Shown piece after piece: positions 1 through 64,000 of a DNA stretch of 64,000 nt. Below the pieces are notes generated by a model. The model was not told the origin of the DNA, did not search any database, and was given only the letters and a program-made list of their open reading frames with translations. How positions within the stretch are numbered: the stretch's first letter is position 1; each line of letters opens with the position of its first letter. Origin of the DNA: Halothiobacillus neapolitanus c2. GTDB taxonomy: Bacteria; Pseudomonadota; Gammaproteobacteria; Halothiobacillales; Halothiobacillaceae. The DNA is taken from NCBI RefSeq assembly GCF_000024765.1, contig NC_013422.1:2065501-2129500 (forward strand), read 5' to 3'. The position numbers were made by a program, and so were the translations under genes.

Positions 1-57
1 AAACGCAACCAAAAGCGTCTGTCCAAAGAACAATCACGTCGCGTTCGCCTGTTCTAA
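1..57 (+). CDS. rpsU: 30S ribosomal protein S21, 3' end only
   Basis: The first 18 codons of the window, ending in TAA at 55-57, encode a very basic tail (KRNQKRLSKEQSRRVRLF). It matches the C-terminus of S21, which normally ends in a run like RENARRxRLY. S21 sits near the anti-Shine-Dalgarno helix of 16S rRNA in the 30S subunit. The start lies outside the window. The yqeY gene follows after 35 bases, the usual rpsU-yqeY order, which supports the call. Confidence 0.8.
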   Translation, partial: KRNQKRLSKEQSRRVRLF

Positions 58-92
58 GAGGCTGTTACCGCGCGCTATAGAGGAATATCGGC

Positions 93-542
93 ATGAGCGC
101 CCTTAAAGCCCGGCTGACCGACGACATGAAACTTGCAATGAAGTCCGGCGACAAGGCGCGCCTGGGTGTCATTCGTCTATTGCTAGCGGCTATCAAGCAA
201 AAGGAAGTCGATGAGCGAGTCACACTGAGTGATGACGATGTGCTCGCCATTCTGGTCAAGCAGTCCAAACAGCGGCGCGAATCGATCGACCAGTTCCAAA
301 CGGCTGGCCGTCATGATCTGGTAGAAACAGAGCAGTTTGAGCTACAGGTCATCGAAACCTACCTCCCGGCAAAGCTCAGCGAGGCGGAAATACGGCAAAT
401 CATTGCCGATACCATTGCCGCCACCGGTGCGCAGGGTGTGGCGCAGATGGGCGCTGTCATGAACGCCGTTCGCGCCAAAGTAGCCGGTCGCGCGGACCTT
501 GCCGCAGTCAGCCAATGGGTCAAGGCGGCGCTTGGCGGCTAA
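93..542 (+). CDS. yqeY: GatB/YqeY domain protein
   Basis: 149 aa, the normal length of stand-alone YqeY proteins. The N-terminal helix with repeated K/R, the segment VIRLLLAAIKQKEVDER (about residues 26-42), the KQSKQRRESIDQF stretch and the late MGAVMNAVRAKVAGRAD block are typical. The domain is the tRNA-binding helical tail found at the end of GatB, the amidotransferase subunit; the role of the free protein is not established. The start ATG at 93 has AGAGGA about 8 bases upstream. It follows rpsU; the usual next genes dnaG and rpoD are absent, and a glutamate synthase-type gene follows instead. Confidence 0.9.
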   Translation: MSALKARLTDDMKLAMKSGDKARLGVIRLLLAAIKQKEVDERVTLSDDDVLAILVKQSKQRRESIDQFQTAGRHDLVETEQFELQVIETYLPAKLSEAEIRQIIADTIAATGAQGVAQMGAVMNAVRAKVAGRADLAAVSQWVKAALGG

Positions 543-657
543 ACATTCGACGCTCGGCATCAAGTTGGCCTAAACTGACGCATCAACCACAGGCAAGCTG
601 CTTCCGACATCCGCGGATTAGCATCCCCTTCTTATAAAATTTGAATCAAATGGGTAA

Positions 658-2073
<1,416 letters not shown>

Positions 2074-2253
2074 TCCCAACCCGACCTGTCGGAATGACGG
2101 GCCATGAACTGCCATCGCCACTTAGCCCAAAGAATGTGAGCCAGCTTTTCATGGCACCGGAACCCAGGATCGACTTGCCTTGACCCGAATTGCGCCGCAC
2201 GCAGCGCACAGGTTCGGCGTGTTTAATTTCTACTCTGCCAGAGACACAGCAGC

Positions 2254-3351
2254 ATGACGCCAGACATCACCACATCAACCGCCACGGCGACGCTCAAAAA
2301 TGACCGCTTTATTCGCGCATTGCTTCGCGAACCGGTAGATTGCACCCCGATCTGGATTATGCGCCAGGCTGGTCGCTATCTGCCGGAATACAAAGCCACA
2401 CGGGCAAAAGCAGGCAGCTTTATGGATCTATGTCGCTCGGCAGAACTCGCATGCGAAGTCACACTGCAACCACTTGAGCGCTTTGATCTGGATGCCGCCA
2501 TCCTGTTCTCGGACATCCTGACCATCCCTGACGCCATGGGGTTGGGACTGACCTTCTCAGCCGGAGAAGGCCCCGTCTTCGCAAACCCGCTGCGTGACCG
2601 TCGATCTATCGAGCAACTCCCTCTGCCCGACCCCGAAGGCGAGCTGCGCTACGTTATGGACGCAGTCAGTACCATCCGTGGCGCATTAAATGGCCGGGTG
2701 CCGTTGATCGGTTTTTCCGGAAGCCCCTGGACGCTGGCCACCTACATGGTAGAAGGCGGATCGACCAAGGAGTTCGCCCACATCAAAGGCTTGATGTACA
2801 GCGACCCGGCGAGTGCGCACCTCCTGCTGGACAAACTCAGCACGGCAGTGACCGACTACCTCAATGCCCAAGTTCGACGGGGCGCACAGGCACTGATGAT
2901 TTTCGACACCTGGGGCGGCGTGCTGTCTCCTGACAAATATCGGGAATTCTCACTCGCCTACATGAATAAAATCGTCAGCGGCCTGATTCGTGAGCACGAG
3001 GGTCAACGTATCCCCGTCATCCTTTTTACCAAAGGTGGCGGAGCCTGGGCACCGGAAATTGCCGCATCAGGCGCGGATGGCGTTGGACTGGACTGGACTG
3101 TGGACATCGGGGCCGTGCGGCAGCAGGTTGGCGGAAAGGTCGCCCTGCAAGGCAACCTCGATCCCAGCGTGCTGTACGCACCAGAGGCGGTGATTGAGCA
3201 GGAAGTGGCGCGTGTCTTGAGCTCATACGGCCAAGGTAGCGGCCATGTATTCAACCTGGGACACGGCATTCACCAACACGTCAACCCGGATAATGTCAAA
3301 GTACTGGTCGATGCCGTACACCGCCTGAGCCGCCCCTACCACCAGTCCTGA
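2254..3351 (+). CDS. hemE: Uroporphyrinogen decarboxylase
   Basis: 365 aa; decarboxylates the four acetate side chains of uroporphyrinogen III to give coproporphyrinogen III in cytosolic haem synthesis. The N-terminal signature [15 protein letters not shown] at residues 32-46 carries the substrate-binding arginines, and [15 protein letters not shown] is the second family motif. The conserved aspartate region [18 protein letters not shown] and the C-terminal [16 protein letters not shown] are also intact. ATG at 2254 is preceded by a weak purine stretch. The 180 bases upstream show no clear promoter to me. The haem demand of the cytochrome and respiratory genes in this window fits, but hemE is not in an operon with them. 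Confidence 0.96.
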
Positions 3352-3358
3352 ATCGTGC

Positions 3359-3375
3359 CGCGGCTGCAAGCCGCG
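3359..3375. other. Short GC hairpin between convergent genes
   Basis: CGCGGCTGCAAGCCGCG can form a 7-bp stem between the 3' ends of hemE and the oppositely oriented 203-aa gene. There is no T-run on either side, so a classical intrinsic terminator is not shown, though it may stop or stabilise both transcripts. Confidence 0.3.
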
Positions 3376-3384
3376 ATCGCCGAA

Positions 3385-3996
3385 TCAACTCGTAGGTGAA
3401 ATCAGTGATGCGAGCTTTGCAGCAGAAGCACGTGTCATTAGCGCACCGCGACTATTCGCCACTGGGGCCTCCTTGATATCGTCAAGACCGAACACCACCA
3501 GATCGAAAGGCACATCGAAAGCCACAAAACTCAACACGGGGACTCGAGTCTGTCGCCCACTCCGATATTGATAGCGGCGCTCAGACTCAGCAAACGGAAT
3601 GTTCTTCGCCAGTAAAAACGTCATGACCGATTCAGGCGTATCCGCGAATAAATGCAAGGTCACTTTAGATTGTCGATCCGCCGTTCCCGTCAACACAGAG
3701 CCCACTAAACGCGGCGAGAAGTCGCTCAAAAAGTCCATGGCCTTCATTGCCTCGGCACGCAGGTTTCGGATTACTTCCTGCTGTTCCGGGCGAAAAATCA
3801 ATTGATACTGCCGAATCTCCGCCTCCAGGCGCTCGCAATCCACAGCGGCAAATCGCTGATCGATCGGCTCACCCAAACGCTCGGCAGCTTTACGCAGAGC
3901 GGTGAGGCGGTCGAGTGTCGCATCTTCGACGCACAATCGTGTAGCAAAAGACAAAACAGCTGGAGACACCGGACCGGTTGCTGCCATTACGGTCAC
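3385..3996 (-). CDS. Conserved-looking protein of unknown function, possible degenerate nucleotidyltransferase fold
   Basis: 203 aa, cytosolic, with no signal peptide or membrane segment. The N-terminal half looks helical (residues about 20-90). The middle contains RLVGSVLTGTADRQSKVTLHLF, faintly like the GSxxxG...SDxDL strand-loop of minimal nucleotidyltransferases but lacking the paired Asp residues. The end has two hydrophobic strands (VPVLSFVAFDV, FDLVVFGL). I cannot name the family. It starts 9 bases after mrcA ends on the same strand, so it is probably co-transcribed with penicillin-binding protein 1A. The start may be at the first ATG or the one three codons later. Confidence 0.65.
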   Translation of the reverse strand: MTVMAATGPVSPAVLSFATRLCVEDATLDRLTALRKAAERLGEPIDQRFAAVDCERLEAEIRQYQLIFRPEQQEVIRNLRAEAMKAMDFLSDFSPRLVGSVLTGTADRQSKVTLHLFADTPESVMTFLLAKNIPFAESERRYQYRSGRQTRVPVLSFVAFDVPFDLVVFGLDDIKEAPVANSRGALMTRASAAKLASLISPTS

Positions 3997-4005
3997 CTCA
4001 CACGA

Positions 4006-6378
4006 TCAAAACAAATCATTCATCAGATTCTGCGGCACCACGTCCGCCGGAATCGGGGCGGAGAGCCCGGATTCATCCGCAGGACCACGTGTTGTATCGA
4101 AATACTCACGCACGCCACCAGAAGCGCCTTTTGGCAACCGATTTCCCGTATCAGGATTGATCATGACCTCGGTCACACCGGGCGGTGGCACATGGGGCTT
4201 ATCCGTCGGCGGTGGCAGCATGACCTTCATGAAATCAGTCCAGATGGGTAAAGCCGCAGTACCCCCAACTTCGCGATGCCCCAATGGTGAGTTGTCATCG
4301 AAACCGACCCACGCCGTGGCGACCCAACCCGGCCCGAAACCCGTGAACCAGGCATCACGTTGCTCGTTGGTTGTGCCTGTTTTCCCGCCAATATCATCTC
4401 GTTTCAGGGCACGATAGGCGCGAACCCCCGTACCCATCCGCACCACATCACGTAAAGCAGAACGCATCAAGAACGCATTTTGCGGGGTAATTATTCTCGG
4501 CGCGACACTCGGATCGGGCGAGTCCATCGGGCAGGTATCGCACAAATTAACCGAGGGATGGCTATAAAGCACCGCGTTATCTCCGTTGTCGACCTCGGTA
4601 ATGACATAGGGTGTAATCCGGAACCCACCATTCACAAACGCAGAGAAGCCGCCAACCAGCTCCAATGGTGTCAAGGTATAACTACCCAAGGCCATTGAAG
4701 GGGTAGGCGACCAATTTTGAGTGGGCAGCCCAAAACGACTGGCATATTTGAGTACATTTTCGGGCCCGAGTGCTTCAATTAAACGGATCGACACCAAGTT
4801 GACGGAATGCACCAAGGCCATCCGCAAACGCATTGGGCCACCGAAGTGCTTTTCATAATTCTGCGGACGCCAATCGACCCCTTCTTTAACACCGTTCTTA
4901 ACTACCACCGGCGAATCGTTGATCATCGTTGCCAAGGTAAAACCATGATCCAGAGCAGCTGAATACAAGAATGGCTTGAAACCTGATCCTGGCTGACGCT
5001 CCGCCTGAGTTACGTGATTGAATTTGCTGTCATGCGCGAAATCGAAACCGCCGACAAGTGCGCGAATAGCCCCCGTTTCGGGGTCCAACGCGACAAAGCC
5101 CGCGCTGGCCGCCGGTATTTCTGCAAGCATCCAATGCTGGTCAGCCTCGGCCTGCAAACGAATCAAATCACCCGCCTTGAGCACATCACCCATCAGCTTC
5201 GGCTTGGGACCGCAATGGTCCGTCGATTCGTAACGACAAGCCCAACTGACCGCATCCATTCCCAGACTGTTTTTTGAACCATCGGGCATCAAAACAACAG
5301 CCGTTTTAGGATCAACCGACAAAACCACCGCCGGAATCAACCCACCGACCACAGGCGTATCCTGGAGTTTATCCAAAAGCGCTTTAGGGTCGGAAAGCAA
5401 CGATCCCCAATGATCCTCCGCACCGCGATAACCGTGACGGCGGTCATAAGCTATCAGACCATCTCTGAGTGACATTCGCGCTACTTGCTGCGCCTTCGGA
5501 TTGATTGAGGTGTGAACAACAAGCCCCATTTCGTATGCCTTCTCACCATATTGGGCAAACAATTTTTGGCGGATCATTTCTGCTACGAACGGTGCACGTG
5601 TTTGTATTTCAGAACTCGCAAAAAGGTGTCCCGGTAGGGGTTCTTGCATGGCCTGATCATAAGAAGCTTGATCGATTTTCCCAAGCGCAAGCATGCGCCC
5701 AAGCACGTAAGCGCGCCGCGCTAACGCCTTATCGGGATTGGAAACAGGATTCACGGACGAAGGAGCCTTGGGCAATGAGGCCAGCATAGCGGCCTCAGCG
5801 ACCGTCAACTTATCCAGTGACTTGCCAAAATAAACCTGGGCAGCGGCCTTGACGCCATATGTCCGATTTCCCAGAAATATTTTGTTCAGATACAACGTGA
5901 GAATCTGCTCCTTGCTCAATGTGTGCTCTATCTTGATCGCCAAAAGGATTTCCATCAATTTGCGGCTATAGGTTTTCTGCCTACCCAAAAAGAAATTGCG
6001 GGCGACCTGCATCGTGATTGTTGAGCCACCTTGTCCTTTGTGACCCGTCTTGACCAACTCATAAGCAGCGCGGAACAGGCTTTGAACATCCACGCCACCA
6101 TGTTCAAAAAAACCACCATCTTCCGCAGATGTGAACGCATCGACGACAACTTTAGGCAATTCAGCGTAGGTAACCGGGAAGCGGCGTTTTTCACCAAATT
6201 CGGCGATCAAACCCCCGTCAGCGTCGTAAATTCTCATCGGAATTTGGTATTGGACTGCCGCCAGATCCTGAACATCAGGCAGTTGATTGTTGTATATTTG
6301 ATACAATATACCCACCCCGCCGACGGAAAAAATCAACAAAAAACCAAACACATACACAACAAATTTGATAAGTTTCAT
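4006..6378 (-). CDS. mrcA: Penicillin-binding protein 1A (bifunctional transglycosylase/transpeptidase)
   Basis: 790 aa, typical for class A PBPs. One N-terminal membrane anchor (about residues 5-28) places the rest in the periplasm. The GT51 glycosyltransferase domain has the catalytic EDGGFFEHGG motif with Glu86 and later QGGSTITMQVARN. The transpeptidase domain carries SGFK with nucleophile Ser465, an SVN motif (HSVNLVSI) and KTGTT beginning at Lys666. It polymerises lipid II into glycan strands and cross-links the stem peptides. The gene is divergent from pilM across about 140 bases, an arrangement conserved in many gammaproteobacteria; the pilus and cell-wall genes may share regulation. 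Confidence 0.96.
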   Translation of the reverse strand: MKLIKFVVYVFGFLLIFSVGGVGILYQIYNNQLPDVQDLAAVQYQIPMRIYDADGGLIAEFGEKRRFPVTYAELPKVVVDAFTSAEDGGFFEHGGVDVQSLFRAAYELVKTGHKGQGGSTITMQVARNFFLGRQKTYSRKLMEILLAIKIEHTLSKEQILTLYLNKIFLGNRTYGVKAAAQVYFGKSLDKLTVAEAAMLASLPKAPSSVNPVSNPDKALARRAYVLGRMLALGKIDQASYDQAMQEPLPGHLFASSEIQTRAPFVAEMIRQKLFAQYGEKAYEMGLVVHTSINPKAQQVARMSLRDGLIAYDRRHGYRGAEDHWGSLLSDPKALLDKLQDTPVVGGLIPAVVLSVDPKTAVVLMPDGSKNSLGMDAVSWACRYESTDHCGPKPKLMGDVLKAGDLIRLQAEADQHWMLAEIPAASAGFVALDPETGAIRALVGGFDFAHDSKFNHVTQAERQPGSGFKPFLYSAALDHGFTLATMINDSPVVVKNGVKEGVDWRPQNYEKHFGGPMRLRMALVHSVNLVSIRLIEALGPENVLKYASRFGLPTQNWSPTPSMALGSYTLTPLELVGGFSAFVNGGFRITPYVITEVDNGDNAVLYSHPSVNLCDTCPMDSPDPSVAPRIITPQNAFLMRSALRDVVRMGTGVRAYRALKRDDIGGKTGTTNEQRDAWFTGFGPGWVATAWVGFDDNSPLGHREVGGTAALPIWTDFMKVMLPPPTDKPHVPPPGVTEVMINPDTGNRLPKGASGGVREYFDTTRGPADESGLSAPIPADVVPQNLMNDLF

Positions 6379-6521
6379 TTAGTTCAATTTAGCCATGTTT
6401 TTTTGCAACGTTGGGTGCAAGATTACAAGAATATTCGACAAACCCACAGGTTTTGCCCTAGGATGCGTCGGTGGACTACAAAGTGCGCGCGCAACCTTAG
6501 CGCACACTCAAAGGGAAGGGA

Positions 6522-7619
6522 ATGATCGTGCCATTATTTAGCTCAAAAAATCCACGTCTCGGCGTTGATATCAGCTCGACCGCAGTCAAAGTGCTGCTGC
6601 TGGAGAAACACCGAAACGGCTATCGACCGGTTGGCTTTGCCATCGAACCCATCTCACCCGGGGCGGTTCAGGACAAAACCATTACAGACACGGACGTTGT
6701 CGCAGGCGCCTTAAGCAGGGCGTTGTCACGCTCTAGGGCCAAAACCAAACACATTGTCATGGCCGTGCCAACCAGTGCCAGCCTCAGCCGGGTGCTTAAC
6801 ATAAGCAATCCCGGCAATGAATTCGAACTGGAAGAGCAGGTCCGAATGGAATCGGATCAATATATCCCCTTCCCTATTGACGAAGTCAGTCTTGACTTTG
6901 AACCACTGCGCCCTGAAGCAGGATCAAAACAGAAAAAAAGACAACCCAATGAAGACAGCACTATGCAGGTCATCATGGCGGCCACGCGCACAACTAATGT
7001 TGAAGCTCGCGTTGCCGTAGCTGAAGCGGCAGGGCTATCGGTCGATGTCATGGATGTTGAGTCGTTTGCCATACAAAATGCCTTCACAGAAATCATCGCC
7101 CCAACCCTAACAGCTGAAGATCGCGCCCAGCCCATCGCATTACTGGATGTGGGCGCCAACACCACCACAATCAATGTGTTCAGTGGTGATGACATCATCT
7201 ACAGCAAGGAACATCCATTTGGCGGCAAACAGCTAACAAATGAAATTTCCATGTTTTACGGCCTCTCACCAGAAGAAGCGGAAGAAAAGAAACGCAACGA
7301 TACTTTGCCCGATGACTACCATCGCAAAGTACTGCAACCCTTCATCGACAATATGGCGATGCAAGTGGAGCGGTTCATTCAGTATTTCTATTCAGAAACC
7401 AATCGCGGCACCATCGGACTGATTCTACTTGGCGGCGGAACCGCAAATACCCCGGGCGTTATCGAACGGATTAACAATGAAACCGGCATACAAACGCGCA
7501 GTGCAAATCCGTTTGTTGCCATCGGCCAAGGATCAAGAATATCAGCAGAGTTGCTCGCCAATCATGGCTCTTCAATGCTGGTTGCTTGTGGCCTCGCTTT
7601 ACGGAGTTTCGACCAATGA
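6522..7619 (+). CDS. pilM: Type IV pilus inner-membrane accessory protein PilM
   Basis: 365 aa, actin-like ATPase fold located in the cytoplasm. It opens with the family signature LGVDISSTAVKVLLL and has the second phosphate-binding strand LLDVGANTTTINVF near residue 210 and a GGGTANTPG motif near 308. PilM binds the short N-terminal tail of PilN and couples the cytoplasmic motor to the periplasmic alignment complex. A strong ribosome site (AAGGGAAGGG) lies directly before ATG 6522. It is the first gene of pilMNOPQ, overlapping pilN by ATGA. Confidence 0.95.
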   Translation: MIVPLFSSKNPRLGVDISSTAVKVLLLEKHRNGYRPVGFAIEPISPGAVQDKTITDTDVVAGALSRALSRSRAKTKHIVMAVPTSASLSRVLNISNPGNEFELEEQVRMESDQYIPFPIDEVSLDFEPLRPEAGSKQKKRQPNEDSTMQVIMAATRTTNVEARVAVAEAAGLSVDVMDVESFAIQNAFTEIIAPTLTAEDRAQPIALLDVGANTTTINVFSGDDIIYSKEHPFGGKQLTNEISMFYGLSPEEAEEKKRNDTLPDDYHRKVLQPFIDNMAMQVERFIQYFYSETNRGTIGLILLGGGTANTPGVIERINNETGIQTRSANPFVAIGQGSRISAELLANHGSSMLVACGLALRSFDQ

Positions 7620-8206
7620 GAAAAATCAATCTCCTTCCCTGGCGAGATGAACGCCGCCAGACCTTGCAGCGTAATTTCGTTCTGCATCTTGCGGGTTCAG
7701 TGGTCGCGGCCTTGATTATCGGTGGTGGCATTCACCTGTACGAACAGAACCAACTCGACTTCCAAGATCAGCGCAATCAATACCTCAATGGTGTCATCAA
7801 GGATCTGGACAGGAAAATTCAATCCATCAACGAGCTGAAAAAGAAAAAAGCCGAATTGATCGCACGCATGCAAGTGATCGAGAGACTGCAATCGAGTCGC
7901 CCTGTCATTGTCCACTTGATGGAGGAGTTTGTTAAAACACTGCCCGATGGCATTCAGTTAACCGACATCTCGATCAAAGGCGACAAAACCATATCCATTC
8001 AAGGTTATGCCGATGCGCAGGCACGGGTTGCCGATTACCTTCGCCAACTCAATGGTTCAGATTATATAGACAGCGCCATTATTGTCGGCTCGGGTATTCT
8101 TGCTCAAAACCCTGACAAAAAAGGACCTTCTTCAAATCGATATGTATTCTCGATTACTGCATCGGTTAAAACACCGAAATCCGCCGATGCGAATAAGGAG
8201 CAATAA
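7616..8206 (+). CDS. pilN: Type IV pilus assembly protein PilN
   Basis: 196 aa from the ATG at 7616, chosen because it overlaps the pilM stop as ATGA and because the protein then starts with MRKINLLPWRDERR, whose INLLPWR segment is the PilM-binding tail. An earlier in-frame start would only add residues inside pilM. One membrane segment (about residues 20-42) is followed by a charged coiled coil (about 52-90) and a periplasmic ferredoxin-like domain. PilN pairs with PilO to connect the inner-membrane machinery with PilP and PilQ. Confidence 0.94.
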   Translation: MRKINLLPWRDERRQTLQRNFVLHLAGSVVAALIIGGGIHLYEQNQLDFQDQRNQYLNGVIKDLDRKIQSINELKKKKAELIARMQVIERLQSSRPVIVHLMEEFVKTLPDGIQLTDISIKGDKTISIQGYADAQARVADYLRQLNGSDYIDSAIIVGSGILAQNPDKKGPSSNRYVFSITASVKTPKSADANKEQ

Positions 8207-8209
8207 GAG

Positions 8210-8824
8210 ATGGATCTCAACGAACTAAAAACCCTGGATTTCCAGACCATCGGTCTCGCGTCGCTCGGGACGCGAATGGTTATCTTCCTTTTTGTCATCG
8301 TATTGATTGTTGGTGCAGTCATTTACTTCGACACCATGCCTCAACGGGATGAGCTTGCTCAAAAGCAACGCCAAGAGGCAAGTTTGCTCGAAACAATTGG
8401 AACAAAACAAAAGTTAGCCGCAAACCTCAAGGCTTATCAGGATCAGCTCAAGGAGATGCAGACTCGTTTTGGTGAGCTGCTCAGACAACTGCCGAACAAA
8501 AGCGAAGCAGAAAATCTGATTATCGATGTTGCACAAACTTCTCTTAAGAATGGCCTTAAGAACCAACAAATCCAACCGGGTCGAGAAATCAAGCACACCT
8601 TCTATGCGGAGATGCCCTACACGCTCACTCTGGAAGGCACCTACAACCAGTTGGCAAAATTCATTAGTGACACGGCAAACCTGCCCAGGATTGTGACTTT
8701 GCACAACCCAACCATCAGGCCGGAAAAAGGAGATAAACCGGACATGAAGTCCCCGCCGCTTGTGATGACCATTGTGACCAAAACCTACCGTTACCTTGAA
8801 CAAGGTGAAGGAGAAGGCAAATGA
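8210..8824 (+). CDS. pilO: Type IV pilus assembly protein PilO
   Basis: 204 aa, bitopic inner-membrane protein. A membrane helix at about residues 23-42 (VIFLFVIVLIVGAVIYF) is followed by a coiled coil rich in E/K/Q (48-90) and a periplasmic domain. The initial MDLNELKTLDFQTIGLA is typical of PilO. It forms a heterodimer with PilN in the alignment subcomplex. The gene starts 3 bases after pilN and overlaps pilP by ATGA, so translation is likely coupled. Confidence 0.93.
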   Translation: MDLNELKTLDFQTIGLASLGTRMVIFLFVIVLIVGAVIYFDTMPQRDELAQKQRQEASLLETIGTKQKLAANLKAYQDQLKEMQTRFGELLRQLPNKSEAENLIIDVAQTSLKNGLKNQQIQPGREIKHTFYAEMPYTLTLEGTYNQLAKFISDTANLPRIVTLHNPTIRPEKGDKPDMKSPPLVMTIVTKTYRYLEQGEGEGK

Positions 8825-9372
8825 GGCACAATCAACCTTTTGCCCACAAGAAGAAACTACGATCTGCCAAATGGATGTTCGTGTTAGTGCCCGCCACACT
8901 CATGCTCAGTGGTTGTGCGAATAACATGAATGATCTGACACAAAAGGTAGATCGAATTCTCGCCAGACCAGGTGGGCAGATCGAGCCCATTCCTGAAATG
9001 AAACCCTTGCCAAAATTCAGTTATGTGGAAACCAAGGATCGCACACCGTTTGCGCCAGCCGTTGCTCAGACTGCGAACAAAGGAAGTGGCATCACACCGG
9101 ATATGAACCGTCCCAAAGAGCCCCTAGAAATGTATCCACTGGATGCACTGGCAATGAAGGGGGTACTCGAACGCAAGGGCACAAAATACGCACTTGTTCG
9201 AGATGGAGATGGTGTCATTCATGAAATCCAGGTGGGTAACTACATGGGCATGAATTACGGCAAGGTCGTCAAGATCACGACCGACAAGATCACGCTCGAA
9301 GAAATCGTGCCCGACGGACAGGGCGGCTGGCGCAAGCAAACTGCGATTGTCCAGCAAAACGCGACCAAATGA
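8821..9372 (+). CDS. pilP: Type IV pilus pilotin-like lipoprotein PilP
   Basis: 183 aa. A basic N-terminus and hydrophobic stretch end in a lipobox LSGC with Cys32, so the mature protein should be lipid-anchored and periplasmic. The C-terminal part (about residues 98-175: MYPLDALAMKGVLE...GNYMGMNYGKVVKI) is the beta-domain that docks PilP onto the N0 domain of PilQ. A low-complexity linker of Pro and Lys lies between. It overlaps the end of pilO by four bases and precedes pilQ by 19. Confidence 0.94.
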   Translation: MRHNQPFAHKKKLRSAKWMFVLVPATLMLSGCANNMNDLTQKVDRILARPGGQIEPIPEMKPLPKFSYVETKDRTPFAPAVAQTANKGSGITPDMNRPKEPLEMYPLDALAMKGVLERKGTKYALVRDGDGVIHEIQVGNYMGMNYGKVVKITTDKITLEEIVPDGQGGWRKQTAIVQQNATK

Positions 9373-9391
9373 TTCAAGGGGATAGAAAGCA

Positions 9392-11581
9392 ATGAACAGC
9401 GTTATGGATGCAAAAACACTTTATCGACCACTGACCCGAGCCATTCGGCAATCCTTGGGCGTATTATCGATATCAATTCTTATTCCCGCCATTGGTTATG
9501 CAGGCGACATCAATACGATTAGTACCGACCGCACAGCGGATGGTTCTATTCAGGTGCACTTCAAACTTTCATCGCCGTTATCAGGAAGCCCAGACAACTT
9601 CCAGATTGACAACCCGGCTCGTGTCGCGATTGACCTGCCTGACACAACAAACAAAACAGGGGAACGGACTCAGAAGATAAATCTGGGCCCGGTGAAGTCC
9701 CTGATGATGGCCGAAGCCGGGGGTAAAACACGTGTTGTATTCAACCTCACCCAAGCCACCCCTTACGCGATTAACCCGCAAGGCAACGAATTAACCGTTA
9801 CCTTCAAACCCGCCGCAACAAGCAACACGACAGCAACTGGATTGGCGGTCAGCACCATGGCTGACAATAATCCTGCTACCGCGATGGACCGTGGGCAAAG
9901 CATTGATTTCCGCCGTTCAGCTGATGGTGCCGGTCGACTGCTCATCCAGACCTCCGGCCCGAATGCGCCCATGAAAATGCGCAGCGAAGGCAGCAATATC
10001 ATCATTGATCTGCCGAACACTCGTGTCGAGTCCGGTCGTTTTGGCGTAAAAGACTTTGCCACCCCAGTGGAATCTGTAGATGTCCGTCCAATGGGAAGCG
10101 GTAGTCGCATTACTCTGAAAACCCGCAACGCAGGCGAGCACATGGCTTATCAGACGGATAACCGTCTGGTCGTTGAAGTCAAGCCCGTACCTAAAGCTGA
10201 AGGCGCACAGAATGTCGGCGAGAAAAAATACACCGGTGAACGCCTGACGCTCAAATTCCAAGACATTCAGATTCGCCCACTGCTGCAACTCATTGCTGAC
10301 TTTACTGGCAACAACATTGTCGTCAGTGATGACGTGAAAGGTTCTATCAGTTTGCGTCTCGAAAATGTCCCTTGGGATCAGGCACTCGACCTGATCCTGA
10401 CGACCAAAGGCTTGTCCATGCGCAAAAATGGCAATGTCATGTATGTAGCGCCAACAGCAGACATTGTGGCGCGCGACAAAGCTGAAATTGAGGCGCGTCA
10501 ACAATCTCAACAACTCGCACCTCTTTCAACAGATATCATCCAGATCAACTACGCAAAGGCAGATGATATCTACAAGCTACTTGAATCAGCCTCCAAAACG
10601 GGCAAAACATCTGCGGATGGCAAAGGTGGTGATACAGCGCAACGTTTCATCAGTGACCGAGGTAGCGTTACAGTCGACCCTCGCTCCAATAGCCTGATTG
10701 TCACCGATACCGCCAGTGCGCTTGACCGCATCCGCGATCTCATCCACAAACTCGACAAACCCGTCAAGCAAGTTCTGATTGAAACCCGCATCGTCATTGC
10801 GACCGATAACTTTGCCCGTCAACTGGGTGTTCGCTGGGGTGTGCAGGCCGGGTTCAACCGGGGCAACAGTACTTTTGGTTTAGGATCTACAGCACCCTTA
10901 GTCGCATCAGGAACAAGTTTGCCGACAGCGGGAGCATCTACGGGTACGGTTGGCACAGCGCCCACTGACTGGATGGTTAATACCCCAATCAGTGGCACCC
11001 CTGCCGGCAGTTTAGGTCTCGCCATTCTGGGTTCTAACGTGCTGCTTGATCTGGAGCTCTCTGCACTTCAATCCGAGGGCACCGGTGAAATCGTCTCCAG
11101 CCCGAAAGTGATAACCACCAATGGTCATACGGCCTTGATTTCTCAAGGGACCGAGATTCCGTACATTGCGACTCAAACGGCCGGTGGTGTGGCCAGTAAC
11201 ACGGTCAGCTTCAAGAAAGCCGTCCTCTCAACAGAGGTCACTCCGCAAATTACTCCGAACAACAATATCATCATGGATATTGACGTTAAAAAGGATGAGC
11301 CGGATTATACCAATCTGCTGCCTGGGACAACCAATCCGCCAATCAATACGCGTGAGGTCAAAACCAAGGTCGAAGTTAAAAATGGCGAGACCGTTGTACT
11401 TGGTGGCATCTATCAGTTTGAAAACAACAACTCGATTAACAAGGTGCCTTTCTTTGGAGACTTACCAGGCATAGGTAACCTCTTCAAAAATAAAGAAGTA
11501 AAAAACCAACGTCTTGAATTGCTTATTTTCGTCACACCGAAAATCATCAACAGCGACCAATCACTGGTAAACAACGACTAA
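9392..11581 (+). CDS. pilQ: Type IV pilus outer-membrane secretin PilQ
   Basis: 729 aa. An N-terminal signal region (about residues 20-36) precedes two AMIN-type segments (about 40-125 and 165-265) that bind peptidoglycan in the family. A secretin N0 domain starts near TLKFQDIQIRPLLQLIADF (about 285), followed by N1 and the C-terminal secretin domain with VEVKNGETVVLGG and the closing VPFFGDLPGIGNLFK. Multimers form the gated outer-membrane pore through which the pilus passes. The gene ends the pilMNOPQ operon and is followed by a strong terminator. The repeat-rich Gly/Ser/Thr segment near residues 490-535 is a variable loop. Confidence 0.96.
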   Translation: MNSVMDAKTLYRPLTRAIRQSLGVLSISILIPAIGYAGDINTISTDRTADGSIQVHFKLSSPLSGSPDNFQIDNPARVAIDLPDTTNKTGERTQKINLGPVKSLMMAEAGGKTRVVFNLTQATPYAINPQGNELTVTFKPAATSNTTATGLAVSTMADNNPATAMDRGQSIDFRRSADGAGRLLIQTSGPNAPMKMRSEGSNIIIDLPNTRVESGRFGVKDFATPVESVDVRPMGSGSRITLKTRNAGEHMAYQTDNRLVVEVKPVPKAEGAQNVGEKKYTGERLTLKFQDIQIRPLLQLIADFTGNNIVVSDDVKGSISLRLENVPWDQALDLILTTKGLSMRKNGNVMYVAPTADIVARDKAEIEARQQSQQLAPLSTDIIQINYAKADDIYKLLESASKTGKTSADGKGGDTAQRFISDRGSVTVDPRSNSLIVTDTASALDRIRDLIHKLDKPVKQVLIETRIVIATDNFARQLGVRWGVQAGFNRGNSTFGLGSTAPLVASGTSLPTAGASTGTVGTAPTDWMVNTPISGTPAGSLGLAILGSNVLLDLELSALQSEGTGEIVSSPKVITTNGHTALISQGTEIPYIATQTAGGVASNTVSFKKAVLSTEVTPQITPNNNIIMDIDVKKDEPDYTNLLPGTTNPPINTREVKTKVEVKNGETVVLGGIYQFENNNSINKVPFFGDLPGIGNLFKNKEVKNQRLELLIFVTPKIINSDQSLVNND

Positions 11582-11605
11582 GCCCCAACGGGTTTCACTC
11601 GAAGC

Positions 11606-11632
11606 AAACCCCGCCCATGCGGGGTTTTTCAT
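11606..11632 (+). terminator. Intrinsic terminator after pilQ
   Basis: The arms AAACCCCGC and GCGGGGTTT form a perfect 9-bp stem around a CCAT loop, 25 bases after the pilQ stop, followed by more T residues. It separates pilMNOPQ from aroK, which starts 20 bases later, so aroK probably has its own promoter or depends on read-through. Confidence 0.85.
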
Positions 11633-11652
11633 TTCTCACTTAAAATAACCAA

Positions 11653-12156
11653 ATGAACAATATTATTCTCATCGGCCCCATGGGGGCAGGCAAAAGTACG
11701 ATTGGTAAACTGCTAGCCCACAGCATGAATTTGCCTTTCTTTGACTCAGATAAGGAAATCGAGCATCGAACGGGCGCAACCATTCCTTTGATATTCGAGA
11801 TTGAGGGCGAGTCAGGATTTCGGGATCGGGAAGTTGCGGTTATCGATGAACTCACGCAAACCTCCGGATGGGTTCTGGCTACGGGAGGCGGAGCGATTTT
11901 GCGTCCGGAGAATCGGGCAGTATTTACCGAGCGCGGCTTCGTGGTTTATCTACACGCTACCGTTCAGCAACAGGCGGAACGTACCGCAATGGATACCCAG
12001 CGACCGCTGCTTCAGACAAAAGACAGAGTGGGCAAATTGAACGAACTGATGACGAAGCGCGAGCCGCTCTACCGCGAGGCTGCCGATCTTATTATCGAAA
12101 CAGCGGGGAAATCACCGAAGTTGGTTGTGGACTTGATACGGCAATATCTGGACTGA
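11653..12156 (+). CDS. aroK: Shikimate kinase
   Basis: 167 aa, slightly short but complete. The Walker A loop GPMGAGKST is at residues 8-16, the shikimate-binding FRDRE near 56-60 and the GGGA loop near 78-81. It phosphorylates shikimate at the 3-hydroxyl in aromatic amino-acid synthesis. In gammaproteobacteria pilQ-aroK is normally followed directly by aroB (3-dehydroquinate synthase). Here aroB is missing and an insertion sequence lies 135 bases downstream, so the operon appears to have been broken. Confidence 0.95.
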
Positions 12157-12203
12157 ATGCGCCATTGGTGGCGACAGGGTTCAACAAAGAGAGAGGACGT
12201 CTA

Positions 12204-12291
12204 GTGACAAATTCTCAATGCAAAAGCAAACAACTCCGTCGGACCAGTCGTGACTGGTGGGGAGGCCACAAACAGCGCGCCGCTCACTACG
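12204..12291 (+). pseudogene. Truncated reading frame cut off by the insertion sequence
   Basis: A GTG at 12204 has a good ribosome site (GAGAGAGGA) about 7 bases upstream and opens a basic frame that begins MTNSQCKSKQLRRTSRDWW when GTG is read as Met. It runs without a stop to the left end of the IS at 12292 and would then continue about 30 codons into IS sequence. It is the sort of start seen at a real gene interrupted by insertion, but 29 codons are too few to recognise. It is not the start of a typical AroB. Confidence 0.3.
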
Positions 12292-12308
12292 GGGCACCTC
12301 GAAAAACC
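12292..12308 (+). repeat. Left inverted repeat of the IS5-family element
   Basis: 17-bp terminal repeat, one mismatch (A for T at position 13) against the right end. It shares the core CACCTCGAA with an end of the MITE at 61308-61416. Confidence 0.8.
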
Positions 12309-12366
12309 TCAGTCATGCAATTTTGGGTAAAATTCTCCCATGTGATTGTTTGCGGAGCCGACTGGG

Positions 12367-13404
12367 ATGAAAAAGCGTAGTGCCATTAAGACGGACCTGT
12401 TTGCTGATACCCATCACCGAGATAAGCTTGACACGTTGGGCGACCCCTTGGCAGAAATCGAAGCCTGCATCGACTTTGCCGCCCTGGCGGCAGAAGTCGA
12501 TCGCATTGCGCCGCGGCCCGTCAGTGTTCAAGGCGGTCGTCCGCCGTACCCGACCGAGACCATGGTGCGCATTCTGGTCTTGAAACGCCTGTACAACCTG
12601 TCCGACGAACAGATGGAATACCAACTGCTTGACCGCATGAGCTACAAGCGCTTCTGTGGTCTGTCCCAGGCAACCAACATCCCTGATCGCACCACCGTGT
12701 GGACCTTCGAGAACCGGATCGGCGAAGTCGGAGCCCAGGTCATCTTTGATGGCGTCACCACACAACTCTTGAAGAAGGGCTTTATCGCCCGTGGTGGCCA
12801 GATCATTGATGCTACGCTGGTGCCAGCGCCGAAGCAGTCTTTTTCCAAGGAAGACAAGGAACAGCTCAAAGCGGATGCGATGCCGGCCGACTGGCAACCG
12901 GGCAAGCGCCGTCAAAAAGACCTGGATGCGACCTGGACCAAAAAGCATGGCAAGAGCCAGCACGGCTACAAGCTTTCAGTGAATGTTGACAAGAAGCACA
13001 AGTTCATCCGCAAAATCGTGACGGACACGGCCAGTACCCACGACAGTCAGCATTTCGATGCAGTGATCGATCCGGCCAATACGAGTCGGGATGTCTACGC
13101 TGATCGGGGTTATCCGTCCGAAGAACGCGAACAATGGCTCAAGGCAAATGGATACCGGAACCGGATTCAGCGTAAGGGCAAACGGAACAAGCCGTTATCC
13201 GAAGCTCAACAGGGACGCAACCATCGCATCGCCAAAACACGCGCCAGGGTCGAGCATGTGTTCGGTGCCATTGAGCAGATGGGGGGCAAGCTGCTGCGCA
13301 CCATTGGTCAGGCGCGGGCAAACTTTGCGATGACAATGATGGCGGCCTGCTACAACCTGAAGCGGCTGGCGTATTTCCAGCGAGTGGGCATCACGGCTTT
13401 CTGA
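12367..13404 (+). CDS. IS5-family transposase (DDE type)
   Basis: 345 aa from the ATG at 12367; a TTG seven codons earlier is less likely. The N-terminal DUF772-like domain (about residues 55-130, YPTETMVRILVLKRLYNLSD) is typical of IS5 transposases. The catalytic triad appears as Asp148 (IIDATLVPAP), Asp246 (YADRGYPSE) and Glu296 (ARVEHVFGAIEQ). The frame is intact, so the enzyme may be active. It cuts and rejoins DNA at the 17-bp terminal repeats. Its closest look is to the IS1478-like part of IS5, but I cannot name the exact element. Confidence 0.93.
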   Translation: MKKRSAIKTDLFADTHHRDKLDTLGDPLAEIEACIDFAALAAEVDRIAPRPVSVQGGRPPYPTETMVRILVLKRLYNLSDEQMEYQLLDRMSYKRFCGLSQATNIPDRTTVWTFENRIGEVGAQVIFDGVTTQLLKKGFIARGGQIIDATLVPAPKQSFSKEDKEQLKADAMPADWQPGKRRQKDLDATWTKKHGKSQHGYKLSVNVDKKHKFIRKIVTDTASTHDSQHFDAVIDPANTSRDVYADRGYPSEEREQWLKANGYRNRIQRKGKRNKPLSEAQQGRNHRIAKTRARVEHVFGAIEQMGGKLLRTIGQARANFAMTMMAACYNLKRLAYFQRVGITAF

Positions 13405-13551
13405 CGCCAGAAATGGTTAGAATAGCCGATACCCGAGGCGATTCGAGGTAAAAACGGGGCGGCATCGTCGGAAAAGCGGTGTTTTGCCTGAGAGATTGAA
13501 CAGAATTCGGTCGCTGTCATCATTGCGCGCCGGGATTCATTGAAAACCTCG

Positions 13552-13568
13552 GGTTATTCGAGGTGCCC
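13552..13568 (-). repeat. Right inverted repeat of the IS5-family element
   Basis: Complement of the left repeat with one mismatch in 17. The bases just after it, 13571-13627, include an open frame ending VADGPLYEAGLPK and TGA, which could be the tail of an interrupted gene but is too short to prove. Confidence 0.8.
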
Positions 13569-13676
13569 TTCAGTATATCTCCATAGTAGCCGACGGTCCT
13601 CTCTATGAGGCCGGTTTACCTAAATGATTCCTTCAGGTCTTAAATTATTACCCACCTAAGCTAATTTTGCAGCGAT

Positions 13677-13710
13677 AAAAAAACCGCCTCTCGAAATGAG
13701 TGGCGGTTTT
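13677..13710 (-). terminator. Intrinsic terminator of rpoS
   Basis: Read on the minus strand: AAAACCGCC, a short TCA-rich loop arm and GGCGGTTTTTTT, giving a GC-rich stem followed by seven T residues, 66 bases after the rpoS stop. The plus-strand reading also ends in TTTT, so it may work in both directions and shield rpoS from IS transcription. Confidence 0.8.
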
Positions 13711-13775
13711 CCTCTGAATAACTCGGATTATACCAAATCTTGTGCGCCGACTAACTCAACGCCGCAGAAGACAGA

Positions 13776-14807
13776 TCAGTCGGGAAAAATAACTTCGGCG
13801 GTAACACCAGCCTTTTTAGCCAGTGATTTCAATCGCCGCACTGCTTCCAACTGAATTTGCCGAACGCGTTCGCGTGTTACGCCCAAATGGTTGCCCACTT
13901 CTTCGAGTGTATGCGTTTCGTACCCGCGCAATCCATACCGACGCACCAATACTTCTCGCTGCTTGCTCTCAAGCTGGGCGATGAGTTGATCGAGAAATCC
14001 ATGAACGCCAGCATCCTGCAATAGTTCATCTGGCTGGTTGCTTTCCTGATCGGGTATCAGGTCCAGCAACGAGAATTCCCCATCGCCTTTCAGCGGGCTA
14101 TCGAACGAGGACTGCCGCTCGTTGAATGCCATGATTTTTAGCACTTCATTTACGGGTCGGTCCAGGTGATCAGCGATTTGTTCAGCGGTCACTTCGGCAT
14201 TCTGGTTTTGCGCAATCTTTCTGGCCGCTCGGTTAAAAGTATGCACTTCCTTGACGACATGCACTGGCAAACGAACGGTTCTGGATTGATTCATCAAACC
14301 GCGTTCGATCGTCTGCCGAATCCACCACGTGGCATAGGTGGAAAAACGAAATCCGCGCTCGGGATCGAACTTTTCGACCGCTCTCATCAAACCGATGTTT
14401 CCTTCCTCGATCAAATCAAGCAAATCGAGGCCTCGATTCATGTAACGTCGCGCAATCTTGATCACCAGGCGCAAATTGCAGACGATCATTTTTTGTCGTG
14501 CGGATTCATCACCGCTTTGCGCTCGCCGTGAATAAATCACCTCTTCTTCCGCCGTCAGCAAGCGCTCGGTTTCAACATCACGAAGATACAAGCGAACAGG
14601 ATCAACCGACTCAGAATCGCTGGCACTAAAGGTCGTTGTCAGTTCTTCCTCATTTTTCTCCGGAGAGTCAATATCGTCGTCCAACTCGACATCATCCACA
14701 GCAAGCAGTTCTTCTTCGTCCACAGGATCAGGTGCTATCCGTTGACGTGTTGAAATCTGAACGCCGTCGCTGCCGACAGACTTTTTGTATTGCGTCACAC
14801 TACCCAT
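13776..14807 (-). CDS. rpoS: RNA polymerase sigma factor RpoS (sigma-38)
   Basis: 343 aa from the ATG at 14807, chosen because GAGGTG lies 8 bases upstream and the protein then begins with an acidic variable N-terminus; 43 further in-frame codons upstream look unlike a sigma factor. Region 1.2 ([22 protein letters not shown]), region 2 ([28 protein letters not shown]) and region 4 ([20 protein letters not shown]) are clear. Replacement of GNRG-type sequence by [15 protein letters not shown] fits RpoS rather than RpoD, and region 1.1 is absent. It directs general stress and stationary-phase transcription. nlpD and pcm, its usual upstream neighbours, are not present; an ATP-grasp gene is divergent instead. 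Confidence 0.92.
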
Positions 14808-15169
14808 GGATGGCACCTCGCATATAAGAAAACCCGAGTCAATTAGTTGTATAACTTTTGCATAGGAAAACAGCTTATTCAAGAGAAATAATTCAAAAGA
14901 ACAGCGGAATCTTGATAACAACCTAACCGAATGCACAAGTTATGCACATTAAACAACCCTCAAGAGAGAAAGTTCCACCCTTATACAAATAAAATGATCG
15001 CCGAGACACCGTGTCATCTGGGCACCCTCTCGATCCTCTGGAAAACAAGCAATCTTCACATCAACCACAGTCCGAACTCTCACAAAAGGTTATCCTCTCT
15101 GGCTGCATAACCTACTGCCCCGCAAGAACCAAATCCGCCTTCGATATTTTGCTTGGTGGATAGAGTGAG
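14808..15169. other. Divergent intergenic region, rpoS and the ATP-grasp gene
   Basis: AT-rich spacer of 362 bases that must hold the promoters of rpoS (minus) and probably of the plus-strand ATP-grasp gene. I see no confident -35/-10 pair. One TTATGCACA at 14940-14948 matches the DnaA-box consensus, but it is single. No small gene or stable hairpin stands out. Confidence 0.4.
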
Positions 15170-16411
15170 TTGAATGAGAATGAAGACATGACTGAAGAAG
15201 ACCACGTGGACATTCCCTCCACCCCTTTCTTGGGGTTGGCTCCCTTTCTGAGAGCCAGCATCGAAGGGCAGGATTTGCAGGCATTTGCCAGAGCGGCTCT
15301 AGGCAACCTGAACCAATTCCCGCAGGATGCAAACCTCTGGATGAACCTGTCCACTTTGATGTTCAGTCTGGGGCAACGTGAATCCGCATTTGCCACGCTG
15401 AATCAGGGATTATCGCTACAACGCAGCTTTGAGATTCCTGCATTGGCGCAGCCGAGCAGCTTCAGCGTTCTTATGCTGATGGTTCCGGGTGACATCGCGG
15501 CCAATACACCGCTGGATTGCTTGCTCGAAGGCAGTGATATTGATCTGATTTGCCACTACTGCGCACTCGACGCGCTCCTACCCGACCCGTTACCGGCTCA
15601 TGATGCTGTTTTCGTTGCGATAGGCGATGCCCCACAGCACCGCGCACTTCTGACCGAACTGGCCGCCGCGCTCCAAGCTTGGCCCGTGCGCGTGTTGAAT
15701 TCCCCGCAAGCCATCCCGAATACCCAACGGGACACGGCCTGCCAGATACTGCAGGACATCCCGGGCTTACTCATACCGACGACGTACCGCACGTCCCGAG
15801 CACAACTGACAGCCATTGCCGAAACCTCACACACCCTATCGGTCATTGCCGCTGGCCTCGACTTCCCGCTGATCGTGCGCCCGCTCGACTCCCACGCCGG
15901 TCGTGATCTTGAACGCGTGGCAGATAGAGCTGCATTACAGCGCTATCTGGATCAAGTTTCCTCAACAGAGTTCTTCATCGCGCCCTTCATCGACTACAGC
16001 GGATCCGATGGCCTGTTTCGCAAGTTCCGCATCGCACTGGTCGATGGAAAACCCTTTGCCGTTCACATGGCTGTTTCCGCGCACTGGATGATCCATTACG
16101 TCAACGCGGGCATGTATGAAGATGCGGAAAAACGGCAGGAAGAAGCACGCTTCATGATCAATTTTGACGCATTCATCGCCCGACATGGCCAGGCGCTCGA
16201 CATGATCGCGGAACGAATGGGGTTGGACTATGTCTTGTTTGACGGCGCCGAAACGCAAGCAGGAGATCTGCTTATTTTCGAAATCGATCATGTGATGGTC
16301 GTGCACGCCATGGACCCGGTTGAGTTGTTCCCTTATAAACGAGAGCCGATCCAGCAAATTCAGACCGCCTTTCGTCAGTTATTGGCAACATCCACCGCTG
16401 AAACGGGATAA
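15170..16411 (+). CDS. TPR-like/ATP-grasp protein of unknown substrate
   Basis: 413 aa if TTG at 15170 is used, 407 aa from ATG at 15188, which has GAGAATGAAG just upstream. Residues about 25-95 look like helical repeats (ARAALGNLNQFPQDANLWMNLSTLMFSLGQ...). Residues about 95-190 form an alpha/beta domain, and the rest is ATP-grasp: FPLIVRPLDSHAG (about 226), FIAPFIDYSGSDGLFRKFRI, DGKPFAVHMAVSAHW and DLLIFEIDHVMVVH. The usual ATP-binding Lys is Arg here, and the final metal-site Asn is replaced, so the chemistry may differ. The fold joins a carboxylate to an amine in known members such as RimK. It lies just upstream of serC, 4 bases apart, so the two are likely co-transcribed. Substrate unknown. 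Confidence 0.72.
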   Translation: MNENEDMTEEDHVDIPSTPFLGLAPFLRASIEGQDLQAFARAALGNLNQFPQDANLWMNLSTLMFSLGQRESAFATLNQGLSLQRSFEIPALAQPSSFSVLMLMVPGDIAANTPLDCLLEGSDIDLICHYCALDALLPDPLPAHDAVFVAIGDAPQHRALLTELAAALQAWPVRVLNSPQAIPNTQRDTACQILQDIPGLLIPTTYRTSRAQLTAIAETSHTLSVIAAGLDFPLIVRPLDSHAGRDLERVADRAALQRYLDQVSSTEFFIAPFIDYSGSDGLFRKFRIALVDGKPFAVHMAVSAHWMIHYVNAGMYEDAEKRQEEARFMINFDAFIARHGQALDMIAERMGLDYVLFDGAETQAGDLLIFEIDHVMVVHAMDPVELFPYKREPIQQIQTAFRQLLATSTAETG

Positions 16412-16415
16412 ACCG

Positions 16416-17531
16416 ATGCCTTTGCAGCAAAATTTGAATAACGGCCTGAATTTCTCCGGTGGGCCGGGCGCGCTACCCGCAGCCGTCCTCGCGCAGGTTC
16501 AGAAATCCATTATGTGCGTGCCTGAGGTTGGTCTTTCCATTCTTGGCATCAGTCATCGATCCGACTGGTTCTTAGGCGTTGTGACAGAGCTTGAAAACAA
16601 TATTCGACGCCTGCTGGGGCTCGATAAGTCCTACCACGTGCTGTTCCTGCAAGGCGGTGCGACCCAACAGTTTTCCATGGTACCCATGACCCTGCTGCAC
16701 GGAAAAAACAAACACCCGGAATATCTGCATACGGGTTACTGGAGCGGTAAAGTGCTGGGTGAAGCCCGCAAAGAAACCAACCCGCATGTCTTGTGGAGTG
16801 GAGAGTCAGATGGTTTCCACAGGCTTCCTGCCAATGACGAGCTGGATTTTTCCGCCGACGCACCCTACCTGCATTATGTCTCCAATGAGACGGTCGAAGG
16901 GTTGCAGTTTCATCGCGTTTTGGGGCGAGACGATGTGCCGCGTGTCTGCGACATGTCTTCTGATTTCTTGTCCAAACCTTGCGAAGCCGAGCGCTTTTCC
17001 ATCATCTATGCCCATGCGCAGAAGAATATCGGCCCGGCGGGTGTGACCGTCGTCCTGATTCGAGACGAATTGCTGCAGAACATGCCCGATAACCTTCCGG
17101 GTTGGCTGGACTATCGCAGCCATATCAAGGCTCATTCGAATTACAACACCCCGCCGGTTTTCGCCATCTACGTCGTCTTGCTCGTCACACGCTGGCTTTT
17201 GGACGACATCGGCGGGCTGAACGCCATGAACACACTCAATCAACGCAAAGCAGCCCTGCTTTATGAAGCACTCGATCAGAGCGACGGCTTTTATCTTGGG
17301 CGTGCAGCACGAACGGATCGTTCAGTGATGAATGCCGTGTTCAATCTCAAAACGCCGGAATTGGAGCAACGCTTCCTGTCTGCCAGCAGAGATGCCGGTT
17401 TCTCTGGCCTGTCCGGACATCGAGTCATTGGCGGGATTCGTGCGTCCATGTACAACGGGCTAGAACTCCAAGCCGTCGAGAAGCTGGTTGAGTTTATGTC
17501 GACTTTTCAGAAGAATGAGTCTTCGTCGTAA
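16416..17531 (+). CDS. serC: Phosphoserine aminotransferase
   Basis: 371 aa from ATG 16416, 4 bases after the ATP-grasp gene; an earlier frame start would only overlap that gene. The opening NFSGGPGALP is the family N-terminus, GGATQQFSMVPM binds PLP phosphate, and Lys203 in AHAQKNIGPAG is the PLP Schiff-base lysine. HRVIGGIRASMYNG near the C-terminus binds the substrate carboxylate. It converts 3-phosphohydroxypyruvate and glutamate to phosphoserine, and also serves pyridoxal phosphate synthesis. The usual partners pheA and aroA do not follow; a Nudix gene begins 53 bases on. Confidence 0.95.
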   Translation: MPLQQNLNNGLNFSGGPGALPAAVLAQVQKSIMCVPEVGLSILGISHRSDWFLGVVTELENNIRRLLGLDKSYHVLFLQGGATQQFSMVPMTLLHGKNKHPEYLHTGYWSGKVLGEARKETNPHVLWSGESDGFHRLPANDELDFSADAPYLHYVSNETVEGLQFHRVLGRDDVPRVCDMSSDFLSKPCEAERFSIIYAHAQKNIGPAGVTVVLIRDELLQNMPDNLPGWLDYRSHIKAHSNYNTPPVFAIYVVLLVTRWLLDDIGGLNAMNTLNQRKAALLYEALDQSDGFYLGRAARTDRSVMNAVFNLKTPELEQRFLSASRDAGFSGLSGHRVIGGIRASMYNGLELQAVEKLVEFMSTFQKNESSS

Positions 17532-17584
17532 CACTTATCGACCTCAGCACCCCGAGCTGGTCCGTCTGAGCGTATAATTTCGCT

Positions 17585-18058
17585 ATGAATCCCATCACCC
17601 ATCGCCCCCTGTCTGCCATTACCGTTGCTGGCATCATTTTTCGTGAGGAACGATTTCTGCTGGTAAAGGAATTGATTGACGGGCAAATCAAACTCAATCA
17701 GCCTGCCGGACACGTCGAACCGGGTGAAAGCCTTATCGAAGCCGTCAAACGGGAAGTTCTGGAAGAAACGCAACATCACTTCCACCCTGAGGCCTTATTG
17801 GGGGTTTATCACCATAATCCGGCTACGGGTCACAGAATCATGCGGGTAGCCATCATCGGCAGCGTCGACCCCTCACCCGATCTGTCTTTACCCCTGGATG
17901 CGACCATACAATCGATAGAATGGCTTACAAAAGAGGAAATCAGCGCAAGGCAGGCCGACCTTCGCTCGCCTTTCGTCCTGCGCTGCATCGAGGATTTCCA
18001 GCAGGGGCAATGCTTTGATCTTGCCGCGCTTCATTCCTTGACTGGAATAAAAACATGA
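17585..18058 (+). CDS. nudJ: Nudix hydrolase, NudJ-like phosphatase
   Basis: 157 aa. The Nudix box spans residues 42-64 (G5xE7xREVLEET pattern: [20 protein letters not shown]), the Mg-binding and catalytic core. The N-terminal beta strand [12 protein letters not shown] and the FLLVKE strand are typical. Members next to mnmA hydrolyse nucleoside tri- and diphosphates and the thiamine precursor HMP-PP. It ends inside the first codons of mnmA (ATGA overlap), the same nudJ-mnmA-hflD order as in enterobacteria. Confidence 0.88.
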
Positions 18059-19188
18059 CGCAGAACACGCTTAAACGCCCGCAAGATACACGCGTGATTG
18101 TTGGCTTGTCCGGCGGGGTGGATTCCTCGGTTGCCGCCCTGCGTTTAATCGAAGCGGGTTACCAGGTCGAAGGCCTGTTCATGAAGAACTGGGAGGGTGA
18201 TGACAACGACGAGTACTGCGCAGCCAAGGCCGATATGCTCGATGCGTTGTCTGTTGCCGATCGCCTCGGGATCGAGTTTCATTTTGTGAATTTCGCCCAG
18301 GATTACTGGGATCGGGTGTTCGCCCACTTTCTGGATGAATACCGCGCGGGTAGAACACCCAACCCCGACATCCTCTGCAACCGTGAAATCAAGTTTCGTG
18401 CGTTTCTCGATCACGCCCGAACGCTGGGCGCAGATTACATCGCCACAGGACACTATGCACGTGTCCAGCACGCGTTACCCGATGACTCGGGCGAAACGTG
18501 CCTATTGAAAGGACTGGATGCCAACAAGGACCAGAGCTACTTCCTGCATGCGCTCAGTAGGGAACAGCTTGCCTCGGCACTTTTTCCTATCGGTGAAATG
18601 GAAAAGCCCGAGGTACGGCGTATTGCCGAACAAGCGGGCTTCAAAACAGCAACCAAAAAAGACTCCACGGGCATCTGCTTCATCGGCGAACGTCGATTCA
18701 GCGAGTTCCTGAAGACCTACCTGCCGGCGCAACCGGGCGACATTGTTACCGTAGATGGCCAGGTTGTTGGTCAACATCAGGGCTTGATGTATCACACCAT
18801 CGGTCAACGGCAAGGCTTGGGCATTGGCGGGCTGCGGGATCAGGGTGATCAACCCTGGTATGTCGCGGGGAAAAATCTCGGGGACAACACGCTTATCGTG
18901 GCTCAGGGGCAAGATCACCCGGCGCTATTTGCCCCCGCGTTGCGCGCCGGACAGATTCACTGGATCAATGATCCAACGAAGCTTGTTGGCCCCTACCCGC
19001 TTCGCCTGACTGCCAAGATTCGATACCGTCAACCCGATCAACCCTGCACAGTCATGACTATATCCAAAGACCAGCTCCAAGTCGTATTCGATCAGCCCCA
19101 ACGCGCCATCACGCCGGGACAGTCCATCGTCTTCTATCACGGAGATGTCTGTCTTGGTGGCGCCGTGATTGAAGAAGCCGTAACCTGA
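18055..19188 (+). CDS. mnmA: tRNA-specific 2-thiouridylase MnmA
   Basis: 377 aa. The PP-loop SGGVDSS lies at residues 19-25, the catalytic Cys108 in [12 protein letters not shown] and the second catalytic Cys208 in [12 protein letters not shown]. It adenylates U34 and transfers persulfide sulfur to make s2U in tRNA for Lys, Glu and Gln, receiving sulfur through the Tus relay. [17 protein letters not shown] and the C-terminal beta barrel are complete. It overlaps nudJ and is followed by hflD after 35 bases. Confidence 0.97.
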
Positions 19189-19223
19189 GCCGCAACCCAA
19201 CCATTCCTCCGAGCCGAAACCTC

Positions 19224-19853
19224 ATGAGTACGATTGAAGACCAGACCATCGCCATTGCCGCGGTTTTGCAGTGTTGCCGACTTGTGCGCGAACTTGCCTA
19301 CGAAGGTCGCATCGAACACGAGCACCTGATCGCCGCGAATATACAATCTCTGTTCAACTTCGACCCCAAGGATACGGCGGATACCTTCGGTGGCAATATC
19401 CATGACCTGAACCTAGGCCTTGAAAGCTTTCTGAAACTGCTTTCTGGTGGCGAGCGTCAGGCATCCGATACGGAAATCATCCGTTATGCCGTCAATCTGA
19501 TCGGCGTGACCAAAGCCTTCATGAATGACTCAGACATGATGCGCAAGCTGCACCAACGGCTAGAAACCCTCAAACCTGCGTTTCTGGAGCATGGTGTGGA
19601 TGATGCACTGATGACCGATCTCAACCAGCTGTATCGGGAAACCATCAGCACGCTGCCCGTTCGCATCGTCATCAATGGTGAAAAACGATTTCTTGAAGAA
19701 CCGCGAATCGCCAGCCACATTCGTAGTCTGCTGCTTGCAGGCGTACGGGCGACCGTGTTGTGGCGACAAGTCGGCGGCACACGCTGGGCGCTGTTACTCC
19801 GTCGCGGTCAATACCTAAAAGCCGTGCGCAAGCTAAGCCTCGGACACGAATAG
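19224..19853 (+). CDS. hflD: High frequency lysogenization protein HflD homologue
   Basis: 209 aa, almost all helical, as in the HflD/YcfC family. The N-terminal TIAIAAVLQCCRLVRELAYEG, the central DLNLGLESFLKLLSGG and the C-terminal LLLAGVRATVLWRQVGGTRW are family marks; the last stretch probably contacts the membrane. In E. coli HflD binds phage CII and influences lysogeny; the normal host role is unclear. It follows mnmA as in enterobacteria. The start ATG 19224 has a modest purine site. Confidence 0.92.
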   Translation: MSTIEDQTIAIAAVLQCCRLVRELAYEGRIEHEHLIAANIQSLFNFDPKDTADTFGGNIHDLNLGLESFLKLLSGGERQASDTEIIRYAVNLIGVTKAFMNDSDMMRKLHQRLETLKPAFLEHGVDDALMTDLNQLYRETISTLPVRIVINGEKRFLEEPRIASHIRSLLLAGVRATVLWRQVGGTRWALLLRRGQYLKAVRKLSLGHE

Positions 19854-19876
19854 GCCCACGCGAAGTGGGCCCGGAA
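19854..19876 (+). terminator. Hairpin after hflD
   Basis: GGCCCAC and GTGGGCC form a 7-bp GC-rich stem just after the hflD stop, between convergent genes. No T-run follows, so function as a terminator is uncertain; it may act for both strands. Confidence 0.4.
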
Positions 19877-19903
19877 AACTGCTGATCTTAGGGAATCGGC
19901 TGC

Positions 19904-20230
19904 TTATCGAGCAGACACCAATTGCTTTTTGAGCTGGTACTGCCAGATAAACCCTGGTGAAGCCAATGTGGCGAACATGAAGAGTGTTACCACCCAGAAT
20001 TCCCAAGGCTTGTGCTGAATACCGCCGATCTGATCTTCAAGGTAAAGCCCGATCCCGATCCCGACGGCATAAAGAACAAACCATTCCACGAGCCGAAACC
20101 AGAATGGCTTTCGCTGACCGGCCTTGACGACCGGAATCAGGACGAACAGGCGCTGATTGATAAAGGGCAGGTTAGCCAGCACCAACAGGGCGACTATGTA
20201 TCCTTGAACCAAGGTCTCGTTAACCATCAA
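19904..20230 (-). CDS. DUF2818 family small membrane protein
   Basis: 108 aa with three predicted membrane helices (about residues 8-26, 47-67 and 80-98). The first part, VQGYIVALLVLANLPFINQRL, matches the DUF2818 family, which lies just downstream of nuoN in many proteobacteria, mainly beta. It is 74 bases after nuoN on the same strand and probably belongs to the nuo transcript. Function unknown; the gene position suggests a role in complex I assembly or accessory structure, which is inference only. Confidence 0.85.
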   Translation of the reverse strand: MMVNETLVQGYIVALLVLANLPFINQRLFVLIPVVKAGQRKPFWFRLVEWFVLYAVGIGIGLYLEDQIGGIQHKPWEFWVVTLFMFATLASPGFIWQYQLKKQLVSAR

Positions 20231-20304
20231 AACACTCCAGGGCCAATCTAAACGCCATTAATGCCATTCATCAAAATGGCAGGGCAAAGCCCATGTATCA
20301 AATC

Positions 20305-21762
20305 TTAAAAACCACCAAATGCGCGGGATGCCAAGCCAACCAGAGCGCCGGGGAAGATACCCAAAACAAGCACCAACAGTCCGCTCAAAGCAAGTACGCC
20401 GCGAACATTCCAGTCCGGATTGACGGGTGATTGGTCTGTTGGTGCGTCGAAGTAGACGAACTTCACAGCGCGCAGGTAATAGAACGCACCGATAACCGAC
20501 ATGACGACCGCATAAACCGCCAACCACCACATGCCAATACCTACGACAGCCTGAAGCACCGCAAGTTTCGCCCAGAAGCCCAGCGTGAACGGAATTCCCG
20601 CCATGGAGAACATCAACAGCAGAAACACGAAGGCCATGGTCGGGCTTCGGTCGTTCAAACCGCGCAAATCATCCAGGCTCTCCGCTTCATAACCCTGCTT
20701 GGCCAGCAGGAGAATCATGCCGAAACCGCCCGTGGTCATCACAATGTAAGCCAGGGTGTAGAACAGCGCGGCCGAATAGCCCACGTCTGTACCAGAGAGA
20801 ATACCCAGCATCACAAAACCGACGTGACTGATGGTGGAATAGGTCAGCATCCGCTTGAAGCTGGTTTGAGCAATCGCGACGATGTTACCAATCGCCAGTG
20901 AGAGCACGACAGCCACGATCAAGACCGGTTGCCAGTCTGCAAAGGCACCACCCATGCCATCTACCAGCAGACGAATCACCATCGCCAATGCGGCGAGTTT
21001 GGGTGCCGTGGAGAGATACAGCGTGACGGCGGTAGGCGCGCCTTCATACACATCCGGTAACCACATGTGGAATGGGGCCACGCCGAGTTTGAAGATGGCG
21101 CCGACAACGATCAGCACCACGGCTGCCTTCAATGCCAGCGAACTGGAATCATGGCTCAATGCGGAGGCGATATCGGTCAACATGAGTTGACCACCGGTGA
21201 CGCCATACAGCAGGGACATACCGTAAAGCAGTAACCCCGAAGCCAGTGCACCGAGAATGAAATACTTCATCGCCGCCTCGGAAGCACGACCATCGTCACG
21301 CTTGAATGCCGTCAGGGCGTACATCGACAGCGACATCAGCTCAAGGCCCAGATAAATCAAGAGCAGATGATTTGCGGAGATCAGGATTATCATGCCCAGC
21401 AAGCCGAACATCGCGAGCATGTAGTACTCGCCCTTGTCCATGCCTCGATCACGCAGGTACCCGCGCGACATGATCAACACGGCAGCAAGAGAGATATAAG
21501 AGGCCAGTTTCATGATGTCGGACATGGGGTCATTGACCACCATGCCACCAAAGCTCATACGAACCGTGGGCGACATCTGCATCAGCGTAACGATGAAGAG
21601 AACCACGAGGGTGAGCAATGAAAGCGCATAGCTCACATTCCGTCCGTGTCGTGGCATGAACGGATCAATCAGCAAAATCAGGCACGCCATCCCCGCGAGG
21701 ATAATTTCGGGGAGTACCGGCATCAGATTCAAGGAGGTCAAATTCGGCATGTCGAGGTTCAC
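20305..21762 (-). CDS. nuoN: NADH-quinone oxidoreductase subunit N
   Basis: 485 aa, about 14 membrane helices, an antiporter-like proton-pumping subunit of complex I. The conserved helix-7/8 region with VGAIFKLGVAPFHMWLPDVYEGAPTAVTLYL carries the key lysine, and MLTYSTISHVGFVMLG the broken-helix motif. Starts 4 bases inside the end of nuoM. It is the last canonical gene of the nuo operon. Confidence 0.97.
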   Translation of the reverse strand: MNLDMPNLTSLNLMPVLPEIILAGMACLILLIDPFMPRHGRNVSYALSLLTLVVLFIVTLMQMSPTVRMSFGGMVVNDPMSDIMKLASYISLAAVLIMSRGYLRDRGMDKGEYYMLAMFGLLGMIILISANHLLLIYLGLELMSLSMYALTAFKRDDGRASEAAMKYFILGALASGLLLYGMSLLYGVTGGQLMLTDIASALSHDSSSLALKAAVVLIVVGAIFKLGVAPFHMWLPDVYEGAPTAVTLYLSTAPKLAALAMVIRLLVDGMGGAFADWQPVLIVAVVLSLAIGNIVAIAQTSFKRMLTYSTISHVGFVMLGILSGTDVGYSAALFYTLAYIVMTTGGFGMILLLAKQGYEAESLDDLRGLNDRSPTMAFVFLLLMFSMAGIPFTLGFWAKLAVLQAVVGIGMWWLAVYAVVMSVIGAFYYLRAVKFVYFDAPTDQSPVNPDWNVRGVLALSGLLVLVLGIFPGALVGLASRAFGGF

Positions 21763-23297
21763 AGTTTTGAGGTCAGCGCTTGTTGCGCGAGATGTTCAAT
21801 CGTGGCGTGCATCAAGTCGAGCAGCGGATTTGGCCAGATACCGACCAGAATGATCAAGACGACAAGACTGCCCAGCATCCAGGCTTCTCGCTTGTTGACG
21901 TCCTTGAGTTTGGCCACGCCCTCGTTCTGAACGTCGCCGAAAATAACCCGCTTGACCATCCACAAGGTGTACGAGGCACCAATGATAAGCGTGAGCGCAG
22001 CCAGCAGGGCAATCCAGAAATTGGCTTTGAATGAGGCAAGAATAACCATGAACTCACCGACGAAACCGGATGTGCCCGGCAGGCCGACGTTCGCCATGGC
22101 AAACACCACGACCATCGCGGCAAACCAGGGCATGGTATTGACCACGCCACCGTAGGCAGAAATTTCCCGGGAGTGCAGGCGGTCGTACAGCACGCCGATC
22201 GAGAGGAACATGGCGGCTGAAATGAGGCCGTGGGAAATCATTTGCACCATCGCGCCTTCGAGTGCCAAACGCACACCGCTACCGCTGACATTCAGCGGGT
22301 TGGCCGCGATCATGAAGATCACGAACATACCCAGTGTCACAAAGCCCATATGAGAAATGGACGAATAGGCAACCAGCTTCTTCATGTCGCTCTGAACGAG
22401 GGCAACAAAACCGATGTAGACAATTGCGATTAGCGAGAAGGCGATGATCATGCTATCCAGCAATGCAGACGCATCGGGCGTAATCGGCAGCGAAAACCGC
22501 AGGAAGCCATACCCGCCGATCTTCAGCATAATGGCTGCCAGAATCACGGAACCGCCGGTCGGCGCCTCGACGTGCGCATCGGGCAACCAAGTATGAACCG
22601 GCCACATCGGGATCTTGACGGCGAACGCAATAAAGAACGCCAGGAAAATCAGCACCTGCTCGGTCAGCGTCAACGGCAGTTGCTGCATGTGCAGGATCGA
22701 GAAGCTGCCGCCCTTGAAGTACATGTAGATCAGCGCGATCAGCATGAACACCGAACCGAGGAAGGTATAAAGAAAGAACTTGATCGTCGCGTACACGCGC
22801 CGCGGACCACCCCAAATCCCGATGATGACGAACATCGGAATCAGCATCCCTTCGAAGAAGAAATAGAAGACGATGGCATCAAGCGCGGCGAAAGTGCCGT
22901 TCATCATGCCTTCCATGATCAGGAAGGCCGCCAGATATTGGTGCGCTTTCTCTTGAATAACTTCCCAGGCGGACACGATGACAATCACCGTCGTGAACGT
23001 CGTCAGGATCAACAGGGGCAAGGAAATCCCATCCACACCGAGGTGGTAATGGATACCGAACTGCGGAATCCAAGCAACTCGTTCGACGAATTGCATGGCG
23101 TAGGTATGGGTATCAAAGCCGGGTAACAAGGCAAGACTGAGCAAAAAGACAACAACCGAGCTGGCCAGAGCGAACCAACGGGCAAAGCGGGCACGACCCG
23201 CCCCAAACCACATCACGAAGATACCCGCGATAATCGGGAGCCAAACAATCAGGCTAAGCATCGGCCAAGAAGAAGGAAGCATTAAACCAGTATCCAT
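21759..23297 (-). CDS. nuoM: NADH-quinone oxidoreductase subunit M
   Basis: 512 aa, about 14 membrane helices. The antiporter signature FAVKIPMWPVHTWLPDAHVEAPTGGSV-type segment (near residue 222-245) with the conserved Lys, and KKLVAYSSISHMGFVTLG, identify NuoM. It pumps protons in the distal membrane arm of complex I. The gene begins 10 bases after nuoL. Confidence 0.97.
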   Translation of the reverse strand: MDTGLMLPSSWPMLSLIVWLPIIAGIFVMWFGAGRARFARWFALASSVVVFLLSLALLPGFDTHTYAMQFVERVAWIPQFGIHYHLGVDGISLPLLILTTFTTVIVIVSAWEVIQEKAHQYLAAFLIMEGMMNGTFAALDAIVFYFFFEGMLIPMFVIIGIWGGPRRVYATIKFFLYTFLGSVFMLIALIYMYFKGGSFSILHMQQLPLTLTEQVLIFLAFFIAFAVKIPMWPVHTWLPDAHVEAPTGGSVILAAIMLKIGGYGFLRFSLPITPDASALLDSMIIAFSLIAIVYIGFVALVQSDMKKLVAYSSISHMGFVTLGMFVIFMIAANPLNVSGSGVRLALEGAMVQMISHGLISAAMFLSIGVLYDRLHSREISAYGGVVNTMPWFAAMVVVFAMANVGLPGTSGFVGEFMVILASFKANFWIALLAALTLIIGASYTLWMVKRVIFGDVQNEGVAKLKDVNKREAWMLGSLVVLIILVGIWPNPLLDLMHATIEHLAQQALTSKL

Positions 23298-23307
23298 TTA
23301 CAAAAGG

Positions 23308-25266
23308 TCAACGTAAAAACACGATCCAGGTCATTAAACCGATCAAGCCCAAAATCATGACAAACGCATAGTGATAGAGATAACCCGTCTGAAGCTTGCG
23401 CCACTTCATGGCCGTTGCACCGATTACGCCCGCCGTACCATTTACCATCAGGCCATCGATGAGCCGTACGTCACCGATACGCCAGAAGCCACGCCCCAGC
23501 AACCGTGAACCGCCACCGAACACAGCGTTGTTGAAATCGTCAAAGCCGTAGGCACCGTCCAGAACTCGCTTCGGCCAGGCAAATACCTTGGCGAACATCG
23601 CTGGAAGCGAGCCGGGCATGATGAGATACATGACAGCGGAAAGCGCCACGCCAGCGATAGCAAGCCAGAAAACAGGGCTGTTCAGGCTGTGTCCCATCAT
23701 GGCCAATGCGCCATGGTAATGCTCGTGCAGATTAGCCATCGCATCATGACCCGGCATAACCACAATCGCCTGTTCGAAGAAACCGGAGAACAAGAGCGGA
23801 TCAATAGCGAAGAAGCCAACCAGTAATGCAGGTACGGACAACAGAATCAGCGGCACCGTGACCACTTTGGGTGATTCGTGCAAATGCGAACGCGTGTGCG
23901 CATCCATACGCTCCTTGCCAAAGAACACGAGGAAAAACATCCGGAAGGTATAGAAGGCCGTCACGAACACGCCCAGCAGCACTGCCCAATAGGCGAAGGT
24001 TGCGCCGGGTAGCTGGGAAGCATGAACTGCCAGGATGATGCTGTCTTTTGAGAAGAATCCCGATGTACCGGGGAAACCGATCAAGGCCAGTGAGCCGATC
24101 AGGAAGGTGATGAACGTGACCGGCATGTACTTCCACAGGCCACCCATCTTGCGGATGTCCTGTTCATGGTGCATGGCGATGATCACCGAGCCGGCGGCGA
24201 GGAACAGCAAGGCCTTGAAAAAAGCATGGGTCATGAGATGAAAAATCGCGGCAGAGTAAGCCGAAGCACCGAGCGCCACAGTCATATAACCGAGCTGGGA
24301 CAGGGTTGAGTAGGCAATGACGCGCTTGATGTCGTTCTGAACGATGCCCAGCAACCCCATGAACAACGCTGTAATCGCACCAATCACCATAATAAATGAC
24401 AGTGCCGCATCGGACATTTCGAACAGAGGCGAGAAGCGCGCCACCATGAAAATACCGGCGGTTACCATTGTCGCGGCGTGGATCAGGGCAGAAATTGGCG
24501 TCGGGCCTTCCATCGAATCAGGCAGCCACACATGCAAAGGCACCTGAGCCGATTTACCCATGGCGCCGATAAACAGCAGGATGGCAATCACGGTCGGCAA
24601 CGACCATTCCACACCGGGCCAATACTCGACCTTTACACTGGCCAAGACAGGCAGGCGCTCGAAGAACGTGGCGTAGTCCAGCGTGTTGGTGTACATCAAG
24701 ATGGCAGCAATACCCAGCAGAAAGCCGAAATCGCCCACGCGGTTGACAATGAAAGCCTTGAGATTGGCAAAAATCGCGCTTTCCTTTTTGTACCAGAAAC
24801 CGATCAGCAGGTAAGAAACCAGCCCCACCGCTTCCCAGCCAAAGAACAATTGCAGCAGATTGTTCGCCATCACCAGCATGAGCATGGAGAAGGTGAACAA
24901 AGAAATGTAACTGAAGAAACGCTGGTAACCCGGATCATCGGCCATGTACCCGATGGTATATATATGCACCATCAGACTGACGCTGGTGACGACGACCATC
25001 ATCAGAACCGTGAGGCGGTCGACCATGAAGCCAACATCGAAATGGAACGCATCCGTTGCCGCCCAGGTATACACAGTGGCGTCGTAGGTGGGCAACCCGC
25101 CCCAGACATGCATGTAAAAAGCGTACAAGGAGAGTATGAACGAGATTCCGACGCCGATATTGGTCACCCAGTGGGCACCGGCACGGCCGATCTGCTTTCC
25201 GAACAGACCGGCGATCAAGGCGCCGACCAATGGGGACAAGGCGATGATGAGATAGATTTTTTCCAT
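23308..25266 (-). CDS. nuoL: NADH-quinone oxidoreductase subunit L
   Basis: 652 aa. About 16 membrane helices including the extra C-terminal ones and the long lateral helix region. Motifs GKSAQVPLHVWLPDSMEGPTPISALIHAATMV and KRVIAYSTLSQLGYM are hallmark. It is the distal proton-pumping subunit of complex I. Three bases separate it from nuoK. The C-terminal half is complete, with the final membrane helix before the stop. Confidence 0.97.
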   Translation of the reverse strand: MEKIYLIIALSPLVGALIAGLFGKQIGRAGAHWVTNIGVGISFILSLYAFYMHVWGGLPTYDATVYTWAATDAFHFDVGFMVDRLTVLMMVVVTSVSLMVHIYTIGYMADDPGYQRFFSYISLFTFSMLMLVMANNLLQLFFGWEAVGLVSYLLIGFWYKKESAIFANLKAFIVNRVGDFGFLLGIAAILMYTNTLDYATFFERLPVLASVKVEYWPGVEWSLPTVIAILLFIGAMGKSAQVPLHVWLPDSMEGPTPISALIHAATMVTAGIFMVARFSPLFEMSDAALSFIMVIGAITALFMGLLGIVQNDIKRVIAYSTLSQLGYMTVALGASAYSAAIFHLMTHAFFKALLFLAAGSVIIAMHHEQDIRKMGGLWKYMPVTFITFLIGSLALIGFPGTSGFFSKDSIILAVHASQLPGATFAYWAVLLGVFVTAFYTFRMFFLVFFGKERMDAHTRSHLHESPKVVTVPLILLSVPALLVGFFAIDPLLFSGFFEQAIVVMPGHDAMANLHEHYHGALAMMGHSLNSPVFWLAIAGVALSAVMYLIMPGSLPAMFAKVFAWPKRVLDGAYGFDDFNNAVFGGGSRLLGRGFWRIGDVRLIDGLMVNGTAGVIGATAMKWRKLQTGYLYHYAFVMILGLIGLMTWIVFLR

Positions 25267-25269
25267 ACC

Positions 25270-25575
25270 TTAACCCTTCATCGCCGTCAGATCTTCGACA
25301 TTGATGGTCCGGCGATTACGGAACAGCGTCACCAGAATGGCCAGGCCGATCGCTGCTTCCGCAGCCGCTACGGTTAACACGAAAAACACAAATACCTGAC
25401 CATTGATATTGCCGAGAAAATGCGAGAAGGCGATGAAATTGACATTGACTGCCAACAGCATCAACTCAATCGCCATCAACAGGACGAGGACATTTTTCCG
25501 ATTCAGAAAGATACCCGCTACGCTGATGGAAAAGAGGATGGCTCCGAATACCAAGAACTGGGACAGACTAATCAC
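25270..25575 (-). CDS. nuoK: NADH-quinone oxidoreductase subunit K
   Basis: 101 aa with three membrane helices. Two acidic residues in helices 2 and 3 ([10 protein letters not shown] and [11 protein letters not shown]) are the conserved proton-channel glutamates. The normal length is about 100. The gene overlaps nuoJ by 8 bases. Confidence 0.97.
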
Positions 25576-26227
25576 GGCGCTTTTCTCCCGATGAATTTGA
25601 CTTGCCGTCGTCGGCCTCCGATACGACGGGTGTCGAGGAAACCATCTTCACCATGCGAACCCGGTCGTCTCGATTGACCTTCACCTGTTGATCGATGTTC
25701 TGGTAAAGAACGCCCTCACGCTTGCGATGTGCCAATGAGATAGCCGCAACAATCGCAACCAGCAAAATGAATGCCGCAATTTCGAAGGGATAGACATATT
25801 CGGTGTACAGAACCGACCCAAGAGCCAACGTGTTGGAGGTGCCTGCTGCCGCCGCGGTCGGCGCGGGATAATTCGCCAGACCAAAGGCATGAGAACCGAC
25901 GATCAGGCCTAACTCGATCACCATCACCAGCGCAACAAAGACACCGACCGGCAAGTTGCGCACAAAACCCTCGCGCAATGGTGCCAGATTGATATCGAGC
26001 ATCATGACCACAAACAGGAACAGCACCATCACCGCACCGACGTACACGAGCAACAGCACGATGCCGAGAAATTCCGCTTCCATCAGAATCCAGGTCAACG
26101 AGGTGGTGAAAAATGTCAGCACCAGGAACAGTGCCGCATGAACCGGGTTTTTAACCGTGACCACCCGTATGGCCGAAATGACGGCCGATGAGGCAAACAC
26201 ATAAAAGAGAAACTGATACAAAGTCAT
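25568..26227 (-). CDS. nuoJ: NADH-quinone oxidoreductase subunit J
   Basis: 219 aa, five membrane helices and a charged C-terminal tail (about residues 180-219, rich in Asp, Lys, Arg and Ser) longer than the minimum in the family. Helix 3 ([19 protein letters not shown]) is the conserved pi-bulge helix that moves during coupling. Overlaps nuoK. Confidence 0.96.
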
Positions 26228-26292
26228 TCAAGCGTTCCTGATTAATTCCGGCTGTAATACCGACTGTTCATGACGAGTAATCACAACCAATC

Positions 26293-26781
26293 TCAACGGT
26301 ACGGGGCGTCGGCCAGTCGATCGGCTGCAATCTGCGACTCTAGGCGATCACCAATCTCCAGCAGTTTTTCTTTCGTCATGATCTGCTCGCCGCGCGCTTC
26401 AAAGTGATACTCGAATACGCGAGTTTCGACAATCGAATCTACGGGGCAAGCCTCTTCACAAAAACCACAATAAATACACTTGAACAAGTCGATATCGTAG
26501 CGCGTGGTGCGACGGGTACCGTCTGCCCGCTGCTCAGATTCGATGGTAATCGCTAGCGCCGGACAGACCGCCTCGCACAGTTTGCAGGCAATGCAACGTT
26601 CTTCGCCATTGGCGTAACGACGAAGGGCGTGCAACCCGCGAAATCGCGGGGACATCGGGGTTTTTTCTTCGGGGTACTGCACGGTGAACTTTCGGCCAAA
26701 AAAGTACTTGCCGGTCACCGACAACCCCAGGAACAGTTCCCACAAAAACCAAGTTTTTACAAATTGTTTGAATGCGTTCAT
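26293..26781 (-). CDS. nuoI: NADH-quinone oxidoreductase subunit I
   Basis: 162 aa, ferredoxin-like. Two complete CxxCxxCxxxCP motifs ([12 protein letters not shown] and [12 protein letters not shown]) ligate the two 4Fe-4S clusters N6a and N6b, which carry electrons from NuoG toward NuoB. Membrane-peripheral arm of complex I. Spacers of 65 and 71 bases on either side are the largest inside the distal half of the operon. Confidence 0.97.
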
Positions 26782-26852
26782 CGCCCATTACCTCTGGGTG
26801 TTATCTCGTGCCAAATCAAATTTGGTCAACCCGAGATCAGGAAAACCCAAGC

Positions 26853-27911
26853 TCAAGAAAACCAAGGCCCAACCTTGAAATACACCAACACACCCTCTAC
26901 GAAAATCCAGACGATGGTTACGGGAATGAAGACCTTCCAGCCCAACCGCATGATCTGATCATACCGATAGCGTGGAAACGTAGCCCGGAACCACAAGAAC
27001 AGGAACAGCAGGATCGCAATCTTGATAAAGAACCAGAAGATCCCGGGAACGAACCCAAAAACCGATTCCAGCGCGGTGCCCTGAAAAGGAGAAAGCCAGC
27101 CACCGAGAAACAACACGGCGGTCAGGGCCGAAATCAGGATCATGCTGGCATATTCGGCCAACATAAACAGAGCAAACGTAATGCCCGAGTATTCAACGTG
27201 GAAACCGGCGACGAGTTCCGATTCGCCTTCCGTGATATCAAACGGTGCGCGGTTGGTTTCGGCCACGCCGGAGATGAAATACACCACGAACATGGGCAGC
27301 AACGGCAACCAGTACCACGTCAGAATGTTGCCGGATTGATGCTCGACGATCTCGGTCAGGTTCAAACTCCGGGCCGCCATCAGCACACCCACCAGCGCAA
27401 AGCCCATCGCCAACTCATACGCAACCTTGTGTGCGGCGGAACGCATTCCGCCCAGCAGAGCGTACTTCGAGTTGGATGCCCAACCGGCCAGAATCACGCC
27501 ATAGACACCGGCCGCACCGATCGCCAGCACGTACAGCAAGCCTGCATTGATGTTGGCAAGTACCCAGCCTTTATCGAAGGGGATGACCGCCCATCCGATG
27601 AAAGAAGCCACCAGAATCAACACCGGCGCCAGATAAAAAATGAATTTATTGGCGACGTTTGGGGTGATGATTTCTTTGAAGAGCAGTTTGAACACGTCGG
27701 CAAACGGCTGGAACAAACCTAACGGGCCGACCCGATTCGGGCCGATGCGCACCTGCATGTAACCGATGACCTTTCTTTCGAAATACGTCAGATAAGCCAC
27801 GGCAATAACCAACGGGAGAAGGATGACCAGTACCCAGAGTGTATTGACCACCAGATATTGCCAGGATGGTGACATCCAGCCGATGACCGGATGTAAGAAT
27901 TGGGTCAACAT
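26853..27911 (-). CDS. nuoH: NADH-quinone oxidoreductase subunit H
   Basis: 352 aa, eight membrane helices. The motifs [20 protein letters not shown] (first loop) and [14 protein letters not shown] (loop facing the quinone cavity) are typical. It makes the quinone-binding chamber and links the arms of complex I. Its ATG overlaps the end of nuoG by 7 bases. Confidence 0.97.
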
Positions 27912-30295
27912 GCCACGACCTCCCGTGACACTTCAACCAAACCGCCGATGGCTGGCAGCGCAACACTCGCTTCGCTGACATAAATCAGCAATGCGCCTTG
28001 CGGCACGGAATCATCGAATTTAACCGTCATCTCCGTTGAACAACCGGACTGGGTGATGGTCACGACACTGCCCTCATCCCAGTTCTGTTGCGCAGCATCA
28101 GCCGGGTTAACGAGGCAATGGCGCTGTTTATTCGCCAAATCCGTTACTTGCAAAGGCTTGGCACGGCGAATGACGCCATCGACGGCATACATCGCCACTG
28201 GTGCAATGCGCACCCAGCCATCCGCCGATGGGGCAGTCGCCGGTCGGACAGCGCCGAGTACGTCACTTTCGTTGCTCAGGCTGACCTGAGCGCACTGGGA
28301 TTGCACTTCCGCACGCACCTCGGCGGCGTCCATGAAATCAAAGCCACTCAGATCCAGTAGATTACCGAGAACGCGCAGTACCTTCCAACCCGGACGGGAC
28401 TGGGCCCAAGAGCGGACGATGCCGCGTTGTGGCTGCCAACGGCCTTCGCCATTGACCCACGTGCCCGCAGATTCAACAGCGGTACCAATCGGCAGTAAAA
28501 TATCCGCAAACTCAAGTTGGCTGGGGGTGAGGTGAGAAACCAGACTGACCACGCATTCTGCCGCACGCAAGCGGTCCAACGCTTCAGCGCCCGCCTGAGT
28601 ATCGAGATCCGGATCGATACCACACAACAACATCGCAGGCTTAGGCGACTGCAGCAGTGTTTGGGCATTTGCTCCTGATCCGACAGCAGCCTGACCACCC
28701 GCCAGACGATGCGGCACGGCGCCCGCCAACCAAGCCCCCGGCTGATTACCGCCTTGCGGCAGAATGCCCAGAGAAACATCAAGCGCCTTGGACAAACGAC
28801 CGGCCAGATAGCGAATCGCGCCGTACTGCGGATCGTTCTGCGCCAGATGCCCCAAGAAGATCGCAGTATTCGCGCCTTTTTTGAGATCAGCAAGAATTTG
28901 AGTGCACAGTTCCGTATCGACCGGTGCAGACTCTGTGAGCCCTTCGGGCAAAGTCACGCCTGAGGCTCGACTCAAGGCAATCAGCACATCCAACAAACCG
29001 CCGTCTGGAGCACAAGCCCATTGCGCAGCGGAGAAGGTCAGAGATTCTTTAACCGGATAAACCACATGTATTCGGGCGCGCTTGGTCAACGCCGCCATGC
29101 GCAGACGATGACCAAACAGTGGAATGTCCTCACGGATCGAACCACCGATCACCAGCACCGATTTGAGCTGGCTGATCTGGGCGATGTCTATGCCAAACCA
29201 CGGCATGACCGGATCGCCCGCATCGGCCGAGAAATCAGTCTGGCGCAGGCGATGATCGACGTTATTCGAGCCCATGCCACGAATGATTTTCTGGAACAGG
29301 TACAGTTCTTCAAGGCTCGAGTTGGGAGAGATCAGTCCGCCCAGGGCCTGAGCGCCCTGCTGCTGCACGATGCCTTGAATTTTTTCGGCCACAAGAGCGA
29401 GTGCGGTATCCCAATCCGTTGCATGCCATTGCCCATCTCGCTTGATCATCGGCTGTGCCAGACGATCTTCGGTAAACAAGCCGGTGTAGGCATAACGATC
29501 GCGATCCGATAGCCAGGTTTCATTGATCAGATCGTTATCGCGCGGCACCGTACGCATGACCTGTCCATCACGCGTGTGGAGGTACAGATTAGAGCCGAAG
29601 GCATCATGAGTTGAGATGTGCGCTTGCTGCACCAATTCCCACGGACGGGCGGTATATCGCGACGGCTTGGCCGTGAGGGCACCCACCGGGCACAGGTCAA
29701 TCACGTTGCCGGATAATTCTGATGTCACGCTTTTGGCAATGTAGGTGCCGATTTCCATGTGATCGGAACGACCAACCACACCCAATTCTTTCAAACCGGC
29801 GATTTCTTCACCGAAACGCACACAGCGCGTGCAGTGGATGCAGCGCGTCATATCGGTGGCAATCAGTGGACCGATGTCTTTATCCTTGACGACCCGCTTG
29901 ACCTCGGAGTATTGCCCGACGCCTTCACCATAACCCATGGCCAGATCCTGCAACTCGCACTCACCGCCCTGATCGCAAATTGGGCAATCAAGCGGGTGGT
30001 TGATCAGCAAAAACTCCATGGTCGCACGTTGCGCCGCCAGCGCTTTCGGGCTGCGCGTTTGCACCTTCATGCCTTCGGAAATGGGCGTGGAACAGGCGGG
30101 CAACGGCTTAGGCGCACGAGCCACTTCAACCAGACACATGCGGCAGTTGGCCGCGATCGATAGTTTGCGGTGATAGCAAAAGCGTGGAATGTTGATGCCC
30201 GCCTGATCGGTCACTTCGATCAGCATATCGCCCTTGCGTCCTTTCAGGGGGAGGCCATCAACTTCGATGGTGATCAAATCGTCATGAATACTCAA
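27905..30295 (-). CDS. nuoG: NADH-quinone oxidoreductase subunit G
   Basis: 796 aa from the TTG at 30295, which gives the expected start [14 protein letters not shown]; a longer frame reaches back over the nuoF end and looks wrong. The 2Fe-2S ferredoxin domain (about residues 1-80: [22 protein letters not shown]) is followed by the His-Cys 4Fe-4S part ([16 protein letters not shown]) and a molybdopterin-oxidoreductase-like remainder without cofactor residues I can confirm. It carries the longest wire of iron-sulfur clusters in complex I. Overlaps nuoH. Confidence 0.95.
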
Positions 30296-30314
30296 AGACT
30301 TAACCCTGTTTCTG

Positions 30315-31604
30315 TTAGACCGTCGCCAAACCGTCAGCAATCATGCTGTGGCCATGCTCGATGTAATATTCAAATTCGTGACGGAAATGCTTAAGGAAGC
30401 TCCGCACAGGAACGGCGGCCGCATCGCCCAACGCACAAATGGTTCGCCCTTCGATCTTGCTGGCCACATCATCCAATCGGTTCAAATCGGCCATGGCGCC
30501 TTTGCCTTCAACAACGCGGGTGAGCATCCGGTAAAGCCAACCAGTACCCTCACGGCAGGGCGTGCATTGACCGCATGACTCCGAATAGTAGAAGCGAGAA
30601 ATGCGGCGCAAGGCTTCGACCATGCATGCCGAGTCATCGATCACGATCAGGCCGCCCGAACCAAGGAACGTGCCTGATTTGGCGATCGAGTCATAATCCA
30701 TGTTGGTCTGCATCATCACGGAACCCGGCACTACCGGAGTAGAGGTACCGCCCGGGATCACCGCCTTGAGCTTGCGACCTTCGCGTACGCCACCGGCCAT
30801 GGACAGCAGTTCACTGAAGGGTAAACCCATGGGGATTTCAAAGACACCCGGCTTGTTCACATGACCTGAAACCGAGAACAACTTGAGGCCGCCGCTGTTC
30901 GGCACGCCCAAGTCCGCAAACCACTGGCCGCCGTTGCGCATGATGGCGGGAACCGACGACAGTGTTTCGGTGTTGTTTACCGTGGTCGGACGTCCGTACA
31001 AACCAAAATTTGCCGGGAACGGGGGCTTGAATCGCGGTTGGCCTTTCTTGCCTTCCAGAGATTCGAGTAAGGCCGTCTCTTCCCCGCAGATGTAGGCGCC
31101 GGCGCCCAACGAGCCGTACAGATCGAAATCAATGCCGGAGCCTTGCAGATTTTTGCCCAGCAAGCCCAACTCGTACGCTTCCTTGACCGCGGTTTCAAAA
31201 CGGCGGAACACCAAGTCGGTGAACTCGCCGCGCATGTAGTTGTAACCCACCGTGGCGCCAATGGTGTAACCCGCAATCGCCATGCCTTCCACCAGAGCAT
31301 GAGGATTATTAAGCAAAATCTGACGATCTTTCGCAGTACCCGGCTCGGACTCATCCGAGTTGCAAACGACATACTTCTGACCGGGCGCATTGCGCGGCAT
31401 GAAGGACCATTTGAGGCCGGTCGGGAAGCCCGCACCGCCTCTACCGCGAAGGTTTGAGGTTTTCAGTTCTTCGATAATCAGTGCGGGATCGGTTTTTTCG
31501 GCCAGGATTTTGCGCCAGGCCGAATAGCCTCCGGTCTTGAGGTAACTCTCAAGCGTCCAGGGCTCATCAAACTGCATCGTCGCAAAGCAGACTTGTTCCG
31601 TCAT
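30315..31604 (-). CDS. nuoF: NADH-quinone oxidoreductase subunit F
   Basis: 429 aa. NADH-binding [15 protein letters not shown] and FMN-binding [19 protein letters not shown] regions are intact, and the 4Fe-4S (N3) motif [11 protein letters not shown] lies near residue 345. It accepts hydride from NADH on FMN and passes electrons into the chain. Four bases separate it from nuoE. Confidence 0.97.
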
Positions 31605-31608
31605 CGCG

Positions 31609-32106
31609 TCACTCCAGCTTATCGAGGATGGCGTCGACCTTTTGAGGTGTCAGCCGTTCGTAATAGACATGATCGACCTGCATCATCGGACCGCCGTCGC
31701 AGGCGGCCAGGCACTCTTCTTCCACTTTAAGGTAGATTCGGCCATCAGGAGTCGACTCACCGAGCTTGATACCCAGTTTCTTCTCACAATGCGCCACAAT
31801 CTCGTCCGAACCCATCAAAGCACATGAAATGTTGGTACAGATGGAGACGTGATGCCGGCCACAGGGTTTGGTTTCCAGCATGGAATAGAAAGTCGCCACT
31901 TCATAAACCGAAATAGGCGGCATTTCGAGGTACTCGGCAATCGCATCCATCAAATCCGTAGTCAAATAACCTTCATTCTGGTGCTGCGTTTCGCGAAGTG
32001 CGGCCAGCACGGCCGACTGCTTCTGCTCGGGCGGATACTTGCTAAGCCAATGATCAATCTCATGGCGCGTGTGATCGCTCAGCAAATGGATCTTACTGTC
32101 TTTCAT
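31609..32106 (-). CDS. nuoE: NADH-quinone oxidoreductase subunit E
   Basis: 165 aa, thioredoxin-like fold. The 2Fe-2S (N1a) ligands are the Cys pair in CTNISC and the pair in [11 protein letters not shown]. The helical N-terminal part is normal. The start ATG shares one base with the nuoD stop (TAATG), so translation is probably coupled. Confidence 0.97.
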
Positions 32107-33359
32107 TAACGGTCCACCTCACCAAAAACAATGTCTTGCGTGCCGATAATCGCCACGACATCGGCCAGCATGTGACCACGCGACATCTCGTCCAAAGCAG
32201 AAAGGTGCGCAAAGCCCGGCGCGCGGATTTTCAAGCGATAAGGTTTGTTGGCGCCATCAGACACCAAATAGATACCGAATTCACCCTTGGGATGCTCGAC
32301 CGCGGCATAGGTCTCGCCTTCTGGGAGGCAATAACCCTCGGTGAACAATTTGAAATGGTGAATCAGCGATTCCATGTCCGCCTTAACTTCTTCTCTGCGC
32401 GGCGGGGCGATCTTACGGTTATCCACCATGACCGGACCTGGATTCTTGCGTAGCCAGTCGATACATTGCGTGATGATTCGGTTGGACTGCCGCATTTCTT
32501 CGACGCGAACGAGGTACCGATCGTAGCAATCACCCGTGACGCCCACAGGAATGTCAAAGTCCAGTTGGTCATAAACGGCATAAGGCTGTTTCTTGCGCAG
32601 ATCCCACTCGATACCGGAACCTCGCAGCATCGGGCCGGTAAAACCCAACGCAATCGCGCGATCCGGTGGAACAATGCCAATGTCAACCGTACGCTGTTTC
32701 CAGATTCGATTATCGGTGAGCAGCGTCTCGTACTCGTCCACATAACCCGGGAATCGCTGGGTGAAATCCTCGAGGAAATCCAGCAGGGAGCCTTGGCGAG
32801 ATTCGTTCATCCGACGGACATCGCGCTCGCTATGCCACTGTGATTTCTCATACTGCGGCATTGAGTCGGGCAAATCCCGCGCTACGCCGCCCGGACGATA
32901 ATATGTGGCATGCAAGCGCGCACCGGAGACCGCTTCGTAGCAATCCATCAGATCCTCCCGCTCGCGGAAGGCATAGAGGAAAACGGTCATCGCACCGATA
33001 TCCAGTGCGTGCGCCCCGAGCCAGAGCAAGTGGTTCAGAATACGGGTGATCTCGTCAAACATAACGCGTATGTACTGCGCCCGTTCGGGAATCTCGAGAT
33101 TGACCAACTGCTCGATAGCACGAACATAGGCATGTTCATTGCACATCATGGAAACGTAATCCAGTCGATCCATGTAACCGATAGACTGGTTATAAGGTTT
33201 GCTCTCGGCCAGTTTTTCGGTTCCACGATGAAGCAGACCGATGTGCGGATCGGCGCGAATAATGGTCTCGCCATCCATCTCCAGCACAAGGCGTAATACG
33301 CCGTGGGCAGATGGATGCTGCGGACCGAAGTTCAACGTATAATTGGCAATTTCCGGCAT
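32106..33359 (-). CDS. nuoD: NADH-quinone oxidoreductase subunit D
   Basis: 417 aa. The opening [22 protein letters not shown] and the [14 protein letters not shown] segment are the family signature, and the conserved His and Tyr contribute to the quinone site with NuoB. nuoC and nuoD are separate genes here, not the fused nuoCD of enterobacteria. Two bases separate it from nuoC. Confidence 0.97.
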
Positions 33360-33361
33360 GA

Positions 33362-34096
33362 TCAGCGCCCTCCCCGTGTGGGCTCTTCGGGCACGACGTA
33401 ACGGCTATCGTGGCGATGTACTTTGGGCACCAGCACACGCGGCTCAATGGAAACGGGCTCGTAAACCACCCGATTCTTTTCCGGGTCGAACCGAACTTCG
33501 ACGTTACCGATCAATGGAAAATCCTTGCGCATCGGATGACCCACAAAGCCGTAATCCGTAAGGATCCGGCGCATGTCGGGATGGTCATCGAACAGAATAC
33601 CAAAGAGGTCGAAGGCTTCACGCTCGAACCAATTTACAACCGGCCAGACGCTCACGACCGAAGGAACCGTAGGCAATTCAGCATCGACGCAGGGAATCCG
33701 GACACGGACACGCCAGTTGTGCTTGTATGAAAGCAAATGAGCCACGACGGCGAAACGAGGACGGTCCTGATTACCTGACCGCATCTCATCCCCGAACTTC
33801 AGGCGAGCATTACTGGCCGGTTCAACGCCGCGACTGTAACCCGCGTAGGACACACTTTCTTCGCCTGCCCATTCTTGCCGGCCAAATTCCAAATAGTCGA
33901 TGCCACACAGGTCGACGCATTGATCAAAGTGCGTTTCAGGCGCAGAAGCCAAACGCTTTGCCACTTCTTGCCAATGCGCCGCCGCCACTTCAATAGTGAT
34001 TTCATCCAACGCAACGGTCAGATTAACCAACAGATCGCCAAGCACAGATTCCAGGGCTGGTTTCAGGGCCGGATTAAGCCTTTGCTGCACAGTCAT
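33362..34096 (-). CDS. nuoC: NADH-quinone oxidoreductase subunit C
   Basis: 244 aa. The core signature [10 protein letters not shown] followed by [24 protein letters not shown] (about residues 158-192) is the 30-kDa-subunit hallmark. A longer C-terminal tail (about 205-244) is present. It lies in the peripheral arm beside NuoD. Start ATG at 34096, 37 bases after nuoB. Confidence 0.96.
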
Positions 34097-34133
34097 AATG
34101 ATCTACTTTGCCTATTGTTTTGCGCCAACACAA

Positions 34134-34613
34134 TCAGCTCCGTGCGATTGTATTGGTACGGCGAATCTTGTTCTGAAGCTGAATAATCCCGTACAGCAAG
34201 GCTTCGGCCGTTGGCGGACAGCCCGGAACGTAAATATCAACTGGCACAATCCGGTCGCAACCGCGCACAACGGCGTAAGAATAATGATAGTAGCCGCCAC
34301 CATTGGCGCAGGACCCCATGGAAATAACCCAACGTGGTTCAGCCATCTGATCGTAGACCTTGCGCAAAGCCGGGGCCATTTTATTGACCAGGGTGCCAGC
34401 CACGATCATCACATCCGACTGACGCGGGCTGGGGCGGAAAACAACGCCGAACCGGTCCAGATCGTATCGGGCAGCGCCCGCATGCATCATTTCGACCGCA
34501 CAACAGGCCAAACCGAACGTCATGGGCCAGAGCGAACCGGTACGCGCCCAGTTAATCAGCTTGTCGGCAGAAGTGGTGACGAAGCCTTTTTCGAGAACAC
34601 CTTCTATTCCCAT
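34134..34613 (-). CDS. nuoB: NADH-quinone oxidoreductase subunit B
   Basis: 159 aa from ATG 34613, chosen because the protein then begins [15 protein letters not shown] and overlaps the nuoA stop by a few bases; the longer frame runs into nuoA. The tandem Cys pair in [12 protein letters not shown] plus Cys in [12 protein letters not shown] and [12 protein letters not shown] ligate cluster N2, the last electron donor to quinone. Confidence 0.97.
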
Positions 34614-34960
34614 TCCAGCGCCCCCTTCTTCCACTCGTACACGAACCCGACGACCAGAACCCCCAAGAAGATGGCCATGGCAATCAAACCGAAATGGCCG
34701 ATCTGATCCAGGGCTACAGCCCAAGGGAACAAAAAGGCGATTTCCAAGTCGAAAATAATGAAAAGTATGGCAACTAAATAGTAACGCACATCAAATTTCA
34801 TTCGAGCATCTTCAAATGCAGCAAAACCGCACTCATACGGAGCGTTCTTCGAAGAATCTGGGCGGAAGGGAGCCAGAAGCTTACCGCCGAACAACAGCCC
34901 CAATGAGAACAGTACGGCAACGCCGAAGAAAATCAGGATGGGAAGATAACCTTCTAGCAC
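34604..34960 (-). CDS. nuoA: NADH-quinone oxidoreductase subunit A
   Basis: 118 aa, three membrane helices (about residues 5-25, 63-83 and 90-110). The loop [28 protein letters not shown] is the family mark; its Cys is the one exposed in the deactive state of complex I. First gene of the nuo operon, 10 bases overlapping nuoB. The 133 bases upstream to the tRNA gene contain AT-rich sequence but no promoter I can defend. Confidence 0.97.
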
Positions 34961-35093
34961 GGGGCACCCTCTCGGTCAGCGCGAACCAACGTTCGCTTGA
35001 TTTTTAGCGCGCAAACTAAAACCCAGCACACAAGCATCTCCTGCGGACTGGCCAACGTTATTGTTGTTATTATTATTACTTTAGTACATAAAT

Positions 35094-35178
35094 TGGTGCG
35101 GACGGTGGGACTCGAACCCACACAGCTTTCGCCACTACCCCCTCAAGATAGCGTGTCTACCAATTCCACCACGTCCGC
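35094..35178 (-). tRNA. leuU: tRNA-Leu (anticodon GAG)
   Basis: 85 bases with encoded CCA (35094-35096 on the minus strand). The acceptor arms GCGGACG and CGTCCGC pair fully, the anticodon stem CTATC/GGTAG encloses the loop TTGAGGG with anticodon GAG, there is a class II variable arm, and the T loop is GGTTCGAGTCC-type. It reads CUC and CUU. It lies between secG and nuoA, the same place as leuU after secG in E. coli. Confidence 0.96.
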
Positions 35179-35258
35179 GAAATCTGCGCCTGCCTTCACC
35201 AGCGATCAAACTGGCGCAACAGACTTTCTACTCTGTACAAGCCAGGTCATTTACCAGG

Positions 35259-35717
35259 TCACTTACTCGGCACATCGTCCGGCTTGGTTGAACCATTAGC
35301 CGCCGGCGCGACCTGCTCGCTGCCCCCCGATGTGGATGGCACATCAGAAGGTTTACCTTGACTCGCTGGTGCAGGGGTCACTGACTCAGAAGTTGAAGGC
35401 ACTGAATTCTGTGGATTTGGCTTAGAACCATCCCCAGAGTCCGTCTTTGAAACGGGCACAGAATTTACCACGCTGGAAGGACTATGTGAAGTATTAATGA
35501 CGTAGGCAAGAAGCAAACTGGTTGCAAAGAAAGCGACCACAAGCCAACCCGTCAATTTTTGCAGAAAGGTAGCTGCGCCACGCGCGCCAAATACAGTGCC
35601 AGACGAGCCTGAGCCAAACGCAGCCCCGGCATCTGCACCCTTGCCATGCTGGATCAGCACCAAGCCAATCAAGGCCAAACCAATCAGTACATGCCCAATC
35701 AAAATCAATGTTTGCAT
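35259..35717 (-). CDS. secG: Preprotein translocase subunit SecG
   Basis: 152 aa from ATG 35717, which overlaps the tpiA stop by ATGA; an earlier ATG lies inside tpiA. Two membrane helices (about residues 3-22 and 54-74) enclose the loop GADAGAAFGSGSSGTVFGARG, the SecG signature. It assists protein export at the SecYE channel. The C-terminal tail (about 78-152) is rich in Ser, Pro, Thr and Gly, longer than in E. coli SecG (110 aa), and looks disordered. Confidence 0.94.
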   Translation of the reverse strand: MQTLILIGHVLIGLALIGLVLIQHGKGADAGAAFGSGSSGTVFGARGAATFLQKLTGWLVVAFFATSLLLAYVINTSHSPSSVVNSVPVSKTDSGDGSKPNPQNSVPSTSESVTPAPASQGKPSDVPSTSGGSEQVAPAANGSTKPDDVPSK

Positions 35718-36487
35718 CACACGGTTCCAAGCGAGTCGGCCGCAGCACGACAAATAATCATAAAATCTTCGGCCTTCAAGGATGCGCCGCCAATCAAGCC
35801 GCCATCAATGTCAGGCTGGGAAAACAGTTCGGCAGCGTTATCCGGCTTCACCGATCCACCGTACTGAATGCGCACGGCACGCGCGACCGATGCGTTTTGC
35901 CCTGCAATCAGACCACGAATCGTAGCGTGCATTGCCTGCGCCTGCTCGGGCGAAGCAGTCAAACCGGTCCCGATCGCCCAGACAGGCTCATACGCGATAA
36001 CGATTCGATCAAATGCAGCGACACCAACCTCGTTAATGACCGCCTGCACTTGAGAGCAGACGACTTCATCCATATGCCCGGATTGACGCTCTTCCAAAGT
36101 TTCGCCCACACACAGAACGGGCATGAGACCGGCTGCCAGAGCGCGCCCGACTTTGCGAGCAATCACGTCATTCTGCTCACCGAAAAGTGCCCGGCGCTCG
36201 GAGTGACCGATCAGCACATGGTGACAACCTACATCACGCAGCATGTCTGCCGAGACTTCGGCCGTGTAGGCACCCTCGACATACTCCGAGCAATCCTGAG
36301 CACCAACCTTCAAATCCGTATGCGCTGCTTGGCGCACCGTTTGCGGAATAAGAACGAACGGAGGGCAAACCCCTACGTCGATCGCATCCAATCCCGTTAC
36401 CCCGGCAAGAATGCCCGCCACCAACGCCTCCGAAGAGGCCGTAGAGCCATTAAGCTTCCAGTTTCCGAGTACGATTGGCTTACGCAT
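35717..36487 (-). CDS. tpiA: Triosephosphate isomerase
   Basis: 256 aa. NWKLNGS at the N-terminus carries the active-site Asn and Lys, His in IGHSERR is the electrophile, and the Glu in AYEPVWAIGTG is the catalytic base. It interconverts dihydroxyacetone phosphate and glyceraldehyde 3-phosphate. It is cotranscribed with secG (4-base overlap). glmM ends 126 bases upstream. Confidence 0.97.
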   Translation of the reverse strand: MRKPIVLGNWKLNGSTASSEALVAGILAGVTGLDAIDVGVCPPFVLIPQTVRQAAHTDLKVGAQDCSEYVEGAYTAEVSADMLRDVGCHHVLIGHSERRALFGEQNDVIARKVGRALAAGLMPVLCVGETLEERQSGHMDEVVCSQVQAVINEVGVAAFDRIVIAYEPVWAIGTGLTASPEQAQAMHATIRGLIAGQNASVARAVRIQYGGSVKPDNAAELFSQPDIDGGLIGGASLKAEDFMIICRAAADSLGTV

Positions 36488-36613
36488 GCCGTCCTATTTC
36501 CCCTTGGTTTTGCCCTTTCTGGAACGCACCCGCGCCCAATCTGTTATCAAAAAGGCCGATTAGGTTACTTGTACAAACGCGTTAAATCAATCACTCATAC
36601 GCACTTATCACGA

Positions 36614-37954
36614 CTAATCCTCATGGGATAGAGCGATGTCCGTTACTTCCTGCGCCAGCTTTTTCGCCTGTTTCTCAACCAAATCAGCCTGCTTACCCTC
36701 AACCATGACTCGAATCAGGGGCTCAGTACCCGATGCACGAAGCAGGACGCGACCATCATCACCCAGAACTTTTTCGACAGCCTGCACCGCCGAGGTGATG
36801 CGCGGCTGACTCAAATCACACTTCTGGTCCGTGCGCACATTGATCAGGGTCTGCGGAAAAATTGACATTTTTTGGGTGAGTGCGCGCAAGCTTTGACCAC
36901 TGGCCTTCATCGCTGAAAGAACCTGTAGCGCAGCCACAATACCGTCGCCCGTGGTATGCCGGTCCAGACACAAAATATGTCCGGAGGACTCGCCACCCAA
37001 GAGCCAGTCATGACGCTTCAGGGTTTCGTGCACATAGCGATCACCAACATTAGCCCGCACAAAGGGCAATCCCAACGCCTTGATTGCCAACTCGAGACCG
37101 AGGTTACTCATTAGCGTGCCGACCACGCCACCGTTGTAACCTGATCGACTGACACGATCCGCCGCAATGATGTACAGCAACTGATCGCCATCCAGCACCT
37201 GACCCTCGGCATCGACGAGCAACACGCGGTCTCCATCACCATCCAGTGCCACACCAAGATCCGCACGGAACTCTGTAACTGCCCGCTGAAGCGAGGCAGG
37301 ATCGGTCGACCCCACGCCTGCATTGATATTTAATCCATCCGGTTCAACGCCAATTCGAATCACTTCGGCACCGAGCTCCGTGAACACGCGCGGTGCAACC
37401 TGATACCCGGCTCCGTTGGCGCAATCGACAACGATCCTCAGATTCGACAAGGACAAACCGGTTTCGATTGAGCTCTTGCAGAACTCGATATAGCGACCCG
37501 GGGCATCGTCAATACGTTGCGCCTTGCCCAATAAATGTGGACGGGCCACGGTCATGGGTTCGTCCAGCATGCGCTCTATTTCAGCCTCGATCACATCCGG
37601 TAATTTTTCTCCATGTGAGGAGAAAAATTTAACACCATTATCCTGAAACGGGTTGTGAGAAGCGCTGATAACCACACCAGCCGATCCTCGCAACGTGCGC
37701 GTCAGGTAGGCAATGGCTGGCGTGGGCATTGGCCCCAGCAAACGAACATCGACGCCTGCAGCAGAAAAACCCGCCTCAAGTGCCGACTCGAACATGTATC
37801 CGGAAATTCGTGTGTCCTTTCCAATAAGCACCCGACGGCGTCCTTCCTGACCCAGTACCATGCCTGCGGCCCAGCCGAGTTTAAGCACGAACTCCGGCGT
37901 CATTGGCCATCGCCCTACAGTACCTCGGACACCATCGGTCCCAAAAACCTTCAT
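36614..37954 (-). CDS. glmM: Phosphoglucosamine mutase
   Basis: 446 aa. The phosphoserine loop [13 protein letters not shown] has the catalytic Ser99; the metal-binding DGDGDR motif is near residue 240, the sugar-binding GGESSGH near 323, and a C-terminal [15 protein letters not shown] phosphate-binding motif. It converts glucosamine 6-phosphate to 1-phosphate for UDP-GlcNAc, hence peptidoglycan and lipopolysaccharide. In E. coli folP-glmM-secG are adjacent; here a cytochrome gene separates folP and glmM. Confidence 0.97.
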
Positions 37955-38047
37955 ACCCGTTCACCTTAAACTTCTTCTGCCGCCCGCATCCTAACCGAAA
38001 TCGCGCCTGCCGCCACTCAATAGTGCTCAGTCAGAGAAATCGCCCAA

Positions 38048-38077
38048 ACAAAAAACCGCCTCATCAAAAGGCGGTTC
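38048..38077 (-). terminator. Intrinsic terminator of the cytochrome c gene
   Basis: On the minus strand AACCGCC, TTTTGATGA loop, GGCGGTT followed by TTTTT; 7-bp stem, about 42 bases after the cytochrome stop and before glmM. It isolates the cytochrome gene from glmM. Confidence 0.85.
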
Positions 38078-38118
38078 ATAGGGACAACACCACCTTAAGG
38101 AGGTGGCGATCGATACTG

Positions 38119-38835
38119 TTACTCGGTCTGAGCCATGTTGTTGTCAGCGCCTTTAACATTCATTTGAGAAATGTAAGCGGCCAAGTCACGGATCTCTTCA
38201 GGCGTCAGGTATTTCGCTTGTGCGTTCATGACATAAGAGTACTGGCCCAACTGCTTGCCAGACTTGTACATTTCAAGCATTGAAGTGGTTGCAGAAACCG
38301 GCAATCCAGAAAGCTTCGGTGCATTCAGGAGTTTTCCACCCTCGCCCTCTGCACCGTGACAGACGGCACAGCTTGAGAACAGCGCATGACCAAAGCCGAT
38401 GTTGGCATCTGCCTTGATCATGTTGGCTGCAGGCGCAGCAGCAGCCGGTGCCGCAGCAGCAGGCGCACTTGCTGCCTGTGCACCGCCACCAAGGGTAGCG
38501 ATGTAAGCGGCGAGGTCAGCAATATCTGCCGGAGACAGGTTGGCGGCCTGAGGCGCCATGGTGCCATAGCGTGCGCCACCAAGGTTATGAGCCTTCAGTG
38601 TAGCCATATCGCCTTTTTTGAACGCAGTCAGGATGGTTTCAGCATCCGCCGCGTTCAAATGAGTCAACGCGGGGAAAGCCCCCCCGTTACCTTTTCCATC
38701 TGCGCCGTGGCAGGCTGCGCACGTTGCAAATTTTGTTTTACCCGCAGCAGCATCACCTGCGGCCATTGAAACCACGGGCTGAATCATCAAACCGCCCAAC
38801 ATGACAGCCAATAGCGAACGACGCATCATTTTCAT
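38119..38835 (-). CDS. Diheme class I c-type cytochrome
   Basis: 238 aa from ATG 38835, which has GAGAGAGTAACT just upstream. A signal peptide (about residues 1-26, cleaved after MAA) sends it to the periplasm. Two haem-binding motifs, CAACH (Cys39, Cys42, His43) and CAVCH (Cys156, Cys159, His160), lie in two repeats with Met axial candidates (GTMAPQAANLSP and NAQAKYLTPEEI regions), joined by an Ala/Pro linker (about 119-139). This is like a cytochrome c4 that shuttles electrons to a terminal oxidase; the exact partner cannot be told. The gene sits alone between folP and glmM, with its own terminator. Confidence 0.9.
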   Translation of the reverse strand: MKMMRRSLLAVMLGGLMIQPVVSMAAGDAAAGKTKFATCAACHGADGKGNGGAFPALTHLNAADAETILTAFKKGDMATLKAHNLGGARYGTMAPQAANLSPADIADLAAYIATLGGGAQAASAPAAAAPAAAAPAANMIKADANIGFGHALFSSCAVCHGAEGEGGKLLNAPKLSGLPVSATTSMLEMYKSGKQLGQYSYVMNAQAKYLTPEEIRDLAAYISQMNVKGADNNMAQTE

Positions 38836-39004
38836 AGTTACTCTCTCGTTTTTATCATGACAATTTGAACGCAATGCACTTCAACAGGCACACGCCGATC
38901 AAATACCCCCGACTAGGTAAAATATCAGAGAACACTAATGGGGAACAACCGGATGCGTCTTATGCATCAATAAATAAATATATGGTCACGGCAATGAAAT
39001 CAAA

Positions 39005-39862
39005 TCAAAAATGAGACAAACAGGTTGCCTTATACAGCCGAAGCCCGTCTCTCGTCGCCGCCACATCATGGACCCGAACAATGTCCGCCCCGCGCTCCAT
39101 TGCCATCACAGCGAGCACGACGCTTCCAACCACCCTATCGGAAACAGCTCGCCCCGTCACCTCGCCGATCATTCTCTTTCGCGAAAGTCCGACAAGGATG
39201 GGCATATTTCTGGATTGAAATTGCCCCAACTGAGCAAGAAGTTCGAAGTTCTGCTCGGTAGTTTTCGCAAAACCGAAGCCCGGATCAAGCATCAGATGGG
39301 ACCGAGGAATACCCGCAGCGATGGCAGCCTTCACCCGCTCATCCAGTTCCGCCAGCACATCTGGCACCAGATTTTCGTACTGGCACAGACTCGCCATCGT
39401 CGATGGCTCACCCCGCATATGCATCAAGCACACCATGGCACCCGAAGCCTGTACGGCTTGCCGCGCCGCCTCCAGCGCCCCCGGACGAACCAACGCCCGC
39501 ACGTCATTGATAATGGATGCACCCGCATTTGTCGCAGCGAGCATAACCTCAGGCTGACTGGTATCGATCGAAACAGGCAGATCGAAACGCGCCCTGATGG
39601 CCTCGATCACCGGCACGACTCGATCGAGTTCTTGCTCGACTCCGACCTCTGCGGCACCGGGGCGTGTCGACTCGCCGCCCACATCAAGGATATCGGCTCC
39701 ATCTGCCAGCAAGGTCGCAACAACGTCGACCACCTTATCGATATCGATTTTCTCGTGTCGAAAAAAAACACCCCCGTCCGAAAAGGAGTCAGGAGTGATA
39801 TTCAAAATCGCCATGATTCGTGGCGACTTATGGGGAAGCCGCGACACAATCGAACCCCGCAC
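39005..39862 (-). CDS. folP: Dihydropteroate synthase
   Basis: 285 aa if the GTG at 39862 is the start; this gives the usual pre-segment before ILNITPDSFSDGG (residues 19-31), and it lies 7 bases after ftsH. The longer frame would overlap ftsH. DVGGESTRPGA, the SIDTSQP strand and LDPGFGFAKTTEQN are the pterin and phosphate binding motifs. It joins p-aminobenzoate and 6-hydroxymethyl-dihydropterin pyrophosphate in folate synthesis and is the sulfonamide target. It follows ftsH as in E. coli. Confidence 0.93.
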   Translation of the reverse strand: MRGSIVSRLPHKSPRIMAILNITPDSFSDGGVFFRHEKIDIDKVVDVVATLLADGADILDVGGESTRPGAAEVGVEQELDRVVPVIEAIRARFDLPVSIDTSQPEVMLAATNAGASIINDVRALVRPGALEAARQAVQASGAMVCLMHMRGEPSTMASLCQYENLVPDVLAELDERVKAAIAAGIPRSHLMLDPGFGFAKTTEQNFELLAQLGQFQSRNMPILVGLSRKRMIGEVTGRAVSDRVVGSVVLAVMAMERGADIVRVHDVAATRDGLRLYKATCLSHF

Positions 39863-39869
39863 GGAAATA

Positions 39870-41837
39870 TCAGTGCTGGTTAGCCGGACCACCAACCGTA
39901 TCCGACGGTGGTGCGGGTTTTTCCGCAGGTGGAGATGCCTCTTCAGGCTGCTTAGTCTCAGACACCGTCTCCCCGCTTGCTGGGGGCGTCTTGCTGCCTG
40001 AATCAGAGCCTGCACCCCAGTCAGCAGGATCTCGAACCGGTCGACGCGCCATTAGATCATCAATCTGAGCCACGTCGATCGTTTCGTACTTCATCAGGGC
40101 ATCAGCCATGGCATGCAGAATGTCGATGTTGTCGGTCAACAACTGGTGGCATCGCTCGTAGTTGCGATCAATCACGAGTCGCATTTCGGCGTCGATCACA
40201 CTGGCGGTGTTATCGGAAATATTACCCCCCGGCACCGACCGGCCGAACATGGCGTCGCCGTCCTCTTCGGAATAGGCGAGCGTACCGAGTTTGTCCGACA
40301 TACCCCATTTGGTGACCATGTTGCGGGCAATTTCGGTCGCACGCTCAATGTCATTCGATGCCCCGGTGGTGACCGCTTCCGCGCCAAAAATCAGCTCTTC
40401 AGCAATCCGCCCGCCAAACAGGCTGGAAATATTGGATTCGAGCTTGCGCTTGGAGTAACTGTAGCGATCTTCATCCGGCAGGAACATGGTGACACCCAAC
40501 GCACGACCGCGCGGGATGATGGAAACCTTGTACACCGGATCATGTTCCGGCACCAAACGACCAACAATCGCATGCCCCGCCTCATGATAGGCAGTCAGTT
40601 TCTTCTCGGCTTCGCTCATCACCATGGATTTGCGCTCGGCGCCCATGATGATCTTGTCTTTGGCGCGCTCAAGATCAGCCATGACCACTTCGGATTTGTT
40701 CGCACGAGCGGCAAACAAGGCCGCCTCGTTCACCAGATTGGCGAGATCGGCACCGGAGAAACCCGGCGTACCCCGTGCAATCAGGTTGGGAACGATGTCG
40801 GCAGCAGCCGGCACCTTGCGCAGATGAACCTTGAGGATCTGCTCGCGACCACGCACGTCGGGCAGGCCAACCACAACCTGGCGGTCGAAACGACCCGGGC
40901 GCAGCAAGGCCTTGTCGAGCACGTCGGGGCGGTTGGTTGCCGCAATGATGATCACGCCTTCATTGCCTTCGAAGCCGTCCATCTCGACCAGCAACTGGTT
41001 CAGAGTCTGCTCGCGCTCGTCGTGGCCACCACCCATGCCGGAGCCACGGTGACGACCGACCGCGTCGATTTCATCGATAAAGATGATGCAAGGGGCCTGC
41101 TTTTTGGCCTGTTCGAACATGTCCCGAACACGGGAAGCACCCACACCGACAAACATTTCGACAAAATCGGAGCCCGAGATCGTGAAGAAGGGGACTTTCG
41201 CTTCGCCCGCCACCGCGCGCGCCAGCAAGGTTTTACCGGTACCTGGCGGGCCGACCATCAGCACGCCACGCGGCACCCGTCCACCCAGACGCTGGAACTT
41301 GCCCGGATCGCGCAGGAAGTCGACCAGTTCCACGACATCCTGCTTGGCCTCATCGGCACCGGCCACGTCGTTGAAGGTCACCTTGACCTGATCTTCACCT
41401 AACAGACGTGCTTTGGATTTGCCGAAACTCATGGCGCCACGGCCACCACCGCCCTGCATCTGACGCATGAAGAAAATCCAGATACCGATCAGCAACAGGA
41501 ACGGGAACCACTGGATGAAAATTGTCATCAACAAGGAAGGGCGTTCTGGCGGCACGGCATTGATTTTGACGTTATTGCTCAACAGGTCACCGACCATCGC
41601 ACGATTATCCGTTTCCGGGCTGTAAGTCTGGAAAGCGGCACCCGAGCTGGTTTTGCCGGTAATGGTCTTGCCTTCGATAATGACCGAATCGATGCTTCCA
41701 CCCTTCACATCACTCAAAAACTGCGAATAGCTCATCGGTTGAGTCGCCGTCGAGCGAGAGCTGAAACTGTTGAACACGGTCATCAAAACAACCGCGATCA
41801 CCACCCAGACGAGAATATTTTTCGTTAAATCGTTCAA
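39870..41837 (-). CDS. ftsH: ATP-dependent zinc metalloprotease FtsH
   Basis: 655 aa from a TTG at 41837 (GTG at 41840 is the alternative; AGAGG fits the TTG better). Two membrane helices bracket a periplasmic loop, then an AAA+ domain with Walker A GPPGTGKT (about residues 198-205), [11 protein letters not shown] and the SRH region, then the zinc site H418EAGH422. The C-terminal tail is Pro/Ser/Glu-rich. It degrades membrane and unstable cytosolic proteins. rlmE lies upstream on the same strand after a 60-base spacer. Confidence 0.96.
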
Positions 41838-41897
41838 CACGCCACCTCTGCTCCAAATTGACGGGCAGCCATACCCCGACAAGTAAAATTTATAGCC

Positions 41898-42527
41898 TTA
41901 ACCATATACCACGCGCTTGCCGCGCGCCACCAAATACACTTCACGCGAGCGCGGACGGGATGCCTTGGGCTTACGCACCACGACACTTTTGAAGGCGCTC
42001 CGGGCATTCTTCATGAGCGCATCAAAACCTTCTCCCTGAAATACTTTAGTCACAAATGCCCCCTCGGGCTTGAGCATGTGATGACAAAAATCCAAAGCGA
42101 GTTCCGCCAGATACATCGCACGCGGGATATCGACGGTTTCAACACCGCTCATGTTCGGCGCCATATCAGAAATCACAAGATCGACCGGCGCATCACCGAG
42201 CAACGCGGTCAAATGCGCCAGCACTTCTTCCGAGGAAAAGTCACCCTGAATTACCGTTGTATGGGCAAAATGATCCATAGGCAAGAGGTCGAGCGCAAAA
42301 ATATGCCCCCGATCGCCCACGACCTGCGCGGCATATTGCGTCCACCCACCCGGCGCAGCACCAAGATCAACCACACGTTGCCCCGGTTTCAAGAAACGGT
42401 CCCGTTCGTTGAGCTCCATGAGCTTGTATACGGCGCGCGAGCGATAACCCTCCCGCTTGGCACGCAGGACAAATTCGTCACGAAAGTGTTCAGCCAGCCA
42501 ACGTTGGCTGCTATTAGACCGGGCCAT
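41898..42527 (-). CDS. rlmE: 23S rRNA 2'-O-methyltransferase RlmE (FtsJ)
   Basis: 209 aa. A SAM-binding [10 protein letters not shown] starts near residue 53, the K-D-K-E catalytic tetrad is suggested by Lys35 ([10 protein letters not shown]), an Asp in SDMAPNMSG, the Lys in VTKVFQGEG and a Glu in [10 protein letters not shown]. It methylates U2552 of 23S rRNA in the A-loop. In E. coli rlmE precedes ftsH and is divergent from yhbY; here two copper genes stand between yhbY and rlmE. Confidence 0.96.
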
Positions 42528-42598
42528 AGGCTCCCCTGATCGTCGATTAATCGGGCATTATCGCTCGAAGCGAGGCATTCACCAAACCGGAAGGCAAG

Positions 42599-42626
42599 AA
42601 AAAACCGGCCATCAAAACCGGTTTTT
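42599..42626 (-). terminator. Bidirectional-type terminator after the PCuAC gene
   Basis: AAAACCGG and CCGGTTTT arms flank a CCATCAA loop; on the minus strand it is followed by TTTTTTC. It lies about 33 bases past the PCuAC stop and before rlmE. Confidence 0.8.
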
Positions 42627-42658
42627 ACGTTACCTCGACCGCTTCTGGTCAAGACTGA

Positions 42659-43102
42659 TCAGTGCTTCATCATACCGGACATCGCAGACCGTTTTTTCAC
42701 GGGCACGCTGACCGTTTCATGCGAGCCATCGGCAAACGTGAGTGTAACCGGCAGCGAGTCGCCCGCTTGCAGCCGTTTTTCAGGCTGGATCAGCATGATG
42801 TGATAACCACCGGGAGCCAATCTCGTTTCACCGTGGGCCGGCACAACGATCTCTTTTTGCTCGATCATTTTATGCATGCCATTAACTTCGATCGACTGGT
42901 GCAACTGGACAAGTTTGAAGCCGGGCGCCTCCGCTTTGACCAATGCCTCCGGCTTGTCGGTCTGGTTGATCATGTTGAGAAAAACCGCGCTCGCCATTGC
43001 CCCCGGAGGTTGCTCGGGAATCCAGGCATCGGTAATCACGGGCGCCGCAAATGCACCGCTACTCATCACCATAAACAGAGAACCCACGAACACTCGTTTC
43101 AT
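42659..43102 (-). CDS. Periplasmic copper chaperone PCuAC
   Basis: 147 aa with a signal peptide (about residues 1-20, cleaved near AFAA). The copper-binding pattern H-x10-M-x21-H-x-M is exact: His68, Met79, His101, Met103. The family delivers Cu(I) to the CuA or CuB site of cytochrome oxidase together with a Sco protein. It is the downstream partner of the sco gene, which ends four bases into it. Confidence 0.92.
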   Translation of the reverse strand: MKRVFVGSLFMVMSSGAFAAPVITDAWIPEQPPGAMASAVFLNMINQTDKPEALVKAEAPGFKLVQLHQSIEVNGMHKMIEQKEIVVPAHGETRLAPGGYHIMLIQPEKRLQAGDSLPVTLTFADGSHETVSVPVKKRSAMSGMMKH

Positions 43103-43827
43103 TGCACCACCTCTTTGAAAAATCGAACCAAAGCCTGATCCATCGCCGCCGGATCATGCGGTGATGGCAAAATGGCGACCATCTTGCCATCAGGGGAAAT
43201 CAACCGGTACGCGGTATCGTGATCAATTTCATAACTTGCGTCACCGGGATTATGCGCCGAGATTCGGTAGCCCGCCTTCATCGGTTTGGTGACCTTATCG
43301 ATCATCGACCGCGCGCCCGTCATACCAATAAACTGCTTATCGAAATAATGAACGTACTCATTGATCCGCTTGGGCGTATCCCGCTCGGGATCCACGGACA
43401 GAAACACAATCTGCCATTTCACGCCGGGCAATGACTGCTGTAACTTCGGCAACAACCCCGCCAAAGCGGTCAACTCGGTCGGGCACACATCGGGACAAAA
43501 GGTATAACCAATATAAAACAGCGTCCAATGCCCCTTGAATAACTCTGGCGTCTTGACCAGCCCGTTTGCCGTCATGAATTCGGCAGGCGGCACGCTGATG
43601 GGCGATTTCAGCGAACGCATCACCAGCAAATCCTTCGGCTCGAAAGCGGACAGCCGCTGAATATTGACTGCACGCTCATTGATCGAGCCAGTCTGACTCT
43701 GGTCGCCACAAGCAGAAATTCCGAGCGAGACGAATGCGCCCAAGGCCAGCAGCGCCAGAACACGCACCAACATCAGCGACACATGCGGGAATCGACGGCC
43801 ATAACGAGCATGCGACATGAAATGCAC
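43099..43827 (-). CDS. Sco1/SenC-type copper protein (lipoprotein)
   Basis: 242 aa (or 239 aa from the fourth codon ATG). A membrane-signal helix ends in a lipobox ISAC with Cys40, so it is probably anchored to a membrane in the periplasm. CxxxC (Cys111, Cys115 in FCPDVC) and the copper-binding His203 in IDHDTAYRL are the conserved Sco residues. It helps metallate CuA of cytochrome c oxidase or keeps it reduced. It forms a two-gene unit with PCuAC. Confidence 0.93.
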   Translation of the reverse strand: MHFMSHARYGRRFPHVSLMLVRVLALLALGAFVSLGISACGDQSQTGSINERAVNIQRLSAFEPKDLLVMRSLKSPISVPPAEFMTANGLVKTPELFKGHWTLFYIGYTFCPDVCPTELTALAGLLPKLQQSLPGVKWQIVFLSVDPERDTPKRINEYVHYFDKQFIGMTGARSMIDKVTKPMKAGYRISAHNPGDASYEIDHDTAYRLISPDGKMVAILPSPHDPAAMDQALVRFFKEVVQ

Positions 43828-43937
43828 CTTTCAAAATTATTGTTCCATCACCGCAGCCATGCTTCCACCACGCCGGGAATCGATTGGTTAAAAATGATTA
43901 AACCGTTAATATGCCTGTCGTTGGGCACCAGTCACAA

Positions 43938-43953
43938 TGTGTGATTTCACACA
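43938..43953. promoter_or_regulatory. Perfect 16-bp palindrome in the sco/yhbY divergent spacer
   Basis: TGTGTGA-TT-TCACACA, an inverted repeat with a 2-base centre, about 110 bases from the sco start and 82 from yhbY. It looks like a dimeric repressor or activator site. It is not the standard CRP site, whose arms are six bases apart. Which gene it controls is unknown. Confidence 0.45.
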
Positions 43954-44034
43954 CTTCCTTCTTGGCTGCTTCCATTTGGTTCTTTATGTCTTCGGTATGC
44001 CGATACCGCCCCATTTCTCACCAGCAAGATCAGC

Positions 44035-44355
44035 ATGGCTCTCACAAACAAACAAAAACAGTTTCTGCGCGCACAGGCCCACCACCTCAATCCTGTCGTA
44101 CTTCTTGGTCAACACGGGCTAACCGATGCCGTCATGGCTGAAATCGAGCTTGCACTGAGTATTCACGAGCTCATCAAAGTGCGCATCCCCGGCCAGGATC
44201 GGGACGACAAGAAGAATATGATGCAGCAGATCGCCACCACGACCGGTTCCGAGTTGGTGCAGTCTGTAGGGCACATCGCCGTGTTTTACCGCCCCGATCC
44301 GGATGGTACGCGTTTGGCGCTACCCAAAGCCACCCCAGGAACCAACCGTCGTTAA
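44035..44355 (+). CDS. yhbY: YhbY/CRS1 family RNA-binding protein
   Basis: 106 aa; a small CRM domain with the GxxG-like GQHGLTDAVMAEIE loop (about residues 25-40) and IKVRIPGQDRDDKK. It binds pre-50S ribosomal particles. The length is typical. It is divergent from the sco gene, replacing the usual partner rlmE at this boundary. Confidence 0.93.
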   Translation: MALTNKQKQFLRAQAHHLNPVVLLGQHGLTDAVMAEIELALSIHELIKVRIPGQDRDDKKNMMQQIATTTGSELVQSVGHIAVFYRPDPDGTRLALPKATPGTNRR

Positions 44356-44373
44356 CGGGTTTTAACTAAAACC

Positions 44374-45057
44374 ATGATTCTGCCTTTTCTGAGCGAAGGT
44401 GAACATGCGGATCCCGACGACTTTCCACCAGTACACCGGGCACTCACGGAACCCAATGGATTACTGGCGGTAGGGGGCGATTTAACTTTATCCCGCATGA
44501 TCTGCGCCTACAAACGCGGCATTTTCCCCTGGTTTGGCGCAGGCGATCCCGTGCTTTGGTGGTCGCCCGATCCGCGTACGGTACTGACACCCACCGGCTT
44601 TCACCTTTCCCGCTCACTTGCCAAATGGCGCCGCCAGCAACGTTACCGAATTTCGGTGAATGAAGCCTTCGCGGACGTGGTTGCTGGCTGTGCTGCTCCA
44701 CGATCAGATCAGGACGGTACTTGGATCGTGCCGGACATGTTCAAGCTGTTCATCGAATTGCATCAGGCAGGACACGGGTATTCCATCGAGATATGGGATG
44801 GCACGCAACTGGTCGGCGGCCTATTCGGTGCTAAATTCGGCCGCGCTGCGTTCGGTGAGTCCATGTTCAGCCGGGTACCGAATGCATCCAAACTCGCCCT
44901 GGCGGCGATCCTCATCGATCAGAGTTGGGGGGAGGTCGACTTTCTCGATTGCCAATTCACAACCACGCACCTGCTCAGCCTGGGTGCGGAAGAATGGTCG
45001 CGAAGCCTGTTCATCCACCGTCTGAACCGGAGCATGACGCCGCAAGATGACATTTGA
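44374..45057 (+). CDS. aat: Leucyl/phenylalanyl-tRNA--protein transferase
   Basis: 227 aa. The motifs FPPVHRALTEPNGLLAVGGDL, GIFPWFGAGDPVLWWSPDPR and GGLFGAKFGRAAFGESMFSR are unmistakable. It adds Leu or Phe from aminoacyl-tRNA to the N-terminus of proteins starting with Arg or Lys, marking them for ClpAP degradation. It follows yhbY after 18 bases and may share its transcript. The usual partners clpA and clpS are not nearby. Confidence 0.97.
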   Translation: MILPFLSEGEHADPDDFPPVHRALTEPNGLLAVGGDLTLSRMICAYKRGIFPWFGAGDPVLWWSPDPRTVLTPTGFHLSRSLAKWRRQQRYRISVNEAFADVVAGCAAPRSDQDGTWIVPDMFKLFIELHQAGHGYSIEIWDGTQLVGGLFGAKFGRAAFGESMFSRVPNASKLALAAILIDQSWGEVDFLDCQFTTTHLLSLGAEEWSRSLFIHRLNRSMTPQDDI

Positions 45058-45122
45058 CGAAACCGGCGCCAGCCGCGATGATCAAGGTTCACGCCCCTGA
45101 ACACTGACCGAATGATACGCAC

Positions 45123-47123
45123 ATGACGATGCAACACGACACGATGGCCTCCTTACTCATTTTATTGATCATTTCGGTCGTCGCCGTGGTCGGGCTTCGT
45201 CGTTTGCGCCTGCCCGCAATCCTGGGTTATCTCTTCGTGGGCGTTGTCGCCGGCCCCTACAGCCTGGGCTGGATCGGCGATGTCAAAGACATTCACCTGA
45301 TCGCCGAATTCGGCGTGGTATTCCTGCTTTTCATGCTTGGGCTGGAGTTCTCGCTGCCGCGCCTGATCGCAATGCGCCGCGCGGTCATGGGCATGGGCGG
45401 CGCACAAGTTATCGCCACGGCCGTTGTGACCGGTGTCGCGGCCTGGCTGATGGGGTTTTCTCCTGCCGCCGCTTTCGTCCTGGCCGGAGTGCTGACGGTT
45501 TCTTCCACCGCCATCGTCATCAAGCAATTGGGTGAACAGCTGGAGCTCAACAGCCGTCACGGCAACAACGCGGTCGGGGTGCTGTTGTTTCAGGATCTGG
45601 CGGTCATCCCTTTTTTGATCATCATCCCTGTTCTGGGTGTGCAAGCCGGAGACGCGACGACCGCGCAACTGAGCCTGAAGATCGCCCTCACCATTGCGGC
45701 CGGCATCATCGCCGCTGCCGCCCTGTTTTTCGGCGGACGCTGGGTTCTGCGGCCACTGTTTCGGGAAATTGCGCGCGCCCGTTCCGCCGAGCTGTTTACC
45801 ATTGCCGTGCTTTTGGTGGCTCTGGGTGCGGGCTGGCTGACCAATCAGGTCGGATTATCTTACGAGCTGGGCACTTTTCTGGCGGGCATTGTGCTCTCCG
45901 AAACGCAATACAAGCATCAGATCGAAACGGATGTGCGGCCCTTCCGTGACGTACTGCTCGGCCTGTTTTTCATCACCATCGGCATGATGCTGAATGTGCG
46001 CGAACTACCGGACGTGTTTGTCTGGGTCCTGCTGCTGCTGGGGCTGCTGGTGGTGATCAAGACCAGCATCATCTTCGTGATCGGCCGGGCCATGGGCGAA
46101 GAACCGGGCGTTGCCTTGCGCACGGGATTGGTGCTGGCGCAAGGCGGCGAATTCGGGTTCGCCATGCTCGCGATCACCGCACCGGAAATCATGACCGACT
46201 ACCAACGGCAGATCGTGCTGGCAGTGGTTATTTTCTCGATGGTTTTGACACCAATCTTAATCAAAATCAACGGCTTGATTGCCAAACACATGGTGCCGAG
46301 TTATAAGAAAAACCGAGCAGAGCAGACCGAAGCGATTTCACAATTCACCAACGAGCTCAGTGGCCATGTGGTGATTTGCGGCTTTGGCCGCGTAGGCCAG
46401 AATGTCGCCCGGCTGCTGCAAAGCGAGGGATTTGAATACGCCGCCATCGAAATTGATCCGGATATCGTGCAACAGGCTCTGCAAGCTGGTCTGCCGGTGC
46501 ATTTTGGCAACTCCACCCACGCAGATATTCTCGAAGCGGCCGGCTTGAGCCGCGCGCGCGCCTTGGTTATTTCTCACCTCGACGACAGTGCGGCCATCAA
46601 GACGACCGAGGTGGCGCGCAGCCTGGTCGCAAAGATTCCGATCATGGTACGCGCCCGCACGGACGAGCAACTCGATCCCCTCTACGAAGCGGGTGCCACC
46701 GATGTCGTGGCCAGCATCTACGAGATGAGTCTGGTGCTCTCGGGCAATGTTTTACGTGCGCTGAACGTGCCGGTTTCCAAGGTCATCCGCCAGATTCAGG
46801 AAATCCGTCGGGAGAATTATGCACCTCTCAGGCACACCTATGCGGGCAACCGCGCTCGTGACAGCAACGATTTCATCCCGCTCGCGCCGCGGACCCTGCG
46901 CAACATTTCACTGGTTGAAGGTGCGTTCGCCATTGGTCGAACGCTAGAGGGCTGCCTGCCCAGCAATAAAACCATTGTGGTCGACGCCATTAATCGATCC
47001 GGGATTCGCGGCGAAACCCCGCAGAGCGATACTGTGCTGCAGCAAGGCGACACGCTCACGCTCTACGGCGCGCCCGAGGAGCTCGACAGCGCGGAACATT
47101 TCCTGCTCTCCGGCAGGGAGTGA
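45123..47123 (+). CDS. CPA2 family cation:proton antiporter, Kef/YbaL type
   Basis: 666 aa. About 12 membrane helices (residues 1-385) form the Na/H exchanger domain (LFMLGLEFSLPRL; FQDLAVIP; LAQGGEFGFAMLA). A cytoplasmic TrkA-N/RCK domain begins at GFGRVG (residues 420-425) and binds NAD(H) or a similar nucleotide, and a TrkA-C domain ends the protein. Such proteins exchange K+ or Na+ for protons and are often gated by metabolites. Which ion is not visible. It has its own start 65 bases after aat. Confidence 0.93.
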   Translation: MTMQHDTMASLLILLIISVVAVVGLRRLRLPAILGYLFVGVVAGPYSLGWIGDVKDIHLIAEFGVVFLLFMLGLEFSLPRLIAMRRAVMGMGGAQVIATAVVTGVAAWLMGFSPAAAFVLAGVLTVSSTAIVIKQLGEQLELNSRHGNNAVGVLLFQDLAVIPFLIIIPVLGVQAGDATTAQLSLKIALTIAAGIIAAAALFFGGRWVLRPLFREIARARSAELFTIAVLLVALGAGWLTNQVGLSYELGTFLAGIVLSETQYKHQIETDVRPFRDVLLGLFFITIGMMLNVRELPDVFVWVLLLLGLLVVIKTSIIFVIGRAMGEEPGVALRTGLVLAQGGEFGFAMLAITAPEIMTDYQRQIVLAVVIFSMVLTPILIKINGLIAKHMVPSYKKNRAEQTEAISQFTNELSGHVVICGFGRVGQNVARLLQSEGFEYAAIEIDPDIVQQALQAGLPVHFGNSTHADILEAAGLSRARALVISHLDDSAAIKTTEVARSLVAKIPIMVRARTDEQLDPLYEAGATDVVASIYEMSLVLSGNVLRALNVPVSKVIRQIQEIRRENYAPLRHTYAGNRARDSNDFIPLAPRTLRNISLVEGAFAIGRTLEGCLPSNKTIVVDAINRSGIRGETPQSDTVLQQGDTLTLYGAPEELDSAEHFLLSGRE

Positions 47124-47252
47124 ACGACCGAAAGGCAAACCCAAAATGAACACAAGCAAATGCACCATCAAGAAAAGAGTCGTATCATCGTGCAGTGGCA
47201 TTTGTGATTTCAGCCAGTTCAAATCGAGAAGGCCAGATCGAAGGAGTCAGTC

Positions 47253-47486
47253 ATGATTAATGTTCAACCAGCCTACACCAACACCCCCCTGGCGGATGGT
47301 GCACTGGACCTGACGGCTAATCAGAACCCGAATTTCAGCTCAGCCCAGACGCGCAACATGCCGGTGGAACCGCAGACACCCAACCGGGTCAGCAGCCCGG
47401 AGCAAGTAGCGGCGGCCATCAGCAACCCATCGCCCAATGACAAATCCACCGATTCGACCGGCACCCTGCTGGACGTTCGCGTCTGA
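47253..47486 (+). CDS. Small protein of unknown function
   Basis: 77 aa, preceded by an ideal ribosome site (AAGGAG, 6-7 bases before ATG). It is rich in Asn, Pro, Ser and Thr, without a signal peptide or membrane segment, and looks disordered with a short C-terminal end GTLLDVRV. I do not recognise a family. It lies alone between the antiporter and mfd. Its ribosome site and composition, unlike the random reverse frames of neighbours, favour a real gene. Confidence 0.6.
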   Translation: MINVQPAYTNTPLADGALDLTANQNPNFSSAQTRNMPVEPQTPNRVSSPEQVAAAISNPSPNDKSTDSTGTLLDVRV

Positions 47487-47661
47487 CGATTATTCAGACT
47501 GGAGCATCGCTTAACGTGTTCCGGTGTAACTCGGGATAACGCCGTTTCGGCCCAACTGTAACCGAATTTCGGCGCCATTCGACCCTGAATTGAACGACAA
47601 CGGGTGCGCATCGGCGCCAAATGGGCCACAATCCTGTTCGTTTATTTACTCGAAACTGATC

Positions 47662-50600
47662 ATGGCGCCCACCAGAACCGTTCCATTCGTCGCTCCGAAA
47701 TCATCGAACGACCCGCTATTCCTCCGCAGTGCCAGCTTTATCGGCACAGCCTTCAGCTTGGCCGAATTTGCCCGGCGCACCCCGCAGGCACTTTTGGTCA
47801 TCACGCCCGACAGCCGTCAAGCCAACGAGTTGGCCGAGGCGCTGGCTTTATTCGACTTCCCTGCGGATATTTTCCCTGACTGGGAGGTGTTGCCCTACGA
47901 TCGCTTCTCGCCGCATCAGGACCTGATTTCCGACCGGCTCGCCCGACTCTGGCATTTGCCGCGCACGCAAAGTGGTATCACTCTGATCGCCGCGCCAACC
48001 GTGTTACAGCGTCTGGCACCGCCTTCGTTCGTCACCGGCCACGGTTTTTTGCTCAAGGCAGGCGACACCCTCGATCGTGAGGCCTACCGCCAGCAACTCA
48101 CCGATGCGGGGTATCTGGCAGTTAGCCAAGTGGTGCAACCCGGCGAATTTGCGCTGCGCGGCGGACTGATCGATGTGTTCCCAATGGGCATGAGCCAGCC
48201 GGTGCGGATCGATCTGTTCGACGATGAAATTGAAACTCTGCGGCTGTTTGATCCGGAAACCCAACGCTCGGCCGATCCGGTCGCAGAAATCACCCTGCTT
48301 CCCGCGCGTGAGTTCCCGCTCAACGAAGAAGGCATTGCCCTGTTTCGCCGTAATTGGCGCAACCGCTTCGAGGGTGATCCGACCCGCAGCCCTGTGTACA
48401 AACAAATCAGCGAGGGCTTGATTCCGGCGGGCATCGAAACCTATCTGCCTTTATTTTTTGAACATACGGGTACCCTGTTCGACTATCTGCCCAAAGACGC
48501 CCTGTTGTTTACGCTGCCCGGCGTCGATGAGGCATTAGCCAATTTCATCGAAGACACCATCGCCCGCTTTACCCAACGCGCCGGGGATGTCAGCCACCCA
48601 ATCCTACGACCAGACGAGCTTTATCAAACTGCCGAGCAATACCAGCAACAGATAAAAAGCTGGCCGCGGCTGATCACGCTGGATACAAACGACCCGACCA
48701 TGCCGCAGGCCATCGTCCTGCCACATCAACCGCTGCCGCCCATGAGCGCGCCGGCACCCCGCTTGGCGCAACGAGGAGAAGCCGAGCTCCTCGGTCTAAC
48801 AACATTTATAGAGACCTTCACCGGACGTGTTCTGGTGACGGCGGAAAGCCCGGGCCGACGCGAAGCCTTGGGCGAATTACTACAAAAAGCAGCGCACCCC
48901 GTCACTGTTTTCGAACACTTTGGGGATTGGTTGCGCAGCGATGCGGGTCTGGGATTGCTGGTCTCACCCATCGAACACGGGGCCATCATCCATCTGCCCG
49001 ATGCGCCCGTCGCGCTGGTGACCGAAACCGATCTTTTTGCTGAACGCGTGGCACAGCGCCGCAAATCCAGCGCGCGCACCCGCGATGCCGACGCGCTGAT
49101 CAACAACTTAAACGAACTGGCCGAAGGCGCACCCGTGGTGCATGAAACCCACGGCGTCGGGCGATTTGGTGGCTTAGTCACGCTGGAAATGAACGGGCTG
49201 GCGCAGGAGTTTCTGATCCTGTATTACGCCGGAGACGACAAGCTCTACGTACCCGTTTCTTCACTGGAGCTCATTTCCCGCTACACCGGCGGCAGTGAAG
49301 AAACCGCGCCGCTGCATAGGCTTGGCAGCGGCCAGTGGGAAAAGGCCCGCAAGCGCGCCGCCGAACAGGTACGCGATGTGGCCGCCGAACTACTGGACAT
49401 TCACGCCCGGCGCGCCGCCAAACGCGGGCAGGCGCAGCCCACGCCCGAGGAAGAATACGCCCGATTCGCCAATAATTTTGCCTTTGAAACCACGCCCGAT
49501 CAGCAATTGGCGATCGATAGTGTGCTGGCAGACATGGCACGCACGCAACCGATGGATCGGGTGGTATGCGGCGATGTCGGTTTCGGCAAAACGGAAGTCG
49601 CCATGCGGGCGGCCTTCGTGGCCGTGATGAATGGCAAACAGGTCGCCGTGCTGGTGCCGACCACGCTGTTGGCCGAACAGCATTTGCGTAATTTCCGCGA
49701 CCGTTTCGCCGGCTGGCCGATCAACATCGAAGGCCTATCCCGCATGAGCAATGCCAAAAAAACCACCGAAGTGCTGGCCAGCGTGGCATCCGGCAAGGTT
49801 GATGTGGTTATCGGCACGCACAAGCTGCTCAGCGACCATTTGGATTTCAAGGAACTGGGCTTGGTCATCATTGACGAGGAACAACGGTTTGGCGTACGCC
49901 ACAAGGAACAGCTCAAGCGCCTGCGCGCCGAGGTCGATCTACTGACTCTCACGGCTACGCCGATTCCACGCACCCTGAACATGGCGCTCTCCGGGATACG
50001 GGATCTGTCGATCATCGCCACGCCGCCGCGTGAACGGCTGTCGGTCAAAACCCTGCTCTTGCGCTGGGATGATGCCCAGATTCGCGAAGCGGTACAGCGC
50101 GAACTCAAGCGCGGCGGACAGGTGTATTTTCTGCATAACGAGGTGCGCAGCATCGAGCGGATGGCCAAGCAATTGGCCGATCTGATTCCCGAAGCGCGGA
50201 TTGCCGTTGCCCACGGCCAGCTCTCGGAGCGCGGGCTGGAGCAGATCATGGCCGATTTCTATCATCAGCGGTTCAATGTCCTGCTTTCGACCACCATCAT
50301 CGAATCGGGCATCGACGTGCCCACCGCCAACACCATTTTGATCAATCGTGCTGATAAATTCGGCCTTGCCCAACTGCACCAATTGCGCGGGCGGGTTGGC
50401 CGGTCGCACCACCGTGCCTATGCCTATCTCATCACGCCGGAACCGGCGCAAATGACCCCCGATGCCGTCAAACGCCTCGATGCCCTGGCGGCACTCGAAG
50501 AACTGGGCGTTGGCTTCACGCTGGCCACACACGATCTGGAAATTCGCGGTGCGGGCGAACTGCTGGGCGATGGTCAATCCGGCCAGATGCATGAAGTCGG

Positions 50601-51141
50601 TTACACGCTGTACATGGACCTGCTCGATCGCGCCGTCAAAGCGCTTAAATCGGGCAAACAACCCGATCTGGCCGGGCCGCTTGAACGCCAGACCAGCGAA
50701 GTCGATCTTGGCCTGCCCGCGCTCATTCCCGCCGATTTCGTCGCCGATGTCCACACGCGCTTGATTCTGTACAAGCGCCTGGCAAACTGCGCCGATCAAA
50801 CCGAGATAGACCGCATGAAAGTCGAGCTGATCGACCGCTTCGGCCTGCTGCCGGATGCCACGCAAACGCTGATCGAAACCCATCGGCTGCGCTTGCTCGC
50901 TCGTGGCATCGGCATCAAGAAAATCGAATGTGCCAGCGGCGGCGCGCGCCTCGTGTTCGGTGAACAGGCCACCATCGATCCGGTCAAACTGGTCAAACTC
51001 ATCCAAACCGAACCGAATCGCTACCGCCTTACCGCCGATACGCTCAAGGTCACACGAGCGGAAAACGAGCCAGCTTGGGATGATCTGCCTGCGCGCAACC
51101 AAGTTATCCAGCAACTCATCAAACAACTGGTAGCCCAATGA
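47662..51141 (+). CDS. mfd: Transcription-repair coupling factor Mfd
   Basis: 1159 aa from ATG 47662 (a longer frame begins upstream but lacks homology; the E. coli protein is 1148 aa). The UvrB-like N-terminal part carries FPDWEVLPYD and the RNA-polymerase-interacting domain lies near 500. The helicase domain has Walker A GDVGFGKT at 637-644 and DEEQ at 738-741, then the TRG motif region and the C-terminal D7. It lifts stalled RNA polymerase off DNA lesions and recruits UvrA. It overlaps the RDD gene by ATGA. Confidence 0.97.
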   Translation: MAPTRTVPFVAPKSSNDPLFLRSASFIGTAFSLAEFARRTPQALLVITPDSRQANELAEALALFDFPADIFPDWEVLPYDRFSPHQDLISDRLARLWHLPRTQSGITLIAAPTVLQRLAPPSFVTGHGFLLKAGDTLDREAYRQQLTDAGYLAVSQVVQPGEFALRGGLIDVFPMGMSQPVRIDLFDDEIETLRLFDPETQRSADPVAEITLLPAREFPLNEEGIALFRRNWRNRFEGDPTRSPVYKQISEGLIPAGIETYLPLFFEHTGTLFDYLPKDALLFTLPGVDEALANFIEDTIARFTQRAGDVSHPILRPDELYQTAEQYQQQIKSWPRLITLDTNDPTMPQAIVLPHQPLPPMSAPAPRLAQRGEAELLGLTTFIETFTGRVLVTAESPGRREALGELLQKAAHPVTVFEHFGDWLRSDAGLGLLVSPIEHGAIIHLPDAPVALVTETDLFAERVAQRRKSSARTRDADALINNLNELAEGAPVVHETHGVGRFGGLVTLEMNGLAQEFLILYYAGDDKLYVPVSSLELISRYTGGSEETAPLHRLGSGQWEKARKRAAEQVRDVAAELLDIHARRAAKRGQAQPTPEEEYARFANNFAFETTPDQQLAIDSVLADMARTQPMDRVVCGDVGFGKTEVAMRAAFVAVMNGKQVAVLVPTTLLAEQHLRNFRDRFAGWPINIEGLSRMSNAKKTTEVLASVASGKVDVVIGTHKLLSDHLDFKELGLVIIDEEQRFGVRHKEQLKRLRAEVDLLTLTATPIPRTLNMALSGIRDLSIIATPPRERLSVKTLLLRWDDAQIREAVQRELKRGGQVYFLHNEVRSIERMAKQLADLIPEARIAVAHGQLSERGLEQIMADFYHQRFNVLLSTTIIESGIDVPTANTILINRADKFGLAQLHQLRGRVGRSHHRAYAYLITPEPAQMTPDAVKRLDALAALEELGVGFTLATHDLEIRGAGELLGDGQSGQMHEVGYTLYMDLLDRAVKALKSGKQPDLAGPLERQTSEVDLGLPALIPADFVADVHTRLILYKRLANCADQTEIDRMKVELIDRFGLLPDATQTLIETHRLRLLARGIGIKKIECASGGARLVFGEQATIDPVKLVKLIQTEPNRYRLTADTLKVTRAENEPAWDDLPARNQVIQQLIKQLVAQ

Positions 51142-51608
51142 ACCCGCCAGCCAGCCTATGGCGCCGGGCTGCCGCTTTGTTTTACGACAGCCTGTTCGTG
51201 TTTGCCGTGTTGATGTTGGCTACGCTGATCGTGTTGCCACTGAATGGTGGGCAGGCCATGCCGCAATCCGGCCCGCTTGCCTGGGCCTATCACGTCTATC
51301 TTGTGGCCTGGGTCGGGGCCTATTTCAGCCTGTTCTGGTGTGTCGGCGGACAGACGCCGGGCATGAAGGTCTGGCATATTCAGGTCGTTATTCCCGCACC
51401 GTGTTTACGCACCGCCTCCCTTCGTTTTCTCGGTGGCGGATTGAGTTTTCTGCTACTGGGAATTCCATTCTGGCTGGCGCAAGCCGATCGTGAAAAACGC
51501 AGCCTGATCGATCGCATTCTGGGCAGCCGCGTAATTCATCTACCCAAACCCACCGGGCGAACACGAACCAAAGCAACATTCAAACCAAAAGACAAGGATG
51601 AGACATAG
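51138..51608 (+). CDS. RDD family membrane protein
   Basis: 156 aa with about three membrane helices (residues 14-34, 52-72 and 94-112). The first Arg-Asp-type motif is RRAAALFYDSLFVF and the later FWCVGGQTPGMKVWHIQV is the RDD signature. The function of the family is unknown; some members act in ion transport. Translation is likely coupled to mfd. Confidence 0.87.
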   Translation: MNPPASLWRRAAALFYDSLFVFAVLMLATLIVLPLNGGQAMPQSGPLAWAYHVYLVAWVGAYFSLFWCVGGQTPGMKVWHIQVVIPAPCLRTASLRFLGGGLSFLLLGIPFWLAQADREKRSLIDRILGSRVIHLPKPTGRTRTKATFKPKDKDET

Positions 51609-51620
51609 CATAATCGGCTT

Positions 51621-51661
51621 AACACCCTCGCCCCTGCCCCTCTCCCATCAAGGGAGAGGGG
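51621..51661. repeat. Intergenic palindromic repeat, copy 1
   Basis: The palindrome CCCCTCTCCC-ATCAA-GGGAGAGGGG at 51637-51661 is preceded by AACACCCTCGCCCCTG. An inverted copy of the whole 41-bp unit lies at 59962-60002. It stands between the convergent RDD gene and recD. It can form a 10-bp hairpin in RNA, so it may also end transcription. Confidence 0.7.
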
Positions 51662-51684
51662 TTACACATCGTGTCATAAACAAA

Positions 51685-51724
51685 CACGCTTCCTCCTGTG
51701 TAAAAGGGAGAATGAGGGGGATTT
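51685..51724. repeat. Second repeat type, G-rich tail copy 1
   Basis: ACGCTTCCTCC-TGTGTAAAAGGGAGAATGAGGGGGATTT, related in the same orientation to 60095-60130. The two repeat types therefore occur together at both places. Confidence 0.5.
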
Positions 51725-51774
51725 AATACGCCTTGCACTCTGCAAGAAAGATCAATTGAAAATCAATCAGCCGA

Positions 51775-53925
51775 TTAATCATCCAAGCGCGCCAATTTCG
51801 CCCCCAACTGACCCGACCGCTGCACCCGACTGGCAATACCTTGTTTCAGAACGGTGAACGTCGTATCCGTTGGTGCCGAAACTAAAGTGAAGCGGTGACG
51901 GGCGCGGGTAATCGCGGTGTAGATCAGCTCACGGGTCAGCACAGGATTGGGCATGGCGGGCAGCACCAGCACGCTGTGATCGAATTCCGAACCCTGAGCT
52001 TTGTGCACGGTCAATGCGAAGGCGGTCTCGCAGGCGGTCAATCGTCCCGGCGCAATCCAGCGAATCGGCGACTCACCTTTTTCGATGATTTCATTCACGA
52101 AGGCCACCCGAAGCGATGGCGGGCTTTGAGGCGATTCGGGATTGACATAGGGCAAGGTGATTCCGATTTCGCCATTAGCCAGACGCAGCGCGGGATCGTT
52201 TCTCGTCACCATGATCGGACGGCCGATATACCAATCGCCCGTCACCGCCAACGCGCCCGAACGCCGCAACATGTCTTCGATCCAGCGGTTGAGCCCCGTC
52301 ACGCCATATGGCCCGTGTCGCAAAGCACACAACACCTGTGCTTTGTTGTGTGCTGCGAAAATGGCCGAGGCACGCGCGTCCTGATTCTCTGCCGAGAGGG
52401 GCTCATTCAACGCTGCGAGCCAAGGCGCCAAGGATTCTTGAACGATGCGGCGCAATGGCTGATGCCCGGCGGCGTCGGCAACCAAGCGCACGGATGCTTG
52501 TTCCTTATTTGTTCTCAACAGGGTCAATGCTCCGGAGGCATCTCCCGCGTTCACGCAGCGCGCCAGTGCGCCGATATCGCTGGCCGAATCGAAGCGATAA
52601 CTGTGGTGGAGTTGTACGGCAGCCTGTGCCAATGCGGCATCGGTAACAATCGACTTGTTGGTTTCGGAGTCGGGCAGCGTCTGCCCCGTTGTGGCGGCCA
52701 ACCAGTTCCGCGTTTCAGCCGTGTAGGCATCCGGCGCAATCACCGAACTCAGCTCACCCAACACCGCCCCCGGTTCGACCGAAGCCAGTTGATCCTTATC
52801 ACCCAGCAGAACAAGCTGGGTCGTTTCATCCAGCGAAGCGAGCAGCTTTGCCATCAACTCCACGCCGATCATGGAAGCCTCGTCGACCACCACCACATCG
52901 GCAGGCAAGGGATTCTCAGCTCGATAAACCGGATGGATCTGATTCGGGCGCACCCCGATCAGACGATGCACCGTTTCGACTGTATCCGGCAGCGCCTTGC
53001 GCAGATCGGGAAACGCCGCATCAAACGGGGCCAGTAAGGCGTCCATCTGTCCCAAGATGGATTGAAGCAATCGGGCGGCGGCTTTGCCCGTTGGCGCACA
53101 CAACCGAATACGGCGTGGTGGCAAACCCGCCTCCAGCGCACGCATTTGCTCGAGCAGCAGGAACTTCACCACCGTGGTCGTTTTCCCCGTGCCCGGCCCG
53201 CCGGTAATCAAGGAAAAACGCCGACGAATCGCTACTGCACAAGCAATTTTCTGCCAATCCGGCTGAGCAATCGTGGATGGAAACAAGGCATCAAGAATGT
53301 GTCGGATCGGCTCTGCAGGCAATGCATCGGGCGTTAAGCGCGACCGCAGAGCGGCGACAATGCCCTGCTCCTGTTGCCAGTAGCGTCGAAGATAAAGTAG
53401 CCCTCCCTCGCGGACGAAGGGCGGGTTAGACTGTTCTGAAGTCGGTGCCCCGAGTATTGATGACCCATGTATCGATGATTCAGGACGCTGCAAAACCACC
53501 CCGGGGCAGGAATCCAATGCCGCTTGCCAACCGGTCAGCGTCACGCCCTGCAAAAGATCCGCAGGGGTAAATCGAGGCACAGCCTGAATATCATTGCCGC
53601 GCCCGTCGCCCGACGGGATCCTGAGCAAGGATTTGGCATCAATCAGACAAGCATTCATATCAAGGCAGACATGCCCTTGACCGGCTTGATGACTTGCCAG
53701 AACCAATGCCAGCAGTGCCGGGGCTGAAATATCCGCAGCGTGATTAAGAACCAACCCGGCCACGGCACGATCAATCGACCGCATCCACCCGGCAGCGACC
53801 CATTCATCCAGAATGTCCAGCAGTTCCGCTGATGGACGCCTCGAAGTCAGATTGATCGGCGCCGAGTCCGAAGGCTGATCCAGATCGAATGCCATCTGCT
53901 TCGCATAAGGGCGGTTCATGCCCAT
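51775..53925 (-). CDS. recD: Exodeoxyribonuclease V alpha chain RecD
   Basis: 716 aa from the ATG at 53925; the third codon is also ATG and would overlap the recB stop as ATGA. Walker A GGPGTGKT ends at about Lys248; the helicase motifs CAPTGKAAARL, VVDEASMIGVE, LLGDKDQLASVEPGAVLGEL and the C-terminal LTVHKAQGSEFD are intact. It is the 5'-3' helicase subunit of RecBCD. Upstream is recB with no gap; recC is not in the window. Confidence 0.95.
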   Translation of the reverse strand: MGMNRPYAKQMAFDLDQPSDSAPINLTSRRPSAELLDILDEWVAAGWMRSIDRAVAGLVLNHAADISAPALLALVLASHQAGQGHVCLDMNACLIDAKSLLRIPSGDGRGNDIQAVPRFTPADLLQGVTLTGWQAALDSCPGVVLQRPESSIHGSSILGAPTSEQSNPPFVREGGLLYLRRYWQQEQGIVAALRSRLTPDALPAEPIRHILDALFPSTIAQPDWQKIACAVAIRRRFSLITGGPGTGKTTTVVKFLLLEQMRALEAGLPPRRIRLCAPTGKAAARLLQSILGQMDALLAPFDAAFPDLRKALPDTVETVHRLIGVRPNQIHPVYRAENPLPADVVVVDEASMIGVELMAKLLASLDETTQLVLLGDKDQLASVEPGAVLGELSSVIAPDAYTAETRNWLAATTGQTLPDSETNKSIVTDAALAQAAVQLHHSYRFDSASDIGALARCVNAGDASGALTLLRTNKEQASVRLVADAAGHQPLRRIVQESLAPWLAALNEPLSAENQDARASAIFAAHNKAQVLCALRHGPYGVTGLNRWIEDMLRRSGALAVTGDWYIGRPIMVTRNDPALRLANGEIGITLPYVNPESPQSPPSLRVAFVNEIIEKGESPIRWIAPGRLTACETAFALTVHKAQGSEFDHSVLVLPAMPNPVLTRELIYTAITRARHRFTLVSAPTDTTFTVLKQGIASRVQRSGQLGAKLARLDD

Positions 53926-56900
53926 GCCTCCATACGAACCGGATGAGCGCCATTCGGGGAAACGTCATCCATCAGCAGCGCATCCATCGCAGCGATCACG
54001 GTCGGATTCGCCGGCGAGAAGTACACACCCTGCCCCGGGCTGTCGATACCACGAACGAACAGATACAGCGCTCCGCCGAGATGGACGGCCGGGTCGTAAT
54101 TGGGCAGACGATCCTGCAAGTGTCGATGCAAGGCGGTTAGATACAACACCATCTGCAGGTCGTAGCGGGCGGCCAGCATGGCGTCAACCAAATGCTCTGG
54201 CGCATAGTCTTCCGGTGAATCGCCCAACCAGTTCGACTTGTAATCGAGTATGTAAAACCGACCATCGGCTTCGAATACCAAGTCCATAAATCCCTTGATC
54301 TGCCCTTCAAGATATTGGGCGGTGAGCAGCGGTCGCATCTGGCCGGGGTGAACATGCGCGCACAGCAATGCATCAATAGAACTTGTCTGAGTTTGAGCTA
54401 CAGGCAGCCAGAACTCCTGCTCGATCTGGTATCTCGACACGTCCGCCAATCGTCGAGATGGCGTGGTTACCAAGGACAACGTCAATATCCGAAGCACCAA
54501 CTCGGCCAGCGTACTTTGCTGATCTTCTGTCAGCGTCGATGCGAGTTGGCGAACCAGGTTCAAACTGAACTCGAAGTTCGCCGACTGGTTGAACCCCGCC
54601 TCCCCCGCTCGCTCAAGCAGGCTGTGTAGCAGCGTCCCGAACGTGGTGCCGCGCGGCAGGTGGCTGATGCGTGCGGACAATGATTGCGGATCGAAGCGGT
54701 GGGTCTGGGGCAGATCAAGCGACTCCTCGACCGTGCCGGTTTGTGACAGCACATCCCTCAATTGCTCTTGCTTCGCGGTTTCCGGCACGGCGACATCCGA
54801 TTCATGCAGGGCATGAGTCAAACCACTGAAACTGCTGATTCGCCAATGGCTATCCACCCGTCGTTTGGCCGTTCGCGCAGGGGGTAAACTATCTTCTACA
54901 GGGGCAACGAAGCGTGCGTGCGTAATCGATGGGGGCGGCTCGATGGTCACGCCCGCTTGAGCGTCGAGATCAGTCAATGCGGCCTCGAAACTTGCAATAA
55001 ACTCATCATTTCCCTGAAGCCTCAACACATGCCCCAAGCCGGATTCATGCTGATTGGGCTGCTTGCCCGCGCCGAATTTGACCGGCCCCAGCGCCAAGGT
55101 ACACGCTGACTCAGCTCGTGTGAGCGCGACATAAATCAGCCTTACGCTCTCGGTCATCTGCGCCTCATGCTCCGCCGCGATGGCTTCGGGGAACTCGCCC
55201 AGACTCATACCGCGCCCGGTGCTCGTTCGCCAGGGTGTCGCCGTGCTGTTTTTATTCGCTTCTTTGGGGCGAATCAGGGGCAAGAAGGGCAAATAAACCA
55301 CAGGATATTGCAGGCCTTTGGCGGAATGGATCGTGATGATGCGCACCAGATGCTCATCCTGCTCCAGTCTGAGCTCATGCTCGGCTTCGTTATCGCTGAC
55401 GGCCTGCGCATACCGTTGCAGCAGGGCATCCAATCCTGCCAATTGCGCCTGTTCATTCTGCGCCCAATCTGCCAGATGCAAGAGGTTTGTCAGCCGCCGC
55501 TCGCCCGAACGATCCGGCAGCGGCGCGGCCAACAATCGGGCCGGAATATGATAGTCATGCATGAGCTGATACACAGCCGCAAGAATGCCCTGATGCCGCG
55601 TGATACGCTGGTAGGCCATGAATCTCGATGTATCTTCATCCAGTCGGGCATCGTTACGAACGGCATCGAGTTCGCCCCAATGGCGCGCGAAACTTGACGA
55701 ACCCAACGCCGCACGAAGCCGGTCCTGACGTTGCGGCTCGGCAATCGCCAACAGCCAGCGGTGAAAATCCGCCGCTTCCTCCGTTGCGAACAGTCGATGC
55801 CGGTCAGATAAATACACGCTCTTGATGCCGCGACGAATGAGCGACTGTTGCAGTACCGCGGCCTGATCGCCCGTGGACACCAGAATCGCAATATCCTGCG
55901 GGCGCAAGGCTGTCATTGCGCCCTCGGCATCAAAAAATGCACAATCGCCAACCTGCGCCGCATTGAGACTCGAAGTGATGGCCTCGGCGGTATGCTCCGC
56001 CATTTGCTCAACAAAATGACCCGCCGCCAGCAGCGAATCGCGCGGCAAAGCCCAACCCGTCAGGGGGGGACACGGCTGCCACTCACCGGCTTCATTGCGC
56101 CGTTGCAAACGGCGAGCCTTTCCTCGCGCGCTGACGCGAATGAAGGGCAACGGATTGCCTTCATCCGTTTTATGTCCAAAGGCACCCGATGGCTGGCGGT
56201 CTGCGCGCTCGAAGACATAATTCACCGCTGCGACCAGTTCCGGCGTGGAGCGATAATTGGCATCAAGCGTGTAATGCCGACCTTGCGTCGCCTCGCGGGC
56301 GGCAAGGTAGCTGAACATGTCCGCGCCCCGAAAACGGTAGATCGATTGCTTCGGATCACCAATCAGAATCATCGTACCCGCTTGTCCCGCAGCCTCGCCA
56401 TTCCCGCCGATTCGGAACACCCGATCGAAAATGCGGTATTGCAACGGATCGGTATCCTGAAACTCGTCGATCATCGCCACGGGAAATTGCGTGCGGATTG
56501 TGTCCGCGAGTTGCTGGCCTTCAGCACCCGTCAATGCGCGATCAAGGTTCAACAGAATATCGTCAAATCCCATTTCGGCATTTTGTTGCAACACCGTATC
56601 GATGCGATCACGCACCCAGAATGCGGCGTGGGCCAACAAGCGGATCGCCGACTGCTCACGGCCGTGACGAGCAGCCTCCATCGCAACCGGCCATGCAGAA
56701 AAAACCGCCAACGCGGGATGAAACGGTCGTTCAAGTTTCTTGTTGAATTTGGGTTGGGTGAGAAACTTGAATACATCAATTGGCAGCGGCTCGCCGGTTT
56801 GTGCCCACAGATCGAGGCTATCCCAAAGAGTTGAGAAGTCCGTCAATTTGGATAACGTTCTGTGCGAAGTGCCACTCAACGCACTCATAATGGGCAACCA

Positions 56901-57695
56901 GGCATCCTTCAAAGTCTCAGCATGCTTTGACCAAGCCTGTCGTGCATCTTGCTCCGCTTGCTGGGCTTGAGTATCCAGTTCGGCGATGTCGGCCACCATC
57001 GCAAAAAAATCAAGTGCCGCAGGATCAACCGGTTTGCCATCCACAAACAGCGGTGCACCATCACGCGACAGCAGCCCGTTGAGCTTTTGAGTCAATGCGG
57101 AAGGTCCGCCCAGCAGATTCGCCACGGAAAGCGCCTGAGCAGGTGGCAACGCATAAATATAATGACGCCAATAATCCTGCACAGCCTGATCGACAACCGG
57201 TGTCAACGATGTGCGCACCGTCTGTTCGAACAAGGCCCGACTATGGAAAGCATGCTCGTTCAGCATCCGCTGACACCAGCCATGAATCGTGAAAATCGCC
57301 GCTTCATCCATCCAGTTGGCTGCCATTTCAAGGCGACGGGCGGCGGCAAGACGTTCTTCTGAAGTTGGAAACGCCGCTCTTAAATCAAGTAAATACGGAT
57401 CAACCGCAATAGGATCGAGTTCAGAACCGGCTTCGGAGAAAATGCGGTACGCCTCAAACAACCGTGCGCGAATCCGATCCCGCAACTCATCGGCGGCGGC
57501 ATCGGTAAAGGTGGTCACCAGAATTTGCGGCGGCATCAACGGTTCTGTGCCATGCCCCAAAACCAAACGGACATAAAGCAAGGCAATCGTGAACGTTTTA
57601 CCCGTACCCGCACTGGCCTCAATCAATCGACTACCGGCGAATGGAAACGTCAGCGGATTGAGTGGCAAGGGCATATTTGACTTACTCAGGGGCAC
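53916..57695 (-). CDS. recB: Exodeoxyribonuclease V beta chain RecB
   Basis: 1259 aa from GTG 57695, which has AAAGGA six bases upstream; a later ATG at 57674 lacks a good site. Walker A EASAGTGKT at residues 26-34, UvrD-type helicase motifs (VAMIDEFQDTDPLQYRIFD, TIHSAKGLQYPVVYLPF), and the C-terminal nuclease FMDLVFEADGRF...DYKSNWLG with Asp1151 and Lys1153 are present. It is the 3'-5' helicase and nuclease of RecBCD. The start lies 2 bases after the Doc-toxin stop, so they are in one transcript; recC is absent from its usual position. Confidence 0.95.
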   Translation of the reverse strand: MPLSKSNMPLPLNPLTFPFAGSRLIEASAGTGKTFTIALLYVRLVLGHGTEPLMPPQILVTTFTDAAADELRDRIRARLFEAYRIFSEAGSELDPIAVDPYLLDLRAAFPTSEERLAAARRLEMAANWMDEAAIFTIHGWCQRMLNEHAFHSRALFEQTVRTSLTPVVDQAVQDYWRHYIYALPPAQALSVANLLGGPSALTQKLNGLLSRDGAPLFVDGKPVDPAALDFFAMVADIAELDTQAQQAEQDARQAWSKHAETLKDAWLPIMSALSGTSHRTLSKLTDFSTLWDSLDLWAQTGEPLPIDVFKFLTQPKFNKKLERPFHPALAVFSAWPVAMEAARHGREQSAIRLLAHAAFWVRDRIDTVLQQNAEMGFDDILLNLDRALTGAEGQQLADTIRTQFPVAMIDEFQDTDPLQYRIFDRVFRIGGNGEAAGQAGTMILIGDPKQSIYRFRGADMFSYLAAREATQGRHYTLDANYRSTPELVAAVNYVFERADRQPSGAFGHKTDEGNPLPFIRVSARGKARRLQRRNEAGEWQPCPPLTGWALPRDSLLAAGHFVEQMAEHTAEAITSSLNAAQVGDCAFFDAEGAMTALRPQDIAILVSTGDQAAVLQQSLIRRGIKSVYLSDRHRLFATEEAADFHRWLLAIAEPQRQDRLRAALGSSSFARHWGELDAVRNDARLDEDTSRFMAYQRITRHQGILAAVYQLMHDYHIPARLLAAPLPDRSGERRLTNLLHLADWAQNEQAQLAGLDALLQRYAQAVSDNEAEHELRLEQDEHLVRIITIHSAKGLQYPVVYLPFLPLIRPKEANKNSTATPWRTSTGRGMSLGEFPEAIAAEHEAQMTESVRLIYVALTRAESACTLALGPVKFGAGKQPNQHESGLGHVLRLQGNDEFIASFEAALTDLDAQAGVTIEPPPSITHARFVAPVEDSLPPARTAKRRVDSHWRISSFSGLTHALHESDVAVPETAKQEQLRDVLSQTGTVEESLDLPQTHRFDPQSLSARISHLPRGTTFGTLLHSLLERAGEAGFNQSANFEFSLNLVRQLASTLTEDQQSTLAELVLRILTLSLVTTPSRRLADVSRYQIEQEFWLPVAQTQTSSIDALLCAHVHPGQMRPLLTAQYLEGQIKGFMDLVFEADGRFYILDYKSNWLGDSPEDYAPEHLVDAMLAARYDLQMVLYLTALHRHLQDRLPNYDPAVHLGGALYLFVRGIDSPGQGVYFSPANPTVIAAMDALLMDDVSPNGAHPVRMEAWA

Positions 57696-57697
57696 AA

Positions 57698-58090
57698 TTA
57701 GTCCTTTGCGGAAGAATAACGCTCGAACCACTGAGAAAGGATGCGTTCGTCAATGGCGCCAGCGGCTAGTTGTTCATACATCAATACCGCCTCGGGCTCC
57801 GGCGCATTGAGTGTGCAACCGTTTAACTCAAGGAATACAGCGGCAATGGTGAATGCAATGCGTTTATTACCATCGACAAAAGGATGATTGCGCACTAGGC
57901 CGAAACTGTAGGATGAGGCGAGTTCAAATAAAGACACGCCAGGCTCGTACACAGCACGCTGCTTCGGGCGCGCCAGAGCCGAATCGAGAAGATCGGGATC
58001 ACGCACACCCGACAAACCACCGTGCTCGGCCAGCAGCATCTTGTGGACAGCAAACACCACCTCCGGCAACACCCAAACCGGATCGCTCAT
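57698..58090 (-). CDS. Doc-type death-on-curing toxin (Fic fold)
   Basis: 130 aa, the usual Doc length. The catalytic loop HPFVDGNKR at residues 69-77 fits the Doc consensus HxFx(D/N)(A/G)NKR with the active His69. In phage P1 the Doc kinase phosphorylates EF-Tu Thr382 and stops translation. Overlaps the AbrB-like gene by ATGA and recB begins 2 bases after its stop, so toxin and RecB translation could be linked. Confidence 0.9.
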   Translation of the reverse strand: MSDPVWVLPEVVFAVHKMLLAEHGGLSGVRDPDLLDSALARPKQRAVYEPGVSLFELASSYSFGLVRNHPFVDGNKRIAFTIAAVFLELNGCTLNAPEPEAVLMYEQLAAGAIDERILSQWFERYSSAKD

Positions 58091-58311
58091 TTTGCAAGTT
58101 CGTGCAGCGCGTTGCGGTACCGCTTCATTACATTCTCTGCCGCATCCATCTGTGCTTCAAAATCTTGCTGATAGGGCGTCAATGTCAATCCATCAGGGCC
58201 ATCCACCAGATACAGCACATCCCCTTTACCGATTCGCAGCCTTGCAAGCACTTCCCTCGGAAGAACGATACCCATGGAATTTCCAATCGCAGAAACTTTT
58301 ACTTTTAGCAT
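58087..58311 (-). CDS. AbrB-like (SpoVT/MazE-type) antitoxin
   Basis: 74 aa. An N-terminal AbrB swapped-hairpin domain (about residues 1-48: VKVSAIGNSMGIVLPREVLARLRIGKGDVLYLV) is followed by a helical C-terminal tail that would wrap the toxin. Such antitoxins neutralise their toxin and bind their own promoter. It starts 4 bases upstream of the toxin. The usual Doc partner is Phd; an AbrB-type partner also occurs. Confidence 0.87.
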   Translation of the reverse strand: MLKVKVSAIGNSMGIVLPREVLARLRIGKGDVLYLVDGPDGLTLTPYQQDFEAQMDAAENVMKRYRNALHELAK

Positions 58312-58353
58312 GGCAATAATCTCATCAAGTTATTACATTTGTTATCACGCTCA

Positions 58354-58382
58354 AGCTTAGGGGTATTGGAAATCATCGTCAA
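58354..58382 (-). promoter_or_regulatory. Possible promoter of the toxin-antitoxin-recBD unit
   Basis: On the minus strand TTGACG (58382-58377), 17 bases, TAAGCT (58359-58354), the -10 being only a partial match. The -10 is 43 bases before the antitoxin start. An AATAA-...-TTATT imperfect inverted repeat between it and the start could be the antitoxin operator. Confidence 0.35.
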
Positions 58383-58433
58383 TCAAAGCTTGCTTATCAC
58401 CACGGAAAACTACCCATAGGTTAAGCAGGCAAT

Positions 58434-58460
58434 AAAAAAGGCACCTCAAGGTGCCTTTTA
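58434..58460 (-). terminator. Intrinsic terminator of the porin gene
   Basis: AAAAGGCACC and GGTGCCTTTT arms around a TTGA loop, followed by TT on the minus strand; about 57 bases after the porin stop and before the TA promoter region. Confidence 0.85.
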
Positions 58461-58516
58461 CAATTTTGCAAATTTTAACCCCGAAGGTGTGATCGTAAGA
58501 TCACGCCCTCAAATGA

Positions 58517-59620
58517 TTAGAACTTGTGCACGAGACCCAGTGATACCGCAGAAGACTTGCCGCCAGTGAATGAACCGGTGTTGTTGTAATTACCTTGTGG
58601 GTAACTAGCACCGTGACCACCATCCATAATGGTGTAGCTAGCATTCGCACCATTGTTGGTTTGTGCATAAACCGCATACACGCTGGTTTGCTTGCTCAGC
58701 TTGTAATCATAACCAACTGCCCACAATTCGCCATTGGTGTCGCTGGTGTTATCAACATCATCAGCCTTGTAATATTGGGCTTTGATTGTGTTTGCACCCA
58801 TGAAGGTGTAAGCAGCGCCAACGCCATAGGCTTTCTGGTTGTCGTTGCTGTATGCAACATTCTGGATATCTTGGTAGAAGCCCAGAATCTTGAAGCCGGC
58901 GATGCTGTAGTTAGCGCCTAAACGATAGGCTGACTGATCTGATTTCATCGGTGCTGCGTTGGTATCGTTCTTGTGATATTCGTACGCCGCATCCAAGCCA
59001 AAGCCCGCAATTTTGTAGCTGGCGCTCGCGCCGTAGGCCTTGTTCTGATCACCATAAATGCCATTAGGACCGGTAGGATCCCAGTTGTTGATGTAGGCCA
59101 ATACAGCTTTGAAGCCCATCAGATCAGGGGTAACGTAAGCAATGGTCTGGGCAGGACACAAATCCCATTTGGTGTCTGTCAAACCAGCGTTGTTCTTAGG
59201 ACCGCTGATGATGTTACGAGTATCGCCGATGGTTGAGTCGAACAGGTCATAACTACGACCCATCATTTTCAATGGTGTGTCGTGACGACCGGCAATCACG
59301 GTACCCCAGCCACCTGTCAAACCAACGAAAGTACCACGCTGACCACCCAGTCCGCCTGAAGAAGACGTCTTGCCGGTACCCCAGTCAACGCTGGTTTCGT
59401 ACTGATAGATCACAGACAGGCTGTCGTTGATTTTCTCTTTGCCTTTGATACCAATGCGCGAAGAGTTAGAAGAAAAACCGCTGGTGGTGTTGTCGGCGTT
59501 ATCGCCACCAACAAAATCATAAGAAACGTGGATTTTGCCGTACAAAGTGGTGTCGGCCATGGCAGCAGCTGGCGCGATCATTGCGGCAGCGACGGCGATT
59601 GCGATGATATTCTTTTTCAT
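58517..59620 (-). CDS. Gram-negative porin
   Basis: 367 aa from ATG 59620, with GGAG nine bases upstream; a longer frame exists but lacks a signal peptide. Signal peptide about residues 1-22 ends at AMADTTLYGKI. The mature part alternates strands typical of trimeric 16-stranded porins, with SSRIGIKGKE, GTVIAGRHDTPLK, and a terminal Phe (LGLVHKF) needed for outer-membrane insertion. It makes a diffusion channel; specificity is unknown. Its own terminator follows. Confidence 0.93.
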   Translation of the reverse strand: MKKNIIAIAVAAAMIAPAAAMADTTLYGKIHVSYDFVGGDNADNTTSGFSSNSSRIGIKGKEKINDSLSVIYQYETSVDWGTGKTSSSGGLGGQRGTFVGLTGGWGTVIAGRHDTPLKMMGRSYDLFDSTIGDTRNIISGPKNNAGLTDTKWDLCPAQTIAYVTPDLMGFKAVLAYINNWDPTGPNGIYGDQNKAYGASASYKIAGFGLDAAYEYHKNDTNAAPMKSDQSAYRLGANYSIAGFKILGFYQDIQNVAYSNDNQKAYGVGAAYTFMGANTIKAQYYKADDVDNTSDTNGELWAVGYDYKLSKQTSVYAVYAQTNNGANASYTIMDGGHGASYPQGNYNNTGSFTGGKSSAVSLGLVHKF

Positions 59621-59684
59621 CCGATCGATCTCCAATAGAGGTTTTGAGATTACAAGATTCCCCAGCCATCTGGGTACGCAGGCA

Positions 59685-59712
59685 ATAGTAGCCTGATACC
59701 GCCTCGACACAA
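59685..59712 (-). promoter_or_regulatory. Possible porin promoter
   Basis: On the minus strand TTGTGT (59712-59707), 16 bases, TACTAT (59690-59685), 64 bases before the ATG. The -10 matches four of six bases and the -35 is weak. Confidence 0.3.
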
Positions 59713-59728
59713 GTCACAACCAACTTTT

Positions 59729-59850
59729 TTACAACATAGGCTCGTCTTCGTGTTGCGACATCACAACACGGCATGGGCATTTGCCCCAGAAAATGGCATT
59801 CGCTTCGCTGCCAAAGGTGTGTTCGTGGTTGTGGTGCACTCTGAGCAAAC
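59729..59850 (-). pseudogene. Possible C-terminal remnant of a universal stress-type protein
   Basis: The minus-strand frame ending at 59729 encodes about 38 residues with GSEANAIFWGKCPCRVVMSQ, which resembles the last strand of UspA-type proteins (...GSVAxxI...PCPVLVV). Upstream of it the frame turns into Pro/Arg-rich sequence that looks non-coding. It would be a gene tail left in the spacer between the porin and the repeats. Too short for certainty. Confidence 0.25.
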
Positions 59851-59961
59851 CCTCTACCCGCCCACCTCGGCGCGCCCAGGGTCGCGGTGCGACGCGGGCT
59901 TGCACCCGCTCCACGTTGCCCGCTTCGCTCCCCACAAAGGGGAGGGAGAAAATGCGCAATA

Positions 59962-60002
59962 GCCCCTCTCCCTTGATGGGAGAGGGGTTGGGGTGAAGGT
60001 GT
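59962..60002. repeat. Intergenic palindromic repeat, copy 2 (inverted to copy 1)
   Basis: CCCCTCTCCC-TTGAT-GGGAGAGGGG at 59962-59986 followed by TTGGGGTGAAGGTGTT. Read on the other strand it matches the 41 bases at 51621-51661 in 37 positions by eye. Confidence 0.7.
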
Positions 60003-60036
60003 TGAGGCTGCTACCCAAGCACTACCCCCACCCCGA

Positions 60037-60059
60037 CCCTCCCCCGCGAGGGGGGAGGG
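60037..60059. repeat. G/C-rich hairpin
   Basis: CCCTCCCCC-GCGAG-GGGGGAGGG, a 9-bp stem 35 bases from repeat copy 2. It belongs to the same style of pyrimidine/purine palindrome. Confidence 0.6.
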
Positions 60060-60094
60060 AGAAAAAAGAGCGTTTACATCCTTCGTGAACGAGT

Positions 60095-60130
60095 GCGCTC
60101 CCTTTGCAAAAGGGGGAATAAGAGGGATTT
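60095..60130. repeat. Second repeat type, G-rich tail copy 2
   Basis: GCGCTCCCTTTG-CAAAAGGGGGAATAAGAGGGATTT, in the same orientation as the one at 51685-51724. It reaches the stop of the next gene on the minus strand. The whole 59621-60131 spacer (510 bases) holds this, the palindromes and the putative remnant, and no other gene I can support. Confidence 0.5.
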
Positions 60131-60131
60131 T

Positions 60132-61490
60132 TCATTCTGATCGAAACAGACGTGTATACAGGGTGGTGAGCCAGTGGTGGCGTTGCCAGACCAAATCCAC
60201 ACCGTTATCTATCTCAAAATTGCGGGCTTGGGCCGCGGTGTGCCTATGGGCCGGTTGTCTTTGCGTGAGAAACCGATCGATGGCATCGAGGCTTGCATTC
60301 CATCCGGCAAGATCACCTTCGAGGTAACACCACAACGGCTCGCTCCAGATAAGATGCACCGGACGCGAGGGCGAAACGCCACGGGCAAGCAACTCATTTA
60401 TATCCGGCTGGGAATTCGCAGAGAGAATCACGACCGGGTTATTTGCATCACTGGCGACGTTTGAATGAAGGGCTCCCGCCAGAACGGCTGAGTCGGTATA
60501 GATAAGAGCCCGATCATCATCGCAGATCCGGTCGGTAGCCTTTGGCAATAGTGACTCGGCGGTTTCAACATCCGATGATGAGAACAGCCAAGGGCTACGC
60601 CCCCACACCCAAAGGCTGTTGATTTCGGGACGCGCTTTTTTTGCCCGTTCGGCGTTAACGGGATGGCTATAAAGCCACATTTGCAACTCCGTGAGCCAGC
60701 GCCGGAACGGGCGCAATTCATTACCCGCCAGCAGTTGGCCAATAGGACGATTCAGAGCACAGCCCAACGGCGGCAGATCGACCGTGCCCACCCGTTCGAG
60801 CGCAGTGGCGGTGTACCCCAGATAGTGCCGCCCGCTCGCTGCCGAAAACAGGCTGATGCCATCGGCTTGAAGCCATTGATTCAAATCCGCTTGCAGCGCT
60901 GCCCATTCCTCACGCTCGACATGCAGATAACGCGGCCCCATCAGCACTGCGTTGTCGGTGCCTGCCTGCAAGTGCACCGGCATAATCTGGCTGACGGCCA
61001 CAATGTCGGGATGTTCGGCGAGTGCTGCGCGCAATTCGGCATCCTCCGATAAATCTGCCTGCAATGCGAATGCCGCTGTACCGTGGTCCCTATCCATTGC
61101 GGTAAACCGCGCCAACAGCAGAGCTTCCGGATCATCTTTACAGGCTTCATCTTGGGTTTGTGTTGCTGCCGGCCGCTCCGTCATTCGTTTCATACGACGT
61201 GAACGCAGCGCCACTGACAGCGGTCCGTCGGTCGGCCCATCCGGTGGCCACTGCCAAAGCCGCTCCGGATTCGGCAGGGCAACCTGATGACCCGCCTTTT
61301 GATCCTCGGGAATCTCGAAAAACCCGTCATTCCCGCGCAGGAGGGAATCCAGCGCCTTGATTTTTCTGGGTTCCCGCTTTCGCGGGAACGACGAATCACG
61401 GGTATTTCGAGGTGCCCCCTTATGAGACTTATCCTCTTCAAAACGGGGTTCGGGATGTAATCCCAGGATACTTAAGTGCAGCTTATTCAT
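60132..61490 (-). CDS. RpfE-type-like protein with an in-frame MITE insertion
   Basis: 452 aa. The N-terminus MNKLHLSILGLHPEPRFEEDK and the segment INSLWVWGRSPWLF (near residue 295) resemble the RpfE-type regulatory or phosphoglycerate-mutase-like family, whose function is unknown; I am not certain of the family. Residues about 25-62 (GAPRNTRDSSFPRKREPRK..SLLRGNDGFFEIP) are encoded by the repeat at 61308-61416 and are translated in frame, enlarging the N-terminal part. The rest looks uninterrupted, so the protein may still be made. The DUF2339 gene ends 29 bases upstream. Confidence 0.65.
   Translation of the reverse strand: MNKLHLSILGLHPEPRFEEDKSHKGAPRNTRDSSFPRKREPRKIKALDSLLRGNDGFFEIPEDQKAGHQVALPNPERLWQWPPDGPTDGPLSVALRSRRMKRMTERPAATQTQDEACKDDPEALLLARFTAMDRDHGTAAFALQADLSEDAELRAALAEHPDIVAVSQIMPVHLQAGTDNAVLMGPRYLHVEREEWAALQADLNQWLQADGISLFSAASGRHYLGYTATALERVGTVDLPPLGCALNRPIGQLLAGNELRPFRRWLTELQMWLYSHPVNAERAKKARPEINSLWVWGRSPWLFSSSDVETAESLLPKATDRICDDDRALIYTDSAVLAGALHSNVASDANNPVVILSANSQPDINELLARGVSPSRPVHLIWSEPLWCYLEGDLAGWNASLDAIDRFLTQRQPAHRHTAAQARNFEIDNGVDLVWQRHHWLTTLYTRLFRSE
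61308..61416. mobile_element. MITE-like inverted repeat element, about 109 bp
   Basis: The two halves are imperfect complements: GGGAATCTCGAAAAACCCG then TCATTCCCGCG...GGGAATCCAG on one side, and on the other strand GGGCACCTCGAAATACCCG then TCGTTCCCGCG...GGGAACCCAG. The outer CTCGAA and CCC parts resemble the ends of the IS5-family element at 12292-13568. It has no gene of its own. It looks like a non-autonomous element that the IS could have moved, inserted in frame in the RpfE-type-like gene. Confidence 0.72.
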
Positions 61491-61519
61491 TGTGTTCGCA
61501 GAAAATCGGGGTATGCAAA

Positions 61520-64000
61520 TCAGTCGGCCTTCTGTTCGGAGTCATTTGTGTTCTGGTCATCATTGGCAAATGGGGCCTGTTTGGCCGGTATCGGGGCGAT
61601 ATAACCTGCCAGCAAGAGCAGCACGCCCACGCCGACAAACGAGATGATCCGGGCGAGTGTATCGCTGCCGGACAAATCGACCAGAAAAAGTTTGAGCACC
61701 ACAACGCCCAGCAACCCGGCGGCCACCAACCATAAACGACGTTGCTTCAGTCGGCTAGCCAGCACGATCAGTATCAAGCCTAACAACGACCAGGCAATAG
61801 AGTATGTCGTTTGCGCCAGCGCCTCGTGCAGGAACCGCCCGTCATCGAGCGGCAGCCCGGCGTACGCATTCAGGCTGCGGGCAATCATGGCATTGAGCCA
61901 GACAAACGCGGCAGCGCCCATCAACCAATGCAGCACCTGTTGTGTTCGCTCACCGGCATAGTTCAGGAAATACGCACCGGTCAGTCTTCCATGTCGCCAT
62001 AGGGCGAACAGGGCCAGAGCAGAAACAAAATCGAGTGCATTGAATAATGGCAAATAACCGATCTGTGCTGGTTGGCCCCAGCCTGCACCCATAACAGGAT
62101 CAGTCACCCACAGCCCGTGGACGATAAACATCCAACCCAGTAAGAACACACCCAATCCCGATGCGACCCATCCACGATAGTCAGCCGCATGGCCAAATCG
62201 TTCAGCGAAGGGCCAGTGACGGGCGGAACCAACCCAACTCAGCAGCAACACCGGTATCAATCCCCAACTCATGGCCGTCCAAACGCCGGGCGTGTTCGGG
62301 TGCATGATGCCCCTTGGCCCCAAATCGAACCAGCCGAAATACAGCGTAAACCCGAACAGTCCCCGGAAGATCGCATCCGCCAATTGGGGCGCCAACACAG
62401 GCGCCAGCAGCCACAAGCCCAAACCATGCAAGCGCTCGGATGCGAAAACGGATTCGCTTCGACGCTCGCTCCAGTAGAGCCCGCCATAGAGTGTGGCGAA
62501 CGCCAATAGCCATGCAAACCAGCCTCCTTCGTGGAACGGGCTCATATTCAACAGCAAAATCAAGCCGCCCAGCGCCCACATCCAGACGGTTTGCAGCGCG
62601 AGCGTATAGCGCAGAATCGACCAGTCCTGCAGCCGCCCGCGCACCCATTGGACCAGCAGCATCGAAGCACTGGCGAACATCAGCCACAGCGTGAACGGCT
62701 GAAGCCAGCTCGCCACATGTGCCAGATCGTAGAAACCGGTGCCGAACCACCAGGCCAATCCCCAAAGGGTCAACAGGGCTGGGACCGGCACCCAGTTTCG
62801 CCAATCACGCAACAAATACGCGCTCGCCAACCCGGAAAGCGCAATCAAACCGCCACTCAGGAAATAGCCATCCAGCAAAGGCCAGTGTGTCGGGTCGAGC
62901 GATGAAGGATCGTCGCCAAACGCCACGCCGGCACCGAGTTGCAGCAAAAGGCCAAACACAACCGGCCAAGTTTTCCCCTGCCGCAATCCGACCCAAAGCA
63001 TGGCCGCGCCTTCCAACGCCCAGGTGGTGCTGGTCCATTGCCCATCGAACGCGAACGGCACGGCCAAAGAAACAAAACCGAGGCCCAATAGCAGGAAAGC
63101 ATCGTTCAGAATCTTGAAATACTCACCGACAGCGCGCCGCAACCCCAGCCACAACACAAGATAGAGCGCGCCCAAGCCGAATGCGCTCCAGGCCAGACCG
63201 TATTCGAAATTTTGGACCAGAGCGGCTTGCAGCCCAAACCCGACCAGGGGCGGGCCGAACACGAGGGTGGATTGCACATAATCACGCTGACCGCCTGCCC
63301 GTTGCTGACGCGCAAACAATAGGGCTGTCGCCAGAAAGATCAGATAAAAACCGATGAGGAAAGGTTCGGTTGTCGAAAACAGCGCAGGCTTATAGTTCAA
63401 CCCACCCCAGATTGTGCCGATCACGAACGTAAACAAAAAGGCCAGCAGGTTGAGTTCACGCCACGCCTTGCGCCAGGCGACGAACACGATGCCGAAATCG
63501 AGCACAAGGTAATAACTGAACAGATCGACATGCCTTCCGCTGTCGCTACCCGCCAGAATCGGCGCAAGAAAACCGCCAATAATCCCCAGCACGGCAAGGC
63601 TCCGGGCATCCTGAACGACCGCCAGCACTGCGGCAGCGGCCACAACCAGAAGCATCAGCCCCATCGTTACGCCCGCCGGCAACAACCCGTACAGACGAAA
63701 TGCGGCGTATAACGTGAGATACGTCAGACCAATGCCCCCGCCCTGCAAAACAAGGGCATAACCGGTATGTCGCTCACGCAAATACCAGCCGATGCCGAGC
63801 AGCACCAACCCGCCGATACCCACAAGCGTCAAGCGGACGCTGATCGGGAACAGGGCCTGATCGGCGGCGTATTTCAGCAGGAAGGCCAAGCCGAAAAACA
63901 GCACGATCACCCCGATCTTGGCGACCACATTGCCCTCGGTGAGGAATCGGTACACGCTCGACCACAGGCGCGACAAGCCATCTGGCGCTCCGGTTTCGGC
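61520..64000 (-). CDS. DUF2339 multi-spanning membrane protein, 5' end missing
   Basis: At least 826 codons, open to the window edge, so the start and N-terminal soluble part lie beyond 64000. The sequence NVVAKIGVIVLFFGLAFLLKYAADQ near the visible beginning is the DUF2339 signature. More than 20 hydrophobic segments of about 20 residues follow to the C-terminus, which ends in a polar tail (about the last 20 residues). Inner-membrane protein of unknown function. The RpfE-type-like gene follows on the same strand after 29 bases and may be co-transcribed. Confidence 0.85.
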   Translation of the reverse strand, partial: AETGAPDGLSRLWSSVYRFLTEGNVVAKIGVIVLFFGLAFLLKYAADQALFPISVRLTLVGIGGLVLLGIGWYLRERHTGYALVLQGGGIGLTYLTLYAAFRLYGLLPAGVTMGLMLLVVAAAAVLAVVQDARSLAVLGIIGGFLAPILAGSDSGRHVDLFSYYLVLDFGIVFVAWRKAWRELNLLAFLFTFVIGTIWGGLNYKPALFSTTEPFLIGFYLIFLATALLFARQQRAGGQRDYVQSTLVFGPPLVGFGLQAALVQNFEYGLAWSAFGLGALYLVLWLGLRRAVGEYFKILNDAFLLLGLGFVSLAVPFAFDGQWTSTTWALEGAAMLWVGLRQGKTWPVVFGLLLQLGAGVAFGDDPSSLDPTHWPLLDGYFLSGGLIALSGLASAYLLRDWRNWVPVPALLTLWGLAWWFGTGFYDLAHVASWLQPFTLWLMFASASMLLVQWVRGRLQDWSILRYTLALQTVWMWALGGLILLLNMSPFHEGGWFAWLLAFATLYGGLYWSERRSESVFASERLHGLGLWLLAPVLAPQLADAIFRGLFGFTLYFGWFDLGPRGIMHPNTPGVWTAMSWGLIPVLLLSWVGSARHWPFAERFGHAADYRGWVASGLGVFLLGWMFIVHGLWVTDPVMGAGWGQPAQIGYLPLFNALDFVSALALFALWRHGRLTGAYFLNYAGERTQQVLHWLMGAAAFVWLNAMIARSLNAYAGLPLDDGRFLHEALAQTTYSIAWSLLGLILIVLASRLKQRRLWLVAAGLLGVVVLKLFLVDLSGSDTLARIISFVGVGVLLLLAGYIAPIPAKQAPFANDDQNTNDSEQKAD

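Follow-up and report, generated by a model that had tools for sequence, protein, structure and literature searches.

The window analysed here is a stretch of 64,000 nucleotides of Halothiobacillus neapolitanus c2, positions 2,065,501-2,129,500 of a genome (G000) that consists of one contig of 2,582,886 bp. Window coordinates are used for the focal gene and for the insertion sequence, and genome coordinates for the other copies of the element. On the minus strand, an open frame of 452 codons runs from 61490 to 60132 and passes through a 110-bp imperfect inverted repeat at 61308-61417, which reads GGGCACCTCGAAATACCCG...TTTTTCGAGATTCCC on that strand and is 97% identical to the consensus of its family. 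The initial annotation had noticed a long imperfect inverted repeat inside this frame, and both the repeat and its placement stand; the element ends one base beyond the 61416 then given, and the residues it contributes, put at about 37, number 38 once the target duplication is included. As RNA, either strand of the element is predicted to fold into a long hairpin of -52 to -60 kcal/mol, and Rfam returned no match to it at an E value of 1. In gene orientation, the left terminal inverted repeat with its subterminal bases (GGGCACCTCGAAATACCCG...) occupies 61394-61417, and the right terminal inverted repeat, which reads GGGAATCTCGAAAAACC inward, occupies 61308-61324. Between them lie two CGTC-tagged REP palindromes in opposite orientation, the first (CGTC-GTTCCCGC-GAAA-GCGGGAAC-CCAG) at 61366-61393 and the second, which departs from the consensus by one stem base (G to T) and one loop base, at 61325-61352. 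The element is flanked by a 4-bp target duplication, with the upstream copy AAGG at 61418-61421 and the downstream copy GAGG, one change away, at 61304-61307. The window also carries an insertion sequence of 1277 bp on the plus strand (12292-13568), one of two identical copies, whose frame at 12367-13404 encodes a DDE transposase of 345 aa (PF01609, E 3.6e-31). Its proposed membership of the IS5 family was borne out by the match to NF033581 (E 6.4e-92).

The repeat is highly abundant in the genome. A nucleotide search with the focal element gave at least 43 forward-orientation matches with 90-100% identity, a lower bound set by scoring the best 40 of 95 candidates, and a profile made from 20 copies found at least 85 places scoring above 84 bits, likewise a lower bound (150 of 2010 candidates scored), so that the further copies by which the initial annotation had proposed to check the element do exist. 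For the analyses below we used 84 near-complete copies, which are the 89 aligned placements minus two truncated copies and minus three duplicates found after realignment (two units of a tandem array and one neighbour). The median copy departs from the consensus at 5 bases, and 66 of the 84 have a length of exactly 110 bp. At 515450-515834 (L090), four units lie head to tail with a period of about 92-98 bp, neighbouring units having one terminal repeat in common. Two longer variants of 126-127 bp (L116 and L119) show a partly duplicated spacer between the REPs.

Direct repeats of 4 bp flank the copies, being perfect in 50 of the 84 and carrying one mismatch in another 19, with two or more mismatches in the remaining 15. 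When the left flank of each copy was compared with the right flanks of other copies (1000 trials on 87 rows, the duplicates still being included), perfect matches averaged only 0.75 and never exceeded 5. On the same 87 rows, the real flanks matched over 3 bases three times and over 5 or more bases once. No fixed motif is shared by the duplicated words, which are AT-rich. At the focal site, the one copy for which we examined an orthologous site, the gene of the sister species G002 is uninterrupted (...CTCATAAGGATAAA...) and exactly 114 bp shorter, and the 4-bp word is present there in the empty site ATAAGGATA. By its terminal repeats, its 4-bp duplications, its many dispersed copies and this empty site, the 110-bp repeat is a miniature inverted-repeat transposable element (MITE), as had been suggested.

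The ends of the MITE were compared with those of the insertion sequence over 24 ungapped bases, with 5000 shuffles for each comparison. The right end of the insertion sequence agrees with the left end of the MITE at 20 of 24 bases (shuffles at most 14) and with its right end at 18 of 24 (shuffles at most 15), and the left end of the insertion sequence agrees with the left end of the MITE at 17 of 24 (shuffles at most 15). The fourth comparison, left end with right end, gave 15 of 24 and falls inside the shuffle range, which reaches 16. Three of the four comparisons therefore exceed every shuffle, in keeping with the resemblance that the initial annotation had pointed out. Relatives of the insertion sequence were found at 79 loci in Thauera, Zoogloea, Aromatoleum and others, and the 34 loci that are distinct sites with both ends fitting a strict pattern include 22 with perfect 4-bp duplications, the same length as those of the MITE, which by its ends and duplications can be classed as IS5-type. 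Neither resident copy of the insertion sequence (12292-13568 and L032) is flanked by a matching 4-bp duplication, each having two mismatches. In G001, the nearest sampled relative, at least 20 MITEs occur among the matches listed, and the search for this transposase turned up nothing closer than fragmentary or distant relatives. Because the two resident copies are identical and without duplication, while the MITE copies have diverged, the present insertion sequence may have arrived recently, the MITE having perhaps been spread by an earlier relative. The missing duplications, together with the many MITEs and fragmentary or distant transposases of G001, also suggest that most of the mobilization may be due to a relative of the present insertion sequence rather than to the resident copy. 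The transposase of the resident element itself could be the mover, as the initial annotation had proposed.

We consider it very probable that the element is an IS5-type MITE with a pair of CGTC-tagged REPs, that it is moved by an IS5-family transposase, and that the focal copy is an in-frame insertion. It would be a non-autonomous transposon consisting of two IS5-type terminal repeats around a head-to-head REP pair. Most likely, an enzyme like the transposase of 12367-13404 binds the common ends, and it would then excise or copy the MITE and insert it with a 4-bp duplication, usually at AT-rich sites and mostly outside genes. An insertion of 110 plus 4 bp corresponds to 38 codons, and stop codons are missing from three of the six consensus frames, so that read-through would be possible when a gene is hit. 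In the focal case the insertion would have made a non-conserved linker of the phosphoglycerate-mutase-like protein 38 residues longer, at a time before G001 and this genome diverged. What the data show directly are the ends, the copies, the target duplications, the empty site, the frame and the conservation on either side of the insert; the enzyme concerned, any present activity of it and the translation of the insert are inferred.

The gene itself provides further evidence. The 114 bp keep the reading frame, as had been claimed, and lie between conserved parts of the protein, in which the MITE and its duplication make up residues 25-62. The motif ILGLxPE before the insert and WQWP after it are conserved in the orthologues of the congeners G003, G004, G006 and G008, which are 39-49% identical to the focal protein over the aligned N-terminal pieces, and the stretch between the two motifs varies among orthologues in length and sequence. 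The homologue of G005 has a similar start as judged by eye. The alignment comprised five N-terminal pieces chosen from 30 homologue loci, the starts in G007 and G009 being unsettled; residues 25-62 are absent from the five orthologue N-termini compared (G002, G003, G004, G006 and G008), which agrees with the expectation of the initial annotation, and are present in G001, where the insertion has an identical place. Conserved residues on both sides indicate that the insert lies in real coding sequence, within a variable linker. Relative to G000, dS is about 0.02 for G001, which has the filled site, and 0.24 for G002, which has the empty one; if it was vertically inherited, the insertion dates between the G002 split and the G001 split. 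The protein had no Pfam match at 0.1, and an NCBIfam match that is weak and falls far short of the cut-off hints that it may be a distant relative of cofactor-independent phosphoglycerate mutase.

The insert thus apparently adds 38 residues (25-62) to the protein. The main alternative is that the MITE is not translated, either because translation begins downstream of it or because the gene is dead. There are precedents for the former in the same genome, where apparently in-frame MITEs lie upstream of the likely starts of dapF, of a GDSL esterase gene and of two genes whose proteins have signal-peptide-like starts, and the eight changes over 190 codons between G000 and G001 are too few for a test of selection after the insertion. 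However, the residues preceding the insert correspond to those with which other family members begin (ILGLxPE in G003, G004, G006 and G008), no stop interrupts the frame in either insert-bearing genome (in G001 up to codon 190, where the available sequence ends), and dN/dS between G000 and G002 is 0.38. We therefore regard this alternative as unlikely. Translation of the insert could be detected through the tryptic peptides predicted from it, ALDSLLR and GNDGFFEIPEDQK.

The initial annotation had overlooked that the interior of the MITE is a published REP dimer. CGTC-tagged REPs of H. neapolitanus have been described as CGTC-1 heterodimers by Di Nocera et al. 2013 (PMC3733652), and the MITE consensus has their format in every respect: a CGTC tag, an 8-bp stem, a 4-base loop, a CCA tail and a head-to-head arrangement of the pair. 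According to the sections of that paper considered here, all the CGTC-1 dimers of H. neapolitanus lie within a "41 bp palindrome", which was termed a target, and CGTC REPs are held to have no dedicated transposase, a broad transposase spectrum being left possible. Up to one mismatch, the REP palindrome pattern occurs 163 times in the genome, compared with 2 occurrences of the reversed control; among 100 listed of the 163, 93 are in near-complete MITE copies, 4 in the tandem array, 2 in left-truncated copies and 1 in a shortened MITE at 560318. This shortened MITE (L257) has a single REP, apparently a hybrid of the two, and the duplication GTCA. A second MITE family shares the IS5 ends of the REP-containing MITE but has a different interior without REPs, and comprises three elements: one of 142 bp at 1063446-1063587 (L105) with the duplication TTGG, one of 206 bp at 410418-410623 (L125) without duplication, and one of 227 bp at 1562574-1562800 (L126) with the duplication ATCA. 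Short remnants with these ends occur as well.

These observations bear on how the REP dimers came to be where they are. In the wording of Di Nocera et al. 2013, a REP mechanism would have put the dimers into pre-existing 41-bp target palindromes, and the reported location of every H. neapolitanus CGTC-1 dimer within such a palindrome (PMC3733652) accords with it. However, the 4-bp duplications fall outside the palindrome, the palindrome arms resemble the ends of the IS5 element, REP-free elements are bounded by identical ends, and the sole empty site examined, that of G002, contains neither the palindrome nor a REP, which contradicts the proposal at the focal locus. Nor was a Y1 transposase of the RAYT type, with which a RAYT-mobilized REPIN would be associated, found in the genome (PF01797, 0 matches in G000, compared with matches in 5 of 14 control genomes). 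In view of the empty site and the outside duplications, we rejected the idea that the dimers had entered a target palindrome and hold it to be highly improbable. Because the duplications lie outside, the focal empty site has no palindrome, and REP-free elements have those same ends, the "41 bp palindrome" can be recast as the pair of IS5 terminal repeats, with the REP dimer as the probable cargo of the MITE. The REP dimer is known; what is new is its proposed travel inside an IS5-type MITE as an explanation of its movement, and in the open-access literature we found no paper linking these REP dimers to an IS5 element.

In-frame insertion, in turn, is not a habit of the element, a point that the initial annotation had also missed. 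Empty sites of 34 of the 84 copies are crossed by a mechanically called ORF of at least 100 aa, and the focal copy is the only one of the 84 that can be placed inside a conserved gene, with one more in an integrase fragment. Among the other 33 ORF-crossed copies, 8 were checked with Pfam and 25 were assessed by position or by eye, or left aside, and the in-gene assessment covered copies other than those near gene ends at 8436, 1057862, 1605426, 1632737, 1830847 and 2440908. The non-focal read-through ORFs that were examined seem to prolong true genes on their upstream side, lack a Pfam match, or represent a phage-integrase fragment. Several candidates were rejected on this basis: at 394408 (dapF, recognized by eye) and 12923 (GDSL esterase, Pfam) the MITE lies upstream of the likely start; at 233249 and 605441 a signal-peptide-like start, judged by eye, follows the MITE; and the gene at 899756 is an integrase fragment according to Pfam and was discarded as a conserved gene. 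A MITE just upstream of a gene extends the open frame (L087 of dapF, L075, L081 and L091), and automatic calls could add false N-terminal residues in such cases. We also considered whether the element is adapted to coding. The three consensus frames are still open in 54, 54 and 51 of the 66 exact 110-bp copies, compared with means of 55-57 in a neutral simulation, and a coding-adapted element was rejected as frames are kept only to the extent expected from neutral mutation. A selfish element like the Rickettsia palindromic elements (RPEs), selected for in-frame insertion and peptide coding, is scarcely credible here, for although 38 codons, three of six open frames and the Rickettsia precedents would suit it, a conserved gene was identified around only 1 of 84 copies, three or more open frames also arise in 545 of 3000 mononucleotide shuffles, and the open frames across the copies agree with the neutral expectation. 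There is no evidence for adaptation to coding, and the keeping of the frame is an outcome of the insertion length in an open frame.

IS5-family MITEs have IS5-type ends and 4-bp duplications, carry no transposase gene and reach high copy numbers. The focal MITE differs from them in that a REP dimer makes up most of its interior. This interior is the CGTC-1 heterodimer itself, and the palindrome consensus published in PMC3733652 fits the MITE ends; the difference is one of reading, the palindrome being a target in that account and IS5 terminal repeats with 4-bp duplications outside in ours. Two RPEs, RPE-4 and RPE-6, are CGTC REPs according to PMC3733652, and RPEs are also treated in PMC10969869. 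The likeness between the RPEs as described there and the focal case is that of CGTC-tagged palindromes in frame within a gene; however, RPEs are frequent in genes, with in-frame insertion into protein genes as their mark, whereas this MITE was placed in a conserved gene once in 84 copies and has IS5-type ends. The element QMITE2 of Coxiella burnetii is likewise described in PMC5896051 as a REP-containing MITE that is sometimes in frame in genes, but it has a GTAG REP and duplications of 7-11 nt.

Beyond this genome, profile matches occur in 4 of 10 genomes of the genus, namely G000, G001, G002 (2 copies) and G005 (1 diverged copy). A search pattern in which a REP end adjoins an IS5-type end hit 4 of 369 genomes of the class, 29 times in G000, 3 times in G194 and once each in G301 and G054, with zero matches for the controls in the results shown. 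G194 and G301 belong to one other genus of another family. Their elements (L210, L211, L213 and L215) are full composites that enclose a REP dimer between ends beginning GGGCACCTCTAA, and 3 of the 4 are flanked by perfect 4-bp duplications; the end sequences differ from those of the focal MITE. Searches of G194, G301 and G054 for relatives of the transposase found none. Exact REP dimers of a stricter form, which does not take in the heterodimers of G000, occur in 12 of 398 genomes of the phylum. Sixteen REP-dimer loci from other genomes, judged by eye and by an inverted-repeat score, showed no IS5-like flanks within 45 bases on each side. Two of these, in G433 (L247 and L254), lie in a different long palindrome common to both, possibly another type of MITE. 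Carriage of CGTC REPs by IS5-type elements appears to be recurrent, which is a narrower statement than that it is general. A broader proposal, that CGTC REPs in several lineages were spread by IS5-family transposases and entered mini-elements more than once, free REPs possibly being worn-down cores, would fit the composites of G194 and G301 with their different ends and their duplications. It is at odds with the 16 dimers that showed no IS5-like flanks and with the lack of hits to related transposases in G194 and G301, and we regard it as doubtful.

CGTC REPs occur in many bacteria, and the means of their spread had not been settled in 2013 (PMC3733652). Gene callers may wrongly extend proteins through repeats of this kind. 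The focal locus is a clean case in which a conserved protein has gained a probably translated segment from a mobile element, the age of the insertion being bracketed by the empty site. In the genome of H. neapolitanus c2, CGTC REPs appear to travel inside an IS5-type mini-transposon.
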